This document shows positions 1-64,000 of a stretch of DNA of 64,000 nucleotides, in pieces. The first letter of the stretch is position 1, and each line of letters begins with the position of its first letter. The stretch lies in assembly GCA_021821945.1 (NCBI GenBank), contig JAJZTF010000014.1, forward strand, positions 1 to 64,000, written 5' to 3'. A program made the translations under genes and the position numbers. A model generated the notes under the pieces. It had not been told where the DNA came from and did not search any database. It worked only from the letters and a program-made list of their open reading frames with translations. Origin of the DNA: Pseudomonadota bacterium (GTDB lineage Bacteria > Pseudomonadota > Gammaproteobacteria > Burkholderiales > Gallionellaceae).

Positions 1-1429
1 CGTGGCTGTATCCGGTGATGCGGGTGCAGGCGGGATTGGCCTCGAGTATCGTTCCGTCCTTGTCGGTGATCAGGATGCCTTCCTCCGCATGATCAAAGAC
101 GCTCGAGATCAGCCTCAGGTGATCGTCTGCCAGCTTGCGATCGGTGATGTCCCTTGAGGAGCAGAACAGCACAGGCTTGCCGCCAAGCAAAAGCGGGAAG
201 GCGCTTACCTCGACATCGAAAACAGTGCCATCCTTGCGCCTGTGACGGCTCTCGAACTGGACGCGTTCACGCTGTGCATACTGGTTTTTCAGGTTCGAGG
301 TGATTTCGGCGCCGGACATTCTGAGCTCCGCATCCCATTGCGTGACGTTCATGCACAGCAGCTCCTCCCTGGTGTAGCCTAGCATGTCGCAGAACGAGTC
401 GCTTGCCTCGAGGATGTTTCCGTCCATGTCGAGTATGTGGATGCCGTCGCTGGCATTTCGCAGGAGCGCCAGATTCTTTTCGTTCTCTTCTTTGAGCGCC
501 AGTCTGCTGGCGATCAACTGCCTGACCAAAGGGGTTGTCACCCAGTAAAGCAGGAAGCCGCCGGCTGTCACCAGCCCTGCCACAAGCAGCGCGATGTATT
601 TGAGTTGTTCTGTGACCGGGCTGTATAGTTCCGACTGGTCTATCTTCAACACGGCGCCGAGATTGAAGCTGTGCAAAGGCGCATAGGCTGCGACTACCTT
701 CACTCCCCGGTAATCCCTCGCATGAATGATTCCGGTTTTCCCATCCAGCGCGTGGCTCATGGGCAATGCCTGATCCTTTGTTGTCCTGTTCAGGCGTTTG
801 AATTTCCAGCCTGAAGCGCTGTGCAGAAAGCAGTCCATGCCCTGAGGATCTTCCTGCAACGGGCTGCACAGCGCAAATTCGCCGCTCTTGCCTATGGACA
901 CGATGTCGGCCATGACATGGGCGGGCAGTTTCAGATCCGCCTCCACGGCCACACTGCCGATGCGCCCATGCGGGTCCTTGATGTCGGCTTTGACATGCAG
1001 CATGAATTGCCCATCCCAGATCAGGTATGCGCCTTCGGCATCGACCGGCATGCGCAGTTTTGGGGACTGCAGGAAACGGCCGGCGCGCGCCACTTCGGTG
1101 CCGGCTGCATTGTAGAATGCCACGCCATTGAGGCCCTGCGCGACAAAGGATTGTGCGGTTCGCTGCAATCGGTTTTTTGTCTGCTCGGGCTTTGACAGGT
1201 TGTCGGTGATGAAGGGGCGCGTGGCGATCATCTGCGCTTCATCCATTCTTTCCGTGATCTGGTTGCCAAAGAGGTCCATGCCGCTCTTCAGCGAGACTTC
1301 GAGGCGTTTGCTCAGCATGGATTCGGCCTGATGCTGCATGACGGCATAGACAGAAATGCCGGTGATGACGGTCAATGTCATCAGAACAAGAAAACCAACC
1401 AGGCCGATCCTGTATTCCTCGAGCTTCAA
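1..1429 (-). CDS. Membrane PAS sensor protein (C-terminus cut by window edge)
   Basis: Translated by hand from the minus strand; the frame stays open to base 1, so the C-terminus is missing. It begins with a membrane segment (VGFLVLMTLTVITGISVYAV), followed by a Cache-like periplasmic domain of about 200 residues. A second membrane segment (YIALLVAGLVTAGGFLLYW) precedes two PAS domains, recognisable from GIHILDMDGNILEAS and GILITDKDGTILEANPA. The output domain lies outside the window; a GGDEF, EAL or kinase domain would be usual. I chose a TTG start because GGGGGAG sits five bases upstream. An in-frame ATG at 1468 is the alternative but has no visible ribosome site. Confidence 0.8.
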   Translation of the reverse strand, partial: MKLEEYRIGLVGFLVLMTLTVITGISVYAVMQHQAESMLSKRLEVSLKSGMDLFGNQITERMDEAQMIATRPFITDNLSKPEQTKNRLQRTAQSFVAQGLNGVAFYNAAGTEVARAGRFLQSPKLRMPVDAEGAYLIWDGQFMLHVKADIKDPHGRIGSVAVEADLKLPAHVMADIVSIGKSGEFALCSPLQEDPQGMDCFLHSASGWKFKRLNRTTKDQALPMSHALDGKTGIIHARDYRGVKVVAAYAPLHSFNLGAVLKIDQSELYSPVTEQLKYIALLVAGLVTAGGFLLYWVTTPLVRQLIASRLALKEENEKNLALLRNASDGIHILDMDGNILEASDSFCDMLGYTREELLCMNVTQWDAELRMSGAEITSNLKNQYAQRERVQFESRHRRKDGTVFDVEVSAFPLLLGGKPVLFCSSRDITDRKLADDHLRLISSVFDHAEEGILITDKDGTILEANPACTRITGYSH

Positions 1430-1584
1430 GACTGCTCCCCCGTTTCTTGTCAGTGCGTCTACCTGCATGGTATCCAGAGCGGGCGGTGCCGTGGGCGGAG
1501 TGTCTGGCAGACAGGCGCTGTTTTGCATCGCAATTTTATCCGAACTGCAGCCCATTCCGCAGGGCTTGCAACCTGCGGGCAGGG

Positions 1585-4338
1585 TCAGCCGCAGGCAGGG
1601 CCCTGATGCGGTTCTGAGTTCACGAGTCTTTCGAAATCCTCTGCAGGGAGGGGATGGCTGAAGAGAAAGCCCTGATAGGCATGGCATCCGATCCGGATCA
1701 GGAATTCGCGCTGCTCATCCGTTTCCACGCCTTCTGCAGTCACCTGCAGCCCCAGGCTTTCGGCGAGCTTCACGATGGTTCCGGCGATCGCCGCATCGTT
1801 GGCATCGGTTAGAACATCGCGGACGAAGGACTGGTCTATCTTCAGCTGGTCGAGCGGCATGCGTTTCAGATAACTCAGGCTCGAATAGCCGGTTCCGAAA
1901 TCGTCCAGCGAAAAACCCACACCCAGCGCCTTGAGCTTGCGCATCTTGTCGATGATGTCCTCTATGTTCTGCACCATCAGGCTTTCGGTCAGTTCGATCT
2001 TGAGTCGCGCGGGATTCGCCCCGGTCTTCTCGATGATGGCGATCACCTGTTCCACAAAGTCGGCCTGGCGGAACTGGTGGGCGCTGACATTGACGGCGAG
2101 GCTGAGATCCGCAAGGCTCGAGCGACCCGCCCAGGAGGCAAGCCTTGCGCATGCGGCCTCCAGAACCCAGCTGCCCATCGGAAGAATCAGCCGGGTTTCT
2201 TCCGCAAGGGGGATGAATTTCGATGGAGGCACGATGCCGCGCTCCGAATGATGCCAGCGCAAAAGCGCTTCAGCGCCGGTGATCATGCCGTCTATCGTGA
2301 CTTGAGGCTGATAGTAGAGCTCGAACTGGTTTTCCTTGATGGCGCGGCGCAGTCCCGCTTCAAGGACGGATCGCTCGACGACCACCGTCTGCATCGCGGG
2401 GTCGAAGAAATGTATCGAATTGCCCCCCATGTCCTTGGCCTGGTACATCGCGAGGTCGGCCTGTTTCATGAGTTCTTCGGCAGTGACATGCTGGCCCTGG
2501 AACAGCGTGATGCCTATGCTGGGCGTGCTGTTGAAGCTCACTTCCTTGAGCTGATACGTCTGGTTCAGCGCCTGCAGTACGCGCTCGGCGACTGATTCCG
2601 CCTGGCCTGCAGCATTGCTCTTCATCGCATCCAGGCCTGTCAGTATCACGACGAATTCATCGCCGCCGAGCCTTGCCACCGTTTCTTCGGCATGCAGGCA
2701 TGCGTTCAGCCGCTCCGCGATCTGCTTTAGCAACAGGTCGCCCATGTCGTGCCCCAGCGTGTCATTCAGGGTCTTGAAATTGTCCAGATCGATCAGCATC
2801 ACTGCCCCGTGATGTTTGTGCCGGGTGCTTGCGATCATCGCAAGCTTCAGCCTGTCCTGGAGCAGCGTGCGGTTGGGCAGGCCGGTCAGCTGGTCATAAA
2901 ATGCCAGTTCGTTGATCTTGTCCTCGGCCTTTTTGCGTTCTGTGATGTCGAAGTGCGTGCTGATGTAATGGGTGACGGTGCCGCTTTCATTCTTTACCGC
3001 CGTGATGGTGAGCCATTCCGGGAACACTTCGCCATTCTTGCGCTTGTCCCATATCTCTCCCTGCCATCCTCCGGTATGGTTGATCTCTTCCCACATTTTT
3101 CTGTAGAAATCCGCATCGTGCTGACCCGACTTGAACATGCGCGGCGTTCTGCCGACCACCTCCTGGCTGCTGTAACCCGTCGTCCTGGAAAATGCGCTGT
3201 TGATCCTCAGGATGATGCGATTGGCGTCGGTGACCATCATGCCTCCCTGCGACTCGAAGGCGGTCGCCGCAATGCGCAACTGTTCAAGGTTGGCCTGTTG
3301 CGCATCGACCATGGTGTTGAACTCCTGGGCGACCGCCGCGATGTCGCGGGGGCCTTCCACCGTTGCCCTGGCTCCCATGTCCCCCTCGTGCACGGCGCGC
3401 GCGGCATGCTCCAGCGTGGCGATCGGGCGGGTGATGCGCTTTGCAATGATCATCGCGATCATGAGCAGCATGAGAACGACGCTGAAAACGATGGCGGTTG
3501 CGATCTGCGCGCGCCTGTTGGCCTTTTCGTAGATCGCAGTGACGGGTTCCCCTATCCAGGCAATCCAGCCCGTGCCGGGTATCGGCATCACTGCATAAAA
3601 CCGCTTCACCCCATCCTTCGCCGTGCTTTCGATCTCGCCATTCCTGATCGCGGTGACCTCTCTTGCCGCCTCCGATGTTCCATGTCTGCCTATCATGTGA
3701 TCGGGATCCACGTTGCGCCAGACCAGGATGCCATCCTCGTTGAAGAAGCCATAATGGCTGTTGGGTGCCAGGAGTTGCGCGGGGATGTTCGGATCGTATG
3801 ACTGAAGGTCGAGGGGGAGCTGTATCGTGCCTATCATCTCATGCCGCGCATTGAAAATGGGCGAGGTGAGCACCGAAACCCACTTGCCGCTGATCGGCCC
3901 GAAATGGGGCTTGCCGACGACGAAGCGCTTTTCCTCCGTCACCTTTTTGAACCAGGAAGTGTCCGAGATGTTGAGCAGCTTGCCGCCGGGTTCCGGCACG
4001 GCGGAACAGACCATCACGCCGTTCTTGTCCGTATAGTCGACATTCGCATATTCAGGGTGGAGGTTGTAGAGATCCTGCAGTATGGGATCGCAGTGCCCGG
4101 GATCGAGCGCTTGCACGATGGGCCGCTGGGCCAGCCGTTCGAGGAGCAGCCGGCTCCTCTCTATCTTGCCGCCGGTGTTGGTGACCATCGTGTTGGCGAG
4201 TATCTTCAGCGACAGCTTGGTGTGGGCGATGGTCTGCTGCCTGTCCGAGTATATGCCGTATCCGACCACCATGACCAGCGGCACGGAAAGGGCCAGGACC
4301 AGGAGCAGAAGGTAGGTGCGTATCGAATGGTTGCGCAT
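1585..4338 (-). CDS. Cache-HAMP-PAS-GGDEF-EAL cyclic-di-GMP enzyme
   Basis: 917 aa inner-membrane signalling protein that should make and/or degrade cyclic di-GMP. Order: membrane segment (about 9-30), periplasmic Cache-type sensor (40-270), second membrane segment (about 278-299), HAMP (300-355), PAS (about 360-470, ending in the usual DITERKKAE linker), GGDEF (motif GGDEF at 558-562) and EAL (EALLRW from 690, with ELTES and DDFGTGYSS intact). Both catalytic signatures are present. The RxxD product-inhibition site normally found just before GGDEF is absent. The ligand of the Cache domain cannot be told. It lies upstream of the partial sensor on the same strand with a 155-bp gap. Confidence 0.93.
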   Translation of the reverse strand: MRNHSIRTYLLLLVLALSVPLVMVVGYGIYSDRQQTIAHTKLSLKILANTMVTNTGGKIERSRLLLERLAQRPIVQALDPGHCDPILQDLYNLHPEYANVDYTDKNGVMVCSAVPEPGGKLLNISDTSWFKKVTEEKRFVVGKPHFGPISGKWVSVLTSPIFNARHEMIGTIQLPLDLQSYDPNIPAQLLAPNSHYGFFNEDGILVWRNVDPDHMIGRHGTSEAAREVTAIRNGEIESTAKDGVKRFYAVMPIPGTGWIAWIGEPVTAIYEKANRRAQIATAIVFSVVLMLLMIAMIIAKRITRPIATLEHAARAVHEGDMGARATVEGPRDIAAVAQEFNTMVDAQQANLEQLRIAATAFESQGGMMVTDANRIILRINSAFSRTTGYSSQEVVGRTPRMFKSGQHDADFYRKMWEEINHTGGWQGEIWDKRKNGEVFPEWLTITAVKNESGTVTHYISTHFDITERKKAEDKINELAFYDQLTGLPNRTLLQDRLKLAMIASTRHKHHGAVMLIDLDNFKTLNDTLGHDMGDLLLKQIAERLNACLHAEETVARLGGDEFVVILTGLDAMKSNAAGQAESVAERVLQALNQTYQLKEVSFNSTPSIGITLFQGQHVTAEELMKQADLAMYQAKDMGGNSIHFFDPAMQTVVVERSVLEAGLRRAIKENQFELYYQPQVTIDGMITGAEALLRWHHSERGIVPPSKFIPLAEETRLILPMGSWVLEAACARLASWAGRSSLADLSLAVNVSAHQFRQADFVEQVIAIIEKTGANPARLKIELTESLMVQNIEDIIDKMRKLKALGVGFSLDDFGTGYSSLSYLKRMPLDQLKIDQSFVRDVLTDANDAAIAGTIVKLAESLGLQVTAEGVETDEQREFLIRIGCHAYQGFLFSHPLPAEDFERLVNSEPHQGPACG

Positions 4339-4451
4339 GCTATCGCGCAGCCTTGTCTCGGCGGCAAATCGTCTGAATGAGCTTCATTTTTGGAGGATAT
4401 ATCGTTTTTCCCCATAAAGCCATATGAAGCCCATGCTCAGGGAGGCAGCAT

Positions 4452-6509
4452 TCAGACGGTCAGGCGGCGGTAGATCTCGGCGACCTTCAGGGGCAGCAAG
4501 CGAGCCTCATCGATCACCACGTAGTGCGCGGGGCCGTAAAGATGCGGCAGGTAGTCGCGCCCCTCCTTGTCTATCGTGATGCCGAAGGGATGGATGCCAG
4601 AACGTCGCGCTTCGGTCAGCGCCTGCCTGGTGTCTGCGATGCCGTATCCGCCGCGGTAGTTGTCGTTGTAATCCTCCGGCCTGCCATCGGTTATCGTGAT
4701 CAGGATGCGGGTTTTCGCATCCATCTCCTTCAAAAGCGCGTTCATGTGGCGGATCGCAAAGCCCATCCTCGTGTAATCCTGCGGGCGGATTCCGCTGATG
4801 CGCGCCTTGACCTCATCGCCGTATGGCTCGTCGAAGCGCTTGATCCTGAAGAGCTCGCATTTCTTGCGCGTCATTCCTGAAAAACCGTATATTGCATATC
4901 GGTCGCCCAGCGCCTCGAGCGCCTCGGACATCAGCACCAGCGCTTCCCGTTCCGCATCGTTGACCCAGCCCTTGGTCGAGCCGCTCATGTCGACGAGGAA
5001 GGCGACCGCGATGTTGCGTTCGGCACGATATAGCCTTGCGTAAAGCAGCTCCGACATTTCGCTGCCGGCATTGACGTCGGACAGGGCCTCTATCAGCGCA
5101 TCCAGATCGATGTGCTCTCCCTGTGGCTGGCGCTTGAGCAGCCTGTCCTCATCCCGCATCCCCTCGAAGGTGCGCCTGATCTGCCGCACAAGCTGCGAAT
5201 GCTTGGCCAGCGTCATTTCTATGAAGCCGTCGTGAATCGCCGGCACGTCCCTTTCCCGCATCACGCACCAGTTCTTGCGATAGCTTCCGCGGCCCATATC
5301 CCACTCCGGATAGAGCGTTGCACCTTCCTCGTGATAGGTGCCCTGCCAGACCTGCTCGGGGTCCTTCTGCACCGCACGATCAAGAGTCGGGTCGTATTCT
5401 CCGGGGCCTGCCGCAACCAGATATTCAGGCGGTATCTCGCCAAAATCGAGCATCACCGAGCTTAGCAGCTGGCGCACGTCTTCGGGCGGCGCGATGGGCA
5501 TGTCATCGAGCATGAGCTCCATCTCGCCACTCGCGCGATCGTGCGCGACCTCAAACTTTTTCGGGGATTCATTGGGTCCTGGAATGCTCCTTGCGATCTC
5601 GGAGAGCTTTACGCGAAGCTTTGCATTCTCTTCTGCGATGCGCTTCATGATCGCATCCGTATCGAGTTTGCACTGGTAGCAGGGAGGATCGGGGATATCC
5701 GATTGCAGCGCATCGGGGAGCAGGGAAAGGCTGTCCATGCTCGTTGCATCGGGATGCGACAGGCGAACGGCATAGGCCTGCCAGGTTTCGGGGAGGACAT
5801 CGTCCTTGATGCGCAGCATGTCCCTGAAGAGCCCCGGAAGCTCGCGAGAGATGCAGGCCTCGAGCCTCAGCGTTTCCAGTCTGTTGAAAAAGGCGAGCGC
5901 GCGCATCGGGTCCGGATGGTCTTTAAGCATGCCCTCGAATAGCACGCGCATCGTGCCGAATCTCCCCTGCGCCCAGAGCATCGCGACAAGCGCCTTGCAA
6001 AGGACGAAATTGTCCGCGGCGTTTTCCATGCGCGCGATTATCGCCGGAAGATGGAGGGTTTCTCCGTCCGTCCATGCCTCGTCAGAAGTGTCGAGAAACA
6101 GTCGCCTTCCCGAGAGGCCGCAGGCAAAGGTGAGAATGATCCCGCGCACATCCTCAAGAACGATGCCTGCGGCATGCTCATGGTCCTGCTCTATGAAGCG
6201 GTCGACTTCCCGCAACACCTTCACCGCGGCCTGCAGACCGTTGCGGTCGTGCGCGTCGAGCGACTGCATGACCCATGCCTCGATCAGCCTTTGATCCATG
6301 CGCCTTGCAACTTCCGGCGCCAGGGTTGCGAAGAGCGTGGCGATCTGCACATGGGCGGCCGAGAGCCTCTGGGTCCAGTTCAGGATGAAATCCTGGTCTT
6401 TGGGGGGCAATGCGGCAATGTCTTTGGCGATGCCGCTGACATCCCTCATCGAGAATTCGACTTCCAGGAAGCGTTCCAGCTCCTTGAGTATCGTCCCGAA
6501 ATCACTCAT
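4452..6509 (-). CDS. cbbO: VWA-domain protein, CbbO/NorD family
   Basis: 685 aa. The last 180 residues form a von Willebrand A domain with the MIDAS motif DMSGS at about 507-511 and a later TDGRPEDY motif. The long N-terminal part is typical of the CbbO/NorD family. With the AAA+ partner CbbQ/NorQ, such proteins remodel metalloenzymes; CbbQO activates RuBisCO and NorQD matures nitric-oxide reductase. The start overlaps the cbbQ stop by one base (TGATG), so translation is coupled. No RuBisCO or nor genes lie nearby, so the target here is open; the neighbouring Apr enzyme or a RuBisCO elsewhere are both possible. Confidence 0.85.
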   Translation of the reverse strand: MSDFGTILKELERFLEVEFSMRDVSGIAKDIAALPPKDQDFILNWTQRLSAAHVQIATLFATLAPEVARRMDQRLIEAWVMQSLDAHDRNGLQAAVKVLREVDRFIEQDHEHAAGIVLEDVRGIILTFACGLSGRRLFLDTSDEAWTDGETLHLPAIIARMENAADNFVLCKALVAMLWAQGRFGTMRVLFEGMLKDHPDPMRALAFFNRLETLRLEACISRELPGLFRDMLRIKDDVLPETWQAYAVRLSHPDATSMDSLSLLPDALQSDIPDPPCYQCKLDTDAIMKRIAEENAKLRVKLSEIARSIPGPNESPKKFEVAHDRASGEMELMLDDMPIAPPEDVRQLLSSVMLDFGEIPPEYLVAAGPGEYDPTLDRAVQKDPEQVWQGTYHEEGATLYPEWDMGRGSYRKNWCVMRERDVPAIHDGFIEMTLAKHSQLVRQIRRTFEGMRDEDRLLKRQPQGEHIDLDALIEALSDVNAGSEMSELLYARLYRAERNIAVAFLVDMSGSTKGWVNDAEREALVLMSEALEALGDRYAIYGFSGMTRKKCELFRIKRFDEPYGDEVKARISGIRPQDYTRMGFAIRHMNALLKEMDAKTRILITITDGRPEDYNDNYRGGYGIADTRQALTEARRSGIHPFGITIDKEGRDYLPHLYGPAHYVVIDEARLLPLKVAEIYRRLTV

Positions 6510-7327
6510 CAGAACAGCGAGGATGAAAGCTCAAGTATGGCTGCGAGCGTGTCCGCGTCATCGGTCAGCGCTTCCGCAATCGCGCTCCGGCATGCATCGG
6601 CTGGCGTGAGCCCTGATGCGATGAGCTGTCCTGCATGCACCAGGAGCCTCGTGCTGGCCCCCTCTTCGAGCCCGTTTCCCTTGAGATTGCGCGTCATCGC
6701 GGCAAACTTCACGAGATTGGCCGCAACCTCGGGTTTGATGCCGGATTCGCGCATCACGATGCCGGCCTCAATGGCAGGGTCGGGGTAGCCGAATTCGCAG
6801 GCCACGAAGCGCTGGCGTGTGCTCTGCTTCATCTCCTTCAGCACGCTCTGGTATCCGGGGTTGTAGGAGACGACCAGCATGAATTCATCCGGCGCATGAA
6901 CCACTTCCCCGCGCTTTTCTATCGTCAGGATGCGCCTGTCGTCGGCAAGCGGGTGTATCACCACCATGGTGTCCTTCCTGGCTTCGACGATTTCGTCCAG
7001 GTAGCAGATCGCGCCGCTGCGCACTGCGGCGACCAGAGGCCCGTCCATCCATACGGTCTGTCCGCCAATGATCAGATAGCGGCCGACGAGATCGGATGCG
7101 GTCAGGTCGTCATGGCAGGCGACCGTCACCAGCGGGCGCTTTAACCGCCAGGCCATGTATTCGACGAAGCGGGTCTTGCCGCATCCCGTCGGCCCCTTGA
7201 GCAGCATCGGCAGGTGATTCCTGTAGGCTGCTTCGAACAGTTCGACCTCGCCCCCAGTTGCCTGATAATAAGGCTCCTCGGCCATGCGCTGGGGGGAGAG
7301 GGTGAGCAGATTGTCAGGCGGGATCAT
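6509..7327 (-). CDS. cbbQ: MoxR-type AAA+ ATPase, CbbQ/NorQ family
   Basis: 272 aa. Walker A GPTGCGKT at about 45-52; Walker B in [11 protein letters not shown]; the family motif [16 protein letters not shown] is close to known CbbQ sequences. It is the ATPase half of a CbbQ/CbbO-type remodelling pair and should act in the cytoplasm with the adjacent VWA protein. It starts 6 bp after the YkgJ-like gene and overlaps cbbO by one base, so the three form an operon. Assignment to CbbQ rather than NorQ rests on sequence resemblance only. Confidence 0.88.
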
Positions 7328-7333
7328 GAATGA

Positions 7334-8215
7334 TCACTCGTCTTCATCCATGGGGCCCTCTTCCTGCTGGGCCCGCAATGCGGCCGCCTCGAGTTCCAGG
7401 CGCATGCGCTCGTCTTCGACCTGTTTGCGGCGCACGAATACCGCGTCCTCGCTCATCTTGATGCTCTCCTCGCCGAACAGAACCTGGCGCAGGAAGCGGA
7501 AGGCGAATTGCAGCAGGACCTCGTCGGACGCCCATGTTGCACGCTCTTCATCGGAAATGGTGTATATCGTATTGAACGATTCGCTGGTGACGAATTCGCG
7601 AAACCGGTCCAAGTCATAGCAGGCCATGAAGAATAGCTGCAGGCTGCGTTTCGAAGGTTTGCCTATCGTGGGGCCGGAGGATTTCTTCTTCAGGATCAGC
7701 TGGCGCCAGCCTCTGGAGGCCTCGTCAAAGGGCTCTAGGCCCTGTTCGTTGCGGTAATCGTCTATCGTCAGGGAGCGTTGCTCATAATGCCCCAAGCAAT
7801 GCTCTTCCTTGACCAGCGCATAGGCTTCCCGGTCGACGTATTCGTCCTGCTTGCGCATCGAAAGCAGGGCGACAGGATAGTAGCGGCATGCGGTGGGCCG
7901 GTCCTCGTACACGCTGCAGCCTTCATCCGTCATGAACTGGCAGGCCGTGCCATTTTCGACGGGTTTCAGTTTGACACCGGCGATGCCGTTGGCTTCCATC
8001 TCGAAGGGGAAGGTGAAGTGCTCGAGAAACTCCGTCGAGGTGAGGGAGAGCCGCTTTTTCAGACGCAGGATATCGTAGGGCGTGAGGCTGATGTCTATCG
8101 ACCTGCAGCACGCATTGAAACAGGCTATGCCCTTGTGGCAGCGGAATTGGATGACCTTGTCGCCTTCGAACATCTCGGGCATCACAGGGCTTGTTGGATA
8201 GGTGTTCTGATTCAT
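7334..8215 (-). CDS. YkgJ-family cysteine-cluster protein
   Basis: 293 aa soluble protein. The N-terminal half has the YkgJ (CxxCxxCC-type) cysteine cluster, with C26, C32, C36 and C37 followed by CQFMTDEGC and TACRYYP, probably binding zinc or an Fe-S cluster. The C-terminus is a charged, probably helical tail rich in Glu and Arg. The biochemical role of the family is not established. Its position between aprA and cbbQO suggests a maturation or redox-accessory role (inference). The strong hairpin in the 83-bp gap behind aprA means it needs read-through or its own promoter. Confidence 0.8.
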   Translation of the reverse strand: MNQNTYPTSPVMPEMFEGDKVIQFRCHKGIACFNACCRSIDISLTPYDILRLKKRLSLTSTEFLEHFTFPFEMEANGIAGVKLKPVENGTACQFMTDEGCSVYEDRPTACRYYPVALLSMRKQDEYVDREAYALVKEEHCLGHYEQRSLTIDDYRNEQGLEPFDEASRGWRQLILKKKSSGPTIGKPSKRSLQLFFMACYDLDRFREFVTSESFNTIYTISDEERATWASDEVLLQFAFRFLRQVLFGEESIKMSEDAVFVRRKQVEDERMRLELEAAALRAQQEEGPMDEDE

Positions 8216-8237
8216 CGGTGATTTCCTGGTTCGCTAC

Positions 8238-8283
8238 AAAAAAAGCGGACGCCCAAAGGTTCTGAAGAACCCGGGGGCGTCCG
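8238..8283 (-). terminator. Rho-independent terminator after aprA
   Basis: A nine-pair stem (CGGACGCCC at 8246-8254 pairs with GGGCGTCCG at 8275-8283) encloses a second perfect stem (GGTTCT/AGAACC). On the minus strand it is followed by seven T residues (8244-8238). It sits directly downstream of aprA and should end most sat-aprBA transcripts. Confidence 0.9.
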
Positions 8284-8298
8284 AATTACATCGCTGCT

Positions 8299-10335
8299 TT
8301 AATGTGCAGCCGGCTTGAACAGCTTGGATTTGTCGACCAGATCGACATGCTTGCGCTTGAAGCAGGTCCATTTCTTCGAGTGTCTGTCATAGACGGAATT
8401 CACGAAGCAATGCCAGTTCTCTTCATCGACAAAGTTCTTGTCTGTGCGGTAGTAGAAGCCCGGGTAGCGGGATTCCTCGCGGAACTGGATATGTTTCATG
8501 TGCGCTTCGGCGGTGATGATGCGATGGTAGTTTTCCCATGCGCGCAGCAGCTCGTGCAGATCCTTCGCGCGCATCTTCAGGGAGTCCTCCTTCAGCATCG
8601 CAAGCTTCTCTTCGGCAACCGCCAGCATCTTGTCGTTGGTGTTGTAGTAGGTCGCAACACCGGCCACATATTCGTCCATGATCTTCTGTAGGCGGAACTG
8701 CAGCATCTTTGGCGTGATGTAGTTGGGGTTGACGTCGATCGCCGTCGTGTAGTCCTTGTGCTCGAGGAAGTTCCTGACCGGCTTGTAGATCTCTTCTGCG
8801 AGCTGTTCGGCCGTCTCGGCAAATTCGGGCTTCCAGTCCTTGTTGTCCACGGCGAATTTGACCATGGCCTTGGCGGCCAGGCGGCCTTCGGTGTGCGACC
8901 CGGAGGAGAACTTGTGGCCCGACGCGCCCACGCCATCGCCTGCGGTGAAGAGGCCCTTGACGGTGGTCATCGAACGGTAGCCCCAGTTCCATCCCTTGGG
9001 GAGGTGGGCCGGGATCTTGTCCTTTTCAGGATGATCTTCATCGGTCGGTGCGCCGACGTCCGTAGGGCCTGAAACCCAGATTCCGCAGCAGCCTGAATGC
9101 GAACCCAGGAGATAGGGCTCGGTCGGGATCAGTTCGGAATTTTTCTTCTCGGGCTCGATGTTTTCGCCAACCCAGATGCCGCACTGGCCGATGCACATGT
9201 CGAGGAAGTCTTCCCAGGCTTCCGCTTCCAGGTGCTTAACTTCCTTGGGGGATAGCGTTTCGCGCAGCTTGCCGAGCGCTGTCACCGTGTCCATGTAGAT
9301 GGGTCCTCTGCCTTCCTTCATCTCCTTCAGCATCAGGTGATTCCTCAGGCAGGAAGCGGGAACGGCGGCCTGTCCGTATGGCGGATAGTCGTTCAGCAAT
9401 TCCTTGTTCTTGGTCATGTAGTCTTCGCCATAGGCGTTGGTCGCCTTGGCCTTGAACAGCAGGAACCATGCGCCCACAGGGCCATAGCCGTCCTTGAAGC
9501 GGGCGGGCACGAAGCGGTTTTCCATCATCGTGAGTTCAGCGCCTGCTTCTGCTGCCATCGCGTAGGTGGAACCCGCATTCCATACGGGATACCAGGCGCG
9601 ACCCGTGCCTTCGCCGACCGAGCGCGGGCGGAAAAGATTCACGCAACCGCCTGCCGCAAGCAGGATGGTTTTGGCCTTGTAGATGTGGATGGTATTGGTG
9701 CGGACCGAAAATCCGGCAGCACCGGCGATGCGGTTGGGGTCGTTCTTGTCGTTCAGGAGCTTGACGATGAAGATGCGCTCCTGGATGCGGTCCAGGCCCA
9801 GCGCCTTCTTGGCGGCTTCGGCGACGATCCACTTGTAGGATTCGCCGTTGATCATGATCTGCCATTTGCCAGAGCGCACGGGCTTGCCTCCGTCTTTCAG
9901 CAATGGCAGGCCTTCCTTGATGGATTCCGCGCCATCATGGCGCACGCCTTCAGCGTCTGTCTTCCAGATCGGCAGGCCCCATTCCTCGAAAAGGTGCACG
10001 GAATCGTCGACATTGCGGCCAAGGTCATAAGCCAGGTCATCGCGCGTGATGCCCATCAGGTCGTTGGAGACCATGCGGGCATAGTCTGCTGGATCCTGCT
10101 CCGAGCCGATGTAGGTGTTGATCGCGGAAAGCCCCTGGGCGACGGCGCCGGAACGGTCCATCGCGGCCTTGTCGACCAGCTTGATCTTGAGGTCTATGCC
10201 GGATTCGGCCTTGACGACCTCTGCCCAGCGCATCATTTCATAAGCGGCACCGCAACATGCCATGCCGCCGCCGATCAGGAGAATATCCACTTCTTCCTGA
10301 ACGATAGTTGGATTTCCAAAAGTTCCTTCAGACAT
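8299..10335 (-). CDS. aprA: Adenylylsulfate reductase, alpha subunit
   Basis: 678 aa FAD subunit of APS reductase. In sulfur oxidisers it runs in reverse, joining sulfite and AMP to give APS and two electrons in the cytoplasm. The N-terminal FAD site is DILLIGGGMACCGAAYE, and the length matches the family (about 620-680). It follows aprB by 23 bp, has upstream sat on the same strand, and is closed by a terminator. No aprM or qmo genes are in the window, so the electron acceptor of AprBA is not evident here. Confidence 0.97.
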   Translation of the reverse strand: MSEGTFGNPTIVQEEVDILLIGGGMACCGAAYEMMRWAEVVKAESGIDLKIKLVDKAAMDRSGAVAQGLSAINTYIGSEQDPADYARMVSNDLMGITRDDLAYDLGRNVDDSVHLFEEWGLPIWKTDAEGVRHDGAESIKEGLPLLKDGGKPVRSGKWQIMINGESYKWIVAEAAKKALGLDRIQERIFIVKLLNDKNDPNRIAGAAGFSVRTNTIHIYKAKTILLAAGGCVNLFRPRSVGEGTGRAWYPVWNAGSTYAMAAEAGAELTMMENRFVPARFKDGYGPVGAWFLLFKAKATNAYGEDYMTKNKELLNDYPPYGQAAVPASCLRNHLMLKEMKEGRGPIYMDTVTALGKLRETLSPKEVKHLEAEAWEDFLDMCIGQCGIWVGENIEPEKKNSELIPTEPYLLGSHSGCCGIWVSGPTDVGAPTDEDHPEKDKIPAHLPKGWNWGYRSMTTVKGLFTAGDGVGASGHKFSSGSHTEGRLAAKAMVKFAVDNKDWKPEFAETAEQLAEEIYKPVRNFLEHKDYTTAIDVNPNYITPKMLQFRLQKIMDEYVAGVATYYNTNDKMLAVAEEKLAMLKEDSLKMRAKDLHELLRAWENYHRIITAEAHMKHIQFREESRYPGFYYRTDKNFVDEENWHCFVNSVYDRHSKKWTCFKRKHVDLVDKSKLFKPAAH

Positions 10336-10358
10336 AATTCACTCCTGTTATTCTGGTT

Positions 10359-10847
10359 TTATTTGCGGATCAGCTCGTCTGGGCGGCCTGCTCTGTAGCC
10401 CCCCATCACTTCCTTCGTATACACGCCAGGAGCCGTCAGGTCGGCCATCTTGGGCATGGGCTTGCCGCCGTATGGATTGATGGAGCCTTCGCTCGTTGTG
10501 CGGATCGGGAACTTGAAACGCTTCAGGGTGCCGTTTCTGAACTTGATGGTCCACATGATGGAGTCGGAGCCGCGCATCGGTTGCACCGAACCGCCCAAAG
10601 GCACGATGTCGGCATAGTGGCGCACTTCGATTGCGTTTTGCGGGCAGATCTTGACGCAGGAGTAGCACTCCCAGCACTGTTCCGGTTCCTGGTTGAACGC
10701 CTTCATCGCGTGTCCCGTCTCGGAACCGTCCTTGTCGAGTTTCATCAGGTCATGGGGGCAGATATACATGCAGGCGGTCTTGTCTTGCCCCTTGCAACCG
10801 TCACATTTTTCGGTACGTACGTATGTTGGCAATTTGATACTCCTCAA
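10359..10847 (-). CDS. aprB: Adenylylsulfate reductase, beta subunit
   Basis: 162 aa iron-sulfur subunit. Two [4Fe-4S] binding motifs are visible: CDGCKGQDKTACMYICP near residues 15-31 and CWECYSCVKICP near 59-70. A C-terminal tail follows that wraps AprA in known structures. It carries electrons from the AprA flavin to a partner. It lies 82 bp after sat and 23 bp before aprA, the usual beta-alpha order. Confidence 0.97.
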   Translation of the reverse strand: MRSIKLPTYVRTEKCDGCKGQDKTACMYICPHDLMKLDKDGSETGHAMKAFNQEPEQCWECYSCVKICPQNAIEVRHYADIVPLGGSVQPMRGSDSIMWTIKFRNGTLKRFKFPIRTTSEGSINPYGGKPMPKMADLTAPGVYTKEVMGGYRAGRPDELIRK

Positions 10848-10929
10848 TTTGAAAATTCAAACACGAATATCCACAAGTTGCGTGGAACCCACCATGAAAC
10901 TCCTGGAGAACCGCCCAGGCATTGCATTT

Positions 10930-12144
10930 TCAGCGCCCGGAATGACCGCTGAGTTTTACTTCCACTTTCTCGCTTTCAGCCAGGCTGCCGTAATAGGTGC
11001 GCAGGATTTCGAGCACCTCGGGGCGGCTGAATTCCGCGGGCACATCGCTGCCTTCCGAAAGCATCTTCCGGAGCTTGGTGCCCGAGAGCAAAAGACGGTC
11101 CGCATCGCCATGGGGACAGGTGCGCGCGGACGCCATGCCGCCGCACTTGTAGCACCAGAATGTCCAGTCTATCTTGAGCGGCTGTGTCTCCAGGGCGTCC
11201 TTGGGTATCTTGTCGAAGATGTGATGCGCATCGAATGGGCCGTAATAGCTGCCTACGCCTGCGTGATCGCGCCCGACGATGAGATGGGAGCAGCCGTAAT
11301 TCTGGCGGAACAGCGCATGCAGCAGCGCTTCCCTGGGGCCGGCATAGCGCATGTCCAGCGGGTAGCCCGCCTGTATCACGGTCTTGGGTACGAAATAATT
11401 GTCGATCAGGGTGGAAATGGCTTCGGTTCTGACTTCTGCCGGAATGTCTCCGGGCTTCAGGTTGCCGAGCAGCGAATGGATCAGCACGCCGTCGCAGATT
11501 TCTATCGCGACCTTTGCCAGGTATTCGTGAGAGCGATGCATCGGGTTTCTGGTCTGGAAGGCGGCGACCTTGCTCCATCCCATCGTTTCGAAGAGTTCGC
11601 GGGTCTTCTGCGGGGACATGAACTGCTCGCCGTACTTCTTGTCGAATCCGCCCTGTGACAGGACTTTCACGGGGCCTGCAAGGTTGACGTCCCCTTGCTG
11701 CATTACCATCTTCACGCCGGGATGTTCGAGATCCGTGGTGCCGAACACGGTTGCGCATTCGTGCGCCTTGTCTATGGTGTATTTTTCCGTGACGCGCATG
11801 GTGGCGAGTATGCTGCCATCGTCGGGATCCATCAGCGCGATGTCGCTGCCGGTATGTATCGCTGCCGCGCGGGTTTCATCTACAGAGAGCGTGATCGGTA
11901 TCGGCCAGAACAGGCCGTTTGCCATCTTCATCCCGGCGCACACGCCTTGCCAGTCTGTGTAGGACATGAAGCCGTCAAGCGGGGTGAACCCGCCTATCCC
12001 CATCATCACCAGATCACCCTTCTCGCGCGAAGTGACGGTAATCTTGGGCAGGGTGTCTGCGTGCTTCAGTTCGGCTGAGAGTGCCGTTCCTTCCAACAAC
12101 AGGGGATTGAGATCTCCCCCCCCATGCGGTTTTACTAATGCCAT
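10930..12144 (-). CDS. sat: Sulfate adenylyltransferase (dissimilatory ATP sulfurylase)
   Basis: 404 aa homo-oligomeric type enzyme that turns APS plus pyrophosphate into ATP and sulfate in the oxidising direction. Signatures: [13 protein letters not shown] (nucleotide-binding RNP..H..H) and [13 protein letters not shown]; four cysteines near [16 protein letters not shown] suggest a zinc site. The frame is open a further 54 codons upstream, but GGGAGGAG five bases before the ATG at 12144, plus the promoter at 12226-12254 that would lie inside any longer gene, decide the start. First gene of sat-aprB-aprA. Confidence 0.96.
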
Positions 12145-12225
12145 CCTACTCCTCCCGATCAATGGTTGAACTGCCGGATATGAAGCTTTGAGACTAGTAC
12201 GCGATGCTGGGCTTGCTAAACACAC

Positions 12226-12254
12226 ATTATAATTATGTTTATCCCCATTATCAC
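12226..12254 (-). promoter_or_regulatory. Probable sigma70 promoter of sat-aprBA
   Basis: Read on the minus strand: GTGATA (12254-12249), a 17-bp spacer, then a perfect TATAAT (12231-12226). The predicted start near 12219 leaves a leader of about 75 nt before the sat ATG. The -35 box matches 4 of 6 bases. Confidence 0.6.
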
Positions 12255-12274
12255 GATTTTTTTCGGTTGCGCGA

Positions 12275-12291
12275 CCCCTCTTACGGGTTAT
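12275..12291. promoter_or_regulatory. Candidate operator, CCC...GGGTTAT element upstream of sat
   Basis: CCCCTCTTACGGGTTAT. It matches the element before petA (40747-40763) at 15 of 17 positions and shares the GGGTTAT half with elements before tusA and dsrA. Its centre lies about 62 bp upstream of the predicted sat transcription start, a normal place for an activator site. Confidence 0.55.
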
Positions 12292-12584
12292 AGACGGATA
12301 GCTCATGACGGCTATGGATACCGGGGTTTGTGATTGGGGATAATCGGGCGCGTCTGAGAAAACTGCCGCATGGTGGGTGGCGGCTTGGCATGTCCGGCTG
12401 ACATGATAATATCGCTTTCTGGTCGCAATGGTTTTCTGCCATCCGCAAGGACCGGAATTCGCAACGCAGGCGAGATCACTTGTTCGGAATCGCGTTTATC
12501 GTGCAATATGCGCGTTTTCCGGGCAGGCGCTTGGGCAGGGTCGTTGAGTGAATCTGGAACATCTAATTTGATAGGCGACACGCG

Positions 12585-13550
12585 ATGTTGAATATGTTTT
12601 CTCAGAGGCTGAATGGCGCAAGGATCGAGGCGATATTGCTTTTCATGATGCTTGCGATGTTCACGGCGGGTGCCTATGCATCGGATGCGGCGACAACGAT
12701 TGCGCTGCCCTGGTGGGGCTGGGCGCTTGCCCTGTTCTTTACCTGTTTCGTTCTCGGCATAGTTGCGGTTCCCTCTGGTGTGGGAGGTGGGGTGCTTTTT
12801 GTCCCCATCGTCGGGGGCTTCTTTCCATTTCATCTTGATTTCGTCCGGGGTGCGGGTCTGCTGGTTGCGCTGGCGAGCTCGCTTGCGGCCGGCCCTTCGC
12901 TGATGCGCGCAGGGTTGGCGGATCTGAGGCTCGCCTTGCCGCTTGCGGTATTGGCTTCCGCCAGCGCGATTGCAGGCGCGCTGGTGGGTCTGGCGATACC
13001 TTCCAATGTGGTGCAGATCGCGCTGGGCCTTACGATATTGGGGATCGTGGTCCTGATGGCGACTGCAAAGAAGTCGGAGTTCCCGGTCGTGCCCGTCGCG
13101 GACAAGTTGTCCATCGCGCTTTCGATGCATGGGTATTTTCGCGATACCGCGCAGAACAGGGTCATCGCATGGAAGGTGCATCGCACGCCTCTTGGCGTTT
13201 TCCTGTTTGTGCTGATCGGTTTCATCGGCGGCTTGTTCGGCGTGGGGGCGGGCTGGGCGAATCTTCCGGTGCTGAATCTCCTGATGGGCGCGCCGATCAA
13301 GCTTGCCGCAGGCACGTCCGGTTTGATCCTGACCCTGGCGAGCTCTTCTGCGACCTGGGTATATCTCAACGAAGGATCGGTTCTGGCAGTCATCGCCGTA
13401 CCCTCTGTGATCGGCATGATGCTCGGAGCGATGATAGGTGCGCGCCTCCTGCATGTTCTGAAGGCCTCTGTCGTGCGCAAGATGGTGATCACGCTGCTCC
13501 TGTTTGCCGGAATGCGCGCCTTGCTCAAGGGAATGGGAGTGTGGCCATGA
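12585..13550 (+). CDS. TauE/SafE-family membrane exporter (probable sulfite or sulfonate exporter)
   Basis: 321 aa integral membrane protein with about eight hydrophobic segments and the two-fold repeat of the TauE/SafE family (GVGGGVLFVPIVGGF in the first half, GLFGVGAGWANLPVL in the second). Family members export sulfite, sulfoacetate or related anions. Next to sat-aprBA, sulfite export is the likeliest role (inference). The N-terminus carries an extra hydrophobic stretch that could be a signal or first helix. Its stop overlaps the following gene by 4 bp. An ATG at 12594 is an alternative start. Confidence 0.85.
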   Translation: MLNMFSQRLNGARIEAILLFMMLAMFTAGAYASDAATTIALPWWGWALALFFTCFVLGIVAVPSGVGGGVLFVPIVGGFFPFHLDFVRGAGLLVALASSLAAGPSLMRAGLADLRLALPLAVLASASAIAGALVGLAIPSNVVQIALGLTILGIVVLMATAKKSEFPVVPVADKLSIALSMHGYFRDTAQNRVIAWKVHRTPLGVFLFVLIGFIGGLFGVGAGWANLPVLNLLMGAPIKLAAGTSGLILTLASSSATWVYLNEGSVLAVIAVPSVIGMMLGAMIGARLLHVLKASVVRKMVITLLLFAGMRALLKGMGVWP

Positions 13551-13969
13551 ACGAACGGAATGAAGACAACCTCCTGTCGGAGGAGCAGAGGCGTTATGCG
13601 ACCTGGCTGCAATGGGGGGCACGCTCGGGTCTTGTGATGCTCATCGTCACCTTCATTGCCTATGTGGCGGGCTGGCTGACTCCCCATGTTCCCCTGGAGC
13701 AGCTGCCCTCCGTCTGGGGGCTGCCGGTCGAGGAGTATCTCAAGAAAACCGGTGCGCCGACTGGCTGGAGCTGGCTTAGCGATCTGGCCCAGGGCGATTT
13801 TGCGAGCCTGATCGGCATCGCCTGGCTTTCTGCCAGTTCGCTGTTCTGCCTTTTTGCGGTGCTGCCGATCTATTTCAAGCGCCGCGACTGGGTTTTCGTG
13901 GTGTTGTGCATTTCTGCGCTGGTCGTGCAATTGCTCGCTGCATCCGGCATGCTGGTGGCGGGAAAGTAA
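13547..13969 (+). CDS. Small membrane protein, partner of the TauE-type exporter
   Basis: 140 aa with three hydrophobic segments (roughly residues 28-45, 85-105 and 115-137). The start ATG overlaps the exporter stop (ATGA), showing coupled translation; the same frame is open upstream, but that part only shadows the exporter. It resembles the small three-helix proteins often encoded after TauE-type permeases, but I do not recognise a defined function. Probably an accessory subunit of the exporter. Confidence 0.75.
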   Translation: MNERNEDNLLSEEQRRYATWLQWGARSGLVMLIVTFIAYVAGWLTPHVPLEQLPSVWGLPVEEYLKKTGAPTGWSWLSDLAQGDFASLIGIAWLSASSLFCLFAVLPIYFKRRDWVFVVLCISALVVQLLAASGMLVAGK

Positions 13970-14050
13970 TTGTGGCAACCGGTCTTCAGCGCTATCATGC
14001 GTTTAATTCTAGGTTGCTGATTCTGATGGAATATAAGCGTTTGTTTCTAG

Positions 14051-14068
14051 ATAACCCTTGAGGGTTAT
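14051..14068. promoter_or_regulatory. Perfect palindromic operator candidate upstream of tusA
   Basis: ATAACCCTTGAGGGTTAT: eight-base arms ATAACCCT/AGGGTTAT around a TG centre. It lies 110 bp before the tusA ATG. It is the most symmetric copy of the element also found before sat, dsrA and petA. No hairpin-plus-T-run follows, so it is not a terminator. Confidence 0.6.
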
Positions 14069-14077
14069 ATGTGTTTT

Positions 14078-14091
14078 CCCTAAGTGGGTAT
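14078..14091. promoter_or_regulatory. Second, weaker copy of the same element upstream of tusA
   Basis: CCCTAAGTGGGTAT, ten bases after the palindrome. It keeps CCC and GGGTAT but loses one T of the half-site. It may be a secondary binding site. Confidence 0.3.
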
Positions 14092-14178
14092 GGACGAAAC
14101 GGTGTAGCTCGTTCCTAATTGCGTATCTGCTGACTCGTTGCTTGGCGGTGTTTTATTAACTTGTAGGAGATTGAAGAA

Positions 14179-14406
14179 ATGAATTTTGACAAAGAATTTG
14201 ATGCCAGCGGCCTGTCCTGCCCTCTGCCCATCGTGAAGACCAAGAAGTCGCTCGCTGACATGCAGTCGGGCCAGGTGCTCAAGGTGATCGCCACCGATTG
14301 CGGCGCGGTCAAGGACATGCAGGCATTCTCAGATCAGACCGGTAATCCGCTGCTTTCCAGCAGTGAAGAAGCCGGCAAATACATATTCTTCATACAGAAG
14401 AAGTAA
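14179..14406 (+). CDS. tusA: Sulfur carrier protein TusA
   Basis: 75 aa. The active cysteine is C14 in GLSCPLPIVK, the CPxP motif of TusA proteins, and the fold length is full. TusA accepts sulfane sulfur as a persulfide and hands it to DsrE-type proteins in the cytoplasm. AGGAG precedes the ATG by nine bases. dsrE2 follows 29 bp later. The rhodanese gene that usually completes an rhd-tusA-dsrE2 cluster is not present here. Confidence 0.95.
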   Translation: MNFDKEFDASGLSCPLPIVKTKKSLADMQSGQVLKVIATDCGAVKDMQAFSDQTGNPLLSSSEEAGKYIFFIQKK

Positions 14407-14435
14407 GCGATCACTCAACTAACAGGGGGAGTAGC

Positions 14436-14903
14436 ATGAGTAAAAAGATGGCGATCATCGCAACCAAGGGGACGCTGGACATGGCTTATCCGCCGTTCAT
14501 CCTGGCGTCCACCGCGGCGGCGTTGGGTTACGATGTGCAGATATTCTTCACATTCTATGGCTTGCAGCTTTTGCGCAAGGATCTGTCCAGCGTGATGATC
14601 AGTCCGCTGGCCAACCCTGCGATGCCCATGCCGGTTCCCATGCCGGTGATGGTGCAGATGCTGCCCGGCATGGAATCGATGGCGACGATGATGATGAAGC
14701 AGAAGCTGAAGAAGCACGGCGTTGCGTCCCTTGAGGAACTGCGCGAGCTTTGCCTGGAAGCGGATGTCAAATTCATCGCCTGCCAGATGACGGTCGATCT
14801 CTTCGAATTCGACAAGAGCGAATTCATCGATAACGTCGAATACGGCGGCGCATCCATGTTCTTCGGCTTTGCCGGCGAGACGGACATTTGCCTGTTCGTA
14901 TAA
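14436..14903 (+). CDS. dsrE2: DsrE2-type sulfurtransferase
   Basis: 155 aa DsrE/DsrF/DrsH-like protein of the DsrE2 type. It starts KKMAIIATKGTLDMAYPP, has a central Met/Pro-rich membrane-associated stretch (MPMPVPMPVMVQM) and the conserved cysteine in FIACQMTVDLF. Family members are often membrane-bound persulfide carriers working with TusA in sulfur oxidation. It follows tusA on the same strand with a GGGGGAG ribosome site. Confidence 0.92.
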   Translation: MSKKMAIIATKGTLDMAYPPFILASTAAALGYDVQIFFTFYGLQLLRKDLSSVMISPLANPAMPMPVPMPVMVQMLPGMESMATMMMKQKLKKHGVASLEELRELCLEADVKFIACQMTVDLFEFDKSEFIDNVEYGGASMFFGFAGETDICLFV

Positions 14904-14968
14904 GCTGAAATAGAATGGCCATTGCAGTAAAAGTGTTTTAGAAGACTAATCAACTCGGGGAGATTTGA

Positions 14969-16189
14969 ATGAAGATGAAGAAGATTCTGGTTGCGATGAT
15001 CGCGGCAGGCGCGATGGGTTCGGCTTATGCGACCGACGGCTATTTTTCTGACGGTTTTGGCATGAAGTCCAAGGGCATGGCTGGTGTGGGTATCGCGCTG
15101 CCTCAGGATGCGCTGGCTGCGGCCAACAATCCGGCCGGCATGGTGATGGTGGGCAACCGCGTCGATCTGGGCGCGGATTTCTTCGAGCCCAGCCGCAGCA
15201 CACAGATATCGGGACTTACAAACGGAGACTATTCCGGCAACAGCAGGCCGCTCTTCGTGATCCCCGAGTTCGGTTACAACCACATGCTGGATACCAACAA
15301 GTCCCTGGGCGTATCGGTTTATGGCAACGGCGGCATGAATACAGCCTATGCCAACAGCCCGTTCGGCCCCAATGCTGGCATCAACCTGTCGCAGCTTTTC
15401 ATAGCGCCCACCTATGCGATGAAGATCAATGACAGCAACGAGATCGGTATCTCGCTGAACCTGGTTTACCAGATGTTTTCCGCCAATGGCCTGCAAAATT
15501 TTGCACTGATGTCCAGCAATCCCAGTGCGTTGACCAACAACGGCACGGACACGTCGACCGGCGTGGGCGCGCGCATCGGCTGGATGGGCCAGGTCAGCCA
15601 AGCCGTGACCCTGGGCGCGACCTATGAACCCAAGACCCACATGAGCAACTTCAGCAAGTACTCGGGTCTCTTCGCGGGCGGCGGAAGCTTCGACATCCCT
15701 GCAAGCTATGGCGTGGGCGTCGCGGTGAAAGCCACCAACAGCACGACGGTCTCGGCTGATTACAAGGTGATCAAGTACGGCGATGTGCCGGCGATTGCCA
15801 ATACTGCGACACAGGGCGGCCCTCTGGGTGCAGCCAACGGTGCAGGTTTCGGCTGGCAGGACGTGAAGGTGATCAAGCTGGGTATCAGCCAGCAGGTGAA
15901 CGATCTTTGGACCGTGCGCGCAGGCTACAGCCACAACACCCAGCCCATCCCGGCAAGCCAGGCGCAGTTCAACATCCTGGCGCCGGGCGTGGTTCAGGAT
16001 CAACTGACGCTCGGCATGACCTATGATGTGACCAAGACCAACGAGCTGACCGTGGCTTACATGCACGCATTCCAGAACAGCGTGTATGGTGCAAATACAT
16101 ACCAAAACCCAACTCAGACCGGTCTCAGCAATATCAATCTCAAGATGTACGAGGATTCGCTGGGCATAGCCTACAGCTGGAAACTCTAA
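14969..16189 (+). CDS. OmpP1/FadL-family outer-membrane transporter (first copy)
   Basis: 406 aa. Signal peptide of about 21 residues (cut after GSAYA), then a FadL-type N-terminus with GFGMKSKGMAGVGIALPQDALAA and the NNPAG motif. The rest has the alternating, glycine- and asparagine-rich beta-barrel pattern and ends in an aromatic-rich strand (IAYSWKL). FadL-type barrels import hydrophobic compounds. Placed behind tusA-dsrE2, uptake of sulfur or a hydrophobic sulfur compound is a reasonable guess, not shown. A terminator follows. Confidence 0.88.
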   Translation: MKMKKILVAMIAAGAMGSAYATDGYFSDGFGMKSKGMAGVGIALPQDALAAANNPAGMVMVGNRVDLGADFFEPSRSTQISGLTNGDYSGNSRPLFVIPEFGYNHMLDTNKSLGVSVYGNGGMNTAYANSPFGPNAGINLSQLFIAPTYAMKINDSNEIGISLNLVYQMFSANGLQNFALMSSNPSALTNNGTDTSTGVGARIGWMGQVSQAVTLGATYEPKTHMSNFSKYSGLFAGGGSFDIPASYGVGVAVKATNSTTVSADYKVIKYGDVPAIANTATQGGPLGAANGAGFGWQDVKVIKLGISQQVNDLWTVRAGYSHNTQPIPASQAQFNILAPGVVQDQLTLGMTYDVTKTNELTVAYMHAFQNSVYGANTYQNPTQTGLSNINLKMYEDSLGIAYSWKL

Positions 16190-16211
16190 GCAAGTTTGAA
16201 AGGGTTCAAGG

Positions 16212-16240
16212 ACCCGCTCTGAAAGGAGCGGGTTTTTTTA
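16212..16240 (+). terminator. Rho-independent terminator after the first porin
   Basis: ACCCGCTC (16212-16219) pairs with GAGCGGGT (16226-16233) around a six-base loop and is followed by a run of T. It separates the two porin genes. Confidence 0.9.
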
Positions 16241-16277
16241 TGCCCGAAGTTTTATTTAACTACTGAAGAGCATCAAC

Positions 16278-17486
16278 ATGAAGAAAATCGTTTTATCCCT
16301 GCTTGCCGCACTTACGCCCGTTCTGGCCCATGCCACGAACGGCGACACGATGATGTCGGTGGGTTCCGAGAATACCGCGCTGGGCGGCACGGGTGTTGCG
16401 CATTACGTGGGTGCCGAGAGCGCCTTCGCGAACCCCGCGATGCTGGGTCTGTCGACAGGGGATGAGCTGGTCGGCGGGGTGGTTCTTTTTAAACCAACGG
16501 TCACCAACAGCGGTATGCAAGGCATCACTGAAAGCAGCACTGCCAATACCAGTTATATTCCGGATGTATCCTACTCCAGCCGCATCAGCGATCACTTCAC
16601 CTATGGTATCGCCATAGCTGGAATTGCCGGCATGGGCGTGGACTATACCGGCGGGATTGCAAGCAATACCATGGATGCCAGAACCCAGCTGAGTATCCTG
16701 AAGGTTTTGCCGACCATCGCGTACAACGACGCCAATTTTGGTTTGGGTTTCTCTCCGGTGCTGCAATATGGCTCCCTGGCGATGTCTTTTATTGGAAACA
16801 CAACGATCAATCCGAATCAGAATGCGACTTCCGATACGCGCTTGGGTTATGCCATGGGCGGATATTTCAAGCCTGTGTCTGCGCTGACTTTGGGCGTGGC
16901 TTATAATTCCAAAATCAAGATGAATTATGCGCCTCAGATTTCATACGCCGCATCTCAGGGTTTCGGTCAAACTTATTCGGATAATCTGACTCAGCCTGCC
17001 GAGATCAAGGTGGGGGTTTCTTACGATCTCAACCAGAGTTTTACGTTGACCGCTGATTATCGTCAGATTCAATGGGCAAGTGCGCAGGACTATGGTAATT
17101 TGGCCTGGAAGAATGAAGATGTCACCGCGATCGGTATCAAGTACAAAAATGACGGCTACTGGCTGGGTGCCGGCTATAACAATTCAAATAATCCGATCGG
17201 CGTATTCGCCAATGGAGTTGCAGCGAATGCGCATAATGGCCAGAACGGCATAGGCAATTTGTTCAACAACCTGATGTTCCCCGGCATCATCAAGAGTGCG
17301 TACACTTTCGGCGGCGGTTACATGCTGAACAAGCAGTTCGAGCTCGCAGGCTCCCTGATGTATGCGCCCAAGGTCACGACAACGGTGGATGTCAGCGATG
17401 CCGCACAATTGGCGCCGGGTTCGCTGTATAACACGACGACGCATTCGCAGAAGGCGCTCTCGATATCCCTGCGCTACAAGTACTGA
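16278..17486 (+). CDS. OmpP1/FadL-family outer-membrane transporter (second copy)
   Basis: 402 aa. Signal peptide of about 19 residues (VLAHA cut), then NGDTMMSVGSENTALGGTG and the family motif ANPAMLGL. Barrel-like repeats follow, ending in SISLRYKY. It shares architecture with the preceding gene but is clearly diverged, so it is a related family member rather than a recent duplicate. A terminator before it implies its own promoter or partial read-through. The substrate is unknown. Confidence 0.87.
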   Translation: MKKIVLSLLAALTPVLAHATNGDTMMSVGSENTALGGTGVAHYVGAESAFANPAMLGLSTGDELVGGVVLFKPTVTNSGMQGITESSTANTSYIPDVSYSSRISDHFTYGIAIAGIAGMGVDYTGGIASNTMDARTQLSILKVLPTIAYNDANFGLGFSPVLQYGSLAMSFIGNTTINPNQNATSDTRLGYAMGGYFKPVSALTLGVAYNSKIKMNYAPQISYAASQGFGQTYSDNLTQPAEIKVGVSYDLNQSFTLTADYRQIQWASAQDYGNLAWKNEDVTAIGIKYKNDGYWLGAGYNNSNNPIGVFANGVAANAHNGQNGIGNLFNNLMFPGIIKSAYTFGGGYMLNKQFELAGSLMYAPKVTTTVDVSDAAQLAPGSLYNTTTHSQKALSISLRYKY

Positions 17487-17492
17487 AACATG

Positions 17493-17515
17493 GTCCCGGC
17501 CTTTCCGGCCGGGAC
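17493..17515. terminator. Hairpin between convergent porin and chemoreceptor genes
   Basis: GTCCCGGCC (17493-17501) pairs perfectly with GGCCGGGAC (17507-17515) around a five-base loop. There is no T-run on either side, so termination efficiency is uncertain, but its place between two converging stop codons fits a shared terminator. Confidence 0.55.
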
Positions 17516-17517
17516 AG

Positions 17518-18699
17518 TCAGACGATGAATTTCCGGGTGGTGTTTGAAAGCGCGCGGGCCACTTCGGCCATGCGCGCCGAGTCATCGATGCTTTTCCTGG
17601 TGTACTGCGCGGCCGTCTCGGTTCTTCCCTGATTTTCCTCTATGCGGTTTAGCACGATGCCGACCAGCATCTGCTGATCGTCTGCCGCTTCGCGCACCGC
17701 GTCGACGGAATCCTTCATTTCGGCTGTCGCCCTTTCTATCTCTTCGAATATTTCGGAAGAAGATCTGGATGCCTGTAGCCCATCCCTGACGGCGACCGCA
17801 TTTTCCTCCGAAATGGCGACGGTGGATGCGACATCCATGTTCACGCGTTTCAGCACTTCATCGATGCGGGCTGTCGCCTGGGCTGCCTGCTCGGACAGCT
17901 TCCTGACCTCGTCGGCGACGACCGCGAACCCTCGTCCCTGTTCGCCCGCCCTGGCCGCCTCGATTGCGGCATTCAGCGCCAGCAGATTGGTTTGCTCTGC
18001 GATCGCGCGTATCATGGAAACTGCCGTTTCGACCTCTTTCGAGCTGACTTTCAGGCTTTCCGCATTGGCCGAGATCTTGTGGCTTGCCTCATCCAGCACC
18101 GAGATGGCTTTTTCGGTCGCCTTGACTTCGGATACGCCGCTTTTCACCAGTTTGTCCGCGGAAGAGGCGCTGTTTCTGGCGGCTTCTGAGAGTTCGAGTA
18201 TGGATTTCGCCGCATCGGCCATGCCGTTGATCACGTTGGTGATCTCGTGCGTGTTCTGGCGGAATTCATCCATGCCGTTGCCGAGCATCTGCATCGATGA
18301 CCCGATCTCGAGCGAACTCGATTCGACCGCATCGGCCGACTGCGAGACTTCGCGCAGCGTGCTGCGCAGCCCGTTCGCCATGCTGTCGAACCCTTCGGTG
18401 ATCTCGCCTATCGTGTCATTGCTTTGTATCCCGCATCCTTCGCGCAGGTCTCCCTTGCGGATGCGTTCGGCGGCCACCGCGACCTTGCGCAGTTTGCGTA
18501 TCAGCAGATATTCAAGGAGCTTGTGGTTGACGACCCCTATCGTGATGCCGGCGATGATGCAACCCAGAACGAACCAGACCAGCATGCCTTCCTTCCATTC
18601 GACGAAGATGTTGGCATAGAAGGGGAAGATGATGCCCATGGTGAGGCCGAAGCCCAGGAAAGCGTATTTGAGTTGCCTGAGTATCGAAGGATGCGACAT
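17518..18699 (-). CDS. Methyl-accepting chemotaxis protein without periplasmic sensor
   Basis: 393 aa. Two membrane segments near the N-terminus (about 14-33 and 41-60) are joined by only a few charged residues, so there is no periplasmic ligand domain. A HAMP-like stretch ([16 protein letters not shown]) and a full signalling domain with the hairpin tip [19 protein letters not shown] follow. It probably senses a cytoplasmic or membrane signal such as redox state (inference). AAAGGA upstream supports the ATG at 18699, not the longer frame from 18720. No other chemotaxis genes are present. Confidence 0.9.
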
Positions 18700-18776
18700 G
18701 GTGTTCCTTTCATGCGTCACGGATTCGAAAGGGTATAACGATTATATCGGCAAGCGTTGCGGAAATCTTAGCTGAT

Positions 18777-19646
18777 TCATTCCCTGGACAGGCGGTCCAG
18801 ATAGCGCGCGCGAAACAGAAGGCGCGGATGCAGAGGGTCGTCTGTAAAGCCGCTTCTGTCGTGCAGCACGTTGTTGCAAAGCAATCCCTGATTGGCTTCG
18901 AGCTTTACGGTGTGGATGTGCTCCGTGCCGGACGCGAGCAGATTCTCGAGGCATGTGACTGCAGCCCTTGTCGCATCGTCATCCTTCCATTCTATGCTGC
19001 GGGTGCGTGCGGTGTAGCGCATGTGCAATGTCCCCTGATCGACAAAAAAAACGGGGCCGGACTGTGCGGGCCGAGCGATTCCGGCTTCATCCGTGCGGGC
19101 GGGTATGGTCATTGCGTCATTGCAGGAAAGCGCGCGTATATGAGCGGGATCGAGATCCCTGAGCAGAAGATAGACGATCTCGTGATCCATCACCCGGTTG
19201 ATCCCGCCAGACATGGCAGGCGATACGCAGTGCAGCACCATCGCGCGTATCCGCCTGTCCTCGGGGTTGTAGTAGCCGTCGGTATGCCACTTGATCGCGC
19301 GGTCCGTGTAGGGGATGTAGGATTGGCGCACGCCTTCGCTTTCCGTCACGGTGATGCGGGATATGCCCTGTTCGCCGGCGAGCCAGTTGGCATCCAGGCG
19401 TTTCAGGCCCAGCTGGAGTGCGAGTTGCTGCAGTCCGTTCTCGTCGATCTCGGTGTTCGAAGCATAAAGCGCCATGTTGCTTCTGTTGCATCGCTCGAGC
19501 AATGCGCGGCGTTCGGCTACGGTCAGCGCCAGCGGGTTCCTGACCTCGACCAGCAGCTCCGATGTATCGGAAATCGCATGCGCGAGCTTCTGGTCGCGCC
19601 AGGATTGGTACGCGTCCGTGTCTTGCAGGTCGAATGGGTTGCTCAT
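18777..19646 (-). CDS. TauD/TfdA-like Fe(II)/2-oxoglutarate dioxygenase
   Basis: 289 aa. It has the metal triad pattern: H121 and D123 in IKWHTDGYY, and H262 in NNVLHDRSGF. The C-terminal RARYLDR includes an arginine suitable for binding 2-oxoglutarate. The fold resembles TauD-type enzymes that hydroxylate sulfonates or other small molecules. The substrate cannot be read from the sequence; the sulfur-gene context suggests an organosulfur compound or a modification reaction. It is the last gene of the operon divergent from dsrA and overlaps the upstream gene by 4 bp. Confidence 0.8.
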   Translation of the reverse strand: MSNPFDLQDTDAYQSWRDQKLAHAISDTSELLVEVRNPLALTVAERRALLERCNRSNMALYASNTEIDENGLQQLALQLGLKRLDANWLAGEQGISRITVTESEGVRQSYIPYTDRAIKWHTDGYYNPEDRRIRAMVLHCVSPAMSGGINRVMDHEIVYLLLRDLDPAHIRALSCNDAMTIPARTDEAGIARPAQSGPVFFVDQGTLHMRYTARTRSIEWKDDDATRAAVTCLENLLASGTEHIHTVKLEANQGLLCNNVLHDRSGFTDDPLHPRLLFRARYLDRLSRE

Positions 19647-20251
19647 GCTTCCTTTGGAGCGGTGAGCCTTTTTCTTGCGGGGCGCGCCTTCGTGGGTTTC
19701 GCATGGAGCAGATCCTTGAAGTTTCCCTCCAGCATGTCGATCGCTTCGGGCGCTTCGATGCTGATGATCTGGTCTATGATCCAGCCGCTGTCCTTCTCGT
19801 CCATGATCTGGTTCAGGCAGTAGGCCAGATAGCGCAGGAAGGCATATTCAGGGCCGTTTTCGGTGTAATTGAATTCGGCATATTCGCCCGCGCGTTCATT
19901 GAGCGAGTCGATGAACTTCTGCTTGCATGCGCCAAATTCGCGTTCCATCAGGCGGCTCTGGTTTTCCGCATAAGTCGCGCCCACGTGGTTGGCAAGCGCG
20001 CTGGTGAAGGTGACGCGCTCATCTTCGCTAAATTGCCGGTAAGCCAGCCGGTCTGCGACCAGTATCAGAAACACCAGGAATTCGCGCAGAAAGTCGAAAT
20101 ACTGGGGGCCGATCTCGATGTCGAACTTGGCTTTGCGGGTGTTCTTCAGCGCATTTTCGGCTATCCTCGATATGTTGAATGCGACCGCCCCGGCAAGCTC
20201 CGCCGGGGTGTGCTCGCGATCCGCCCTGAACCATTTGCTCTTGATGCGCAT
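19643..20251 (-). CDS. Uncharacterised helical protein of the dsr-divergent operon
   Basis: 202 aa, not recognised. It looks entirely helical and soluble, with a mildly hydrophobic stretch (FLREFLVFLILVADRLAY) near residues 54-71 and a lysine/arginine-rich tail (about 183-202) that could bind nucleic acid or acidic partners. Only two cysteines. It starts 6 bp after the tandem TusA gene and its stop overlaps the dioxygenase start (ATGA), so it is tightly coupled in the operon. Confidence 0.75.
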   Translation of the reverse strand: MRIKSKWFRADREHTPAELAGAVAFNISRIAENALKNTRKAKFDIEIGPQYFDFLREFLVFLILVADRLAYRQFSEDERVTFTSALANHVGATYAENQSRLMEREFGACKQKFIDSLNERAGEYAEFNYTENGPEYAFLRYLAYCLNQIMDEKDSGWIIDQIISIEAPEAIDMLEGNFKDLLHAKPTKARPARKRLTAPKEA

Positions 20252-20257
20252 GCGGGA

Positions 20258-20743
20258 TCAGCTCTTTTGCAGGAAAAACGCATAGACGTCGGCGGCGATC
20301 TCGGATGTGTCCAGTATCTTCACGTTGGTGGCTGCAGCCCAGTCGACGATGTCGGAGTGTATGCCCGGGCAGTTGCTGATCAGTTTCAGCACTTCCTCCC
20401 TGGCCATGCCGTTTAGCAGCTTCTTCGCCTCTACGATGGGGCCGGGGCAGACGACATTCCGGATGTCGAGCACGACGTTCGCCTTGATGGTTTCGCCGGT
20501 GCCTTTCCTGACGAAATAGGCCGTTCCGCCACCCGGGATCGGTTCGGTTCTCAATACCTGGTTGCCGGTTTGTTCAGACCAGGCGAAGAGATCGTCGCTG
20601 GTGCCGGGACAGTCCGACATCAGCATCATGATCTGCTCGTGCTGCAAATCGTTGATGATGCGTTTGACGCCGAGCAGCGGCGCAGGGCAGGAGAGCCCGC
20701 GCATGTCCAGGGTGACATTGGTGTGCAAATTTTGATGGCTCAT
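20258..20743 (-). CDS. Tandem two-domain TusA-like sulfur carrier
   Basis: 161 aa made of two consecutive TusA-like domains. Each has its carrier motif (C19 in RGLSCPAPLL, C99 in RNVVCPGPIV) and a second matching cysteine (C45 in SDCPG, C125 in SNCPG). Both halves are complete and distinct from each other, so two persulfide sites may sit on one chain. A role in passing sulfur between partners, or in holding two sulfur atoms, is inferred. It follows the DsrC-like gene by 33 bp. Confidence 0.88.
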   Translation of the reverse strand: MSHQNLHTNVTLDMRGLSCPAPLLGVKRIINDLQHEQIMMLMSDCPGTSDDLFAWSEQTGNQVLRTEPIPGGGTAYFVRKGTGETIKANVVLDIRNVVCPGPIVEAKKLLNGMAREEVLKLISNCPGIHSDIVDWAAATNVKILDTSEIAADVYAFFLQKS

Positions 20744-20776
20744 GTTCGGTGTCCTCGGTTTGCAGAAGGGGAAGGC

Positions 20777-21106
20777 TCAGTAGCCGCCTTTGCCGTATGG
20801 CTGCGGCAGGCCTGCGACCTTTGCTGCCTGCTTGGCGGGGCCGGTCGGGAAGAGGTCGTAAAGCGCCTTGCTGTCGGCTTCTGGCCAGAACTCGTTCACA
20901 CCCTTGAGCATGTTTCGGAAATTGGGCGTTGCGCCGTGTTCGCGATACTGATCGCGCATGTAATTGATGATCTCCCAGTGCTTGGGGGTCAGCTCTATGC
21001 CTTCCGCCGCGGCGATCACGTTGACCACTTCTTCGCTGAAGTCGGCTTCGAGCAGATACCCGTCCGCGTCAGTTTCAAGTTCGACTCCTGCTACGATATA
21101 TCCCAT
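20777..21106 (-). CDS. DsrC-like protein lacking both redox cysteines
   Basis: 109 aa, clearly a DsrC/TusE fold: PKHWEIINYMRDQYREHG and the GPAKQAAKVAGLP arm match DsrC (HWEVINFLREYFEE and GPGKQACKIAGLP). The arm cysteine of DsrC (C99) is alanine here, and the penultimate C110 is lost because the tail ends YGKGGY. It therefore cannot carry a persulfide or form the trisulfide. Cysteine-free DsrC homologues are thought to be regulatory or competitive binders (inference). AGGAGA precedes the ATG. Confidence 0.88.
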   Translation of the reverse strand: MGYIVAGVELETDADGYLLEADFSEEVVNVIAAAEGIELTPKHWEIINYMRDQYREHGATPNFRNMLKGVNEFWPEADSKALYDLFPTGPAKQAAKVAGLPQPYGKGGY

Positions 21107-21157
21107 TGCTTCTCTCCTTGATATAAGTGTGTGCTGATGAAAAAATCCACGAGGCCA

Positions 21158-21754
21158 TCACTCGAGGTCGGTGATCACCTTGTAGGGTATGAATATGCCG
21201 CAGCCGTAGCGTCGGTATTCCGCCAGTCCTGCATACTGCAAGCGCAGCGAATCGTCCTGCTTCAAATCGTGGATCACGAGGCTGTAGCCTTGTATCGTCC
21301 GGTCCTTGTCGGCGAGGCTGTTTTTCATGCCGCAAAGCAGCTTCCCGTCAACCCCAAGCTCGGCAAGCCTTTTCGATACCTCCTCCAAAAATGCCACCTC
21401 GTCCTTGTCGCTTGCAACAAGATGCGCATGCAGTGTGGAGTAGGGCTGTATCTTGCGCAGCCTGCCGCTTCCAAGATGGAGCGTTGCTCCGCCGATTTCA
21501 AGGTGCTTGTTTGCAAGCTCGGCGAAATTGTCGGCCATGGACAGGCTGAGGCGCACCACCAGCTTGCTGCGCTTTGCAAGCAGCATGCCGGCTTCGCTGA
21601 CCGAGGTGCGCAAGGGCACGACCCCGGCATGTGGATCGTCTGCAAGCATGGGGGCATGCTGCACCAGTGCATCCCATAGCGCAAATTGATAGATTGGGGG
21701 TATGATGTCACCGCTGACATCGAATACCGCCTCTGTCATCTCGACGAAGCTCAT
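21158..21754 (-). CDS. Cas6/Cmx6-like RAMP-fold protein in a sulfur operon
   Basis: 198 aa. The C-terminus SLRLQYAGLAEYRRYGCGIF is very like the glycine-rich end of Cas6 of the Cmx6 (I-MYXAN) type. Earlier KLVVRLSL, LHLGSGRLRKIQPYSTLHAHLV and LCGMKNSL fit the same family plan of ferredoxin-like RAMP domains. Such proteins normally cut CRISPR transcripts, but no CRISPR array or other cas gene is in the window. The start at 21754 overlaps the previous stop (TGATG); the frame continues 16 codons further upstream only over the neighbouring gene. Its function here is unknown. Confidence 0.7.
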   Translation of the reverse strand: MSFVEMTEAVFDVSGDIIPPIYQFALWDALVQHAPMLADDPHAGVVPLRTSVSEAGMLLAKRSKLVVRLSLSMADNFAELANKHLEIGGATLHLGSGRLRKIQPYSTLHAHLVASDKDEVAFLEEVSKRLAELGVDGKLLCGMKNSLADKDRTIQGYSLVIHDLKQDDSLRLQYAGLAEYRRYGCGIFIPYKVITDLE

Positions 21755-21969
21755 CAGGCCTGTCCCTGGGCGTCGGCCCATTCGTTCATGGTCTTGGCCC
21801 ACTGTCTTGCGGTCTGCGGATCGATGTCGAATATCGTGAAGCGTTTGGCCTCCCGTATGCGGATGCGCATCATGCTCATGCCGCCCTCGGCATGGTCGAT
21901 CTGCTGCAGCTCGATTTCCTGGTTCCCGAGAGGAACTTTGAATTTTGCTAATTCTCTAATTTGCGCCAT
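21754..21969 (-). CDS. Small 71-aa protein, first gene of the dsr-divergent operon
   Basis: 71 aa, not recognised. The first 50 residues look like beta strands (KFKVPLGNQEIELQQID and MMRIRIREAKRFTIFDID) and the last 20 form a probable amphipathic helix (PQTARQWAKTMNEWADAQ). No cysteines. It lies 30 nt downstream of the predicted start at about 22000 and overlaps the Cas6-like start by one base, so the two are translationally coupled and could work together. Confidence 0.75.
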   Translation of the reverse strand: MAQIRELAKFKVPLGNQEIELQQIDHAEGGMSMMRIRIREAKRFTIFDIDPQTARQWAKTMNEWADAQGQA

Positions 21970-22006
21970 AATGCATTTCCAGTAACTCTGTGGTATGTTG
22001 TTTAAA

Positions 22007-22035
22007 AGTATATCCTTTATCAGGATGTTTTTGAA
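22007..22035 (-). promoter_or_regulatory. Probable sigma70 promoter of the dsr-divergent operon
   Basis: On the minus strand: TTCAAA (22035-22030), a 17-bp spacer, TATACT (22012-22007). It matches the consensus at 4 of 6 and 5 of 6 bases with ideal spacing. The predicted start near 22000 gives a short leader of about 30 nt. Confidence 0.6.
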
Positions 22036-22057
22036 ATGCTACTGCGGGAAGATTGAA

Positions 22058-22075
22058 GCAACCCGTTAGGGTTAT
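22058..22075. promoter_or_regulatory. Candidate operator in the dsrA divergent promoter region
   Basis: GCAACCCGTTAGGGTTAT, 14 of 18 bases identical to the perfect palindrome before tusA. The core AACCC-N4-GGGTT is kept. Its centre is about 66 bp upstream of the predicted start of the divergent operon and about 200 bp upstream of dsrA, so it could serve either direction or both. Confidence 0.55.
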
Positions 22076-22264
22076 AGTTGATAGCCGCAATGGGTGATGT
22101 TCTGCCTTTATCAAGCCAAGTAACATGCCTGAAATAATAAATGGCGTGCCAGATGGCAGAGTCTAATACAATAAATCGTTTGAAACGCGAGTCTTTGAAA
22201 CTGGATCATTGTGATCAATTGTCGGACCAAGGCATCTTGGCACGCTAACTGAAAGGAAAATATC

Positions 22265-23560
22265 ATGGCAAAGAAACTATATGACACTCCCCATCTCGAT
22301 CAGCTTGAGTCCGGCCCCTGGCCCAGCTTTGTGACGGGCATCAAGGAGCTGGCGAAGAACAATGATATGGCCGTCGATCTTCTGGGGCAGCTCGAGGCTT
22401 CCTATGAGACCAGGAAGGGCTACTGGAAGGGCGGCACGGTTGGCGTCTTCGGTTATGGCGGCGGCGTGATTCCCCGCTTCACCGAGCTGAAGGACGAAAA
22501 CGGCGAGGCAAAGTTCAAGGATGCGGCCGAGTTCCATACGCTGCGCGTGATGCCTCCACCCGGCATGCACTATGACACGGACGTACTGCGCAAGTTCTGC
22601 GACATCTGGGAAAAGCACGGTTCGGGCCTGATTGCTTTCCATGGCCAGTCCGGCGACATCATGTTCCAGGGTGCCACGACTGAGAATGTCCAGCCTGCTT
22701 TCGACGAGATCAATGAGTTGGGCTTCGATCTGGGTGGCGCGGGTCCTGCTGTGCGCACTTCGATGTCCTGCGTGGGTGCTGCGCGCTGCGAGCAGTCCTG
22801 CTACGATGAGGCAAAGGCGCATCGCGCAATCATCAATACCTTCCTCGACGATATCCATCGCCCCTCCCTTCCATACAAGTTCAAGTTCAAGTTCTCCGGC
22901 TGCCCCAACGACTGCATGAATTCCGTTCAGCGTTCGGACATGGCTGTGATCGGAACCTGGCGCGACAACATGCGCACCGACGAGGCACTGGCCAAGAAAT
23001 GGTTTGCGAAGCATGGCATGGACGAGCTGGTCAACGACGTCGTCGCCCACTGCCCGACCAGGACTTTCCAGGTCAAGGAGCTTTCCAAGATCAAGAGCGG
23101 CGAGCACATCACCAGCGTCGCGGTGAGCGATACGCACGGCATCGAGATCAACAATCAGGACTGCGTGCGCTGCATGCACTGCATCAACGTGATGACGGGC
23201 GCCCTGGCTCCCGGCATGGACAAGGGTGCGACGGTGCTGGTTGGCGGCAAGAGCCATCTCAAGATCGGCGGCCTGATGGGTACCGTGGTGATCCCGTTCA
23301 TGAAGCTGGACAGCGATGAGGCGATCGAGAAACTGGTCGATTTCGCCCAGCGCACGATCGATTTCTTTGCCGAGAATGCGCTGGAGCATGAGCGCACCGG
23401 TGAGATGATCGAGCGCATCGGCCTGGCCAACTTCCTGGATGCGATGGAGATTGACGTCGATCCTTCGATGGTGAACTCGCCGCGCATGAATCCTTATGTC
23501 CGTACCGATGGATGGGATGAGGAAGTTGCCAAGATCAACGCTAAAAAACAAGCTGCCTGA
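22265..23560 (+). CDS. dsrA: Reverse dissimilatory sulfite reductase, alpha subunit
   Basis: 431 aa. It has the siroheme-[4Fe-4S] cysteines C169, C175 and C179 (SCVGAARCEQSC) plus C213 and C217 (SGCPNDC), and a ferredoxin domain with C300, C303 and C306 (CVRCMHC). DsrAB in the cytoplasm oxidises DsrC-bound sulfur to sulfite. It is the first gene of the plus-strand dsr operon, with AAAGGA before the ATG. The leader region of 295 bp is shared with the divergent accessory operon. Confidence 0.98.
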   Translation: MAKKLYDTPHLDQLESGPWPSFVTGIKELAKNNDMAVDLLGQLEASYETRKGYWKGGTVGVFGYGGGVIPRFTELKDENGEAKFKDAAEFHTLRVMPPPGMHYDTDVLRKFCDIWEKHGSGLIAFHGQSGDIMFQGATTENVQPAFDEINELGFDLGGAGPAVRTSMSCVGAARCEQSCYDEAKAHRAIINTFLDDIHRPSLPYKFKFKFSGCPNDCMNSVQRSDMAVIGTWRDNMRTDEALAKKWFAKHGMDELVNDVVAHCPTRTFQVKELSKIKSGEHITSVAVSDTHGIEINNQDCVRCMHCINVMTGALAPGMDKGATVLVGGKSHLKIGGLMGTVVIPFMKLDSDEAIEKLVDFAQRTIDFFAENALEHERTGEMIERIGLANFLDAMEIDVDPSMVNSPRMNPYVRTDGWDEEVAKINAKKQAA

Positions 23561-23569
23561 AGGAGATAG

Positions 23570-24667
23570 ATGATGGATCAAGTCGTAGCTGAAAAACCGG
23601 CGGCAAAGCGCAAGCCCAAAGAAACTGGCGTGCCGGACAACAAGAAGTTTCTTCATCCCCTGATGGAGAAAAATTACGGAAACTGGAAGTATCACGATCG
23701 TCCGCGGCCCGGTGTCCTGCACCATGTCGCGCACAGCGGAGACGAGATCTGGACGGTGCGTGCGGGTACGCAGCGTCAGATGGATGTGCATACCATCCGC
23801 AAGCTGTGCCAGATCGCCGATGACTACGCGGAAAGCCGCGTGCGCTTCACCATCCGTTCCAACATCGAATTCATGGTGTCGGACGAGAAGAAGGTCGCGC
23901 CGCTGATCGCGGAACTCGAGAAGAACGGCTTTCCTGTGGGTGGTACCGGCAACTCGGTGACCATGATTGCGCATACCCAGGGCTGGCTGCACTGCGACAT
24001 CCCTGGTACCGATGCCTCCGGCGTGGTCAAGGCGCTGATGGACGAGCTGTATGACGAGTTCAGGCGCGAAGAGATGCCCAACCGCGTGCATCTGTCGACT
24101 TCCTGCTGCGAGATCAACTGCGGCGGGCAGGCGGATCTTGCGATCATCGTCCAGCACACCAAGCCTCCCGTGATCAATCACGATCTGGTGGCGAACGTCT
24201 GCGAGCGTCCTACGGTCGTTGCGCGCTGCCCCGTTGCGGCGATACGTCCTGCGATGGTGAACGGCAAGCCTTCCCTCGAGATCGACGAATCGAAGTGCAT
24301 GTGCTGCGGTGCCTGCTATCCTCCATGCCCTCCGATGCAGATCAACGATCCCGAGCATTCCAAGCTCGCGATCTGGGTTGGCGGAAAGAACTCCAACGCG
24401 CGTGGCAAGCCGACCTTCATGAAGATGGTTGCATCGGGTCTGCCCAACAATGCGCCCCGCTGGCCTGAAGTGGCTGCCGTGGTCAAGAACATCCTTGGCG
24501 TTTACAAGGAAGATGCGCGTCCCTGGGAGCGTCTTGCAGACTGGATCGATCGCATCGGCTGGCCCCGTTTCTTCGAGAAGACCGGACTGCCGTTCACGAA
24601 GTACCTGATCGACGACTGGCGCGGTTCTCGTGCAAACCTGAACGCATCGACCCATATCCGTTTCTGA
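23570..24667 (+). CDS. dsrB: Reverse dissimilatory sulfite reductase, beta subunit
   Basis: 365 aa. It has the siroheme region with C142 and STSCCEINCGG (C179, C180, C184), and the ferredoxin domain with C220 and CMCCGACYPPC (about 243-253). The beta subunit holds the catalytically active siroheme in known DsrAB structures. It follows dsrA by 9 bp. AGGAG fits either ATG at 23570 or the next codon at 23573; the second has the better spacing. Confidence 0.98.
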   Translation: MMDQVVAEKPAAKRKPKETGVPDNKKFLHPLMEKNYGNWKYHDRPRPGVLHHVAHSGDEIWTVRAGTQRQMDVHTIRKLCQIADDYAESRVRFTIRSNIEFMVSDEKKVAPLIAELEKNGFPVGGTGNSVTMIAHTQGWLHCDIPGTDASGVVKALMDELYDEFRREEMPNRVHLSTSCCEINCGGQADLAIIVQHTKPPVINHDLVANVCERPTVVARCPVAAIRPAMVNGKPSLEIDESKCMCCGACYPPCPPMQINDPEHSKLAIWVGGKNSNARGKPTFMKMVASGLPNNAPRWPEVAAVVKNILGVYKEDARPWERLADWIDRIGWPRFFEKTGLPFTKYLIDDWRGSRANLNASTHIRF

Positions 24668-24680
24668 TAAAGGCCGGGCT

Positions 24681-25040
24681 ATGAAATTTGGAATAGTTGT
24701 CAACGAAGGTCCTTACCAGCATCAGGCGAGCGATTCTGCTTACCTGTTTGCCAAGGCTGCCATCGAAGCGGGTCATGAAGTCTGGCGCATATTCTTCTAT
24801 CACGATGGGGTGAACAATGCGTCCAAGCTGACCGAGCCGCCCCAGGATGACAGGAACATCGTCAACCGCTGGACCAAGCTCGCCGAGGAGCACAAGGTCG
24901 ACCTGGTGGTCTGCGTTGCAGCGGCGCTGCGCCGCGGCATCAGGGAGGAGAATCTGGCAACGGGTTTTCGCATCTCGGGTTTGGGGCAGCTGGTTGAGGC
25001 GGGTACGAAGTGTGACCGTCTGGTCACCTTTGGCGATTGA
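24681..25040 (+). CDS. dsrE: Sulfur relay protein DsrE
   Basis: 119 aa subunit of the DsrEFH hexamer, the cytoplasmic sulfurtransferase that gives sulfur to DsrC and is diagnostic of sulfur oxidisers. The active cysteine sits in VDLVVCVAAALRRGI, matching the conserved DsrE cysteine. It starts 13 bp after dsrB and is followed by dsrF and dsrH. Confidence 0.96.
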   Translation: MKFGIVVNEGPYQHQASDSAYLFAKAAIEAGHEVWRIFFYHDGVNNASKLTEPPQDDRNIVNRWTKLAEEHKVDLVVCVAAALRRGIREENLATGFRISGLGQLVEAGTKCDRLVTFGD

Positions 25041-25051
25041 GGAGAAGCGTG

Positions 25052-25417
25052 ATGAGTGATGTTAAAAAGTTCATGTTTGTCAATCGCAAGGCGCCTTACG
25101 GCACGATCTACGCTCTGGAGTCCCTGGAGGTGGTGCTGATCACCGCTGCATTTGATCAGGATGTGTCGCTGATGTTCACCGATGATGGCGTGTTCCAGTT
25201 GAAGAAGGGTCAGCAGACCAAGGGCATCGAGACCAAGAATTTCTCGCCGACATATCGTGCGTTGGAAGGCTATGACATCGAGAAGCTCTATGTCGATCGT
25301 GAGTCGCTGCAGGAGCGTGGCCTGACCGAGGATGACCTGCTGGTGGATGTCACCGTTCTGAGCCGCGCCGAAGTGGGCGCGCTGATGGACGAGCAGGACG
25401 TGATCTTGAGTTTCTAA
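25052..25417 (+). CDS. dsrF: Sulfur relay protein DsrF
   Basis: 121 aa DsrE-superfamily subunit of DsrEFH. It lacks any cysteine, as expected of the structural F subunit. The frame is open from 25037, but GAGGAG placed seven bases before the ATG at 25052 decides the start (first residues MSDVKKFMF). It lies between dsrE and dsrH. Confidence 0.95.
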   Translation: MSDVKKFMFVNRKAPYGTIYALESLEVVLITAAFDQDVSLMFTDDGVFQLKKGQQTKGIETKNFSPTYRALEGYDIEKLYVDRESLQERGLTEDDLLVDVTVLSRAEVGALMDEQDVILSF

Positions 25418-25430
25418 GGAGAATATCCAG

Positions 25431-25727
25431 ATGTTGCACATTATCAATCGATCACCCTTGGCCGACAAAGCGCTTGAAAACTGCCTGAACACGGCGACCG
25501 GTGGCGATATTTTGCTGATTGAAGATGCGGTTTATGCAGCGACAACCGGCAATGCATTCGAAGCCCGGTTGCGCGCGGCGATGGGCAAATTTAAAATCAA
25601 TGTCCTGCGCCCCGATCTCGAGGCGCGTGGCATGGCTGATCGCCTTGTCGATGGCGCGAATCCTGTCGATTATGCCGGCTTTGTCGCGCTGGCTGTCGCC
25701 AACAAAACCTGCCAATCCTGGCTATAA
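25431..25727 (+). CDS. dsrH: Sulfur relay protein DsrH
   Basis: 98 aa, third subunit of DsrEFH (TusB-like). It starts MLHIINRSP, typical for DsrH. Cysteines are present near residue 18 (LENCLNT) and near the C-terminus (KTCQSWL). It follows dsrF by 13 bp, and dsrC follows, so the complete relay trio precedes its acceptor. Confidence 0.95.
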   Translation: MLHIINRSPLADKALENCLNTATGGDILLIEDAVYAATTGNAFEARLRAAMGKFKINVLRPDLEARGMADRLVDGANPVDYAGFVALAVANKTCQSWL

Positions 25728-25753
25728 ACTAAATCTACACAAAGGAGAAACAC

Positions 25754-26089
25754 ATGGCGAGCATCGAAGTAAACGGAAAGTCCTATGAGACTGATGAAGA
25801 GGGTTACCTGGTCGACCTGAACGAGTGGAACCCGGAAGTCGCCAACTTTCTGGCTCAGTCCGAGAACATCGAGATGACCGATCAGCACTGGGAAGTCATC
25901 AACTTCTTGCGCGAATATTTCGAGGAATATCAGATTGCGCCGGCAGTGCGCGTGCTGACGAAGGCAATCGGCAAGAAGCTCGGCCCCGAGAAGGGCACCA
26001 GTGAATACCTGTACGGCCTGTTCCCGTATGGCCCAGGCAAGCAGGCATGTAAGATTGCAGGCCTTCCCAAGCCAACAGGCTGCATCTGA
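25754..26089 (+). CDS. dsrC: Sulfur carrier DsrC (canonical, two cysteines)
   Basis: 111 aa. Both functional cysteines are present: C99 in GPGKQACKIAG and the penultimate C110 in PTGCI at the flexible tail. DsrC is the substrate-carrying partner of DsrAB and DsrK and accepts sulfur from DsrEFH. It contrasts with the cysteine-less paralogue at 20777-21106, which keeps the same arm. AAAGGAG precedes the ATG. Confidence 0.98.
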   Translation: MASIEVNGKSYETDEEGYLVDLNEWNPEVANFLAQSENIEMTDQHWEVINFLREYFEEYQIAPAVRVLTKAIGKKLGPEKGTSEYLYGLFPYGPGKQACKIAGLPKPTGCI

Positions 26090-26112
26090 TCCACTGGTAA
26101 CCGAGCCTGGCG

Positions 26113-26838
26113 ATGAGCACATTGTTAGCGATATTTATTTACCTCTCGACACTGGTGTTCGTTGTCGGCCTGTTGCAGCGCATCCGCGATTACGCGGGCA
26201 CGCCGGCTCCGCTCAAGATACCCACCACGCCGGCACCCACCACGGGCGGCGGCGTGGTCCTGCGCATGGTGCGCGAGGTGGTGTTCTTTGAAAGCCTGTT
26301 CAAGGGCAATCTCTGGACCTGGGTATCGGGCTGGCTGTTTCATTTCAGCATGCTGCTGGTGGTGTTCCGGCACCTGCGTTATTTCACCGAACCCGTGTGG
26401 GGCTGGGTGGATTTCATACAGCCCTTCGGCATCTATGCCGGGATAACCATGGTTGCGGGTCTTCTGGGGCTGCTCGCGCGCCGCATATTCGTCGAGCGCA
26501 TACGATACATTTCAACACCCTCGGATTTTCTGATGCTGGTTTTGCTGATCGGCATCGCGTCTTCGGGTCTCCTGATGAAATTCGTGGGTCATCCCGATGT
26601 CATCATGGTCAAGAACTATTTTCTCGGACTGATGCATCTTAGCATTCGCGAGTTGCCATCCAATTTCGTGCTCTATGCGCATCTGTCCATGGTGTTCACG
26701 CTGTTGCTCATATTCCCGATGAGCAAGCTTCTTCATGCGCCAGGCCTGTTCTTCTCGCCTTCGCGCAATCAGGCAGACAACCCGAGAGAAAAGCGCCACA
26801 TCGCGCCCTGGGCTGCCAAATTGGAATCGGAGAAATAA
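26113..26838 (+). CDS. dsrM: DsrM, NarI-like membrane cytochrome b of DsrMKJOP
   Basis: 241 aa with about five membrane helices and histidines suited to bind heme b (for example LFHFSMLLVVFRHLRYF and YAHLSMVFTLLL). DsrM exchanges electrons between the quinone pool and DsrK. Its stop is directly followed by the dsrK ATG, and the preceding gene dsrC ends 23 bp upstream. Confidence 0.95.
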   Translation: MSTLLAIFIYLSTLVFVVGLLQRIRDYAGTPAPLKIPTTPAPTTGGGVVLRMVREVVFFESLFKGNLWTWVSGWLFHFSMLLVVFRHLRYFTEPVWGWVDFIQPFGIYAGITMVAGLLGLLARRIFVERIRYISTPSDFLMLVLLIGIASSGLLMKFVGHPDVIMVKNYFLGLMHLSIRELPSNFVLYAHLSMVFTLLLIFPMSKLLHAPGLFFSPSRNQADNPREKRHIAPWAAKLESEK

Positions 26839-28368
26839 ATGGCTGATATCGCCCCGCCAGCCTATCGGACTTTTCCCATCATCCCTGAATTGAAACCGGG
26901 GGCGATGGAAGGGAAGGGGCCCTTTGTCGCCCCGGACAAGATCAATGAGGCGCTGGGATTCCCCGGTCATCTCGAGGATGACTGGCACGACAAGGCGATC
27001 GCCAAGATGGGCGATCTGCTCTCCCGCTATCGCTCCCTCAAGGTATACATGGATGCCTGCGTGCATTGCGGCGCGTGTTCGGACAAGTGTCATTACTTCA
27101 TTGGCACCCAGGATCCCAAGAACATGCCCGTTGCGCGCCAGGATCTGATGCGCAGCGTCTATCGCCGCTATTTCACGCTTCCGGGAAAACTGTTTCCCAA
27201 GCTGGTCGGCGCACGCGACCTGACCCGCGAAGTGCTCGACGAGTGGTTCAACTATTATCACCAGTGCTCCGAATGCCGCCGTTGCTCGGTATTCTGTCCG
27301 TACGGGATCGATACTGCGGAAGTCACGATGGCTGCGCGCGAGATACTCGACTCCGTGGGATATGGCCAGAAATATGCAAACGAGATCATCGGCAAGGTTC
27401 ACAAGATAGGCAACAACCTGGGTCTGCCGGGACCTGCGCTGATCGACACGCTCGAAGGTCTTGAAGAGGATGTCAAGGAGGCGACCGGTGTGGACGTGCG
27501 CTTCCCGATGGATGTGAAGGGTGCGGAAGTGCTCCTGATCACGCCGTCCGCCGACTTCTTCGCGGAGCCGCACATCGACAGCCTGATCGGCTATGCGAAG
27601 GTGTTCCATGCGACAGGAACCAGCTGGACGCTGTCCTCGATGTCGTCCGAGGCGGGCAATTTCGGTCTTTTCATCGGCAACTACGACCAGTTGCGCACCA
27701 TTGCGATGCGCATACGTCAGGCTGCGCTGGAATTGGGCGTCAAGCGCATCGTGGTCGGCGAATGCGGGCATGCATGGCGAGTCGCCTACAGTTTCTGGAA
27801 TACGCTGACTGGTGTTGGCGACGGTGCGGACCCCAACGACCGCTTTGCACAGATGCTGCAAAAGCAGCTGGATCACCGCTACAAGCAGCCTTCGCACATC
27901 TGCGAATTCACCTGGGACATGATACAGGACGAGCGTCTGGTCTTCGACAAGTCGAAGAACGACAAGTACGTGATCACCTACCATGATTCCTGCAACGTTG
28001 CGCGCGGCTCGAACATGGGCGGATATCCCGGCGGTCAGTTCGACATACCGAGAAACATCATCAGGGCGGTCGCCAACAATTTCGTCGAGATGGATTCGTC
28101 GACCAGTTATGAGCGCACATTCTGTTGCGGTGGCGGCGGCGGACTGCTGACCGACGATCTGATGGATGTGCGCGTCAAAGGCGCATTGCCCAGGATGGAA
28201 AAGCTGCAGCAGGTCAAGGATGAAGAGGGCGTCAACTTCATGGCCTGTATCTGCGCGATTTGCAAGGCTCAATTCACCAAGGTTCTGCCCATATACGGAT
28301 TCGACCGGAAGGTCGTGGGCGGTGTTCACCAGCTGGTCAGCAACGCGATTCAATTGGGTGTCAAGTAA
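26839..28368 (+). CDS. dsrK: DsrK, HdrD-like iron-sulfur subunit of DsrMKJOP
   Basis: 509 aa. Two [4Fe-4S] motifs (CVHCGACSDKC and CSECRRCSVFC) are followed by the heterodisulfide-reductase CCG-type region (HDSCNVARG and TFCCGGGGGLL), which holds the catalytic noncubane-like cluster. It is thought to oxidise or reduce DsrC (di- or trisulfide) at the membrane face. It begins immediately after the dsrM stop. Confidence 0.97.
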   Translation: MADIAPPAYRTFPIIPELKPGAMEGKGPFVAPDKINEALGFPGHLEDDWHDKAIAKMGDLLSRYRSLKVYMDACVHCGACSDKCHYFIGTQDPKNMPVARQDLMRSVYRRYFTLPGKLFPKLVGARDLTREVLDEWFNYYHQCSECRRCSVFCPYGIDTAEVTMAAREILDSVGYGQKYANEIIGKVHKIGNNLGLPGPALIDTLEGLEEDVKEATGVDVRFPMDVKGAEVLLITPSADFFAEPHIDSLIGYAKVFHATGTSWTLSSMSSEAGNFGLFIGNYDQLRTIAMRIRQAALELGVKRIVVGECGHAWRVAYSFWNTLTGVGDGADPNDRFAQMLQKQLDHRYKQPSHICEFTWDMIQDERLVFDKSKNDKYVITYHDSCNVARGSNMGGYPGGQFDIPRNIIRAVANNFVEMDSSTSYERTFCCGGGGGLLTDDLMDVRVKGALPRMEKLQQVKDEEGVNFMACICAICKAQFTKVLPIYGFDRKVVGGVHQLVSNAIQLGVK

Positions 28369-28392
28369 TAATTTATCTGGAGGTAGCTAGAA

Positions 28393-30360
28393 ATGTCAGA
28401 AACGATGGAAATGCCCCAAAAGTTCACCTTTCGCCGTTATAAGGACGGAGACAACAAGGTTCGCAGATGGACTGATAAGATTTTTCAGGCCAGCCATACC
28501 TACAAATGCCCGACCTATATCCAGTCGACGCCGCCGTGCCAGGGCAGCTGCCCTGCGGGTGAGGACATCCGTGGCTATCTCGCGATCGTGCGCCAGACTG
28601 AAAAGCCACCTGTCGGCAAGGATGGCAAGCCTGCGATGCCGTGGCAGGAATATGCCTGGCGCCGCCTGACGGAAGCCAATCCCTTCCCTTCCGTGATGGG
28701 CCGCGTATGTCCTGCTCCCTGCGAGACGGGCTGCAACCGCAATGCGCTGGAAGACCATGTGGGCATCAATTCGGTCGAGCATTTCCTGGGCGAATATGCG
28801 ATCGCAAACAATCTCGGCTTCAGCACCAAGGCCGAGCCGACCGGCAAGAAGGTCGCGATCATCGGCGGCGGTCCTGCGGGGCTTTCCTGCGCTTACCAGC
28901 TTGCACTCAAGGGCCATGAGGTCACGATATTCGACGATCATGAACTGCTTGGCGGCATGATGCGCTACGGCATCCCGGGTTTTCGTACGCCACGCCACGT
29001 GCTCGATGCAGAAATCAAGCGCATCACCGATCTGGGTGTGAAGACCAGGATGAACTGCCGCATCGGCACCGATGTGACGATGGACGAGCTGCGCAAGGAT
29101 TTCGATGCCGTGTTCCTGGGCATGGGTGCGCAGGCAGGCCGCGCGCTGCCGCTGGCAGACAGCGCTGCGCCCAACGTCGTGACAGCGACCGCATTCTTGA
29201 AGGCCTTCAACGATGGCCGCCTGCAGCATGTCGGCAAGCGCGTGGTCGTGGTCGGCGGCGGCGATACCTCCATCGACGTTGCAACCGTTGCGCGCCGTCT
29301 GGGTCATCTTGAATCTTCCAAGCCCACCGATTTCGAACAGGCGATCGCAGGCCAGATGGCGCACGACGTGGCCGAGATTTCCGTCAAGCAGGGCGCCGAC
29401 GTGACGCTGACCTCGATCTTCAACATCGACAAGATGGCAGCGAACAAGCATGAGATCGAGCAGGCGCTGGCCGAAGGCATCGACATCCGCGGCGGCCTGG
29501 TTCCTGTCGGCATCGTGCGCGGTCCTGACGGACGCGCGACTGCATTGCGCGTTGCGAAGTGCGAGGCCAAGATGGTTGGCGGCAAGCTGGACATCAAGAA
29601 CATCGAGGGCAGCGAGCACGACATCCCGGCCGACCTCATCGTGTCCGCGATCGGTCAGGCGGTCGATTTCACGGGCCTCGAGGAGTTCGACAACGGCCGT
29701 GGTCTGGTATCGACCGACAAGAACTACCTGGTCAACGGCCACAAGAATGTGTTTGCCGGCGGCGACATCATCAAGCCGCATCTTCTGACGACCGCGATAG
29801 GTCATGGTTCCATCGCTGCAGACGGCATAGACAGCTATCTGAAGGGTCATGATCTCGAGAAGCGCCCCAAGATCGATGCGCACCAGTTCGATCTCATGCG
29901 CAAGATGATGGAGAAGGGTCTCGAGATCAAGGAGACGCACGAGCCATTGCGCGGCACCTGCAATTCGAATGTCGCGGTACACAACTTCGACAACCGTTCG
30001 GATCGCTACATCATTCCGCACGAGGAGCTTTTCCTGGGTCACTTCAACATTGTGGCACGCAACATGCGCGAAGTGATCACGCTGGACAAGGAAAGCGCGC
30101 TGGGCAACTTCGAGGAGAGGCTGAAGGCGCTGTCGCAGGACGAGGCCGTCGCCGAAGGCAAGCGCTGCATGAGCTGCGGCATGTGCTTCGAGTGCGACAA
30201 CTGCGTCGTGTATTGCCCTCAGACTGCGGTGTTCCGCGTGCCCAAGGCAAAGGCGACGCTGGGCCGCTATGTCGACACGAACTATGACAAGTGCATAGGT
30301 TGCCATATCTGCGCCGATGTCTGCCCGACCGGCTACATCCAGATGGGCCTTGGCGAGTAA
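28393..30360 (+). CDS. dsrL: DsrL, iron-sulfur flavoprotein NAD(P)H oxidoreductase
   Basis: 655 aa GltD-like flavoprotein. N-terminal cysteine region (CQGSCPAGEDIRGY, CPAPCETGCNRN), FAD site IIGGGPAGLSCAYQL, NAD(P) site VVVGGGDTSIDVATV, and two C-terminal [4Fe-4S] motifs (CMSCGMCFECDNC and CIGCHICADVC). DsrL is needed for sulfur oxidation and links DsrAB to pyridine nucleotides. Its presence supports the oxidative direction. It follows dsrK by 24 bp with GGAGG before the ATG. Confidence 0.97.
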   Translation: MSETMEMPQKFTFRRYKDGDNKVRRWTDKIFQASHTYKCPTYIQSTPPCQGSCPAGEDIRGYLAIVRQTEKPPVGKDGKPAMPWQEYAWRRLTEANPFPSVMGRVCPAPCETGCNRNALEDHVGINSVEHFLGEYAIANNLGFSTKAEPTGKKVAIIGGGPAGLSCAYQLALKGHEVTIFDDHELLGGMMRYGIPGFRTPRHVLDAEIKRITDLGVKTRMNCRIGTDVTMDELRKDFDAVFLGMGAQAGRALPLADSAAPNVVTATAFLKAFNDGRLQHVGKRVVVVGGGDTSIDVATVARRLGHLESSKPTDFEQAIAGQMAHDVAEISVKQGADVTLTSIFNIDKMAANKHEIEQALAEGIDIRGGLVPVGIVRGPDGRATALRVAKCEAKMVGGKLDIKNIEGSEHDIPADLIVSAIGQAVDFTGLEEFDNGRGLVSTDKNYLVNGHKNVFAGGDIIKPHLLTTAIGHGSIAADGIDSYLKGHDLEKRPKIDAHQFDLMRKMMEKGLEIKETHEPLRGTCNSNVAVHNFDNRSDRYIIPHEELFLGHFNIVARNMREVITLDKESALGNFEERLKALSQDEAVAEGKRCMSCGMCFECDNCVVYCPQTAVFRVPKAKATLGRYVDTNYDKCIGCHICADVCPTGYIQMGLGE

Positions 30361-30366
30361 AGCGAG

Positions 30367-30753
30367 ATGAGCGTGTCAGGTGTGCGCCTATTGCTGCTGG
30401 TGCTGATCAGCTTTCTCATTCCGAATGTGTGGGCTGATCAGATGACCTTGCCTTACAAAATCGACATAGGGCGTGGCGGACACTGCGTGAGGGATCCGGT
30501 CTGGATGCGCAAGAACCACATGCATCTGCTGATCCATCAAAGGGATCTGGCTGTGCGTGAGGGTAAGCGCGACAAGGAGATCAGTCTTAAAAATTGCATA
30601 GAATGCCATGCCAGCACCAAGGATGACAGCGTGATTGCGAGGAGCGACAGTTTCTGTGTGGCATGCCATCGCTACGAGGCGGTCAAGATTGACTGCTTCG
30701 ACTGTCACTCCGGCATACGCAAGAGCGCCTGGCTGCAGAGGAATGCGAAATGA
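30367..30753 (+). CDS. dsrJ: DsrJ, periplasmic triheme cytochrome c of DsrMKJOP
   Basis: 128 aa. An N-terminal hydrophobic segment (about residues 6-22) serves as signal or anchor. Three CxxCH heme motifs lie at 77-81, 97-101 and 110-114. C40 in GGHCVRDP matches the unusual cysteine that serves as axial heme ligand in DsrJ. Its stop overlaps the dsrO ATG (ATGA). Confidence 0.95.
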   Translation: MSVSGVRLLLLVLISFLIPNVWADQMTLPYKIDIGRGGHCVRDPVWMRKNHMHLLIHQRDLAVREGKRDKEISLKNCIECHASTKDDSVIARSDSFCVACHRYEAVKIDCFDCHSGIRKSAWLQRNAK

Positions 30754-31457
30754 AAGACGTCCAGCGTAGAAATTTCCTGAAGACATCGGTAGGGCTGGCC
30801 GCGGTGACGATCGCACCCGGCATGTTGCTGTTCAAGGTCGCTCATGGCGAATCGGATGACAACAGCAAGGTCAGATGGGGCATGTTGATCGACACCTCGG
30901 GCTGCACCAACGGGTGCCGCGAATGCATCGATGCCTGCAACAAGGAAAACGGGCTTTCGGGAGGACTTGCGCCGACGGATTCCCAGTGGATACGCAAGAT
31001 CGAGATCAAGGATGTCAGCACGGGGCACGAGTTCGGGTTGCCGATGATGTGCCAGCATTGCGCGGAGCCGCCGTGTGTGGATGTCTGCCCGACGGGCGCA
31101 TCGTTCAAGCGGCATGACGGCATCGTGCTGGTGGACAAGCACCGTTGCATCGGTTGCCGCTACTGCATGATGGCTTGCCCGTATAAGGCGCGCTCCTTCG
31201 TGCACGAGCCGCTGCACAACCAGAATCCGGATGTGCCCAGAGGTAAGGGTACGGTGGAGAGCTGCACGATGTGCGTGCATCGCGTCGATGAAGGCAAGCA
31301 GCCGGCTTGTGCGGAAGCATGCCCCAACAAGTCCATCCTGTTTGGCAATCTGCACGACCCGAACAGTGAAATCGCCAAGAAGATACGCGCCGTTGCTTCG
31401 ACCCAGGTCCGCGCTGACCTGAATCTCAATACCGGCGTGCGCTATCAAGGAATCTGA
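30750..31457 (+). CDS. dsrO: DsrO, periplasmic ferredoxin-like subunit of DsrMKJOP
   Basis: 235 aa. A twin-arginine signal (QRRNFLKTSVGLAAV) indicates Tat export with cofactors inserted. Four cysteine groups (CTNGCRECIDAC, CQHCAEPPCVDVCP, CIGCRYCMMACP, CTMCVHRVDEGKQPACAEAC) can bind several [4Fe-4S] clusters, as in other NrfC/HybA-type proteins. It should connect DsrJ and DsrP. Confidence 0.96.
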   Translation: MKDVQRRNFLKTSVGLAAVTIAPGMLLFKVAHGESDDNSKVRWGMLIDTSGCTNGCRECIDACNKENGLSGGLAPTDSQWIRKIEIKDVSTGHEFGLPMMCQHCAEPPCVDVCPTGASFKRHDGIVLVDKHRCIGCRYCMMACPYKARSFVHEPLHNQNPDVPRGKGTVESCTMCVHRVDEGKQPACAEACPNKSILFGNLHDPNSEIAKKIRAVASTQVRADLNLNTGVRYQGI

Positions 31458-31459
31458 TC

Positions 31460-32644
31460 ATGTCGACATCCTTTGCTTTGCAGCACAAAAAGAACCGTCT
31501 GTATTATGCGCTCCTGGCCGGCGCAGGCCTGGTCGTATTGCTTGCGCTCTATGCCGTGGACCTGATGGAGGAGAAGGGGCACATCATCACCGGCATGAAC
31601 AACCAGATCGTCTGGGGCATGCCTCACGTGTTCGCGATTTTTCTGATCGTGGCGGCCTCCGGGGTGCTCAACGTCGCGTCCATTGGCTCAGTATTCGGCA
31701 AGGCGATCTACAAGGCGCGCGCGCCGCTTGCAGGCCTTCTGTCGATCGCGATGCTCGCGGGCGGCCTGGCCGTCCTGATGCTGGATCTGGGGCGTCCCGA
31801 GCGCTTCATGCTGCCGGCGCTTGACTTCAATGTCACCTCGGTCTTTGCCTGGAACACGATACTCTATTCCGGCATGTTCGGCCTTGTGATCGCCTATCTC
31901 TGGTCGATGATGGAAAAGCGCATGAATGTTTACAGCAAGCCCTTGGGGGTGGCTGTTTTCGCATGGCGCTTCATACTGACCACGGGCACGGGCCTCATCT
32001 TTGCGTTCCTGACCGCGCGTCAGGCGTACGGTTCCGCGATACTGCCGCCGATGTTCGTCGTGATGTCGTTCGCCTGGGGCATGGCTGTTTTTCACATCGT
32101 TCAGATGGTGATCTACGCCTGGAATGACAAGGAGCTGGAGCCTGAGATCCTGGAGCGCAAGAAGCGCCTCCTGGGGATTTTCATACTCGGCTCCCTATAC
32201 ATGGTCGTCGTCTATCACATGACCAATCTGTATTTTGCACACAGGATGTCATTCGAGCGCTTCATCCTGCTCGATGGCGGGGTCTATCCTGCGCTCTTCT
32301 GGTGGGGCTATGTGCTGATCGGCAACGTGCTGCCGCTGGCGCTGATCTTCATGCCGGGAATGAAGACGAAGAAATCCGCGATGATGGCTTCACTTGCCGT
32401 AGTCCTCGGCGGATTTGCCTTCCTCTACGTTTTCATCATCGGCGGCCAGGCCTTCCCGCTGGAACTTTTCCCTGGGTATCAGGTGAGCAGCACTTTTGGA
32501 GATGGTCAGATCGGAAGCTACACGCCTTCCATCTACGAAATCCTGCTGGGCTTCGGCGGGCTGGCGATTGCGTTCATCATCACCACGGTCAGCGTGCATG
32601 TGCTGAATTTCATGCCGCATGACAAGTCTTACATCGCGGACTGA
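31460..32644 (+). CDS. dsrP: DsrP, NrfD-like membrane subunit of DsrMKJOP
   Basis: 394 aa with about ten hydrophobic helices, the NrfD/PsrC-type quinone-interacting subunit. No heme or cluster motif is seen, as is normal. It follows dsrO by 2 bp, giving the conserved J-O-P order, and completes the membrane complex that moves electrons between the periplasmic side, the quinone pool and DsrK. Confidence 0.95.
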   Translation: MSTSFALQHKKNRLYYALLAGAGLVVLLALYAVDLMEEKGHIITGMNNQIVWGMPHVFAIFLIVAASGVLNVASIGSVFGKAIYKARAPLAGLLSIAMLAGGLAVLMLDLGRPERFMLPALDFNVTSVFAWNTILYSGMFGLVIAYLWSMMEKRMNVYSKPLGVAVFAWRFILTTGTGLIFAFLTARQAYGSAILPPMFVVMSFAWGMAVFHIVQMVIYAWNDKELEPEILERKKRLLGIFILGSLYMVVVYHMTNLYFAHRMSFERFILLDGGVYPALFWWGYVLIGNVLPLALIFMPGMKTKKSAMMASLAVVLGGFAFLYVFIIGGQAFPLELFPGYQVSSTFGDGQIGSYTPSIYEILLGFGGLAIAFIITTVSVHVLNFMPHDKSYIAD

Positions 32645-32661
32645 TTTGCCGTAAGGCAGCC

Positions 32662-34083
32662 ATGAACCGTTTCCTCATCTCGGCAGCGCACAAGTCATCT
32701 GGCAAGACGATGGTCAGCATAGGCTTGTGCGCCGCCCTGAAGGCGCGCGGCCATTCCGTGCAGCCCTACAAGAAGGGTCCCGACTACATCGACCCGATGT
32801 GGCTTACCCAGGCATCGGGCAGGGCCTGCCGCAACCTCGATCTGTACCTGATGCACAACGAGGACATCATCTCCACTTTTTCCCGTCATCTGTCCGAAGT
32901 CAATCTGGTCGAGGGAAACAAGGGGCTTTATGACGGGCTCGCGCTCGATGGCAGCAACAGCAATGCAGCGCTTGCGAAGATGCTCGATCTTCCGGTTTTC
33001 CTGGTGATCGACGCGCGCGGCATGACGCGCGGCATAGCTCCCCTGATCCTGGGCTATCAGGCATTCGACCGCGACATCAACATCGCCGGCGTGCTGCTCA
33101 ACAATCTGGGCGGCAGCCGGCATGAATCCAAACTGCGCGCGGTGATCGAGCATTACACCGACTTGCCGGTGGTGGGCGCGATCCACCACGACGAGAGGCT
33201 CTCCATCGTCGAGCGCCATCTCGGGCTGATGCCCAGCAACGAATCCCATGTCGCTGCCGCCAAGATCAAGCAGATAGGTGATGCGATATCCGAGCAGGTC
33301 GATCTTGAAAAACTGCTCCGCCTTTCGGAAAAGAAGATCCTAGAAGTGCCGCAAAAGGCGGAGGTCATCGACTTGCCTGCCAGGGACAATGTGCGCATCG
33401 CGATCGCGCGCGACCGCGCATTCGGATTCTATTATGCGGACGATCTCGATGCGTTGAGGCAGGCGGGTGCCGAGCTCGTGCCCTTCGATGCGCTGCGCGA
33501 TGCAAAGCTACCGGAAGCGGATGCGCTCTATATCGGCGGCGGGTTTCCCGAGACCTGTGCCGAGGAACTCGAAGCGAACGTGAGCCTCAGAAAAGAGATC
33601 AGGTGTCGCATTGAAGAGGGGATGCCGACTTATGCCGAATGCGGGGGATTGATGTATCTTTCCCGCGGCATCGAATACCAGGGCAGGACATACGAGATGG
33701 TAGGCGCAATCCCCGGAGATGTGAAGATGCATGCCAAGCCGGTAGGGCGCGGCTATGTGCATCTCAAGGAAGAAGAGGCGCATATCTGGCCCAGGCCGGA
33801 GTTTCCGGCGGCGTCCATCAAGGCGCACGAGTTCCATTATTCCAGCCTCGAGAATCTGCCCGGGGACTGCAGATATGCCTATCGTGTCGAGCGCGGCCAC
33901 GGCATAGATGGAAAGCAGGACGGCCTGATGCTGCACAACATGCTCGCCTCCTACACGCATTTGCGCACGATAGGCAGCTGCTACTGGGCGCAGCGTTTCG
34001 TTGCCTTCATCAGGCGCGTCAGGAGCCAGACGGCTGCCCGCATTGATGAAGGCACGATGAATCAGTCAAAACACTCAGGGTAA
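32662..34083 (+). CDS. dsrN: DsrN, cobyrinate a,c-diamide synthase-like siroheme amidase
   Basis: 473 aa CbiA-type glutamine amidotransferase. N-terminal ATP site AAHKSSGKTMVSIG and GPDYIDP; C-terminal glutaminase domain with the nucleophile region AECGGLMYLS. In dsr loci this enzyme is believed to amidate siroheme for DsrAB. It lies between dsrP and cysG, which supports the siroheme role over cobalamin synthesis. Confidence 0.93.
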   Translation: MNRFLISAAHKSSGKTMVSIGLCAALKARGHSVQPYKKGPDYIDPMWLTQASGRACRNLDLYLMHNEDIISTFSRHLSEVNLVEGNKGLYDGLALDGSNSNAALAKMLDLPVFLVIDARGMTRGIAPLILGYQAFDRDINIAGVLLNNLGGSRHESKLRAVIEHYTDLPVVGAIHHDERLSIVERHLGLMPSNESHVAAAKIKQIGDAISEQVDLEKLLRLSEKKILEVPQKAEVIDLPARDNVRIAIARDRAFGFYYADDLDALRQAGAELVPFDALRDAKLPEADALYIGGGFPETCAEELEANVSLRKEIRCRIEEGMPTYAECGGLMYLSRGIEYQGRTYEMVGAIPGDVKMHAKPVGRGYVHLKEEEAHIWPRPEFPAASIKAHEFHYSSLENLPGDCRYAYRVERGHGIDGKQDGLMLHNMLASYTHLRTIGSCYWAQRFVAFIRRVRSQTAARIDEGTMNQSKHSG

Positions 34084-34089
34084 TAGAAG

Positions 34090-35469
34090 ATGGATTTTCT
34101 GCCGATTTTCATGAACATCAAAGGCAGGCTTTGCCTCGTGGTGGGTGGCGGCGAGGTGGCCAAACGCAAGGCCGGCGTGCTGCTCGAGGCGGGGGCAAGA
34201 GTGCGCGTGGTGGCCCCCGAGATAGATCCTGCGCTCTCGGCGATGGACGGAGTCACGAGCATCGTTCAGCGCTTTGATGCAACGCACCTCGAAGGCGTGA
34301 TGCTCGTGATCGCGGCGACCAACGACAGGGCCGTGAATGCCGAGGTTTCGCGTCTGGCAAAGGAAAGCAGCATCCCGGTGAACGTGGTCGATGACCCCGA
34401 GCACTGCAGCTTCATCATGCCGGCCATCATGGACCGCTCCCCTCTGATGGTCGCATTTTCCAGCGGCGGCGCATCGCCTGTTCTGACGCGCATGATGCGC
34501 GGCAAGCTTGAGAGCATGATCCCCCAGAACTTCAGCCGTCTTGCCGCGTTTGCCGAGCGCTATCGGGAGAAGGTGAAACAGTATGTCACCAATCCCGCGA
34601 AGCGCCGCATCTTCTGGGAGAACGCGCTGGATGGCGTGGTCGCGGAGAAGGTTCTGACCGGCGACGAATCGGGTGCGGAGGCCATGCTGCAGGCGATGCT
34701 GAACGACGAGGACAACATCGTCAGGGGCGAGGTATATCTTGTCGGCGCAGGCCCCGGGGATCCGGACCTTCTGACCTTCCGGGCGCTGCGCCTGATGCAG
34801 AAGGCGGACGTGGTGGTCTATGACAACCTCGTGTCCAAGCCCATCGTCGACATGACAAGGCGCGATGCGGAGCGCATCTATGTCGGCAAGAAGCGCGCGG
34901 ATCACACGCTGCGTCAGGAGGAGATCAATGCCCTTCTGGTGCGCCTGGCGCATGAGGGCAAGCGCGTCTTGAGGCTCAAGGGTGGGGATCCGTTCATCTT
35001 CGGGCGGGGTGGCGAAGAGATCGAGACGCTGGCTGCACAGAACATCCCCTTCCAGGTGGTGCCCGGCATTACCGCGGCGTCGGGTGTCGCATCCTATGCA
35101 GGCATACCGCTGACCCACAGGGATTATGCGCAGTCCTGCATGTTCGTCACGGGGCATTTGAAGGACGGGACGATGAATCTGGACTGGGATGCGCTGGCAA
35201 GACCCAGGCAGACGGTGGTCGTCTACATGGGGCTGCATGGACTGGATACGCTATGCGCGAAGCTGATCGAACACGGTCTCCCGGGGGCGACGCCCATCGC
35301 GATCGTGCAGCAGGGCACGACCCAGAACCAGCGGGTCGTCACCGGGACGCTCTCGGATCTGCCGCAGAAGCAGGAAGTCGCGCAACTGCATGCGCCAACC
35401 CTGATCATCGTGGGCGGCGTGGTGAAGCTGCGGGAGAAATTGCAGTGGTTCCATCCCCATCTTGACTGA
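34090..35469 (+). CDS. cysG: Siroheme synthase CysG (methyltransferase, dehydrogenase, ferrochelatase)
   Basis: 459 aa, the usual length of the trifunctional enzyme. N-terminal CysG-B part with NAD site [15 protein letters not shown]-terminal uroporphyrinogen-III methyltransferase with [12 protein letters not shown] and [17 protein letters not shown]. It supplies siroheme to DsrAB, and with dsrN next to it the whole cofactor step is local. It begins 6 bp after dsrN. Confidence 0.96.
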
Positions 35470-35507
35470 CTGAAAGAACTGCAGACCGATGCGCTTGACT
35501 GGATATC

Positions 35508-36995
35508 ATGAGTAAGCTGTTGAGTCTGACAAGGGCGGCAAGACTGGTCGGTGTGAACCGCGTCGTGCTGCAGAAGAAGATACAGAACGGCGAGCTGGAT
35601 GCGCACGATGGCATGGTCAATGTGGATGATTTGCTGGCCTGTTATCCGGATGCGGAGCTCGAGGATACCGTGGAAATCCAGAGGATTTCCCGCATCAAGG
35701 AGCAGGCTTTCGGCAAGCGCGTGTTCGAGCGCGCCCTGCCTGACCCTGAGGTGCTGGCGGCGCGGGTGACGGAACTCAGCAGGACGCTGGCCTTGAACCA
35801 GGCCATGCTGGAGAATTTGAAAGGTCTTTTCAACAAGCTATTGAAGAAGCTTGATGAGACGCAATGCGATGCGGCATCGCAGCAAATGATGGGCGATCTC
35901 AGGTTATGGATAAGGCATGAAGCAGAATCAGCGATGGAGCCTGGCTTGGGCAATCTCCTGGCGATCAAGGACAACATGTTGCGCGTGATGGCGGCCCATG
36001 TGACCGTTTTGCCGAGCGGCCACGACTTTTTGCTCGAGGGGCAGGACACGCTGCTCGAGGCGGCGATGAGCGCCGGCATTCCGCTCAATTACGGCTGCAG
36101 CGGCGGCAATTGCGGCCTTTGCAAGGCGCGGGTGGTTTCAGGCGAAGTCAAGAAGACGCGCCATCACGACTATGTGCTGACAGAGGCGGAGAAGAGCCAG
36201 GGGTGGATCCTGCTTTGCAGCAATACCGCAGTCAGCGATGTGTCGATCGAGGCCGCGGTCGCAGGCAGCGTGCAGGACATTCCGTTTCAGGAAATCACGG
36301 CAACGGTGAAATCCGTCGAACCGCTTGGGCAGGACATGATGCTGCTTCATCTGCAGACGCCGCGCACCCAGCGTCTGCGTTTCCTTGCGGGGCAGAGCGT
36401 GGTGCTCAAGGTGGGCCAGGCCTTCAGTGCGGAGCTGCCGATTGCGAGCTGTCCTTGCGATGACCGCAATGTGCTTTTCCATGTGCGGCGCCAGAACGGC
36501 AATCTCTTTTCGGACTATGTCTTCGACAGGATGAAGGCTCGCGAATCGGTCGAGATAGAAGGGCCGCAAGGCGAATTCATTCTGCATGAGAAGTCCCCGC
36601 GTCCCTTGTACTTCTTCGCGTTCGACGGCGGCTTCGCGCCGATCAAGAGCGTGATCGAGCATGCGATGTCCTTGAACGCGGAGTCGATCAGGCTCTACTG
36701 GATTGCGTCTTCCCGCGAGGACATCTACATGCCCAACATGGTCCGGGCCTGGGCGGATGCGCTGGACAATTTCCAGCATGAAGAACAGGTCGCGGGTTTC
36801 GATCTGCGTTCGCTGACGGCAAGGCGCGAGGAAAGTTTGATCAGGCAGTTGCAGGCCATTGCGGAAAAGGATGCCGGGCTGATGGAAGGCGATCTCTATG
36901 TCGCAGGCCCTGAGGCTGCCGTGCGGGTTGCCGAACGGTTCTTCCTCGATCTCGGTTTGCCTAGGGCGAGAGTTACGAGTAGTCTAATCACTTGA
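35508..36995 (+). CDS. HTH - coiled coil - [2Fe-2S] ferredoxin - FNR-like reductase fusion
   Basis: 495 aa. Residues 1-45 look like an excisionase/MerR-type helix-turn-helix (SLTRAARLVGVNRVVLQKKI). Residues about 80-160 are helical and probably coiled. A plant-type ferredoxin domain follows with C197, C202, C205 and C237 (GCSGGNCGLCKARVVSG ... LLCSN). An FAD/NAD reductase domain (about 262-490) ends it. The usual RxYS flavin motif reads LPIAS, so flavin binding may differ. It could be an electron-transfer enzyme tethered by its N-terminus or a redox-responsive DNA binder; which one is unknown. Confidence 0.8.
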   Translation: MSKLLSLTRAARLVGVNRVVLQKKIQNGELDAHDGMVNVDDLLACYPDAELEDTVEIQRISRIKEQAFGKRVFERALPDPEVLAARVTELSRTLALNQAMLENLKGLFNKLLKKLDETQCDAASQQMMGDLRLWIRHEAESAMEPGLGNLLAIKDNMLRVMAAHVTVLPSGHDFLLEGQDTLLEAAMSAGIPLNYGCSGGNCGLCKARVVSGEVKKTRHHDYVLTEAEKSQGWILLCSNTAVSDVSIEAAVAGSVQDIPFQEITATVKSVEPLGQDMMLLHLQTPRTQRLRFLAGQSVVLKVGQAFSAELPIASCPCDDRNVLFHVRRQNGNLFSDYVFDRMKARESVEIEGPQGEFILHEKSPRPLYFFAFDGGFAPIKSVIEHAMSLNAESIRLYWIASSREDIYMPNMVRAWADALDNFQHEEQVAGFDLRSLTARREESLIRQLQAIAEKDAGLMEGDLYVAGPEAAVRVAERFFLDLGLPRARVTSSLIT

Positions 36996-37006
36996 AAGGA
37001 GGAGTC

Positions 37007-37249
37007 ATGGAAAAGCCTGTATGCGCCCAGCGCGCGCCCTATGCGCTGGAATTGGAAGCCGGTGATTACTGGTGGTGTTCCTGCGGGAAATCGAAATCCC
37101 AGCCTTTCTGCGACGGATCGCACAAGGGCAGTCAGTTCGCCCCGCAGAAATTCACGCTCGCGGAAAAGACCAAGGTCTGGCTTTGCGGCTGCAAGGCGAG
37201 CGAGAAGAAGCCTTATTGCGATGGAACGCACAACAAGATCAAGGATTAG
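37007..37249 (+). CDS. Double CDGSH iron-sulfur protein
   Basis: 80 aa with two complete CDGSH-type sites: CSCGKSKSQPFCDGSH and CGCKASEKKPYCDGTH. Each should bind one redox-active [2Fe-2S] cluster through three Cys and one His. No signal peptide, so it is cytoplasmic. AAAGGAGGAG immediately upstream decides the ATG at 37007 over 36992. It follows the ferredoxin-reductase fusion by 11 bp, so it may be an electron partner of it (inference). Confidence 0.88.
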   Translation: MEKPVCAQRAPYALELEAGDYWWCSCGKSKSQPFCDGSHKGSQFAPQKFTLAEKTKVWLCGCKASEKKPYCDGTHNKIKD

Positions 37250-37330
37250 CGTCCTGCAATGACGGTTTGAGGGTGTTTGAAGGTAGTGGTAGATGATTAG
37301 GCAGATTCATTCATACATAAGGGGGTAATG

Positions 37331-38224
37331 ATGAGTATCAAGAAATTGCTGGTATCTGCATGTCTGGTGTTGGTTGCGATGGGAGCGCAGGCTGACGAGA
37401 TGTTGAAGCCTTTCGTGCTGGCCTCTAAGGGGGCAGGCACGGTCGCCGAAAAGGCGGCTGAAGCAAAGTCTGCGTTGACCAAGGAAGGCTTCACGGTGGT
37501 CGGCGATTATTCGCCTTACCCGGGTGCCGAGATCATCATCGTCACCAACAACGAGCTTAAGAAGAATGCGGCCGATTCCGAGAACGGCGGTTATGGCGCG
37601 ATACAGCGCGTCGCGATCACCAAGGTGGACAAGGAAATCCAGGTCAGTTACACCAATCCGGTTTACATGGCGAACATGTACAGGATGAAGGGCGATCTCA
37701 GCAATGTGGCGGCCGAGCTTGCCAAGGCGCTGGGCAAGGAAGAGGATTTCGGATCTGCCAGGGGCATGACGGCAAGGCAGGCGCGCAAATACCACTACAT
37801 GATAGGCATGGAGTACTTCACCGATCCCAGCCTGCTTGCGACCTATGGCAGCTATAACGAGGCGGTGCAGGCTGTCGACAGCAGGCTGACTGCGGGCAAG
37901 AACGGCGTAAGCAAGGTCTATCGCGTCGACATACCGGGCAAGGAAGAGACCGTGTTCGGCGTGTCGATGAAGGGCAGCGGGGACAACAAGTACATGGACG
38001 ATCAGTACATCATGAGCGTGATCGATTTCCAGCCGATCAAGTCGACCGCCCATCTGCCCTATGAAGTCCTGGTGTCCGGCAACAAGGTATATGCGCTCTA
38101 TGCGCGCTTCCGCATCGCGATGGATTTTCCGGATCTGCGCATGATGGGCGACAACAGCTTCATGAAAATCATGAAGTCTCCGGAAGCCATACGCATGGCA
38201 TTGCAAAACGCGGTGCAGAAATAG
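37331..38224 (+). CDS. Exported protein of unknown function in the dsr accessory cluster
   Basis: 297 aa. N-terminal signal peptide (KKLLVSACLVLVAMGAQA, cut near residue 21) and a soluble body, so it should be periplasmic. I do not recognise the family; the region around GFTVVGDYSPYPGAEIIIVTN recalls small DUF302-like or lipid-binding folds, but this is weak. No cysteines remain after the signal peptide. Two ATGs occur in a row (37328 and 37331); GGGGG spacing favours the second. Confidence 0.75.
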   Translation: MSIKKLLVSACLVLVAMGAQADEMLKPFVLASKGAGTVAEKAAEAKSALTKEGFTVVGDYSPYPGAEIIIVTNNELKKNAADSENGGYGAIQRVAITKVDKEIQVSYTNPVYMANMYRMKGDLSNVAAELAKALGKEEDFGSARGMTARQARKYHYMIGMEYFTDPSLLATYGSYNEAVQAVDSRLTAGKNGVSKVYRVDIPGKEETVFGVSMKGSGDNKYMDDQYIMSVIDFQPIKSTAHLPYEVLVSGNKVYALYARFRIAMDFPDLRMMGDNSFMKIMKSPEAIRMALQNAVQK

Positions 38225-38246
38225 GTTAACAGTTCAGAAAGGAATC

Positions 38247-38822
38247 ATGATGCGCGAACAACTAATTGGGTCCGTCAAGGCAGGCGATGTCGCAGAGGTC
38301 ATGCGAATGCTAAAGGCCGGTGCGGACGTGAATGCTCGCGACGAAGAAGGCGAAACGCTTTTGATGCTTGCAGCACATCTGGGCAATCTCGAGATGGTGA
38401 AGTCGCTGATCGCCGCGGGTGCGGATGTGAATGCGAAGGACGAGCGCGGCTGGTCGGCGATCAGCCGCGCCGTTTACAACGCGGAGCAGAATCGCGGGTT
38501 TGCCGATGTGGTGCAGGTGCTGATTGATTCCGGGGCGGACATCGAAGCCTCCATCGGCTACGGTGTGCGCCCGCTGATGCTGGCTGCGGGTTATGGGGAG
38601 ACGGCGGTGGTCGAGACGCTGCTCAAGGCGGGTGCGGATGTGCTCGCAAAGAACGAAGGCGGTTACACCGCGCTGATGATGGTCAAGCAGAAGCATTATG
38701 TGGATGTGGTGAACCTGTTGCATGAGGCGGAACAGATCTCCGGATTGGGCGAAGGCAGCTGCAGCAGCAAGAATGCGCCCAATTCCAATGTCATCACTTT
38801 CCTCAAACCTCAAAACAAGTAA
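38247..38822 (+). CDS. Ankyrin-repeat protein
   Basis: 191 aa. About four to five ankyrin repeats are visible, with repeated GADVNARDEEGETLLMLAA-type units from residue 10 to 160. It has no signal peptide, so it is cytoplasmic. The C-terminal 30 residues are unrelated and include one cysteine. Ankyrin proteins mediate protein binding; the partner may be a neighbour in this cluster (inference). It follows the exported protein by 22 bp. Confidence 0.88.
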   Translation: MMREQLIGSVKAGDVAEVMRMLKAGADVNARDEEGETLLMLAAHLGNLEMVKSLIAAGADVNAKDERGWSAISRAVYNAEQNRGFADVVQVLIDSGADIEASIGYGVRPLMLAAGYGETAVVETLLKAGADVLAKNEGGYTALMMVKQKHYVDVVNLLHEAEQISGLGEGSCSSKNAPNSNVITFLKPQNK

Positions 38823-38827
38823 GTACC

Positions 38828-39055
38828 ATGCCCTATTTCATTTATCGCATCACAGAACGCCCCGTAAAGCTTCTGACCAAGCTCGAGGAGCACGAGGTCT
38901 ACCGGAATGCCTCCGCGAGGGTCAAGGAGCTGCGTGCGGAGCATGCGCAGGATAAGAACACCCTCATCAAGATGATCCATGCGGAGACGGAATTGCAGGC
39001 AGAGGATCTGCTCAATGAAGTCAGGGAAAGGCAGCCCGAGCTGGGCGATGACTGA
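38828..39055 (+). CDS. Small helical protein of the dsr accessory cluster
   Basis: 75 aa, not recognised. It starts MPYFIYRITERPVKLLTKLE, then a long charged helix (about 25-70) rich in Glu, Arg and Lys. No cysteines. It lies 5 bp after the ankyrin gene and 5 bp before the next gene, so it is co-translated with both. Confidence 0.7.
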   Translation: MPYFIYRITERPVKLLTKLEEHEVYRNASARVKELRAEHAQDKNTLIKMIHAETELQAEDLLNEVRERQPELGDD

Positions 39056-39060
39056 CCGGG

Positions 39061-39489
39061 ATGGATGAGACCGCTTTCCGACAGCGGTTGGCCGAATTGC
39101 ACGAGCGCTCCTGCCCGTTTGCTAAGTCCATATTGACGCGATGCGCGGCCTGTTCGCAATCGCTAAAGCGCAACATCGCCGAGCGTGAGGTCGTGACTTG
39201 CGCGAGCGCCGATGCGCATTTGCGCTGCGTCACCCTGAAGGATCTGTTGCGCCACAATTTTGCGTTCGCGCTGGGCAGGTCGCATGTGGAAGGCCCGCTG
39301 CCGCATGCGCAGGAGATGCGCATACAGTGCGGAGGCATCAAGGGCTTGCAGGTTTTGATCGATGAGAGCGACGAGGTGGGCGACATCCACGGGCTGCTCG
39401 ATGCCGCGCGACTGAAGTTCGGCGAGCTTGAGGATTTTCCCTATTCGCAGATCATTCGCCTGGCAAAGGAGCACTACAAGGGAAGGTGA
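39061..39489 (+). CDS. Cysteine-rich small protein of the dsr accessory cluster
   Basis: 142 aa, not recognised. Cysteines at about 18, 28, 31, 47 and 56 (SCPFAK, RCAACSQS, VTCASA, LRCVTL) could bind a metal or Fe-S cluster in the N-terminal half; another is at IQCGGIKG. No signal peptide or membrane segment. It is the last gene of the tight small-gene run behind cysG, before the apbC promoter. Confidence 0.72.
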   Translation: MDETAFRQRLAELHERSCPFAKSILTRCAACSQSLKRNIAEREVVTCASADAHLRCVTLKDLLRHNFAFALGRSHVEGPLPHAQEMRIQCGGIKGLQVLIDESDEVGDIHGLLDAARLKFGELEDFPYSQIIRLAKEHYKGR

Positions 39490-39516
39490 ATTTCTGCCGC
39501 GGCATGAAAAAAATAC

Positions 39517-39546
39517 CCGACAAAAAAGGTCGAGATAATTTATAAT
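39517..39546 (+). promoter_or_regulatory. Probable sigma70 promoter of apbC
   Basis: CCGACA (39517-39522), 18-bp spacer, perfect TATAAT (39541-39546). It lies 39 bp upstream of the apbC ATG and separates apbC from the dsr cluster. Confidence 0.65.
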
Positions 39547-39584
39547 GCCGCCTCCAGCATTTATTTCTGAATCCGGGAGCAAGT

Positions 39585-40676
39585 ATGAGTTTGAATGAAA
39601 CTGATGTGCAGAATGCACTGAAAACCCTGATCGATCCGAATACCAAAAAGGATTTCGTCGGCGGAAAGTCCGTGAAGAATGTCAAGGTCTCGGGCAATGA
39701 TGTGTCCCTGGACATCCAGCTTGGCTATCCAGCTAAGAGCGTCTGGAGCGAGATCGCCAAGATGGTCGAATCGCACATCAGATCGAGCCTGCCTGCTGTA
39801 GGCAAAGTGAATGTCAGCGTGTCGAGCAAGGTCGTGCCGCATGCGGTCCAGCGCGGCGTGAAGCTGGTCGATGGCGTGAAGAACATCATCGCGGTGGCAA
39901 GCGGCAAGGGGGGCGTGGGCAAGAGCACGACCGCGGTCAACCTCGCCCTGGCGCTTGCAGCGGAAGGCGCCAACGTGGGCATCCTGGACGCGGACATATA
40001 TGGCCCTTCGCAGCCCACGATGCTCGGCATCTCGGGGCAGCCGGAGTCGGACGATGGCAAGAGCCTCTTGCCCATGAAGAGCCACGGGTTGCAGGCGATG
40101 TCCATCGGCTTTCTGGTCGATGCAGACCAGCCGATGATCTGGCGCGGTCCCATGGTCACGCAGGCGCTGGATCAGCTGCTTCGCCAGACCAAGTGGGACA
40201 ACCTGGATTATCTGGTGGTCGATCTTCCTCCGGGCACCGGTGACATACAGTTGTCGCTGGCGCAGAACGTCCCCGTGACAGGCGCCGTGATCGTGACCAC
40301 GCCGCAGGACATCGCGCTGATGGATGCGCGCAAGGGGCTCAAGATGTTCGAAAAGGTCGGCATCAAGATCATCGGCATCGTCGAAAACATGAGCACGCAT
40401 ATCTGCAGCAAGTGCGGTCACGAGGAGCATATCTTCGGCGCGGGCGGAGGCGAGAAGATGTGCGCCGATTACAACACGGAATTTCTGGGCGGTCTGCCGC
40501 TCGATATCCGTATCCGCGAGCAGGCTGATTCCGGTGCGCCGACTGTGGTGACGGATCCGGATGGCAACATCGCAAGGGTCTACAAGCAGATCGCCCGCCG
40601 CATCGCGGTCAAGGTGGCCGAGATGGCGCAGGATCACAGCGCCGTGTTCCCCAAGATCGTCGTTCAAAGCACCTGA
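39585..40676 (+). CDS. apbC: ApbC/Mrp-family iron-sulfur cluster carrier ATPase
   Basis: 363 aa. N-terminal DUF59/MIP18-type domain (about 1-90) followed by a P-loop ATPase with VASGKGGVGKSTTAVN and a C-terminal CSKCGHEE pair of cysteines that binds the cluster. It delivers [4Fe-4S] clusters to apoproteins. The many Fe-S proteins of the dsr and bc1 operons around it are plausible clients. It has its own promoter and is followed by a strong hairpin. Confidence 0.95.
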   Translation: MSLNETDVQNALKTLIDPNTKKDFVGGKSVKNVKVSGNDVSLDIQLGYPAKSVWSEIAKMVESHIRSSLPAVGKVNVSVSSKVVPHAVQRGVKLVDGVKNIIAVASGKGGVGKSTTAVNLALALAAEGANVGILDADIYGPSQPTMLGISGQPESDDGKSLLPMKSHGLQAMSIGFLVDADQPMIWRGPMVTQALDQLLRQTKWDNLDYLVVDLPPGTGDIQLSLAQNVPVTGAVIVTTPQDIALMDARKGLKMFEKVGIKIIGIVENMSTHICSKCGHEEHIFGAGGGEKMCADYNTEFLGGLPLDIRIREQADSGAPTVVTDPDGNIARVYKQIARRIAVKVAEMAQDHSAVFPKIVVQST

Positions 40677-40687
40677 TTTTCAAAAAG

Positions 40688-40718
40688 CCGCCGGCATCCA
40701 GAATTCTGGATCCGGCGG
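40688..40718 (+). terminator. Strong hairpin after apbC
   Basis: CCGCCGG (40688-40694) pairs with CCGGCGG (40712-40718), enclosing the palindrome ATCCAGAATTCTGGAT. It lies 11 bp past the apbC stop. The T-run after it is poor (GCCTTGCATAATT), so termination is likely but not certain. Confidence 0.7.
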
Positions 40719-40746
40719 GCCTTGCATAATTCCGTCAAAAAAACCA

Positions 40747-40763
40747 TCCCCTCAGACGGGTTA
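40747..40763. promoter_or_regulatory. Candidate operator, CCC...GGGTTAT element upstream of petA
   Basis: CCCCTCAGACGGGTTAT, 15 of 17 identical to the copy before sat. It lies 147 bp before the petA ATG, between the apbC hairpin and petA. The rest of this 234-bp gap shows no clear consensus promoter. Confidence 0.55.
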
Positions 40764-40910
40764 TGGCGCATCACTCCGGCGAGTTAGATGGTCGTCCCGT
40801 TCCATAACTCTCAAGATTATTTAATCTCATATCTGTTGTGAAGCCTTGATGTGTCAGCGTAAGATATCCCCCATGGTCGGTAAGTATTAATACACTGAGG
40901 AGGAGTCGAG

Positions 40911-41420
40911 ATGGAAAATGACGTAAAAGAGGGTGGGGATCGTCGAAATTTTTTGATCAAGTTGACCTCAGTAGTGGGGGGGGCCGGCGTCGCAGCGGCC
41001 TGCGTTCCCTTTGTGTCAAGCATGAATCCGACATCGGATGTGCTGGCCAAGGCAGAGACCGAGGTCGATCTTTCCGGCATTCCTCCGGGAGGCGTGCATA
41101 CCGTTGCCTGGGAAGGCAAACCGGTATTCGTGCTGCACAGGACACCCGAGGAAATCGCGGCTGCCCAGGCGTCCAACGGGGTGATAGACCCGGAGCCGGA
41201 TGCCAAGCGCGTGAAGAAGCCTGAGTGGCTGATCGTGATCGGTGTCTGTACGCACATGGGCTGCGTGCCGACAAAGGAAGGTCCTGGCTGGACCTGCCAC
41301 TGCCATGGCAGCCAATATGATGACAGCGGTCGCGTGGTGCGCGGTCCTGCGCCCAAGAATCTTGAAGTCCCGCCGTATCATTTTGAATCAGATACCAAGA
41401 TCATTATCGGCAAAGCCTAG
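40911..41420 (+). CDS. petA: Ubiquinol-cytochrome c reductase, Rieske subunit
   Basis: 169 aa. Tat-type start ([21 protein letters not shown]) with a single anchor helix. Rieske [2Fe-2S] ligands lie in CTHMGC and CHCHGS. It takes electrons from quinol in the bc1 complex. GAGGAGGAG precedes the ATG. It starts the petABC operon under the shared CCC...GGGTTAT element. Confidence 0.97.
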
Positions 41421-41431
41421 GAGAGAATATC

Positions 41432-42697
41432 ATGTCCGGACCCATCATCAATTGGATAGACAAACGCTTTCCCCTGACCAGCTTCGTCAAGCATGAGTTG
41501 ACGGATTATCCGACGCCAAGAAATCTCAGCTACTGGTGGAATTTCGGCTTTCTGGCAGGCATCGTGCTGGTGCTGCAAGTCGCGACCGGCATATTCCTTG
41601 CGATGCACTACAAGGCCGACGCAACGCTCGCGTTCGATTCGATACAGCACATCATGCGCGAAGTGAATTACGGCTGGCTGCTGCGTTACATGCATGCGGT
41701 GGGCGCTTCCGCATTCTTCTTCGTCATCTTCGTGCACATGGCGCGCACCCTGTACTACGGCTCCTTCAGGGCGCCGCGAGAATTGCTCTGGTGGACGGGG
41801 CAGGGGCTGCTTTTGATGCTGATGGCCACCGCTTTCATGGGCTATCTGCTGCCCTGGGGGCAGATGTCATTCTGGGGGGCGACCGTGATCACCAATCTTT
41901 TCAAGGTCACGCCTTTCATCGGGGACGACATCGTGATCTGGTTGCGGGGTGACTATTCGGTGGGCGATGACACGCTCACGCGCTTCTTCTCCTTGCATTA
42001 TCTGTTCCCGTTTCTGATCATAGGCGCCGTGATCGTCCATCTCGTGGCACTTCATACCGTCAAGAGCAGCAACCCGAGCGGCATCGATCTGAAGGCCAAG
42101 GACAACATTCCCTTCCATCCGTATTTCACTGCGAAGGACCTGTACGGCCTGGGCATCTTCCTGATCGTATACAGCGTGTTCGTTTTCTTCATACCGAACA
42201 GCCTGATCGAACCGGCCAACAACGTCCCGGCCAACCCGATGGTGACGCCCAGCCATATCGTTCCTGAATGGTACTTCCTGCCCTTCTATGCGATTCTGCG
42301 TTCCGTGCCCAACATGTTCGGCGGCGTGGTGGCAATGGCGCTGTCCGTGATGATGTTCGCGTTCATGCCCTTCCTCGATCGCTCGAGGATACCGGGCGGT
42401 GCGCGCTACCGTCCGATCTACAGGCTGCAGTTCTATCTGTTCCTGATCGACATGCTGGTTTTGGGGTATGTGGGCTATGTGCCTCCAACCAACCACAACA
42501 TCGTGATCGTGGGGCAGGTGGCCACCTTCTGCTATTTCGCATCCTTCTTTGTCGTGCCTTTCGTTTCCAAGATGGAGGAAAACTGGCTGATCAAGCGCGG
42601 ATTGCCTGAAGGCATCATGGAACTGATGGAAAGAGAGAAGCGCGATCTGGAAGCGCGCAAAGAAGAACAGGGTCGTCGCAAGGGGGACAGGATATGA
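41432..42697 (+). CDS. petB: Ubiquinol-cytochrome c reductase, cytochrome b subunit
   Basis: 421 aa, the full-length cytochrome b of bc1 (not the split b6/IV form). It has about eight membrane helices, conserved heme-binding histidines, and the quinol-site motif PEWY in HIVPEWYFLPFYA. The C-terminus is a charged cytoplasmic tail. Its stop overlaps the petC ATG by 4 bp. Confidence 0.98.
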   Translation: MSGPIINWIDKRFPLTSFVKHELTDYPTPRNLSYWWNFGFLAGIVLVLQVATGIFLAMHYKADATLAFDSIQHIMREVNYGWLLRYMHAVGASAFFFVIFVHMARTLYYGSFRAPRELLWWTGQGLLLMLMATAFMGYLLPWGQMSFWGATVITNLFKVTPFIGDDIVIWLRGDYSVGDDTLTRFFSLHYLFPFLIIGAVIVHLVALHTVKSSNPSGIDLKAKDNIPFHPYFTAKDLYGLGIFLIVYSVFVFFIPNSLIEPANNVPANPMVTPSHIVPEWYFLPFYAILRSVPNMFGGVVAMALSVMMFAFMPFLDRSRIPGGARYRPIYRLQFYLFLIDMLVLGYVGYVPPTNHNIVIVGQVATFCYFASFFVVPFVSKMEENWLIKRGLPEGIMELMEREKRDLEARKEEQGRRKGDRI

Positions 42698-43335
42698 AAA
42701 AGCTGCTGAAGATCATGTTGCTGGGCTGTCTTAGCATGTCAGTCCATGCCGAAGAAGCAAAACTGGAAAAGATACAGGTCCCGAAAGACAAGCCGTCGAT
42801 CGCCAGGGGGGCAGAGGACTGGATCAACAACTGCCTGACCTGCCATACGATGAAGTATGTCAAATATCGCGACCTTCTGAGCCTGGGGATAGACAAGGCC
42901 AAGGTCGACGGCTGGCGCGGGGAGGCATCTCTGGACACGCCCTTGACGGCCCAGATGCCGGATGCGGTTGCGATGGCGACCTTTGCCAAGCTGCCGCCTG
43001 ATCTGAGCCTGATGGCCCAGGCCAGGGATGGCGGACCCAACTATGTGTATTCCTACCTGATAGGCTACTACGTGAAGCCGGACGGCAGCGTGGGAAATCA
43101 CATCTTTGCCGAAACCAAGATGCCGGATCCGCTGGGCATCAGCTCGGCTGCCAATGCCGCAGAACGCGCTGACAAGCAGAAGACGGCCAGGAGCATCGTG
43201 ACTTTCCTCACATGGGCGGCAGATCCTCATGCGGGTGAGCGCGACACGCTCGGAAAATACGTGATAGTCTATCTGGTCGTGCTTTCAGCCCTGCTCTATG
43301 CCGTCAAGAAGCAGATCTGGTCCAGGTTGAAGTAG
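42694..43335 (+). CDS. petC: Ubiquinol-cytochrome c reductase, cytochrome c1 subunit
   Basis: 213 aa. Signal peptide (LLKIMLLGCLSMSVHA), one heme c motif CLTCHTMKYVKYR, and a C-terminal membrane anchor (YVIVYLVVLSALLYAV). The distal methionine is probably in the ETKMPDPLG region. It completes the operon and is followed by a perfect hairpin at 43341-43360. Confidence 0.97.
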   Translation: MKKLLKIMLLGCLSMSVHAEEAKLEKIQVPKDKPSIARGAEDWINNCLTCHTMKYVKYRDLLSLGIDKAKVDGWRGEASLDTPLTAQMPDAVAMATFAKLPPDLSLMAQARDGGPNYVYSYLIGYYVKPDGSVGNHIFAETKMPDPLGISSAANAAERADKQKTARSIVTFLTWAADPHAGERDTLGKYVIVYLVVLSALLYAVKKQIWSRLK

Positions 43336-43340
43336 GCATG

Positions 43341-43360
43341 CGGCCGGCGCAAGCCGGCCG
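43341..43360. terminator. Hairpin between convergent petC and the YP-rich gene
   Basis: CGGCCGGC (43341-43348) and GCCGGCCG (43353-43360) form a perfect eight-pair stem with a GCAA loop. No T-run follows on either strand. Its place between two facing stop codons suggests a bidirectional terminator. Confidence 0.55.
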
Positions 43361-43753
43361 CTATTTGGCGGGCGGTGGCGGCTGTGAAGGAACGGGCCGC
43401 CATGGTTCGGGGCAGGTAGGCACATAAGGATAATATCCTTTGGCGGAATCGCAGTAATACCATACCGGGGCTGCGGGCTGGATCTGGATGGGTTCTGTGT
43501 AGACCGGGTATGCCTGTTGATATACCGGATAAGGGTAGACGTACGGATAGGGGTAAAGGTAGCGATACGGATAGGCAAGGTTGTAGCCTATCACGCCGCC
43601 GATCAGCGCGGGGCCTATCCAGCCGCCGTCCCATCCGCGTTCATGCCACGCTCCCCTGTGCCAGCCGCGGCCGACATATGCATGGGCCGGAACTGCGGCA
43701 AGGAGTGCGAGCAACAGGACAGATAATCTTTTTATGATGTGCCCTTTCGTCAA
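43361..43753 (-). CDS. Small exported Tyr/Pro-rich protein
   Basis: About 130 aa. A signal peptide (KRLSVLLLALLAAVPAHA) is followed by a Gly/Trp stretch (GRGWHRGAWHERGWDGG), a hydrophobic GPALIGGVIGYNL and repeated YP pairs (YPYPYVYPYP), then a Pro-rich end. Such proteins are usually secreted or outer-membrane associated with no known enzyme role. The start is uncertain: I use TTG at 43753; the frame is open back to 43843 but that part does not look coding. No ATG is suitably placed. Confidence 0.65.
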   Translation of the reverse strand: MTKGHIIKRLSVLLLALLAAVPAHAYVGRGWHRGAWHERGWDGGWIGPALIGGVIGYNLAYPYRYLYPYPYVYPYPVYQQAYPVYTEPIQIQPAAPVWYYCDSAKGYYPYVPTCPEPWRPVPSQPPPPAK

Positions 43754-43865
43754 TGATTCTACAGGCCTGCCCGATTCACTGCAATTCGACTGCACGGAAC
43801 CCTGCAGAGTTCCGCATGGCCAGGACTGGTAGAATCCGGCCATGACATGCGACGGGAAGATCAGG

Positions 43866-44672
43866 ATGCTCGAAAATCTGCTTACAGCAATTGTAGATAT
43901 TGCCCGAGATGCGGGTCAAGCCATCATGGAGATCTATGCGGATCCGGAGATGACTGTTCTGTCAAAAGCGGACAGCTCCCCCCTCACGCGGGCGGATCTT
44001 GCATCCGACAGGGTGATAGCAGCAGGGCTTGAAAAACTCGATCAGGGGCCGGTGCTTTCCGAAGAGTCCGCTGCGACAGATTATGCCGGGCGCAGAAATT
44101 GGCAGCGCTACTGGCTGGTGGATCCGCTGGACGGAACGAAGGAATTCGTCAAGCGTAACGGCGAATTCACCGTGAACATCGCGCTGATAGAGAGCGGCGA
44201 ACCGGTACTCGGGGTGGTTTATGCGCCAGTGCTGGATGTTTGCTATTCTGCAGCCCGGGGCCTGGGCGCGTTTGTCAGGCGCGGCACCCAAGAGAGGGAA
44301 GCGATACGCGTCAAAGAACACATGCCGGACGAACCCTTGAGGGTGGTTGCAAGCCGCTCGCACAGCGATGCGAAAACCTGTGCGCTGCTGGAAATGCTGG
44401 GGAAACACGAGACCATCAGCATGGGCAGCTCCTTGAAGCTCTGTCTGGTCGCTGAAGGGAAGGCGCATCTCTATCCCAGGCTGGGGCCCACCATGGAGTG
44501 GGATACCGCGGCCGCACATGCCATCGTGAAGCAGGCGGGCGGGAGAGTATGCGATATCCATGGCGAGGAACTGGTCTATAACAAGGCCGATCTGCACAAT
44601 CCCGAATTCTTCGTGTTCTCCGCGAAGGATCAGCAACTGTTTGGGAAAATCCGTTCAACAGCTACTTGTTAA
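43866..44672 (+). CDS. cysQ: 3'(2'),5'-bisphosphate nucleotidase CysQ
   Basis: 268 aa inositol-monophosphatase-fold enzyme that removes PAP formed in sulfate activation. The metal-binding motif VDPLDGTKEFVKRNGEFTVN and the C-terminal WDTAAAHAI are present, as is SEESAATDY. The frame is open from 43842 but the ATG at 43866 better fits the family N-terminus. It is part of general sulfur metabolism and is not obviously co-transcribed with the dsr genes. Confidence 0.93.
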   Translation: MLENLLTAIVDIARDAGQAIMEIYADPEMTVLSKADSSPLTRADLASDRVIAAGLEKLDQGPVLSEESAATDYAGRRNWQRYWLVDPLDGTKEFVKRNGEFTVNIALIESGEPVLGVVYAPVLDVCYSAARGLGAFVRRGTQEREAIRVKEHMPDEPLRVVASRSHSDAKTCALLEMLGKHETISMGSSLKLCLVAEGKAHLYPRLGPTMEWDTAAAHAIVKQAGGRVCDIHGEELVYNKADLHNPEFFVFSAKDQQLFGKIRSTATC

Positions 44673-45573
44673 GCACCACAGGCTGGACCGGGGCGATGGT
44701 TCCGATTTCGCTGTATACCGGGGTTCTGGGAGCGGGTCCTTTGTCATGCGGCTTTGCCATGTCGAAGGAGCCATCCGTCATGCGGTAGGAGGCGATGGCT
44801 GCCGCGACTGCGGGATCGGCCGAATTGGGGGCGACTGCATTGGCCGGTGCGGGGGAAACCGCTGGAATCGCAGTTGCGGCGGTGGTCGCCGGAGTCGCGG
44901 GGACTGCAGTGGCTGGAGCCGTGGTCGGTGCGGTGGTTGGAACGGTGATGGTTGGCGCAGTGGCAGTCGTTGTAGTCGTTGCGGTGGTCGCTGCAGGGGT
45001 TGGAACTGCGGTCGCCGCGCTGGTTGGCGGCGTGGCGCTTGGCGCCGGATTCACGGCTGCAGGAGCTGAGGTGGTGGTCGCAGTGCTGAGCGTGTTGAGC
45101 TGGGCTGAAAGGGCGGTGAATTGCGCTGCAAACTGCCCGGTTATAAGCGCCGTCTTGGCCAGCAGGGAGACCGTTGCCGAGGGATTTGCGATGAACGCGG
45201 CTTGCAGTGCCTGATAGTCTATGGTGATCTCGCCCGTGGTCAGCGAAACGCCTATCGCAGAGAGCCCTGAAATATCGAGGTTTGCATTCAAGGCCTCGAC
45301 AAACGGAAGATTGAGTGCTCCGCTTATGGCGCTCTGCAGTATGCCGCTTTGCAGGAAACTGTTGTAGGCATCCGCAAAGTATTGGGTTGCAACAGAAAGC
45401 GCTGCAAAATCATTCTGGCCGGCCTCGAACAGCGCGGAAGCGGACAGCAGCTTTCCTGCCTCGGAGATGGTGACGGTGTCGGTGCTTAAAGGAGGCGTGG
45501 AAACAGCCTGCAGGACACCGGTGGGATGAACGGTGTCAGGGCTTGATAGCGCTGTGACCGGCGAGATGTCCAT
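44662..45573 (-). CDS. Low-complexity Thr/Ala/Pro-rich protein of unknown function
   Basis: 303 aa. It starts MDISPVTALSSP and has a non-repetitive N-terminal domain (about 1-160, DTVTISEAGKLLSAS and ASVATQYFADAYNSFL-like segments). A long Thr/Ala/Pro linker (about 160-255) and a short conserved-looking tail with SYRMTDGSFDMAKPHDKG follow. The N-terminus has a flavour of flagellar-associated or anti-sigma FlgM-like proteins, but this is weak. No signal peptide. It overlaps the cysQ end by 11 bp, in convergent orientation. Confidence 0.65.
   Translation of the reverse strand: MDISPVTALSSPDTVHPTGVLQAVSTPPLSTDTVTISEAGKLLSASALFEAGQNDFAALSVATQYFADAYNSFLQSGILQSAISGALNLPFVEALNANLDISGLSAIGVSLTTGEITIDYQALQAAFIANPSATVSLLAKTALITGQFAAQFTALSAQLNTLSTATTTSAPAAVNPAPSATPPTSAATAVPTPAATTATTTTTATAPTITVPTTAPTTAPATAVPATPATTAATAIPAVSPAPANAVAPNSADPAVAAAIASYRMTDGSFDMAKPHDKGPAPRTPVYSEIGTIAPVQPVVLNK
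44850..45070. repeat. Imperfect low-complexity GT/GC repeats inside the Thr/Ala/Pro-rich gene
   Basis: Short imperfect units such as GTTGGAAC, GTGGTCG and GCGGTTGG recur over about 220 bp and encode the Thr/Ala/Pro linker. Likely to vary in length between strains. Confidence 0.5.
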
Positions 45574-45629
45574 GGCTCTTGAATGAAGCTTGGCGTATGG
45601 TGCAACGCTATGCCTGTTTTCTTGCCTTG

Positions 45630-46646
45630 TCAAGCGACCAGCCAGCGCCCGTTTCTGTAAACAGTTTCGCCGTCCAGCAGGACCGACTGGGTCGCGGCAA
45701 ACACGTCGACGTGGAACTTGGCGGCCGACTTTTTTATCTCGGGCTTGTTGTAGCTGCCGTGCTTGGCGCCCAGAGACAAATGCACGCCGCACATGCGCTC
45801 GAATGTGCCGATATCGCTCACCGTCCTTTGCTCGCTGAAGGAGCGGTTAAGGCCCAGTCCGAGTTCGCGCAGCCAGACTTCCCCTTCATGCTCTCGTATG
45901 CTGGCAAGCACGCGGTCAAACTCGGGCGTCGAATCGATCGCCTCAACGATGCGTCCCTTGTTCACCACCAGCGTGATCGGCTTTTCAGGCTTGTTGACCG
46001 AGAAGGTGGTGTCGCCGAAGATCGAGATGCGCACGCGGCCATTGACCGCTTCGAGGTCTTTCGATTCGGTGAACACTTCGCCTATCGGAAACTGTCCGCC
46101 CACATTGCGCATCTGGCTGTAATCGCCCACGTTGAGCTTCGCAGGCTCGAGACCTGCCGAGAAGATGAGCTGCTCGCCGCCGCTGTCGACGATGCAGGTA
46201 TGTGCGCCGTCTATTCTCGCCTTCAGTGCATTGCCAACGCCGCGGTAGTAGCCGGGATCGTAGGCCAGGGACTCGATGTAGATCAGCGCCTCGTTACCTG
46301 GCATGCGCGAGAGATGCGGGTGTTCGATCACCTTGAGATCGCGCTTGAAGAGCTCGACGCGCAGGCGGAAAGCGTCGAGGCGGAAGCTGGTGGACTGTAT
46401 CAGCACGACGAGATCGCCGGGGGAGAGTCTGTCGAATGCGGCGTACACGTCGGTTGGCTGGACGTTGTCGAAATCGAGAAAGGTCGCATCCGGCAGGCAG
46501 CGCCGGTAGGCCTGGGTCAGTGCCATGGCAAGATCGCATTGTCCGTCCCAGACCACGAGTGCGGCCTGGGTGTGTCCGATGGCGATCTTGAGAATGTCGT
46601 GCAGATTTTTTTCTGCCTCGTCTATGGCGGTGTCGGGTAGGCTCAT
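45630..46646 (-). CDS. M29-like aminopeptidase-family protein
   Basis: 338 aa. The C-terminal half matches the M29 (AmpS-like) metal site: ELGLGLN (a Glu ligand), GVHLSLGAKHG, and FHVDVF (His and Asp). The N-terminal half is divergent. Metal-dependent hydrolysis of small peptides is likely but not certain. The frame is open to 46673; ATG at 46646 is chosen because it overlaps the stop of the upstream oxygenase gene by 4 bp (ATGA). Confidence 0.72.
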   Translation of the reverse strand: MSLPDTAIDEAEKNLHDILKIAIGHTQAALVVWDGQCDLAMALTQAYRRCLPDATFLDFDNVQPTDVYAAFDRLSPGDLVVLIQSTSFRLDAFRLRVELFKRDLKVIEHPHLSRMPGNEALIYIESLAYDPGYYRGVGNALKARIDGAHTCIVDSGGEQLIFSAGLEPAKLNVGDYSQMRNVGGQFPIGEVFTESKDLEAVNGRVRISIFGDTTFSVNKPEKPITLVVNKGRIVEAIDSTPEFDRVLASIREHEGEVWLRELGLGLNRSFSEQRTVSDIGTFERMCGVHLSLGAKHGSYNKPEIKKSAAKFHVDVFAATQSVLLDGETVYRNGRWLVA

Positions 46647-47239
46647 ATCTCGCTTCCGCTGACCCGGAACCATCCGGCGATGCTGCGACGGGTGTTCTGC
46701 GAGATCAGCACTTCATGGGGGAAATGTTCGCTAAGAAAAATGATCATGGTGCCGTATTCGGGCGCTACGGTTTCAAGTATCGCATCTTCGGCATCATAAA
46801 GCACAAGCTCGCCGCCATCGCCCTTCTGCCAGCCCTTGTTCAGATAGAGCACGGTAGAAAGCACGCGGTTCCTCTTTCCGGCAAGCACGTCGCTGTGCTT
46901 TGCATAGCCCAGACCTTTCTCATAGATCGCATAGTGACATTCGTAATCGAAAAGCCCGAGAAAAAGCCGCTCATTGAGCCCCAGCCTCAGCTTCTCCATC
47001 AGGGCGAGATAGGCTGCATCCACGGCGTTCGCATCGGTCAGCCAGGAGATCGCATCTCCCCTCACCGAGGATATCCTTTGCTTGTTCGAGCCTCTTCCTA
47101 TGTGGGCGGGCTGGAATCTCGAAGCGTCATCATGCTGGCAGCGCGCGAGAAGTTCATCGAGCAGAATATCGTCCAGGGGTTTTTCAAGGATGATATAGCC
47201 GCGCCGGTCAATCTGTCCGGCAATTTCTCGAATGTCCAT
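46643..47239 (-). CDS. 2-oxoglutarate/Fe(II) oxygenase (prolyl-4-hydroxylase-like)
   Basis: 198 aa with the full 2OG-Fe(II) signature: H115 and D117 (YAKHSDVLAG), H175 (HFPHEVL) and R185 (NTRRSIAGWFR). It resembles the prolyl hydroxylase/PiuC-like branch. Substrate unknown. It is first in a two-gene unit with the M29-like protein, with which it overlaps by 4 bp, so the pair may modify and process the same peptide (inference). Confidence 0.85.
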   Translation of the reverse strand: MDIREIAGQIDRRGYIILEKPLDDILLDELLARCQHDDASRFQPAHIGRGSNKQRISSVRGDAISWLTDANAVDAAYLALMEKLRLGLNERLFLGLFDYECHYAIYEKGLGYAKHSDVLAGKRNRVLSTVLYLNKGWQKGDGGELVLYDAEDAILETVAPEYGTMIIFLSEHFPHEVLISQNTRRSIAGWFRVSGSEI

Positions 47240-47349
47240 CTGATGCGGTTCCTGAATCGAAGCGGTCCGATTTTACCCCTTTTGCAGCGGCTTGTGAGGG
47301 CGGGCGGCGCGGCGTAGAATCTGCTGAAATCTCCGGAGGGAGGCTTGCG

Positions 47350-47886
47350 ATGAAGAAGAAGTCTTTGCCCCTGGGTCGTGTCTATCGCCTGCTCGAGCCG
47401 GGCCCGGTCGTCCTGGTCTCGAGCCTTGGCGTCAGGCGCCCCAACATCATGACGATGTCGTGGCACACGATGATGGAGTTCGAGCCACCCCTGGTCGGCT
47501 GTGTGATCAGCAACCGGAATTACAGCTTCGGCCTCATCAATGAAAGCCGCGAGTGCGTGATCAACATACCGACGGTCGAGATCGCAAAGCAGGTGGTGGG
47601 GTGCGGCAATTGCTCGGGCCGCAGGGTGGACAAGTTCAAAAAATTTGATCTTACCGCGGCCGATGCTGCCGTCGTTTCGGCGCCCCTGATAGACGAATGC
47701 TATGCGAACCTCGAATGCACGATCTTCGACGATGAACTGGTCGAGCAATACAATTTTTTCGTTTTTCAGGTGGTCAAGGCATGGATAGATGCGGAGAAGA
47801 AGGACCACAGGACGCTGCATCACCAGGGGATGGGGAGATTCATGGTTGCGGGGGAGGGGATATCCCTGCCATCCAGGATGAAATAG
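47350..47886 (+). CDS. Flavin reductase-like FMN-binding protein
   Basis: 178 aa, flavin-reductase split-barrel family (RPNIMTMSWHTMMEFEPPLVG and ECVINIP motifs). Family members reduce FMN or act as small flavoproteins. GGAGG precedes the ATG. It is divergent from the 2OG oxygenase gene and transcribed alone. Confidence 0.85.
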   Translation: MKKKSLPLGRVYRLLEPGPVVLVSSLGVRRPNIMTMSWHTMMEFEPPLVGCVISNRNYSFGLINESRECVINIPTVEIAKQVVGCGNCSGRRVDKFKKFDLTAADAAVVSAPLIDECYANLECTIFDDELVEQYNFFVFQVVKAWIDAEKKDHRTLHHQGMGRFMVAGEGISLPSRMK

Positions 47887-47932
47887 GCCGTCAGGCTTAA
47901 TCGGTGTATACTGTTTGTATTATGGAGGAAGC

Positions 47933-48400
47933 ATGATCATGAAGAAGATTGTAGTTGCATTGCTCTTTGCCCTTTCCGCATCCCTTGCATACGCTGCGGA
48001 TGCGCCTGCGAAAAAACCCGCAAAAAGGGTCGTCTGCGATGACCGGTATCACGACTACCATGGCATGATGGGCGGCCAGGGCATGATGATGGGGGTGGGG
48101 AGATACCACATGCTGAACCTGAGCGCGGATCAGCGGGCCAGGATCAGCAAACTTTCAGACCAGCTCAATCACGACAACTGGGCGAAACAGGGGATGATCA
48201 ACGATGAGTCGGCAAAGCTTCGCGACCTTTACGAGGCCGACAAGCGAGACCCCGCTGCGATAGGCGAAGAATACAGCAAGATATTCGATCTGAAGCGCCA
48301 GATGATCGAAGCCTACCTCGCGACCGAGAATCAGATCGAGGACGTCCTGACGCCCGAGCAGCGCGACCAGCTAAAAAGCATGAGGAACAGGCAGAGATAA
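47933..48400 (+). CDS. Periplasmic Spy/CpxP-like helical protein
   Basis: 155 aa. Signal peptide (KKIVVALLFALSASLAYA), a His/Met-rich stretch (YHDYHGMMGGQGMMMG) and a helical body with LSADQRARISKL and LTPEQRDQL, the LTxxQ pattern of Spy/CpxP proteins. The Met/His segment could bind copper or another metal. GGAGGA lies four bases before 47933; an ATG at 47939 is equally possible. The next gene follows 4 bp later. Confidence 0.82.
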   Translation: MIMKKIVVALLFALSASLAYAADAPAKKPAKRVVCDDRYHDYHGMMGGQGMMMGVGRYHMLNLSADQRARISKLSDQLNHDNWAKQGMINDESAKLRDLYEADKRDPAAIGEEYSKIFDLKRQMIEAYLATENQIEDVLTPEQRDQLKSMRNRQR

Positions 48401-48404
48401 GATC

Positions 48405-49007
48405 ATGCTGAAGTTATTCCTGTCGCTTCTGCTTTTCTCGGCAAGCGCGCTGGCCGACACGGCCCCCGATGCGGTCGTGAAACAAATGGTGGACGATGTG
48501 CTCTCGCCCATCCGGCAGGACAGAAGCATCACCAAGGATCCGGCAAGGCTGGATGCGATAGTCGATGCTAGCGTCTTCCCGCATCTGGATCTTGAGAGGC
48601 TGAGCCGGCTGACGGTCGGCAAGGATTACTGGAAGCAGGCAACGCCGGATGACAGGGAAAAACTGGTTGGCGAATACCACATGTTTCTCCTTCACGCCTT
48701 TTCGGACGTGATCTCCCAGTATACCGACCAGACGATACTTTATCTTCCATTCAGGATGAAGCCCGATGCGAAGGAGGTGATGGTCAAGACCGTCGTCATG
48801 GATCCCAGGGACGAATCGACCGAGCTCGACTACAGGCTTGAAAAAGCGGGCGGGAGCTGGCTCATCTATGATGTGGACATCGACAACATGAGCATGATCA
48901 GGATCTACCACTCCAATTTCGGCGACGCGCTGACGGAAGGCGGCGTGAACCGCCTGATCGGCATGCTGCATGAAAAAAACCTGAAAGTGGAAGCATCCAG
49001 AAAGTGA
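48405..49007 (+). CDS. MlaC/Ttg2D-like periplasmic phospholipid-binding protein
   Basis: 200 aa. Signal peptide (LFLSLLLFSASALA), then an MlaC-type fold with VDDVLSPI, FPHLDLERLSRLTVGKDYWK and a C-terminal SNFGDALTEGGVNRLIGML. MlaC shuttles phospholipids between the outer membrane and the Mla ABC importer. The rest of the mla operon is absent, so this is a solitary copy behind the Spy-like gene. Confidence 0.88.
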   Translation: MLKLFLSLLLFSASALADTAPDAVVKQMVDDVLSPIRQDRSITKDPARLDAIVDASVFPHLDLERLSRLTVGKDYWKQATPDDREKLVGEYHMFLLHAFSDVISQYTDQTILYLPFRMKPDAKEVMVKTVVMDPRDESTELDYRLEKAGGSWLIYDVDIDNMSMIRIYHSNFGDALTEGGVNRLIGMLHEKNLKVEASRK

Positions 49008-49011
49008 AGCG

Positions 49012-50328
49012 TTAGCGTATCCCCATCAGCTGGAGCAGGCGCGCATTCGACACCGAAAGCTTGTCGTTGAGGGATCGCAGGAACGCACGATCCATGCGGA
49101 TGCCCACGTCTTTGGAAAACGCCTCCAGCCTTTCCTTCGAGATCTCGAGCGCGATGACCTCTCCCTGCGCTGCCACGCTTGCCCCCCTGATCGGGCTGCC
49201 ATTGTAGAGGCAGGCATTTTCGCCGACACAGTCGCCGGCCTGTATCAGGTTCAGCATGCGATCCTGCTTGGTGACGGCGACACTTCCCTTGAGCACGATG
49301 AAAAGCGAAAAGCCGTGTTCGCCTTCCCGTATGAGCGCCTCGTTGTGCCTGAAGGTACGGGGCTCCGATGCGCGCAGCACCTCCCATATCTCGACCGTCA
49401 GGAAATCCTTGAAGAAGGCGCAGCGGCTCATCAGGTCGAACATCGCCTGCTCGTCCGACTGCTTTGCAGTCCTCAATACGCCCGTCGCGGCATAGAGGTC
49501 GCTCAGGAATTCCTTCCAGTCCGGATAGCGGTCCTCAAGGCTCTTCTGCAGCGCGCGATCCGTGATGCGGACGATCTCCTTGGGCAGATCCGCCCTGCGT
49601 ATCCCGATCGGGATATGCGGATGATTGACGATCTGGTTGATTGCCGCATAATTGTCGATGGCATTGAAGGTGTTGTGCCCGGTCAGAAGCCGGTAAAGCA
49701 CCGCCCCCAGGGAATAGATGTCGCTCTGGTGATTGAGGCTGGTGCCTGATACCTGTTCGGGCGACATGTAGCTTAGGCTTCCTGCACCCGAGATCTGGGT
49801 GGTATCCGCATTGAAAAGCAGTGCGCAGCCGAAATCGGCGAGCTTGACCTGGCCATCCACGCGCAGCATGATGTTGGCAGGCTTCACATCCCTGTGGATG
49901 ACGCCCATCTGCAGCGCGTAATTCAACGCCTCTGCGACCTGCCTCACGATGTCCATGACCTTGTCGACGGAAAGCAGCCTGTCGGGCGATGAATATTTGT
50001 CGAGCGACTCGCCTTCCACATACTCCATCACGATGTAGGTGTTGTCCGCATCCGTCCTGCTGGCCTCGATGAGGGAAACGATGTTGGGGTGCTTCAGCAT
50101 GCCGCAGAGGGAAGACTCGATCGCGAACATCTTGTGCTGCATGCCGATGCTGCATTCCGGGCGCATCTTCTTGATGGCGACGCGCTGCTTCGTGTTGACA
50201 TCGATGGCGAGATACACATCGCTGGTGGCACCCTTGCCGAGCACGCTCATGATCTTGTAATTCCCGATGTCCTCGATCAGGGGCGCGCTGCGGGCATCCA
50301 GCCGGCGGGTCTTTTCGATGTCGGCCAT
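49012..50328 (-). CDS. Ser/Thr protein kinase fused to a cyclic-nucleotide-binding domain
   Basis: 438 aa. Hanks-type kinase: GKGATSDVY (31-39), K53 in VAIKK, HRDVKPANIML (145-155), DFG (165-167) and MSPEQ. The C-terminal third (about 295-430) is a cNMP/CRP-like domain (GEHGFSLFIVLKGSVAV and GDCVGENACLYNG). All catalytic residues are in place, so ligand-controlled phosphorylation is likely. The start is uncertain: 50328 gives 7 bp spacing to the upstream stop; the frame is open to 50364. No membrane segment. Confidence 0.9.
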   Translation of the reverse strand: MADIEKTRRLDARSAPLIEDIGNYKIMSVLGKGATSDVYLAIDVNTKQRVAIKKMRPECSIGMQHKMFAIESSLCGMLKHPNIVSLIEASRTDADNTYIVMEYVEGESLDKYSSPDRLLSVDKVMDIVRQVAEALNYALQMGVIHRDVKPANIMLRVDGQVKLADFGCALLFNADTTQISGAGSLSYMSPEQVSGTSLNHQSDIYSLGAVLYRLLTGHNTFNAIDNYAAINQIVNHPHIPIGIRRADLPKEIVRITDRALQKSLEDRYPDWKEFLSDLYAATGVLRTAKQSDEQAMFDLMSRCAFFKDFLTVEIWEVLRASEPRTFRHNEALIREGEHGFSLFIVLKGSVAVTKQDRMLNLIQAGDCVGENACLYNGSPIRGASVAAQGEVIALEISKERLEAFSKDVGIRMDRAFLRSLNDKLSVSNARLLQLMGIR

Positions 50329-50335
50329 CGGAGAT

Positions 50336-51370
50336 TCAAGGCGCAGGGTTGGGGTAGAGCTCATGAACGGTTTCTATCTTCTTCAGCAATTCATCTGACA
50401 GCGTGAGTTCGCTGCTTTCCAGGTTTTCCTCGAGCTGGGCCGGTGTCGTGGCGCCCACGATGACGCTGGATGTGAACCAACGGGTGCGGGCAAATGCGAG
50501 CGCCATCTTCGCAGGACTGATGCCGGCCTCCTTCGCGATCTGCAGGTAGGCGGCGGTCGCGGCAGGCACATTGGGTTTCTGGTAGCGCTGTCCGAAACCC
50601 GGAAACAGCGTGATGCGGCCTTGGGCCTTTTGGTCTTCGAGGTATTTGCCGGTGAGATGGCCGAAGGCCAAAGGGCTGTAGGCAAGCAGCCCGACATCGG
50701 CGTGGCGGCAGACTTCCGAAAGGCCGCTCTCGAAGGTCCGGTTCATCAGATGATAGGCGTTCTGTATCGAGACGATGGGGGGCAACCCTTCCTGTTTTGC
50801 CAGACGCGAGAATTCACAGACGCCCCAGGGAGTCTCGTTCGACAATCCGATGTATCTTATCTTTCCCGCCTTGATGAGATCGAAGAGCGCGGCAAGCTGC
50901 TCTGCCACGGGGGTGCTGTCCCGCTCCTGCGAGGCGTCATAGCTCGTCTGGCCGAACATCGGGACATAACGGTCCGGCCAGTGTATCTGGTATAGATCGA
51001 TGTAGTCCGTCTGCAGGCGCTTGAGGCTTGCATCGACTGCGGCATTGAGGTGCTCGCGGTTCACGCGCGGGCCGTTGCGTATCCAGCCGAATCCGCGGGA
51101 GGGACCCGCGATCTTGGTGGCGATGATGAATTTTTCGCGCGCTTGCTTCCTGAGCCAGGATCCCACATAAGATTCCGTGCGACCCTGAGTCTCGGCGCGC
51201 GGCGGCACAGGATACATCTCTGCCGTGTCGATGAGGTTGATGCCGTGCGCTGCAGCCATGTCGAGTTGCTGGTGCGCATCCTGTTCGGTGTTCTGTTCGC
51301 CGAAGGTCATCGTGCCGAGTGACAGGGCCGACACTGATAGATCGCTGCTTCCCAGGCGTCTGTATTCCAT
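50336..51370 (-). CDS. tas: Aldo/keto reductase, Tas family
   Basis: 344 aa NADP(H)-dependent reductase. Catalytic tetrad context: DTAEMYPVPP (Asp/Tyr), ATKIAGPSRG (Lys) and YQIHWPDRY (His). The YPVPPRAET insert is characteristic of Tas-like proteins. It lies between a porin gene and the kinase on the same strand with 52 and 7 bp gaps, possibly an operon. Confidence 0.9.
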   Translation of the reverse strand: MEYRRLGSSDLSVSALSLGTMTFGEQNTEQDAHQQLDMAAAHGINLIDTAEMYPVPPRAETQGRTESYVGSWLRKQAREKFIIATKIAGPSRGFGWIRNGPRVNREHLNAAVDASLKRLQTDYIDLYQIHWPDRYVPMFGQTSYDASQERDSTPVAEQLAALFDLIKAGKIRYIGLSNETPWGVCEFSRLAKQEGLPPIVSIQNAYHLMNRTFESGLSEVCRHADVGLLAYSPLAFGHLTGKYLEDQKAQGRITLFPGFGQRYQKPNVPAATAAYLQIAKEAGISPAKMALAFARTRWFTSSVIVGATTPAQLEENLESSELTLSDELLKKIETVHELYPNPAP

Positions 51371-51422
51371 GATCTCTCCGAGGTTGAAGTCCGGATATTC
51401 TATCCTTGCGGCGCAAACGCGG

Positions 51423-52748
51423 CTAGAAATCCTTGTGCAGCCTCATTCCGAAAAAGGAGATGGGACCGCGGTCATGATTGTATGCCGGGTTGATCACATA
51501 CTGATAGTTTGCGGTCAGAAAGAAATGGTCGAGTCCCGGCAGGGCATAGGAATAATAGGTCTCCGTGATCTTTTCATAACCGTAATGAGGAAGCTGTCCA
51601 TCGCCGATCAGGATGCCCATGCCGCCTGCCGCAAAATAGCTGCGCGCGGCACCGGACAGTCCGTTTGCGACGAAGGCGAGACCCGCCGTGTCGTCATTGC
51701 GTCTCCAGCGGCTGCCCTTGAGGGAAAGCCCTGCCGACAAGGACTTGTTGATTTCGGTGAACTCGAAGGCCTCCTGGCTTCCCTGGTTCGCGCTCGCACG
51801 GGCAAAGGCGCCCAGGTCGGATGCGATCTCCTGTTCGAGGTTCAGGGCAAATCCCGAGTTCGAGCTGCCCCGCCGGACGAGCGCCGTGTCGGGTGTGCTG
51901 TTGGTCTGGGCGGCGAGTCTCAAAGCATCCGCGTAGCTGCCCATGTTGCCCTTGTTGATGAAACCCAGCAATTTCAGCTTTCCGGGATGCCCCTCCAGTT
52001 GATGGCGTTCCTCCACTTCGCCCACCCATTCGTGCTGCGCGAAGGTGTGATCCAGCACCGTGGTGTTGGGGATGGTGGAAAGGTCGAAGAATCCGCCCCT
52101 CAAGGTCCATCTGGCCCTGGTCCATTCGATGGACATGCCCTTGGTGTATCCCCATGCATCCGCCGCATAGTCGAATGCGCCGGCATCGACGACGGACCAG
52201 TTCAGAAAGTCTGAACGCGGATCGTGCGCATAGGAATTGGTGTCGAAGACGTCCACCACGGAAAACTTGCCTATCGTCAGGATCACGTTGTCTGCGGTCT
52301 GGGTGCGTGCCAGCTGGTTGGCGGAAGCTGAGATGCTCTGCTCCTCGCCGCCCAGATTGAAGACCTTGCGGTAGAACGCGCGGGGCAGCCGCAGATAGGG
52401 GGTGTTTGCGCCGACCTTGTATGCCTCGCCGCTCGGAAATCCCGCCACACCCAGCGTGTTGCTGAGACCGAATCCCTGGTCTATCTCCGGGTTGATCCAG
52501 AGCTCGCCAGTGCCCAGGCGCATTCCGGCAAACAGCGTGATGTCCGTGGTCTCGGCATTGTTGTTGCCGGTCTGCAGGCTGTTCTGTCCCTGATAGGGGG
52601 AATTGAAGCCGGAATGGGACTGGTAGACGAAGGTCGACTGGCCATAGAGGCCGTAGTCCTGGGATTCCCCGGCGATTGCGGCATGGGAGATGAAGCATGC
52701 ACAGAGGAATGCGGCGAGGAACTTGGTATGCGTGGTTATCGTGAGCAT
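51423..52748 (-). CDS. OprB-like outer-membrane porin
   Basis: 441 aa. Signal peptide (LAAFLCACFISHAAIA), then a carbohydrate-selective porin-like barrel: SQDYGLYGQSTFVYQSHSGF at the start, many beta-strand alternations, and an end in GPISFFGMRLHKDF with terminal aromatic residue. The substrate is unknown. It is transcribed away from the GGDEF-EAL gene and may lead tas and the kinase gene. Confidence 0.85.
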   Translation of the reverse strand: MLTITTHTKFLAAFLCACFISHAAIAGESQDYGLYGQSTFVYQSHSGFNSPYQGQNSLQTGNNNAETTDITLFAGMRLGTGELWINPEIDQGFGLSNTLGVAGFPSGEAYKVGANTPYLRLPRAFYRKVFNLGGEEQSISASANQLARTQTADNVILTIGKFSVVDVFDTNSYAHDPRSDFLNWSVVDAGAFDYAADAWGYTKGMSIEWTRARWTLRGGFFDLSTIPNTTVLDHTFAQHEWVGEVEERHQLEGHPGKLKLLGFINKGNMGSYADALRLAAQTNSTPDTALVRRGSSNSGFALNLEQEIASDLGAFARASANQGSQEAFEFTEINKSLSAGLSLKGSRWRRNDDTAGLAFVANGLSGAARSYFAAGGMGILIGDGQLPHYGYEKITETYYSYALPGLDHFFLTANYQYVINPAYNHDRGPISFFGMRLHKDF

Positions 52749-52849
52749 GCTGCCGCCTGGAACAAAATCGCGGAATTATAATCGAATTTTGTTGCGCTGA
52801 AATGAATGCGCCATTTGCGTGAAGCCTGAAGAAAATTGCAGTAAACTTG

Positions 52850-52865
52850 TCGGAAAATTTTCCGA
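52850..52865. promoter_or_regulatory. Perfect 16-bp palindrome before the GGDEF-EAL start
   Basis: TCGGAAAATTTTCCGA, fully self-complementary, ends 12 bp upstream of the GTG start at 52878. No normal ribosome site is visible, so it could be an operator or an RNA structure affecting translation. It lies in the 129-bp gap to the divergent porin. Confidence 0.4.
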
Positions 52866-52877
52866 TGCGCTGACCTT

Positions 52878-55640
52878 GTGGTGAATCCATTGAAAGAGCC
52901 GACGACTGAAATACTGGGGAAAGGTAAAAGACGCTCGGATTCCTTTTTGCGCGCCATCCTGCAGACCATACCGGATCTTGTCTGGCTGAAGGACGAGAAC
53001 GGCGTCTTCATCGCGTGCAACAAGATGTTCGAGCGCTTCTATGGCGCGAGCGAATCAGAGATCGTGGGCAGGACCGATTACGATTTCGTCCCTCGAGAAC
53101 TGGCCGATTCATTCCGCAAGCACGATCTCATGGCGATGCGCTCAGGGAAGACGGATATCTCCGAAAGGTGGATCACGTTTGCCGATGACGGCCACCGCAT
53201 CTACATAGAGACGATCAAGGCTCCCATGTACGATGGGGAAGGCAGGCTGATCGGCGTGCTGGGCATCGCGCGCGACATCACCGCGCGCCGCTCCGATGCG
53301 GCCCGCATCCACAGGCTGACCCAGCTTTATGCAGCGCTCAGCCAGTGCAATCAGGCGATCGTGAGATCGACCTCAGAAGCCGAGCTTTTCCCCCAGGTCT
53401 GCGACGATGCAGTGCACTTCGGCGGCATGAGAATGGCCTGGATAGGAATCCTGGATCAGGAAAGCGGAAGGGTGAGACCCGTTGCGTTTTCCGGCGAAGG
53501 TTCAGAATATCTCGCCGACATAGAAATCACGGTGGATGGCACCCTTCCTTCTGGGCGCGGGCCGACCGGTGTCGCGATACGCGAGAACCGTCCATTCTGG
53601 TGCCAGGACTTCCAGAACGATCCGGCGACCATGGCCTGGCATGAAAGGGCGAAGCGTTTTGGCTGGGCATCCTCGGCTTCGCTGCCGCTCGTGAAAAAAG
53701 GCATTGCGGTCGGCGCCTTCACGCTTTATTCCAAGGATGTCGATGCGTTTGACGAGCCTTCCCGAAATCTGTTGCTCGAGATGGCGACGGACATCAGTTT
53801 TGCGATGGACAATTTCGAGAGCGAGGCCGTGCGCAAGAGCCTGGAGTTGCAGAGCGAGAACGAAAGATCCGTGCTCGAGCTTTTGGCGCGCGGCGAGTCG
53901 TTGCCGGCAATGCTGGATTTTCTTGCAAGAAGCTATGAAACGATGTATCCGGGCATGTACTGTTCGGTGCTGCTGGCAAGCCCCGACGGGAAGCATCTGG
54001 TGAAGGGGGCTGCGCCCAGCCTGCCGGATGCCTACATCGGCGCATTGGACGGCATGGAGATAGGGGAGGATTCGGGTTCTTGCAGCGTGGCGGCGTTCAG
54101 CAGGGAAGCCACCATCGTCGAGGACATCGCAAGCGATCCGCAATGGCGAAAATACAGGGAGATCGCCCTGAGCCAGGGCCTCGCATCCTGCTGGTCCATC
54201 CCCATCCTATCCACGAAGGAGCAGGTACTGGGCACCTTTGCGCTTTACGGTTCGCAGCCCAGAGCCCCCAAGCCTCTGGAACTGGCCGCACTCGGCAGAG
54301 GCGCGCATCTTGCGAGCCTTGCGATAGAGCGCGCGCAGAACGAGGCGCGCATCGTGCAGCTTGCGCATTTCGATGCGCTGACTGGATTGCCCAACCTGAC
54401 CCTGCTCAAAGACAGGGTCGCGCATGCGATGGGCATGGCGCAGAGGAGCGGCAGCCAGGTGGCCTTGATGTTTCTCGATCTCGATCACTTCAAGAATGTC
54501 AACGACACTTTGGGGCACAGGATAGGCGACGAGCTCCTCGTCCAGCTTTCCCGGCGATTGAAGAGCGTGCTGCGCGATGAGGATACGCTGTCCCGCATGG
54601 GGGGGGACGAGTTCATCTTTGTCCTGCCAGGCACGGATGCCGACGGGGCTGCGCATGTGGCAGAAAAATTGCTGGAGACGGTGGCGAGCCCCTATCAGAT
54701 CCGGCAGTACGAGCTGTCCGTGACGCCTTCGGTCGGCATCGCGATCTATCCTGCCGACGGGACCGATTTCGACAGGTTGTACCAGTGCGCCGATGTGGCG
54801 ATGTATCGCGCGAAGCGGGATGGGCGCAACTGCTTCCGCTTCTTCACGAGCGAGATGCAGGAGCGCTCTTCAAGGCGCATGCAGCTCGAGAATGCGCTGC
54901 GCCAGGCGCTTATGCATGACCAGTTCGAGCTCTATTATCAGCCCCAGATCTCCATCGAGGACGGCAGTCTGGTCGGTGCAGAGGCGTTGCTGCGCTGGCA
55001 GCATCCGGAACTCGGTGCAATTTCTCCGGCTGAATTCATCCCGGTTGCCGAGGAGAGCGGACTGATCCTCGGGATAGGGGAGTGGGTGCTGCGTGAGGCC
55101 GCAAGACAGGCAAAGGCCTGGCTGGGCCAGGGATTGGAGCTCACGATCGCGGTGAACCTTTCCGCTGTCCAGTTCCGGCAGGCGAACCTGTCGCAGAAGA
55201 TCATGCAGATTTTGAACGAGGCGCAGCTGCCGCCGCGGCATATCGAGCTCGAGCTGACCGAAAGCGTGGCGATGGAGGTGCCCATGGCGGCCATCGCGGT
55301 GATGGACGAGCTTCATGAGCGGGGCTTTCGCATGTCGATAGACGACTTCGGCACGGGCTATTCCTCCCTGAGCTACCTCAGAAAATTCAAGATCAACAAG
55401 CTCAAGATAGACCAGTCCTTCGTGAGCAGCATCTTCGATGATCCCGAAAGCCGGGCGATCGTGAGCGCGATCATCACGCTTGCGGACAGCCTCGGATTCG
55501 AGACGATCGCCGAAGGAGTGGAGACGGAGGAACAGCTGGAATTCCTGCGCATGAGGGGATGCAGGGAGGTCCAGGGATACTATTTCAGCAAGCCTTTAAG
55601 GGTCCGGGAGTTCGAGGCGTTTGTGCTCACCCGGCGGTAA
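52878..55640 (+). CDS. PAS-GAF-GAF-GGDEF-EAL cyclic-di-GMP enzyme
   Basis: 920 aa, no membrane segment, so cytosolic. PAS (about 20-140, LVWLKDENGVFIACNKMFE), two GAF-type domains (about 145-320 and 340-480), GGDEF (RMGGDEFIF) with the RDED inhibition site eight residues before it, and EAL (EALLRWQH, ELTESVAM, DDFGTGYSS). Both enzyme signatures are complete, and unlike the protein at 1585-4338 it has the RxxD site. The start is GTG (52878 or the next codon at 52881), with a palindrome just upstream. Confidence 0.93.
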   Translation: MVNPLKEPTTEILGKGKRRSDSFLRAILQTIPDLVWLKDENGVFIACNKMFERFYGASESEIVGRTDYDFVPRELADSFRKHDLMAMRSGKTDISERWITFADDGHRIYIETIKAPMYDGEGRLIGVLGIARDITARRSDAARIHRLTQLYAALSQCNQAIVRSTSEAELFPQVCDDAVHFGGMRMAWIGILDQESGRVRPVAFSGEGSEYLADIEITVDGTLPSGRGPTGVAIRENRPFWCQDFQNDPATMAWHERAKRFGWASSASLPLVKKGIAVGAFTLYSKDVDAFDEPSRNLLLEMATDISFAMDNFESEAVRKSLELQSENERSVLELLARGESLPAMLDFLARSYETMYPGMYCSVLLASPDGKHLVKGAAPSLPDAYIGALDGMEIGEDSGSCSVAAFSREATIVEDIASDPQWRKYREIALSQGLASCWSIPILSTKEQVLGTFALYGSQPRAPKPLELAALGRGAHLASLAIERAQNEARIVQLAHFDALTGLPNLTLLKDRVAHAMGMAQRSGSQVALMFLDLDHFKNVNDTLGHRIGDELLVQLSRRLKSVLRDEDTLSRMGGDEFIFVLPGTDADGAAHVAEKLLETVASPYQIRQYELSVTPSVGIAIYPADGTDFDRLYQCADVAMYRAKRDGRNCFRFFTSEMQERSSRRMQLENALRQALMHDQFELYYQPQISIEDGSLVGAEALLRWQHPELGAISPAEFIPVAEESGLILGIGEWVLREAARQAKAWLGQGLELTIAVNLSAVQFRQANLSQKIMQILNEAQLPPRHIELELTESVAMEVPMAAIAVMDELHERGFRMSIDDFGTGYSSLSYLRKFKINKLKIDQSFVSSIFDDPESRAIVSAIITLADSLGFETIAEGVETEEQLEFLRMRGCREVQGYYFSKPLRVREFEAFVLTRR

Positions 55641-55727
55641 ATGGCGGGTTTTTCCGCATCTTTTCGGCGTTTCGCCATACATGCCATGTGATATTTTGCA
55701 GTTGTCGCTAATGCACAAGGGCAGATC

Positions 55728-58700
55728 ATGGCACCCAATCCAAAAATTCGTTTAGTTGACACCGAGAGCGAAGAGTCCATCGCCCGGGCCATACAGGAAG
55801 CGCGCGCCCACCAGGAAGCCGAGACCCAGGCGGGATTCTCGGCGCAGGCAAGGGCCCGCGCGGAGGCGCATGCGCGCGCGATCGCCCAGGCGCGCGTCAA
55901 GATGGAAATGGAGCTGATCGCCCAGCTGGAATCCAAATGCCAGGAGGAGGCGAAGCTCTTCGACCTGGCCCAGGCCCGCATGGAGACCGAGAAGCGGCTT
56001 TCCCTCGAGATCGCGGAAAAGCAGAGGCTGGAAAGGCAGCTGGCCGAGGAAAACCAGGCGAGACTGCTGGCAGAGGAGAAGGCGCGAGAGGAACTGCAAA
56101 AACGCCTGCAGGCCGAGCAGGAGGCAAACGAGACTGCTGAAAGGAAGGCGAATGCGGAACGCGAACTGATTGCGCTGCTGGAACAGCAATGCCATGCCGA
56201 GCAGCAGGCTTTAAGGCGTGCCGAAGACGAGATCAGGGCGGTCGAAATCAAGAAGGAAAGGCTACTGGCCCAGGCCGAGCAGGCTGTCTCCGAGCGCATG
56301 GCGGCTGAACAGCAGCAGCGCGAGATTGCAGAGGAAAAGCTGAAGATAGAGACCGAGCTCGCCGAGACGGCGCGCCTGCGCATCGAGAGCGAGGCCGAAT
56401 TGCTGCGCCTTTCCCGTGAAAGGGCAGAGAGCGAGCAGTATGAAATGGAACAGATCGGCAAGCGTCTCGAAGCTGAACGCGAAGCCGAAAGGGCGTCGGA
56501 AAACCGCGCCAGGTTAGAACAGCAGGCAGCCTTGCTTGCCCAGGAAAAGGCCGCCACGGACAGCACGATCGCCCGCCTGCAGGAAGAAAAACTCGCAGAG
56601 CAGCAGCGTCTCGTTGAATTGCTCGACGCCAAGCGCCTTGCAGAGCAGGCCGGGCTGGACGCCGAAAAATCGAGAACGGAAGCCGAGGCGGAAGCGCTGC
56701 GCGAACTCGAGGCAAGAAGAAGGGCCGATGCGGATGCCGAAGAGGCAGCCATCAAGCGCGCCGAGTCTGACAAGGCCGCAGCCCTGATGGCGATGAGGCG
56801 CAAGGAAGCCGAAGAACAGGCAAATGCACTAGCCGATGAGCGCATGCAGCAGGAAAGCCTGGCTTTCGATGCGGCAAGAAAGCGTGCGGAAGCCGAGGCA
56901 AATGCGAAGGCAGAGGCTGAACGCAAGGAAGCGGCAGAGCGCGAATCGACCAGACTCTTGCAGGGCCTGGCCGAGGCGGACAGAAAGGCTGCAGCTCAGC
57001 ATGAGGAAGCGCAGGCATTGCTGTTGCAGGCGGAGCACGATGCGAAGGCAAGGCTGGAGTGCGAGAATCTGGCATTTCACGCCGCCGCGCAGAAGATGGC
57101 GAGCGAGCGGGATCTGCTGCAACTTGCCCAGCAGCGCGCAGAGACGGAAATGGAGGCGGCAAAGGCGCTGCAGCTGCAGCTGCAGGCAGAAGCGCATGCG
57201 GTCAGTCTGGAAAATGAACGCAGGGCCGCAGCAGAGCGGGCGCTTGAGGCGGCTCTGGAAAAGGCTAGGCTGGAGGCCGAGCTCAAGGAATCTGCACAAC
57301 GCGAGATCCACGCTGTCGAGATTGCAAGGCAAAACCTGCTTGAAAAGCTGCAGCTCCAGAATGCCGTCCTGCAGGCGGCACAGCAGCATGCCGAAGTTCT
57401 GCTCGCCGAGAAGCTTGCCGTTCAGGAAAAGCTCGGTGCTGAAAAGGCGCTGATATCGGCAGTCCAGGAAAAAATATCGGCCCTCGAAAGAGCGGCTGAA
57501 GAATCCATGCTACGCGCCGCACTCGAAGACGAGGAGAGGCGCATTGCCGAGGAAAGGGAAGTGGCTGAGTCGCGCGCGAACGCCGCGCTGGAAGCCGCGC
57601 TGAAAGCCCATCAGCTCGCGATCGATTCGAGCAATCGGCGCGCGGAATCGGAAGCCCGCGCAGAAGAAATCGCAAGGGAAACCGTTGAGCTCAACGAGCG
57701 TGCGTTGAGCGATGCAAGAAAGCAGGAAGAGGCGGCGATACGCGAGCTCAACATCGCAAGGTTGCGCGCCGAGACGGAACGGCGGGCGCTTGAAGAGAAG
57801 GAAGAGCTGATCAGGAAGGAAGCGCTTGCAACCGCAGCCCTGAACAGGGAAATGATCGAGGCGAGGAAGGCGCACGAGGAGGCGATGGCCCGCGCAGAGA
57901 ACATGGCAAGGCTGCGCGTGGAAGAAGAAAACAAGGCGGCCGAAGCCGAGCGCGAACGCATCCGCAGCGAAGCGCGCGCATCGGTCGCCGCAAAGAAGCT
58001 TGCGGAAAAGGCAAGGCAGGCCTCCAGGGCTGCGGAGAAAAACAGGCAGCTTACATTGCAGCTCGCAGAACAGGAAAGGCATCGCCTTGAGAAGGAGGCC
58101 GAACTGCAGACTCAGCTCGAGCATCGCGCCCTGCTCGAAGCTCAGGCAGCTGCGCTAATGGATGAGCGGATCGCTGCCGAGAAGCTGGCAGGCGATGCGG
58201 AAAGGGAAAGCATCTCCCGCGAGCAGGCACTGAAGATGCGCGCAGAGAAGAAGATTTGCGAAATCACGAAGAGGATAGATGAGGCATCGCTCGAAGCGGA
58301 AAAGATGATCGAGCAGAGAAGGCTTGAGCAGATGCGCGCAGCAAAGGCGGAAGAAGAAAGAGCGAATGCCGAACGCCAGGAACTCGCCGCCGCCAGGGAG
58401 CTTGCAGCTGCCAAGGAAGAGGCTGCTGCAGTTGCCGCGCAGCGGCTTTCCTTGCAAAGGGAAATTCTCCAAATGGAGCAAGGCAGGCTGGCAAGCGAGC
58501 AGGAATCGCTGGCTGCCGAAGCAAGGCGCCGCATCGAAGAAGCCAGTGCCGCAGCGGATGCGGAAAATCGGGCTGTTGCAGAAAGGGAGGCGCTGGAACT
58601 TGCGCGCAAGAAGGCTAGGCTTGAAAAGAAGGCCGCCAGGCAGGCGAAGCAGCAGGCCGAACGGGAGTCGCAGGAAGTGTCCATGCTTGCCGAGTCTGTC

Positions 58701-58916
58701 GGTCGCCATCATTCGCAGGGAAGTTATCTTGTTTCCACGCTCAAGATGACAGGGCTGCTCTCAGCGGTGCTGATCGCAGGTTACGGCAGCGCCTATCTCG
58801 GCACGCATACCGCCCAGGTCGTCAATCCCGTGGTGGTCCGGCATCAGGATGCGCCGCCGATCGAATTGAAACTCGATACACAGTTGAGCGCTACAGCATT
58901 TCAATCAGGGCATTGA
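55728..58916 (+). CDS. Giant Ala/Glu-rich coiled-coil protein with C-terminal membrane anchor
   Basis: 1062 aa, of which about 1-980 is almost uninterrupted Ala/Glu/Arg/Lys/Gln-rich sequence with heptad-like spacing, predicting one very long coiled coil. A hydrophobic segment (LLSAVLIAGYGSAYLG, about 1005-1020) and a 40-residue tail follow, so it is probably a tail-anchored filament- or scaffold-like protein. No enzymatic motif. A long Ser/Ala/Arg-rich frame on the opposite strand is a by-product. Its end overlaps glnD by 26 bp (convergent). Function unknown; structural or polar-organising roles are typical guesses. Confidence 0.85.
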   Translation: MAPNPKIRLVDTESEESIARAIQEARAHQEAETQAGFSAQARARAEAHARAIAQARVKMEMELIAQLESKCQEEAKLFDLAQARMETEKRLSLEIAEKQRLERQLAEENQARLLAEEKAREELQKRLQAEQEANETAERKANAERELIALLEQQCHAEQQALRRAEDEIRAVEIKKERLLAQAEQAVSERMAAEQQQREIAEEKLKIETELAETARLRIESEAELLRLSRERAESEQYEMEQIGKRLEAEREAERASENRARLEQQAALLAQEKAATDSTIARLQEEKLAEQQRLVELLDAKRLAEQAGLDAEKSRTEAEAEALRELEARRRADADAEEAAIKRAESDKAAALMAMRRKEAEEQANALADERMQQESLAFDAARKRAEAEANAKAEAERKEAAERESTRLLQGLAEADRKAAAQHEEAQALLLQAEHDAKARLECENLAFHAAAQKMASERDLLQLAQQRAETEMEAAKALQLQLQAEAHAVSLENERRAAAERALEAALEKARLEAELKESAQREIHAVEIARQNLLEKLQLQNAVLQAAQQHAEVLLAEKLAVQEKLGAEKALISAVQEKISALERAAEESMLRAALEDEERRIAEEREVAESRANAALEAALKAHQLAIDSSNRRAESEARAEEIARETVELNERALSDARKQEEAAIRELNIARLRAETERRALEEKEELIRKEALATAALNREMIEARKAHEEAMARAENMARLRVEEENKAAEAERERIRSEARASVAAKKLAEKARQASRAAEKNRQLTLQLAEQERHRLEKEAELQTQLEHRALLEAQAAALMDERIAAEKLAGDAERESISREQALKMRAEKKICEITKRIDEASLEAEKMIEQRRLEQMRAAKAEEERANAERQELAAARELAAAKEEAAAVAAQRLSLQREILQMEQGRLASEQESLAAEARRRIEEASAAADAENRAVAEREALELARKKARLEKKAARQAKQQAERESQEVSMLAESVGRHHSQGSYLVSTLKMTGLLSAVLIAGYGSAYLGTHTAQVVNPVVVRHQDAPPIELKLDTQLSATAFQSGH

Positions 58917-61431
58917 GAAAGGCGCCAGCATCCTGGGGATGACCCAGGATGTCGCCGCTGATCCAGAAGACGTCCTCGGCGCGGCTGCCCAGCGTGTTTA
59001 TCTTTGCGCGATGCAGGACGATGCCGTGCTGGTCCATCAGCTTCGCGATTTGCGCAAGCAGCCCCGGCCTGTCGCCGGCGATCAGCGAGAGCATGTAAAG
59101 GCCGCGCCTGTCCTTTTCGATGTTGATCTTGCCCTCGATCGGAAAGTGCTTAAGCTGCCTGTTCACGCGTCCAGCCGCGATCGGGTCTATCGGCCTGGCC
59201 TCGGCGATTCTTGCCGCGAGTTCGAATTCGATGTAGTTCATCAGGTCGCGATAGGCCATTTCGCTCCTGTTGATTTCCATCACCTGAAAGCTGTTCAGCG
59301 CATATCCATGGTGGGTCGTGTGTATCTTGGCTTCCATGATGGTGTAATGCATGCGCGCAAAAAATGCGCAGATGCGCGCGAAGAGCTGTCTCTGGTCGCG
59401 GCAGTAGACCATCACCTGAAGCCCCGTGCCGGCGCGGCTCAAACGTGTCTTGACGACGGGTGAGGACGGATTGGGACGATAGGCCAGAAGGCGCGTGTGC
59501 CATGCGATCTCGTGCGCCTCGTGGTCCTGGAAGTAGCTGTCGTCGAGCTGCGCCCAGAGCAGTCTGTACGACTCGGGAGGGATCGCATAGAGGTTGAGCG
59601 TGGCGGAGGCCTCGGCGCGTATCTTTGCAAGATGGTCGGTCGATGCGCCTTCTCTGAGATAGCGGCGCGTCATCTGGAACAGGTCTTCCATCAGCTTCGC
59701 CTTCCAGGCATTCCAAACCTTGGGGCTGGTTCCCTGAACGTCCGCGACCGTCAGCAGATAGAGCGCAATCAGATAGCGCTCGTTCTTCATCCGGCCTGCA
59801 AAATCGGCGATCACCTCGGGGTCTGAAAGGTCCTGCTTCTGTGCGGTTGCGGAGAGCGTCAGATGCTGTTCCACCAGCCACACGATGAGGTCTGCATCAT
59901 CCGCATCGAGTTCATGCTGCCTGCAGAACAGGCGCGCATCCTGCATGCCGAGCTTGGAATGGTCGCCTCCGCGCCCTTTTGCGATGTCGTGGAAGAGCCC
60001 TGCGATGTAGAGCACTTCCGGCCTTGCGAATTCGCCCATCAGCCTGTGGCAGAGCGGCACTTCATGCGCGTATCTTGCGATCGTGAAGCGCCGCAGATTG
60101 CGGACCACCATCAAAATGTGCTCGTCCACCGTGTATACGTGAAAGAGGTCGTGCTGCATCTGGCCGATGATCCTGCCGAACGCCGGGAGGTAGCGGCCCA
60201 GTATGCCGTATTGGCGCATGCGCCTTAACGCATCGATGACGCCCTGCGGCTGGCGCAGTATCTCCATGAAGCGCGCCCGGTTCGCAGGATCCTTCCGGAA
60301 TGCGGAATCTATCCTGTGCCGGGCACGCCAGAGGGCGCGCAGCGTCATTGCGGTGAGGTCCTTGAGTTCCGGGTTCTTCTGCATGATCAGGAAGAGCTCG
60401 AATATCGCCTCGGGTTTCTTCTCGAAGAGCTGTTCGTCGCGAATGGCGAGGAGGTTTCCTGTGGTGCGGAAGCGTTCGTTGAGCACGCGCTCCCGGGGCG
60501 TTTCAGCAAACAGATGGTCGTGCAGGTTCTGCAGCAGTATCGTGTTGAACTGGCGCACGGCAAGCTTCGTGCGGTAATAGCGCTGCATCAGATGCTCGCT
60601 GGCACGGCGGCCCGCCGAAGCATGGATGCCCATCTGTTCTGCAAGGGCTGTCTGGAATTCGAACAGCAGACGGTCTTCCCTGCGCATCGCGATATAGTGC
60701 AGCCGCGTGCGCAGCGTCTTGAGCAGCGCATCGTGCCTTGCGAGCTGGCGCGCCTCGGAAAGGGTGATCAGGCCTGCCCTTGCAAGCTCGGGCCACTTCG
60801 TGCCTATGTTGGCTGCGCGGCTGATCCAGGTGACCGTCTGAAGGTCGCGCAAACCGCCGGGGCTCTCCTTCAGGTTGGGTTCGAGATTGAAGTCCGCATC
60901 GTTGTAGCGCGCGTGGCGCTGCTGCTGCTCCTTGAGCTTTGCGTTGAAGAATGCCTTAGGGTCCAGCCTGAGATGAAGGGCGGATCGCATGCCGTCGAAC
61001 AGGACTGGATCGCCGGCGATCAGGCGGGCCTCAAGCAGATTGGTCTCTACGGTGATGTCGCTGGATTCTGTGATGCATTCGCCAACGGTGCGTATGCTGT
61101 GGCCGACTTCAAGTCCGATGTCCCAGAGCAGGGCGACGAGTTCGTGCAGCTTGCCCTTCAGGTCATCGTCGGGATCCTGGCCCAACAGGATCAGAATGTC
61201 TATGTCGGACTTCGGGTAGAGCTCGCCCCGCCCGTAACCGCCGACGGCGACGAGCGCAGGATTGCCGGGGAGGGCTATCGCCTGCCAGACGCTGGTCAGG
61301 TGGCGGTCTATCAGCCTGCTGTGTGCTTTCAACAACCGCGCCGCATTGCCGTCCCGGAGAAACGCGAGCTCGAGCGCCTGCCTGTCCTGCTTTATGGATT
61401 CCCTGAGCCTTGCGACATCGCAGTCTGACAT
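58891..61431 (-). CDS. glnD: [Protein-PII] uridylyltransferase/uridylyl-removing enzyme
   Basis: 846 aa bifunctional nitrogen sensor. Nucleotidyltransferase motif VGGYGRGELYPKSDIDILI near residue 65-85; HD domain with LFHDIAKGRGGDHSKLG; two ACT domains at the C-terminus (VMVYCRDQRQLFARI and LSLIAGDRPGLLAQI). Length matches the family (about 860-890). It follows map by 2 bp. Confidence 0.97.
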   Translation of the reverse strand: MSDCDVARLRESIKQDRQALELAFLRDGNAARLLKAHSRLIDRHLTSVWQAIALPGNPALVAVGGYGRGELYPKSDIDILILLGQDPDDDLKGKLHELVALLWDIGLEVGHSIRTVGECITESSDITVETNLLEARLIAGDPVLFDGMRSALHLRLDPKAFFNAKLKEQQQRHARYNDADFNLEPNLKESPGGLRDLQTVTWISRAANIGTKWPELARAGLITLSEARQLARHDALLKTLRTRLHYIAMRREDRLLFEFQTALAEQMGIHASAGRRASEHLMQRYYRTKLAVRQFNTILLQNLHDHLFAETPRERVLNERFRTTGNLLAIRDEQLFEKKPEAIFELFLIMQKNPELKDLTAMTLRALWRARHRIDSAFRKDPANRARFMEILRQPQGVIDALRRMRQYGILGRYLPAFGRIIGQMQHDLFHVYTVDEHILMVVRNLRRFTIARYAHEVPLCHRLMGEFARPEVLYIAGLFHDIAKGRGGDHSKLGMQDARLFCRQHELDADDADLIVWLVEQHLTLSATAQKQDLSDPEVIADFAGRMKNERYLIALYLLTVADVQGTSPKVWNAWKAKLMEDLFQMTRRYLREGASTDHLAKIRAEASATLNLYAIPPESYRLLWAQLDDSYFQDHEAHEIAWHTRLLAYRPNPSSPVVKTRLSRAGTGLQVMVYCRDQRQLFARICAFFARMHYTIMEAKIHTTHHGYALNSFQVMEINRSEMAYRDLMNYIEFELAARIAEARPIDPIAAGRVNRQLKHFPIEGKINIEKDRRGLYMLSLIAGDRPGLLAQIAKLMDQHGIVLHRAKINTLGSRAEDVFWISGDILGHPQDAGAFLNALIEML

Positions 61432-61433
61432 GA

Positions 61434-62222
61434 TCAGGGAGGCGGCGGGGTGCCTGCGGAGACCGTCAGCACCTCAAAGCCGGTGTCGGTCACGAGTATC
61501 GTATGTTCGTACTGTGCGGAGAGGCTGTGGTCGCGGGTTACGATTGTCCAACCGTCGCCAAGCTGCTTGATCTCCTTCTTCCCCGCATTGATCATGGGCT
61601 CTATCGTGAACACCATGCCCGCCTCGAGTCTGAGGCCGGTCTTGGGCCTGCCGTAATGCAGCACTTGCGGCTCCTCGTGGAATTTCGCGCCTATGCCGTG
61701 GCCGCAGAATTCGCGCACCACGCTGTAGCCTAACGGTTCGACGAAACTCTGGATCGCATATCCTATGTCGCCGAGATAGGCGCCAGCTCTCACCCTGTTG
61801 ATGCCCTTCCACATCGCCTGATAGGTTGTTTCGCACAAACGCCTGGCCTGGATGGAGGGCTCTCCGACGTAGTACATGCGGCTGCTGTCCCCGTGATAGC
61901 CGTCCTTGATCACCGTGATGTCGATGTTGACGATGTCTCCGTTCTTCAGCGCCTTTTCGCTGGGTACGCCGTGACAGATCTGGTGATTGATCGAGGTGCA
62001 GATGGACTTGGGATAGGGCGTGTGGCCGTTCGGCGCGTAGTTCAGGGGCGCGGGTATCGCATTTTGCACATTGACGATGAGGTCGTGGCAAAGCCTGTCG
62101 AGCTCGTTCGTGGTCACGCCCGGCTTGACGAAAGGCCCGATGTAGTCGAGCACCTCGCTGGTGAGGCGGCCGGCGACGCGCATCTTCTCGATTTCCTGCG
62201 GTGTTTTGATGGACACTGGCAT
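61434..62222 (-). CDS. map: Methionine aminopeptidase, type I
   Basis: 262 aa. Metal ligands are in the expected places: DITVIKDGYHGDSSRMY (two Asp), GHGIGAKFHEEPQ (His), FTIEPMIN (Glu) and the C-terminal QYEHTILVT (Glu). Removes N-terminal Met. map-glnD is a common betaproteobacterial pair; prfB lies upstream on the same strand. Confidence 0.97.
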   Translation of the reverse strand: MPVSIKTPQEIEKMRVAGRLTSEVLDYIGPFVKPGVTTNELDRLCHDLIVNVQNAIPAPLNYAPNGHTPYPKSICTSINHQICHGVPSEKALKNGDIVNIDITVIKDGYHGDSSRMYYVGEPSIQARRLCETTYQAMWKGINRVRAGAYLGDIGYAIQSFVEPLGYSVVREFCGHGIGAKFHEEPQVLHYGRPKTGLRLEAGMVFTIEPMINAGKKEIKQLGDGWTIVTRDHSLSAQYEHTILVTDTGFEVLTVSAGTPPPP

Positions 62223-62286
62223 GTTCTGTTCTCTATGGGTGAACCTAGGATTGCAATTCTATTCCCGACAAAATAATTTGGGAATA

Positions 62287-63391
62287 TCAGACTCCCTGTT
62301 TGAGGCTCGCCGAAATGAAATCGTCCAGATCTCCGTCCAGCACCGCCTGTGTATTTCCGACCTCGTGGTTGGTGCGCAGATCCTTGATGCGCGACTGATC
62401 CAGGACATAGGACCTGATCTGGTGCCCCCAGCCTATGTCTGTCTTTCCGTCTTCCATCGCCTGCTTCTCCTCGTTGCGCTTTCTCAGCTCCTCTTCGTAA
62501 AGGCGCGACTTCAGCATCGCCATCGCCTCCGCGCGGTTCCTGTGCTGGGAGCGGTCATTCTGGCACTGCACCACGATGTTCGTCGGAAGATGCGTGATGC
62601 GTATGGCCGAGTCCGTCTTGTTGATGTGCTGTCCGCCCGCACCCGATGCGCGGAATGTGTCTATGCGCAGGTCGGCCGGGTTGATCTCGATCTCGATCGA
62701 GTCATCCACTTCGGGATAGACGAAAACGCTGGAAAAGGAGGTGTGGCGGCGGTTTCCGGAATCGAAGGGGGATTTTCGCACCAGGCGGTGCACGCCGGTC
62801 TCGGTGCGCAGATGGCCGAATGCATATTCACCTATCACCTTGATCGATGCGCCCTTGATGCCTGCGACTTCGCCGTCGGACTGCTCCAGGATTTCCACCT
62901 GGAATCCCTTGCGCTCCGCATAGCGAAGATACATGCGCATCAGCATCGCGGCCCAGTCCTGGGCTTCCGTTCCTCCCGAGCCTGCCTGTATGTCGATGAA
63001 ACAGTTGTTCTGATCCATCGGGTGGCTGAACATCCGGCGAAATTCCATCTCCGAGACGCGACGCTCGATGTCCTTGATGTCATCGGCCGTGCTGTTGATC
63101 GAGTCCTCGTCCCCTTCCGCTTCCGACATCTCCAGGAGTTCCCTTGCGTCTGAAAGATCCTGACGGATCCTGGAAAGACCCAGGACTATGCCTTCCAGCG
63201 TCTTGCGCTCGCGCCCCAGTTCCTGGGCGCGTTTCGCGTCCTGCCAGATCGCGGGATCTTCGGCCAGCGCGGAGACTTCTGTCAGCCTTTCCTTCTTGGC
63301 ATCGTAGTCAAAGATACCTCCGTAATTCCGCGCTGCGTACTTCCAGGTCCTGCAGCTGGTTTTTGATGGCGTTGATTTTTTCTGCTTCCAT
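62287..63391 (-). CDS. prfB: Peptide chain release factor 2 with programmed +1 frameshift
   Basis: 367 aa after frameshift. The start is ATG at 63391 ([17 protein letters not shown]). Codon 27 is CTT (63313-63311) followed by an in-frame TGA (63310-63308). Skipping one T continues as GAC TAC GAT (DYDAKKERL) in the frame that ends at 62287. GGAGG three bases before CTT is the stimulatory Shine-Dalgarno-like element. The GGQ motif is present ([10 protein letters not shown] region and [13 protein letters not shown]). The open frame seen upstream of 63313 in the second phase is not coding. Confidence 0.96.
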
Positions 63392-63421
63392 GATGTTTTT
63401 TCTTGCGTTTCAAAGGAGCAT

Positions 63422-63427
63422 ATTATA
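63422..63427 (-). promoter_or_regulatory. -10 box of prfB
   Basis: Perfect TATAAT on the minus strand, 31 bp before the prfB ATG. The corresponding -35 (GGGTCA, 63450-63445) is weak. Confidence 0.5.
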
Positions 63428-63491
63428 GCGCAATCGGGCATGGCTGACCCGGTGTCGTCCTCACCTCATGCCATCATTTTTTTCGGTCGTA

Positions 63492-63497
63492 TATACT
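63492..63497 (+). promoter_or_regulatory. -10 box of the archease gene
   Basis: TATACT on the plus strand, 51 bp upstream of the proposed start. No good -35 is visible. Confidence 0.35.
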
Positions 63498-63547
63498 GAT
63501 GTCCGTCCCCGAAAAGGCAGATTCATTGGGCTAAGAAGGAGGCCGCC

Positions 63548-63964
63548 ATCGCACACTGGGAGCATTTTCCGCATCAGGCCGATGTCGGCGTGCGCGGTCT
63601 GGGTGCCACGCCGGATCAGGCCTTCGAGCAGGCAGGAATCGCGCTCACCGCCGTGATCACCGATCCTGCGCGGGTATCGCCCAGGGAAATGGTCGCACTT
63701 TCCTGTGCTGCGCCCAACCTGGAACTGCTGCTGGCAGACTGGCTGAACGGCCTGATCTTCGAGATGGCCACCCGCCACATGCTGTTCGGCAAATTCGATG
63801 TGAGCATCAGGGAAAATCGTCTTGAAGGGAAGGCCTGGGGCGAGCCGCTCGATGCCGCACGCCACCGTCCTGCAGTCGAGATAAAAGGCGCCACCTATAC
63901 CGAGCTTAAGGTCGCTCAGCGGGAAGATGGCAGCTGGCTTGCGCAATGCGTGGTTGACGTATAG
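63548..63964 (+). CDS. Archease (RtcB cofactor), probable ATC start
   Basis: 138 aa. It has the archease N-terminus HWEHFPHQADVGVRGLG and the family C-terminal end. Archease speeds up the RNA ligase RtcB. The true N-terminus must be upstream of the GTG at 63590, because the conserved WEHFPHQAD lies before it. AAGGAGG then five bases leads to ATC (63548), where a relative would have ATG giving MAHWEHF. So a rare ATC start, or a mutated or misread ATG, is likely. Confidence 0.8.
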   Translation: MAHWEHFPHQADVGVRGLGATPDQAFEQAGIALTAVITDPARVSPREMVALSCAAPNLELLLADWLNGLIFEMATRHMLFGKFDVSIRENRLEGKAWGEPLDAARHRPAVEIKGATYTELKVAQREDGSWLAQCVVDV

Positions 63965-63978
63965 CAAGGGAGCGCGTC

Positions 63979-64000
63979 ATGGATCCTGCAAGGCTGGAAC
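63979..64000 (+). CDS. First codons of a gene, possibly rtcB
   Basis: ATG at 63979 gives MDPARLE before the window ends. It is 14 bp behind archease, whose partner RtcB is commonly next. AAGGGAG lies seven bases upstream. Only seven residues are visible, so identity rests on context. Confidence 0.35.

Follow-up and report, generated by a model that had tools for sequence, protein, structure and literature searches.

The reverse Dsr (rDsr) pathway is a main sulfur-oxidation route in many Gammaproteobacteria. One member of the TusE/DsrC family, TusE of E. coli, binds on the MnmA-tRNA side. Cas6 proteins of the Cmx6 type are described from type I-MYXAN systems on cyanobacterial plasmids, where the cmx6 genes adjoin cas3 and/or cas8a1/cmx1 or cmx8. 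In the window studied here (the whole stretch of 64,000 nucleotides that was analysed), a gene of the same family adjoins dsr genes instead.

According to PMC7596348, Lenk et al. 2012 gave the name dsrQ to a tauD-like gene that diverges from the dsr cluster; the passage on DsrQ in PMC7596348 mentions neither a Cas6-like nor a DsrC-like neighbour. More generally, we found no description of a link between Cas6 and dsr in the open-licence literature searched, and the passages searched in PMC10952691, PMC5728499, PMC5944118, PMC7596348, PMC11406059, PMC10504309, PMC4287430 and PMC6018796 do not contain one. As the search covered open-licence papers only, this is no proof that the link is unpublished.

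Results

Organization of the operon divergent from dsrA

An initial annotation, made from the sequence alone, had described six minus-strand genes divergent from dsrA, and all six were found where it had placed them (Table 1). Neighbouring genes overlap by up to 4 nt or are separated by at most 51 nt. The ATG of the Cas6-like gene, from which its 198 residues are counted, overlaps the stop of the preceding gene as TGATG, and the TauD-like gene and the gene for the 202-aa helical protein overlap by 4 nt. The promoter proposed in the same annotation held in part: TTCAAA-17-TATACT is present exactly at 22035-22007 of the minus strand, but it matches the consensus at only 9 of 12 positions and is one of four similar sites in 451 bases (both strands; shuffles, mean 0.9, SD 1.1). 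It is a plausible candidate for the operon promoter.

The locus test for rDsr gave a dsrA above the TIGR02064 cut-off, and the order dsrEFH, dsrC, dsrMK, dsrL is kept across relatives. The names of dsr genes other than dsrA are taken from their position and from the initial annotation.

Table 1 Features of the operon and of the adjoining dsr cluster in the window.
Feature	Position	Strand	Basis or remark
DsrQ, TauD-like 2-oxoglutarate/Fe(II) dioxygenase	18777-19646	minus	HxD...H...R intact
All-helical protein, 202 aa	19643-20251	minus	without Pfam/NCBIfam family; conserved near module
Tandem TusA, 161 aa	20258-20743	minus	PF01206 x2; CPxP in each half; lineage-restricted operon member
DsrC-like protein, 109 aa	20777-21106	minus	PF04358; without both redox cysteines; C-terminal KGGY
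Cas6-like protein, 198 aa	21158-21754	minus	PF09559/TIGR02807 (Cas6/Cmx6), profile and fold; rDsr-linked clade
DUF6967 protein, 71 aa	21754-21969	minus	PF22295, E 2.6e-32; operon gene 1
Sigma-70-like promoter site (candidate)	22007-22035	minus	upstream of operon; consensus match only, 9/12
dsrA	22265-23560	plus	divergent neighbour; first gene of dsrABEFHCMKL cluster
CobB/CobQ-type amidotransferase gene (presumably dsrN)	32662-34083	plus	downstream within dsr cluster
cysG-type sirohaem synthase gene	34090-35469	plus	dsr cluster

The second gene encodes a Cas6-fold protein

The product of the second gene had been called Cas6/Cmx6-like, and this was confirmed by both profiles, PF09559 (E 2.8e-48; 164.9 bits, cut-off 26.7) and TIGR02807 (134 bits, cut-off 98.85). 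The NCBI model labels it as type I-MYXAN Cas6/Cmx6. Its AF2 model (pLDDT 94.2) superimposes on 8fcu_B with a Z of 24.5, a TM of 0.87 and an rmsd of 2.1 across 190 residues. The tandem ferredoxin-like fold and the C-terminal G-rich loop are both present, the glycines of the loop (G176, G178, G184 and G186) occurring in 176-178 of 179 distinct sequences. These findings showed that operon gene 2 encodes a true member of the Cas6 family with a Cas6 fold. No relative was found in phage records at E 0.01.

The 179 sequences have a set of invariant residues, R62 (179), K192 (176) and E119 (176), which are found in only 2, 0 and 0, respectively, of eight family members from cyanobacterial plasmids. 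R68 is present in 179/179 and K or R at position 64 in 98%, while His22 occurs in 119/119 sequences of the class and 10/60 of the order. A histidine at position 38, the candidate for the active-site residue behind the first helix, with a putative catalytic role in the family, is found in 5/8 plasmid relatives and in none of the 179. The median pI is 7.24 in the order (59 sequences) and 6.27 in the class (119), with 6.2 for the window's protein, versus 8.5-9.7 (same region, n = 5) or 9.3-10.2 (full-length, n = 8) in a small, mainly cyanobacterial set of CRISPR relatives and 9.59 for E. coli CasE. Positions 109, 114, 128, 144 and 180 carry K or R in 6-8 of the eight plasmid relatives and in 0-30% of the Cas6-like sequences; a pI above 8 is still seen in 37% of the latter in the order and 16% in the class. 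Judged by composition and alignment, the Cas6-like proteins are thus less basic overall than their CRISPR relatives and have invariant residues of their own.

The Cas6-like gene occurs together with dsrA

Both genes are present in 59 of 150 relatives, and one alone in 4. Among 369 Gammaproteobacteria, 111 have both and 15 have one alone, with a contig end adjoining in 12 of the 15. The usual setting is divergent from dsrA, with DsrQ and a cysteine-less DsrC paralogue. In the single-contig genomes G257 and G472, the Cas6-like gene lies about 41 kb and about 517 kb away from dsrA, and it persists in G188, G290, G403, G435 and G498, all five of them 1.0-1.1 Mb in size. On these genome counts, it co-occurs near-perfectly with dsrA inside the class. 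Within this sample it was found in Gammaproteobacteria only; 48 genomes of other classes that have dsrA lack it. Because rDsr beyond the class runs without it, the Cas6-like protein does not belong to the core rDsr chemistry.

The exceptions were inspected individually. Where dsrA is present without the Cas6-like gene, the contig stops just upstream of dsrA (G060, a relative), inside DUF6967 (G080, a relative), inside the gene expected between DsrQ and the Cas6-like gene (G271), or at most 0.7 kb from dsrA on that side (G219, G228, G258, G355 and G386). G359 and G502 have no contig end beside dsrA to account for the absence. These two are 86-88% complete drafts of 390-440 contigs, and their congeners G236, G295 and G407 have the Cas6-like gene. 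The Cas6-like gene is present without dsrA in G031, at a contig end; in G216, G242, G275, G334 and G465, with contig ends on the dsrA side; and in the draft G447, with no adjoining contig end, whose congeners G206 and G342 have both genes, each on a contig of its own. It is accompanied by a fragmented dsrA, in pieces below the cut-off, in G104, and by a dsrA fragment at a contig end in G466. G042 gave only a weak match to the dsrA profile (E 9e-26) and has no Cas6-like gene.

That the operon is an accessory module of sulfur oxidation, as first suggested, agrees with its conserved place next to dsrA and with the absence of the Cas6-like, DUF6967, DsrC-like and helical proteins from relatives lacking dsr (for the DsrC-like and helical proteins, 0/8 congeners without dsr). 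When looked for, the set was found neither to be unlinked in relatives nor to be equally frequent without sulfur oxidation. Its proposed conservation beside dsr applies to the Cas6-like and DsrC-like genes (DUF6967 occurs in 62/150 relatives), but not to the tandem TusA, which is found mainly in the window's family and not in all its members. The tandem TusA accordingly does not belong to the conserved core of the module.

The DsrC-like protein and the other products of the operon

The DsrC-like protein matches PF04358 (E 1.7e-33) and TIGR03342 (102 bits, cut-off 53.5), and its translation contains no cysteine, as had been stated; both redox cysteines of the C-terminal arm are absent. Over 182 DsrC-like loci (158 distinct sequences, certain places having been fetched twice), 179 have Gly at the position of the last redox cysteine and 3 have a gap there, while 5 have Cys at the position of the first. 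The protein ends with KGGY in 155 of the 158 distinct sequences, the other three being cut frames, whereas 109/110 distinct true DsrC sequences have the terminal cysteine. Cysteine-free DsrC paralogues are known under the name RspA. A mirror-tree comparison of the Cas6-like and DsrC-like proteins gave no signal above the background set by dsrA, dsrB and dsrE (partial r -0.00 with 79 loci, 0.03 with 103).

In one relative (locus L044, genome G110), DUF6967 and the Cas6-like protein form a natural in-frame fusion of 295 aa. DUF6967 was rejected as a universal part of the module: none of 18 genomes of the class that have dsrA but belong to orders other than the window's carries it (0/18), in a search that contained no positive (the positives come from the search of the 150 relatives), yet the class loci L141 and L160 have it. 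The tandem TusA was recognised correctly from the start, with two PF01206 stretches in one protein and the active-cysteine motifs CPAP and CPGP, one per half. Neither Pfam nor NCBIfam gave a family for the helical protein at E values up to 1, and Foldseek found nothing below E 0.26 in the PDB. The best VIA match, a Cbp3 homologue, has a Z of 8.6, which is below the level that is meaningful for helical bundles, and no function is claimed.

The TauD-like dioxygenase is the known DsrQ. It matches PF02668 (E 8.2e-16), and the facial-triad motif HxD...H...R is complete, H121-x-D123, H262 and R275 being found in 99-100% of 157 sequences. Its TauD family and its divergence from dsrA likewise fit the description of DsrQ. 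It lies on the strand opposite dsrA and matched no PDB sequence at E 1e-3. The initial statement that no gene of the operon is standard in the rDsr pathway was therefore too strong, since a tauD-like gene in this position already had its name (PMC7596348). In three rDsr loci without the Cas6-like gene, a cysG homologue directly adjoins DUF6967-DsrQ.

Alternative roles of the Cas6-like protein

We considered the possibility that the Cas6-like protein is an orphan Cas6 that processes CRISPR arrays in trans, as its family membership and its NCBI model name would suggest. Yet, no cas1 was found in the window's genome (0/1; controls positive in 9/14), and 211 fetched loci contained no array-like repeats with a script that recovers only 3/9 control loci, so that service to CRISPR is unlikely; with a distribution that tracks dsrA and a less basic protein, we give the orphan Cas6 almost no credence. 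A conserved neighbour unrelated in function to rDsr is scarcely more credible: a divergent arrangement is by itself heritable, but the gene is retained when unlinked (G257, G472) and in genomes of 1.0-1.1 Mb, and it is present or missing jointly with dsrA within one genus. A connection with tRNA is also conceivable, in which the TusE-like DsrC paralogue and a Cas6-fold RNA binder separate or connect the high-flux Dsr sulfur relay and tRNA 2-thiolation. The match to the TusE/DsrC family, both CPxP motifs in the window's tandem TusA and the place of TusE in E. coli would agree with this; the DsrC-like protein, however, lacks the sulfur-carrying cysteines and the tandem TusA is mainly, not always, found in the window's family, and we consider such a connection improbable.

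Finally, the Cas6-like protein might regulate at the RNA level, as an endonuclease or binding protein devoted to one dsr transcript or sRNA, with the DsrC-like protein as sensor of the sulfur state. Specific RNA binding is possible because the fold with its G-rich loop, the basic residues 64 and 68 and, in the class, His22 are retained, and about one-sixth to one-third of the sequences have a pI above 8. The eight intergenic gaps from dsrA to dsrL were folded and compared with shuffles in at most 40 loci each. The dsrC-dsrM gap had an excess of structure (mean z -2.26 in 40 loci), and the seven others had none on average (z -0.46 to +0.29). The dsrC-dsrM hairpin was rejected as a target because structure does not follow the presence of the protein: there is little or none in the window and in 28 of 35 same-genus loci although the Cas6-like gene is there (the other 7/35 have structure), and the Cas6-less loci L258-L261 have structured gaps. 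Thus, no RNA target tracking the Cas6-like gene was found among the intergenic gaps within dsrA-dsrL. Two designs had first been put forward, a sulfur-tuned RNA binder or nuclease and a RAMP fold turned to a task that does not involve RNA. The evidence points rather to the latter, since the protein is less basic and has lost several basic positions of its CRISPR relatives. We regard an RNA-level regulator as unlikely, while giving it some weight.

Discussion

Our preferred, still tentative, explanation is that this Cas6-family protein is a standing accessory of gammaproteobacterial rDsr, which most likely no longer serves CRISPR and acts at the protein level. We infer a role in building or gating sulfite reductase rather than in cutting RNA. 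Because the DsrC-like protein keeps the body and arm of DsrC, with KGGY replacing the cysteine end, it could sit on DsrAB (or DsrMKJOP) at the site where DsrC docks while carrying no sulfur. The Cas6-like protein, joined by DUF6967 in loci that have it, would hold or deliver this placeholder, and its delivery might help to assemble rDsrAB, to load it with sirohaem or to gate it; DsrQ would carry out a separate oxidation. What suggests the link with sirohaem is only the position of cysG, beside DUF6967-DsrQ in the three Cas6-less loci and within the dsr cluster of the window. The mirror-tree result, the non-uniform shift in charge, the retained residues of RNA-binding type, the absence of His38 from three of the eight plasmid relatives themselves, the small comparison set and the working of rDsr without the Cas6-like protein in other classes count against this explanation.

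It is quite possible, if short of probable, that a CRISPR RNA-processing fold was recruited to energy metabolism, where it works as a protein with no RNA function and, across the gammaproteobacterial rDsr lineages, partners a sulfur-dead DsrC mimic in assembling or gating sulfite reductase, and that hundreds of genes named Cas6/Cmx6 are sulfur-oxidation genes. The pair of Cas6-like protein and dead DsrC, present in nearly all sampled dsrA genomes of the class, those of 1.0-1.1 Mb included, points to an overlooked component, perhaps missed owing to its CRISPR annotation, and would be an example of a Cas-family protein working in metabolism. The Cas6-like gene can be used to recognise gammaproteobacterial rDsr in genomes, and the pair makes the maturation of rDsrAB and the control of DsrC access testable. 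Where cas genes are missing from the neighbourhood, a match to PF09559/TIGR02807 is no ground for scoring a CRISPR system.

The module shares its locus, on the opposite strand, with the dsr core cluster and its CobB/CobQ-type and CysG genes, and differs from it in that the Cas6-like part is found, in this sample, in Gammaproteobacteria only. The DsrC-like protein has in common with DsrC/TusE a family match above the cut-off and the arm residues KQ...GLP, and differs by its replaced redox cysteines, its KGGY tail and its Cas6-like neighbour. The Cas6-like protein shares its Pfam/NCBIfam family, fold and G-rich loop with cyanobacterial Cmx6 of type I-MYXAN, at 24-31% identity, and its two-domain fold with the Cas6 of type I-B CAST (PDB 8fcj, 8fcu); unlike both, it is less basic and has R62, E119 and K192 as its own.

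A Cas6-family gene in an operon divergent from dsrA

In the window, the reverse dissimilatory sulfite reductase (rDsr) cluster runs on the plus strand from dsrA through dsrB, E, F, H, C, M, K and L. The Cas6-like gene is the second of six minus-strand genes that diverge from dsrA, encoding in order a DUF6967 protein, the Cas6-like protein, a DsrC-like protein, a tandem TusA, a helical protein and DsrQ, a TauD-like dioxygenase. This gene content and these strands bear out the operon proposed in the initial annotation; of the promoter proposed there, a promoter-like site is present, as a consensus match only. Due to the tight spacing, with a TGATG overlap joining genes one and two and an ATGA overlap joining genes five and six, the six genes are likely to be co-transcribed. 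Ahead of the module lie genes for a TusA-like protein, a 155-residue protein and a pair of roughly 400-residue proteins; in many relatives, the first two of these are again found on that side of it.

Coordinates of the features discussed
Feature	Location	Strand	Remark
dsrA	window, from 22265	+	
DUF6967 (PF22295) gene	window, 21754-21969	-	71 aa
Cas6-like gene	window, 21158-21754	-	198 aa
DsrC-like gene	window, 20777-21106	-	
tandem TusA gene		-	
helical protein gene	window, 19643-20251	-	202 aa
DsrQ gene	window, 18777-19646	-	
genes ahead of module	window, 14179-17486		
cysG (sirohaem synthase)	L259:4717-6168; L260:5996-7441; L261:5263-6720		beside DUF6967 and DsrQ, outside class
~235-aa protein	L149:7590-8297; L150:8244-8954; L128:1921-2625		examples
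DUF6866 gene	L147:3248-4315		
Cas6/Cmx6-family gene	L278:2471-3262		Gloeobacter morelensis plasmid

Profile searches place the Cas6-like protein firmly in the Cas6/Cmx6 sequence family (164.9 bits against PF09559; 134 bits against TIGR02807, cut-off 98.85). Its closest solved relative by sequence is 8fcj_B, a Cas6 from the Cascade of a type I-B CAST (E 3.5e-7). An AlphaFold2 model built from 60 sequences of this analysis (pLDDT 94.2) gave a predicted structure matching 8fcu_B with a TM score of 0.87 (Z 24.5, rmsd 2.1 over 190 residues), followed by Pyrococcus and other Cas6 structures (Z about 15).

The name dsrQ comes from Lenk et al. 2012, according to PMC7596348, and DsrQ is also mentioned in PMC6018796. 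In the open-licence literature, we found no paper combining Cas6 with 'reverse dissimilatory sulfite reductase' and none for PF09559; passages from open-licence papers that name Cas6 alongside dsr terms treat both separately.

The Cas6-like gene co-occurs with dsrA in Gammaproteobacteria

Among 150 relatives, PF09559 was found in 61 and dsrA above the cut-off in 61, and comparison of the lists by hand placed both in 59. The exceptions (Cas6-like gene only in G031 and G104, dsrA only in G060 and G080) are accounted for by contig ends or by a fragmented dsrA. DUF6967 was present in 62, namely the 61 with PF09559 and G080. In 369 evenly drawn Gammaproteobacteria, with dsrA counted at E up to 1e-30, a recount gave PF09559 in 118 and dsrA in 119, with both in 111 and a single gene in 7 and 8. 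Twelve of these 15 single-gene cases adjoin contig ends, and the other three (G359, G502, G447) are drafts whose congeners have the missing gene. Five genomes of 1.0-1.1 Mb retain the Cas6-like gene. The presence of this gene thus follows sulfur oxidation, as marked by dsrA. Five genomes (G295, G304, G459, G481, G497) have two dsrA copies, just one of which is near the Cas6-like gene.

In a phylum-level sample of 388 genomes, PF09559 occurred in five, all Burkholderiales with dsrA; dsrA occurred in 53, and the 48 dsrA genomes outside the class were without PF09559. Loci were fetched for 19 of these 48, and dsrEFH lay within the fetched stretch in six (L257-L261, L269) and in none of the other 13. 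In four of the six, DsrQ diverges from dsrA and adjoins a DUF6967 match (weak in one, 26 bits), and there is no Cas6-like gene. Since these loci keep DsrQ in this arrangement, DsrQ is more widely distributed and the Cas6-like protein is part of the gammaproteobacterial version. A full gammaproteobacterial-type DsrQ-Cas6-dsr locus was also seen on a contig titled 'Halobacteria archaeon' (JABDRC010000157.1), probably through a binning or labelling error.

In the 58 fetched loci of relatives that carry the Cas6-like gene, 57 have dsrA on the other strand (one locus is truncated), the DsrC-like and helical proteins are each encoded nearby in 56 (two truncated), DUF6967 is found in 57, the remaining locus having a DUF6967-Cas6 fusion (L044), and DsrQ in 52 (four truncated, two missing: L032, L040). 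Among the best 80 of at least 573 confirmed genome-contig matches, the DsrC-like gene was nearby in 69, in 63 of them on the same strand (6 loci truncated, 5 lacking it), DsrQ was nearby in 68 (7 truncated, 5 lacking it), and 56 had dsrA on the other strand (19 truncated, and 5 lacking it although their flanks are complete); named members among the matches listed are Thiohalobacter thiocyanaticus, Thioalkalivibrio denitrificans and Candidatus Marithrix. Thirty hand-picked loci of the class had the DsrC-like gene nearby in 25 (4 absent), DsrQ in 21 (6 absent) and dsrA in 21 (7 truncated, 2 absent). In the single-contig genomes G257 and G472 (1.4-1.5 Mb), the Cas6-like gene is retained at distances from dsrA of about 41 kb and 517 kb, which argues that it is kept with dsrA for its function and not through mere neighbourhood. 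The DsrC-like and helical proteins were found in none of eight congeners without dsr, in searches that each had no positive of their own. The tandem TusA occurs mainly, though not always, in Gallionellaceae.

In gammaproteobacterial loci, the helical protein gene is placed apart from the Cas6-like gene. L147 has a DUF6866 gene adjoining it on the opposite strand, and frames of similar length occur in other loci. In many gammaproteobacterial loci, DsrQ and the Cas6-like gene flank the gene of a conserved protein of some 235 residues, matched in 50 loci (some places fetched twice) with the Cas6-like gene within 1 kb in 48; the one sequence checked matched no Pfam family.

The DsrC-like partner and a possible role

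In loci aligned to the window's DsrC, the two cysteines of true DsrC are present in 112/112 and 111/112. In the DsrC-like proteins near the Cas6-like gene, the last position is glycine in 179/182 (3 gaps) and the first is cysteine in 5/182. Of 158 distinct sequences, 155 end in KGGY, the other three being cut frames; 132 are without any cysteine and 26 contain at least one, lying in the final 15 residues in 10 sequences and elsewhere in the others. Sulfur transfer by such a protein is not plausible. As it retains the KQ...GLP arm residues, the DsrC-like protein could plausibly dock where DsrC does.

We propose that the Cas6-like protein would act at the protein level, in producing or controlling rDsrAB; it would handle the DsrC-like protein, which would serve as a placeholder or gate at DsrC's site. 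A connection of the module with sirohaem is suggested by cysG, which in three loci without a Cas6-like gene (one Pfam-confirmed, two by similarity) directly adjoins DUF6967 and DsrQ and lies behind a CobB/CobQ-type gene in the window's dsr cluster, and by the existence of the DUF6967-Cas6 fusion. A mirror-tree test found no co-evolution of the Cas6-like and DsrC-like proteins, which counts against the proposed mechanism. So does the retained RNA-side loop of the Cas6-like protein, which would fit a role at the RNA level instead, a reading to which we give more than a quarter of the probability; yet the sole structured intergenic RNA found, between dsrC and dsrM, does not track the Cas6-like gene.

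This GC-rich hairpin occurs in many rDsr clusters (e.g. L182, L207, L226), Cas6-less ones included, is missing at 26090-26112 of the window and is present in just 7 of 35 same-genus loci. It resembles an attenuator or an mRNA-stabilising element.

Comparison with CRISPR relatives

As far as tested, the Cas6-like proteins of rDsr loci are not CRISPR components. No cas1 match was found in the window's genome (controls positive in 9/14), and a simple repeat scan of limited sensitivity, recovering 3/9 control loci, found no CRISPR array in 211 fetched loci. Five CRISPR sequences form their own clade (support 0.999), separate from all 179 distinct Cas6-like sequences; because the tree has no outgroup, domestication from CRISPR is a direction that we infer.

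The relatives in CRISPR loci are encoded on cyanobacterial plasmids, next to cas3 and/or cas8a1/cmx1 or cmx8. One further plasmid relative, of Gloeobacter morelensis, lacks any annotated cas gene within 2.5 kb and is clustered with a cupin gene and a gene of the phosphoadenosine-phosphosulfate-reductase family; its product is still basic (pI 9.3).

Positions 22 and 191 of the Cas6-like proteins covary (His-His in 102/119 of the class, Tyr-Tyr in 42/60 of the order), and positions 61, 62, 100, 138 and 192 form a new conserved set. R62, K192 and E119 are found in 179, 176 and 176 of the 179 sequences, but in 2, 0 and 0 of eight plasmid relatives; conversely, histidine at position 38 occurs in five of these eight and in none of the 179. 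The core domain is less basic, with a median pI of 7.24 in 59 sequences of the order and 6.27 in 119 of the class (window, 6.2), with a wide spread (above 8 in 37% and 16%, respectively), whereas the same region has a pI of 8.5-9.7 in five CRISPR relatives; full-length values are 9.3-10.2 in eight relatives and 9.59 in E. coli CasE. Finally, five positions that are basic in six to eight of the eight relatives are basic in only 0-30% of the Cas6-like proteins.
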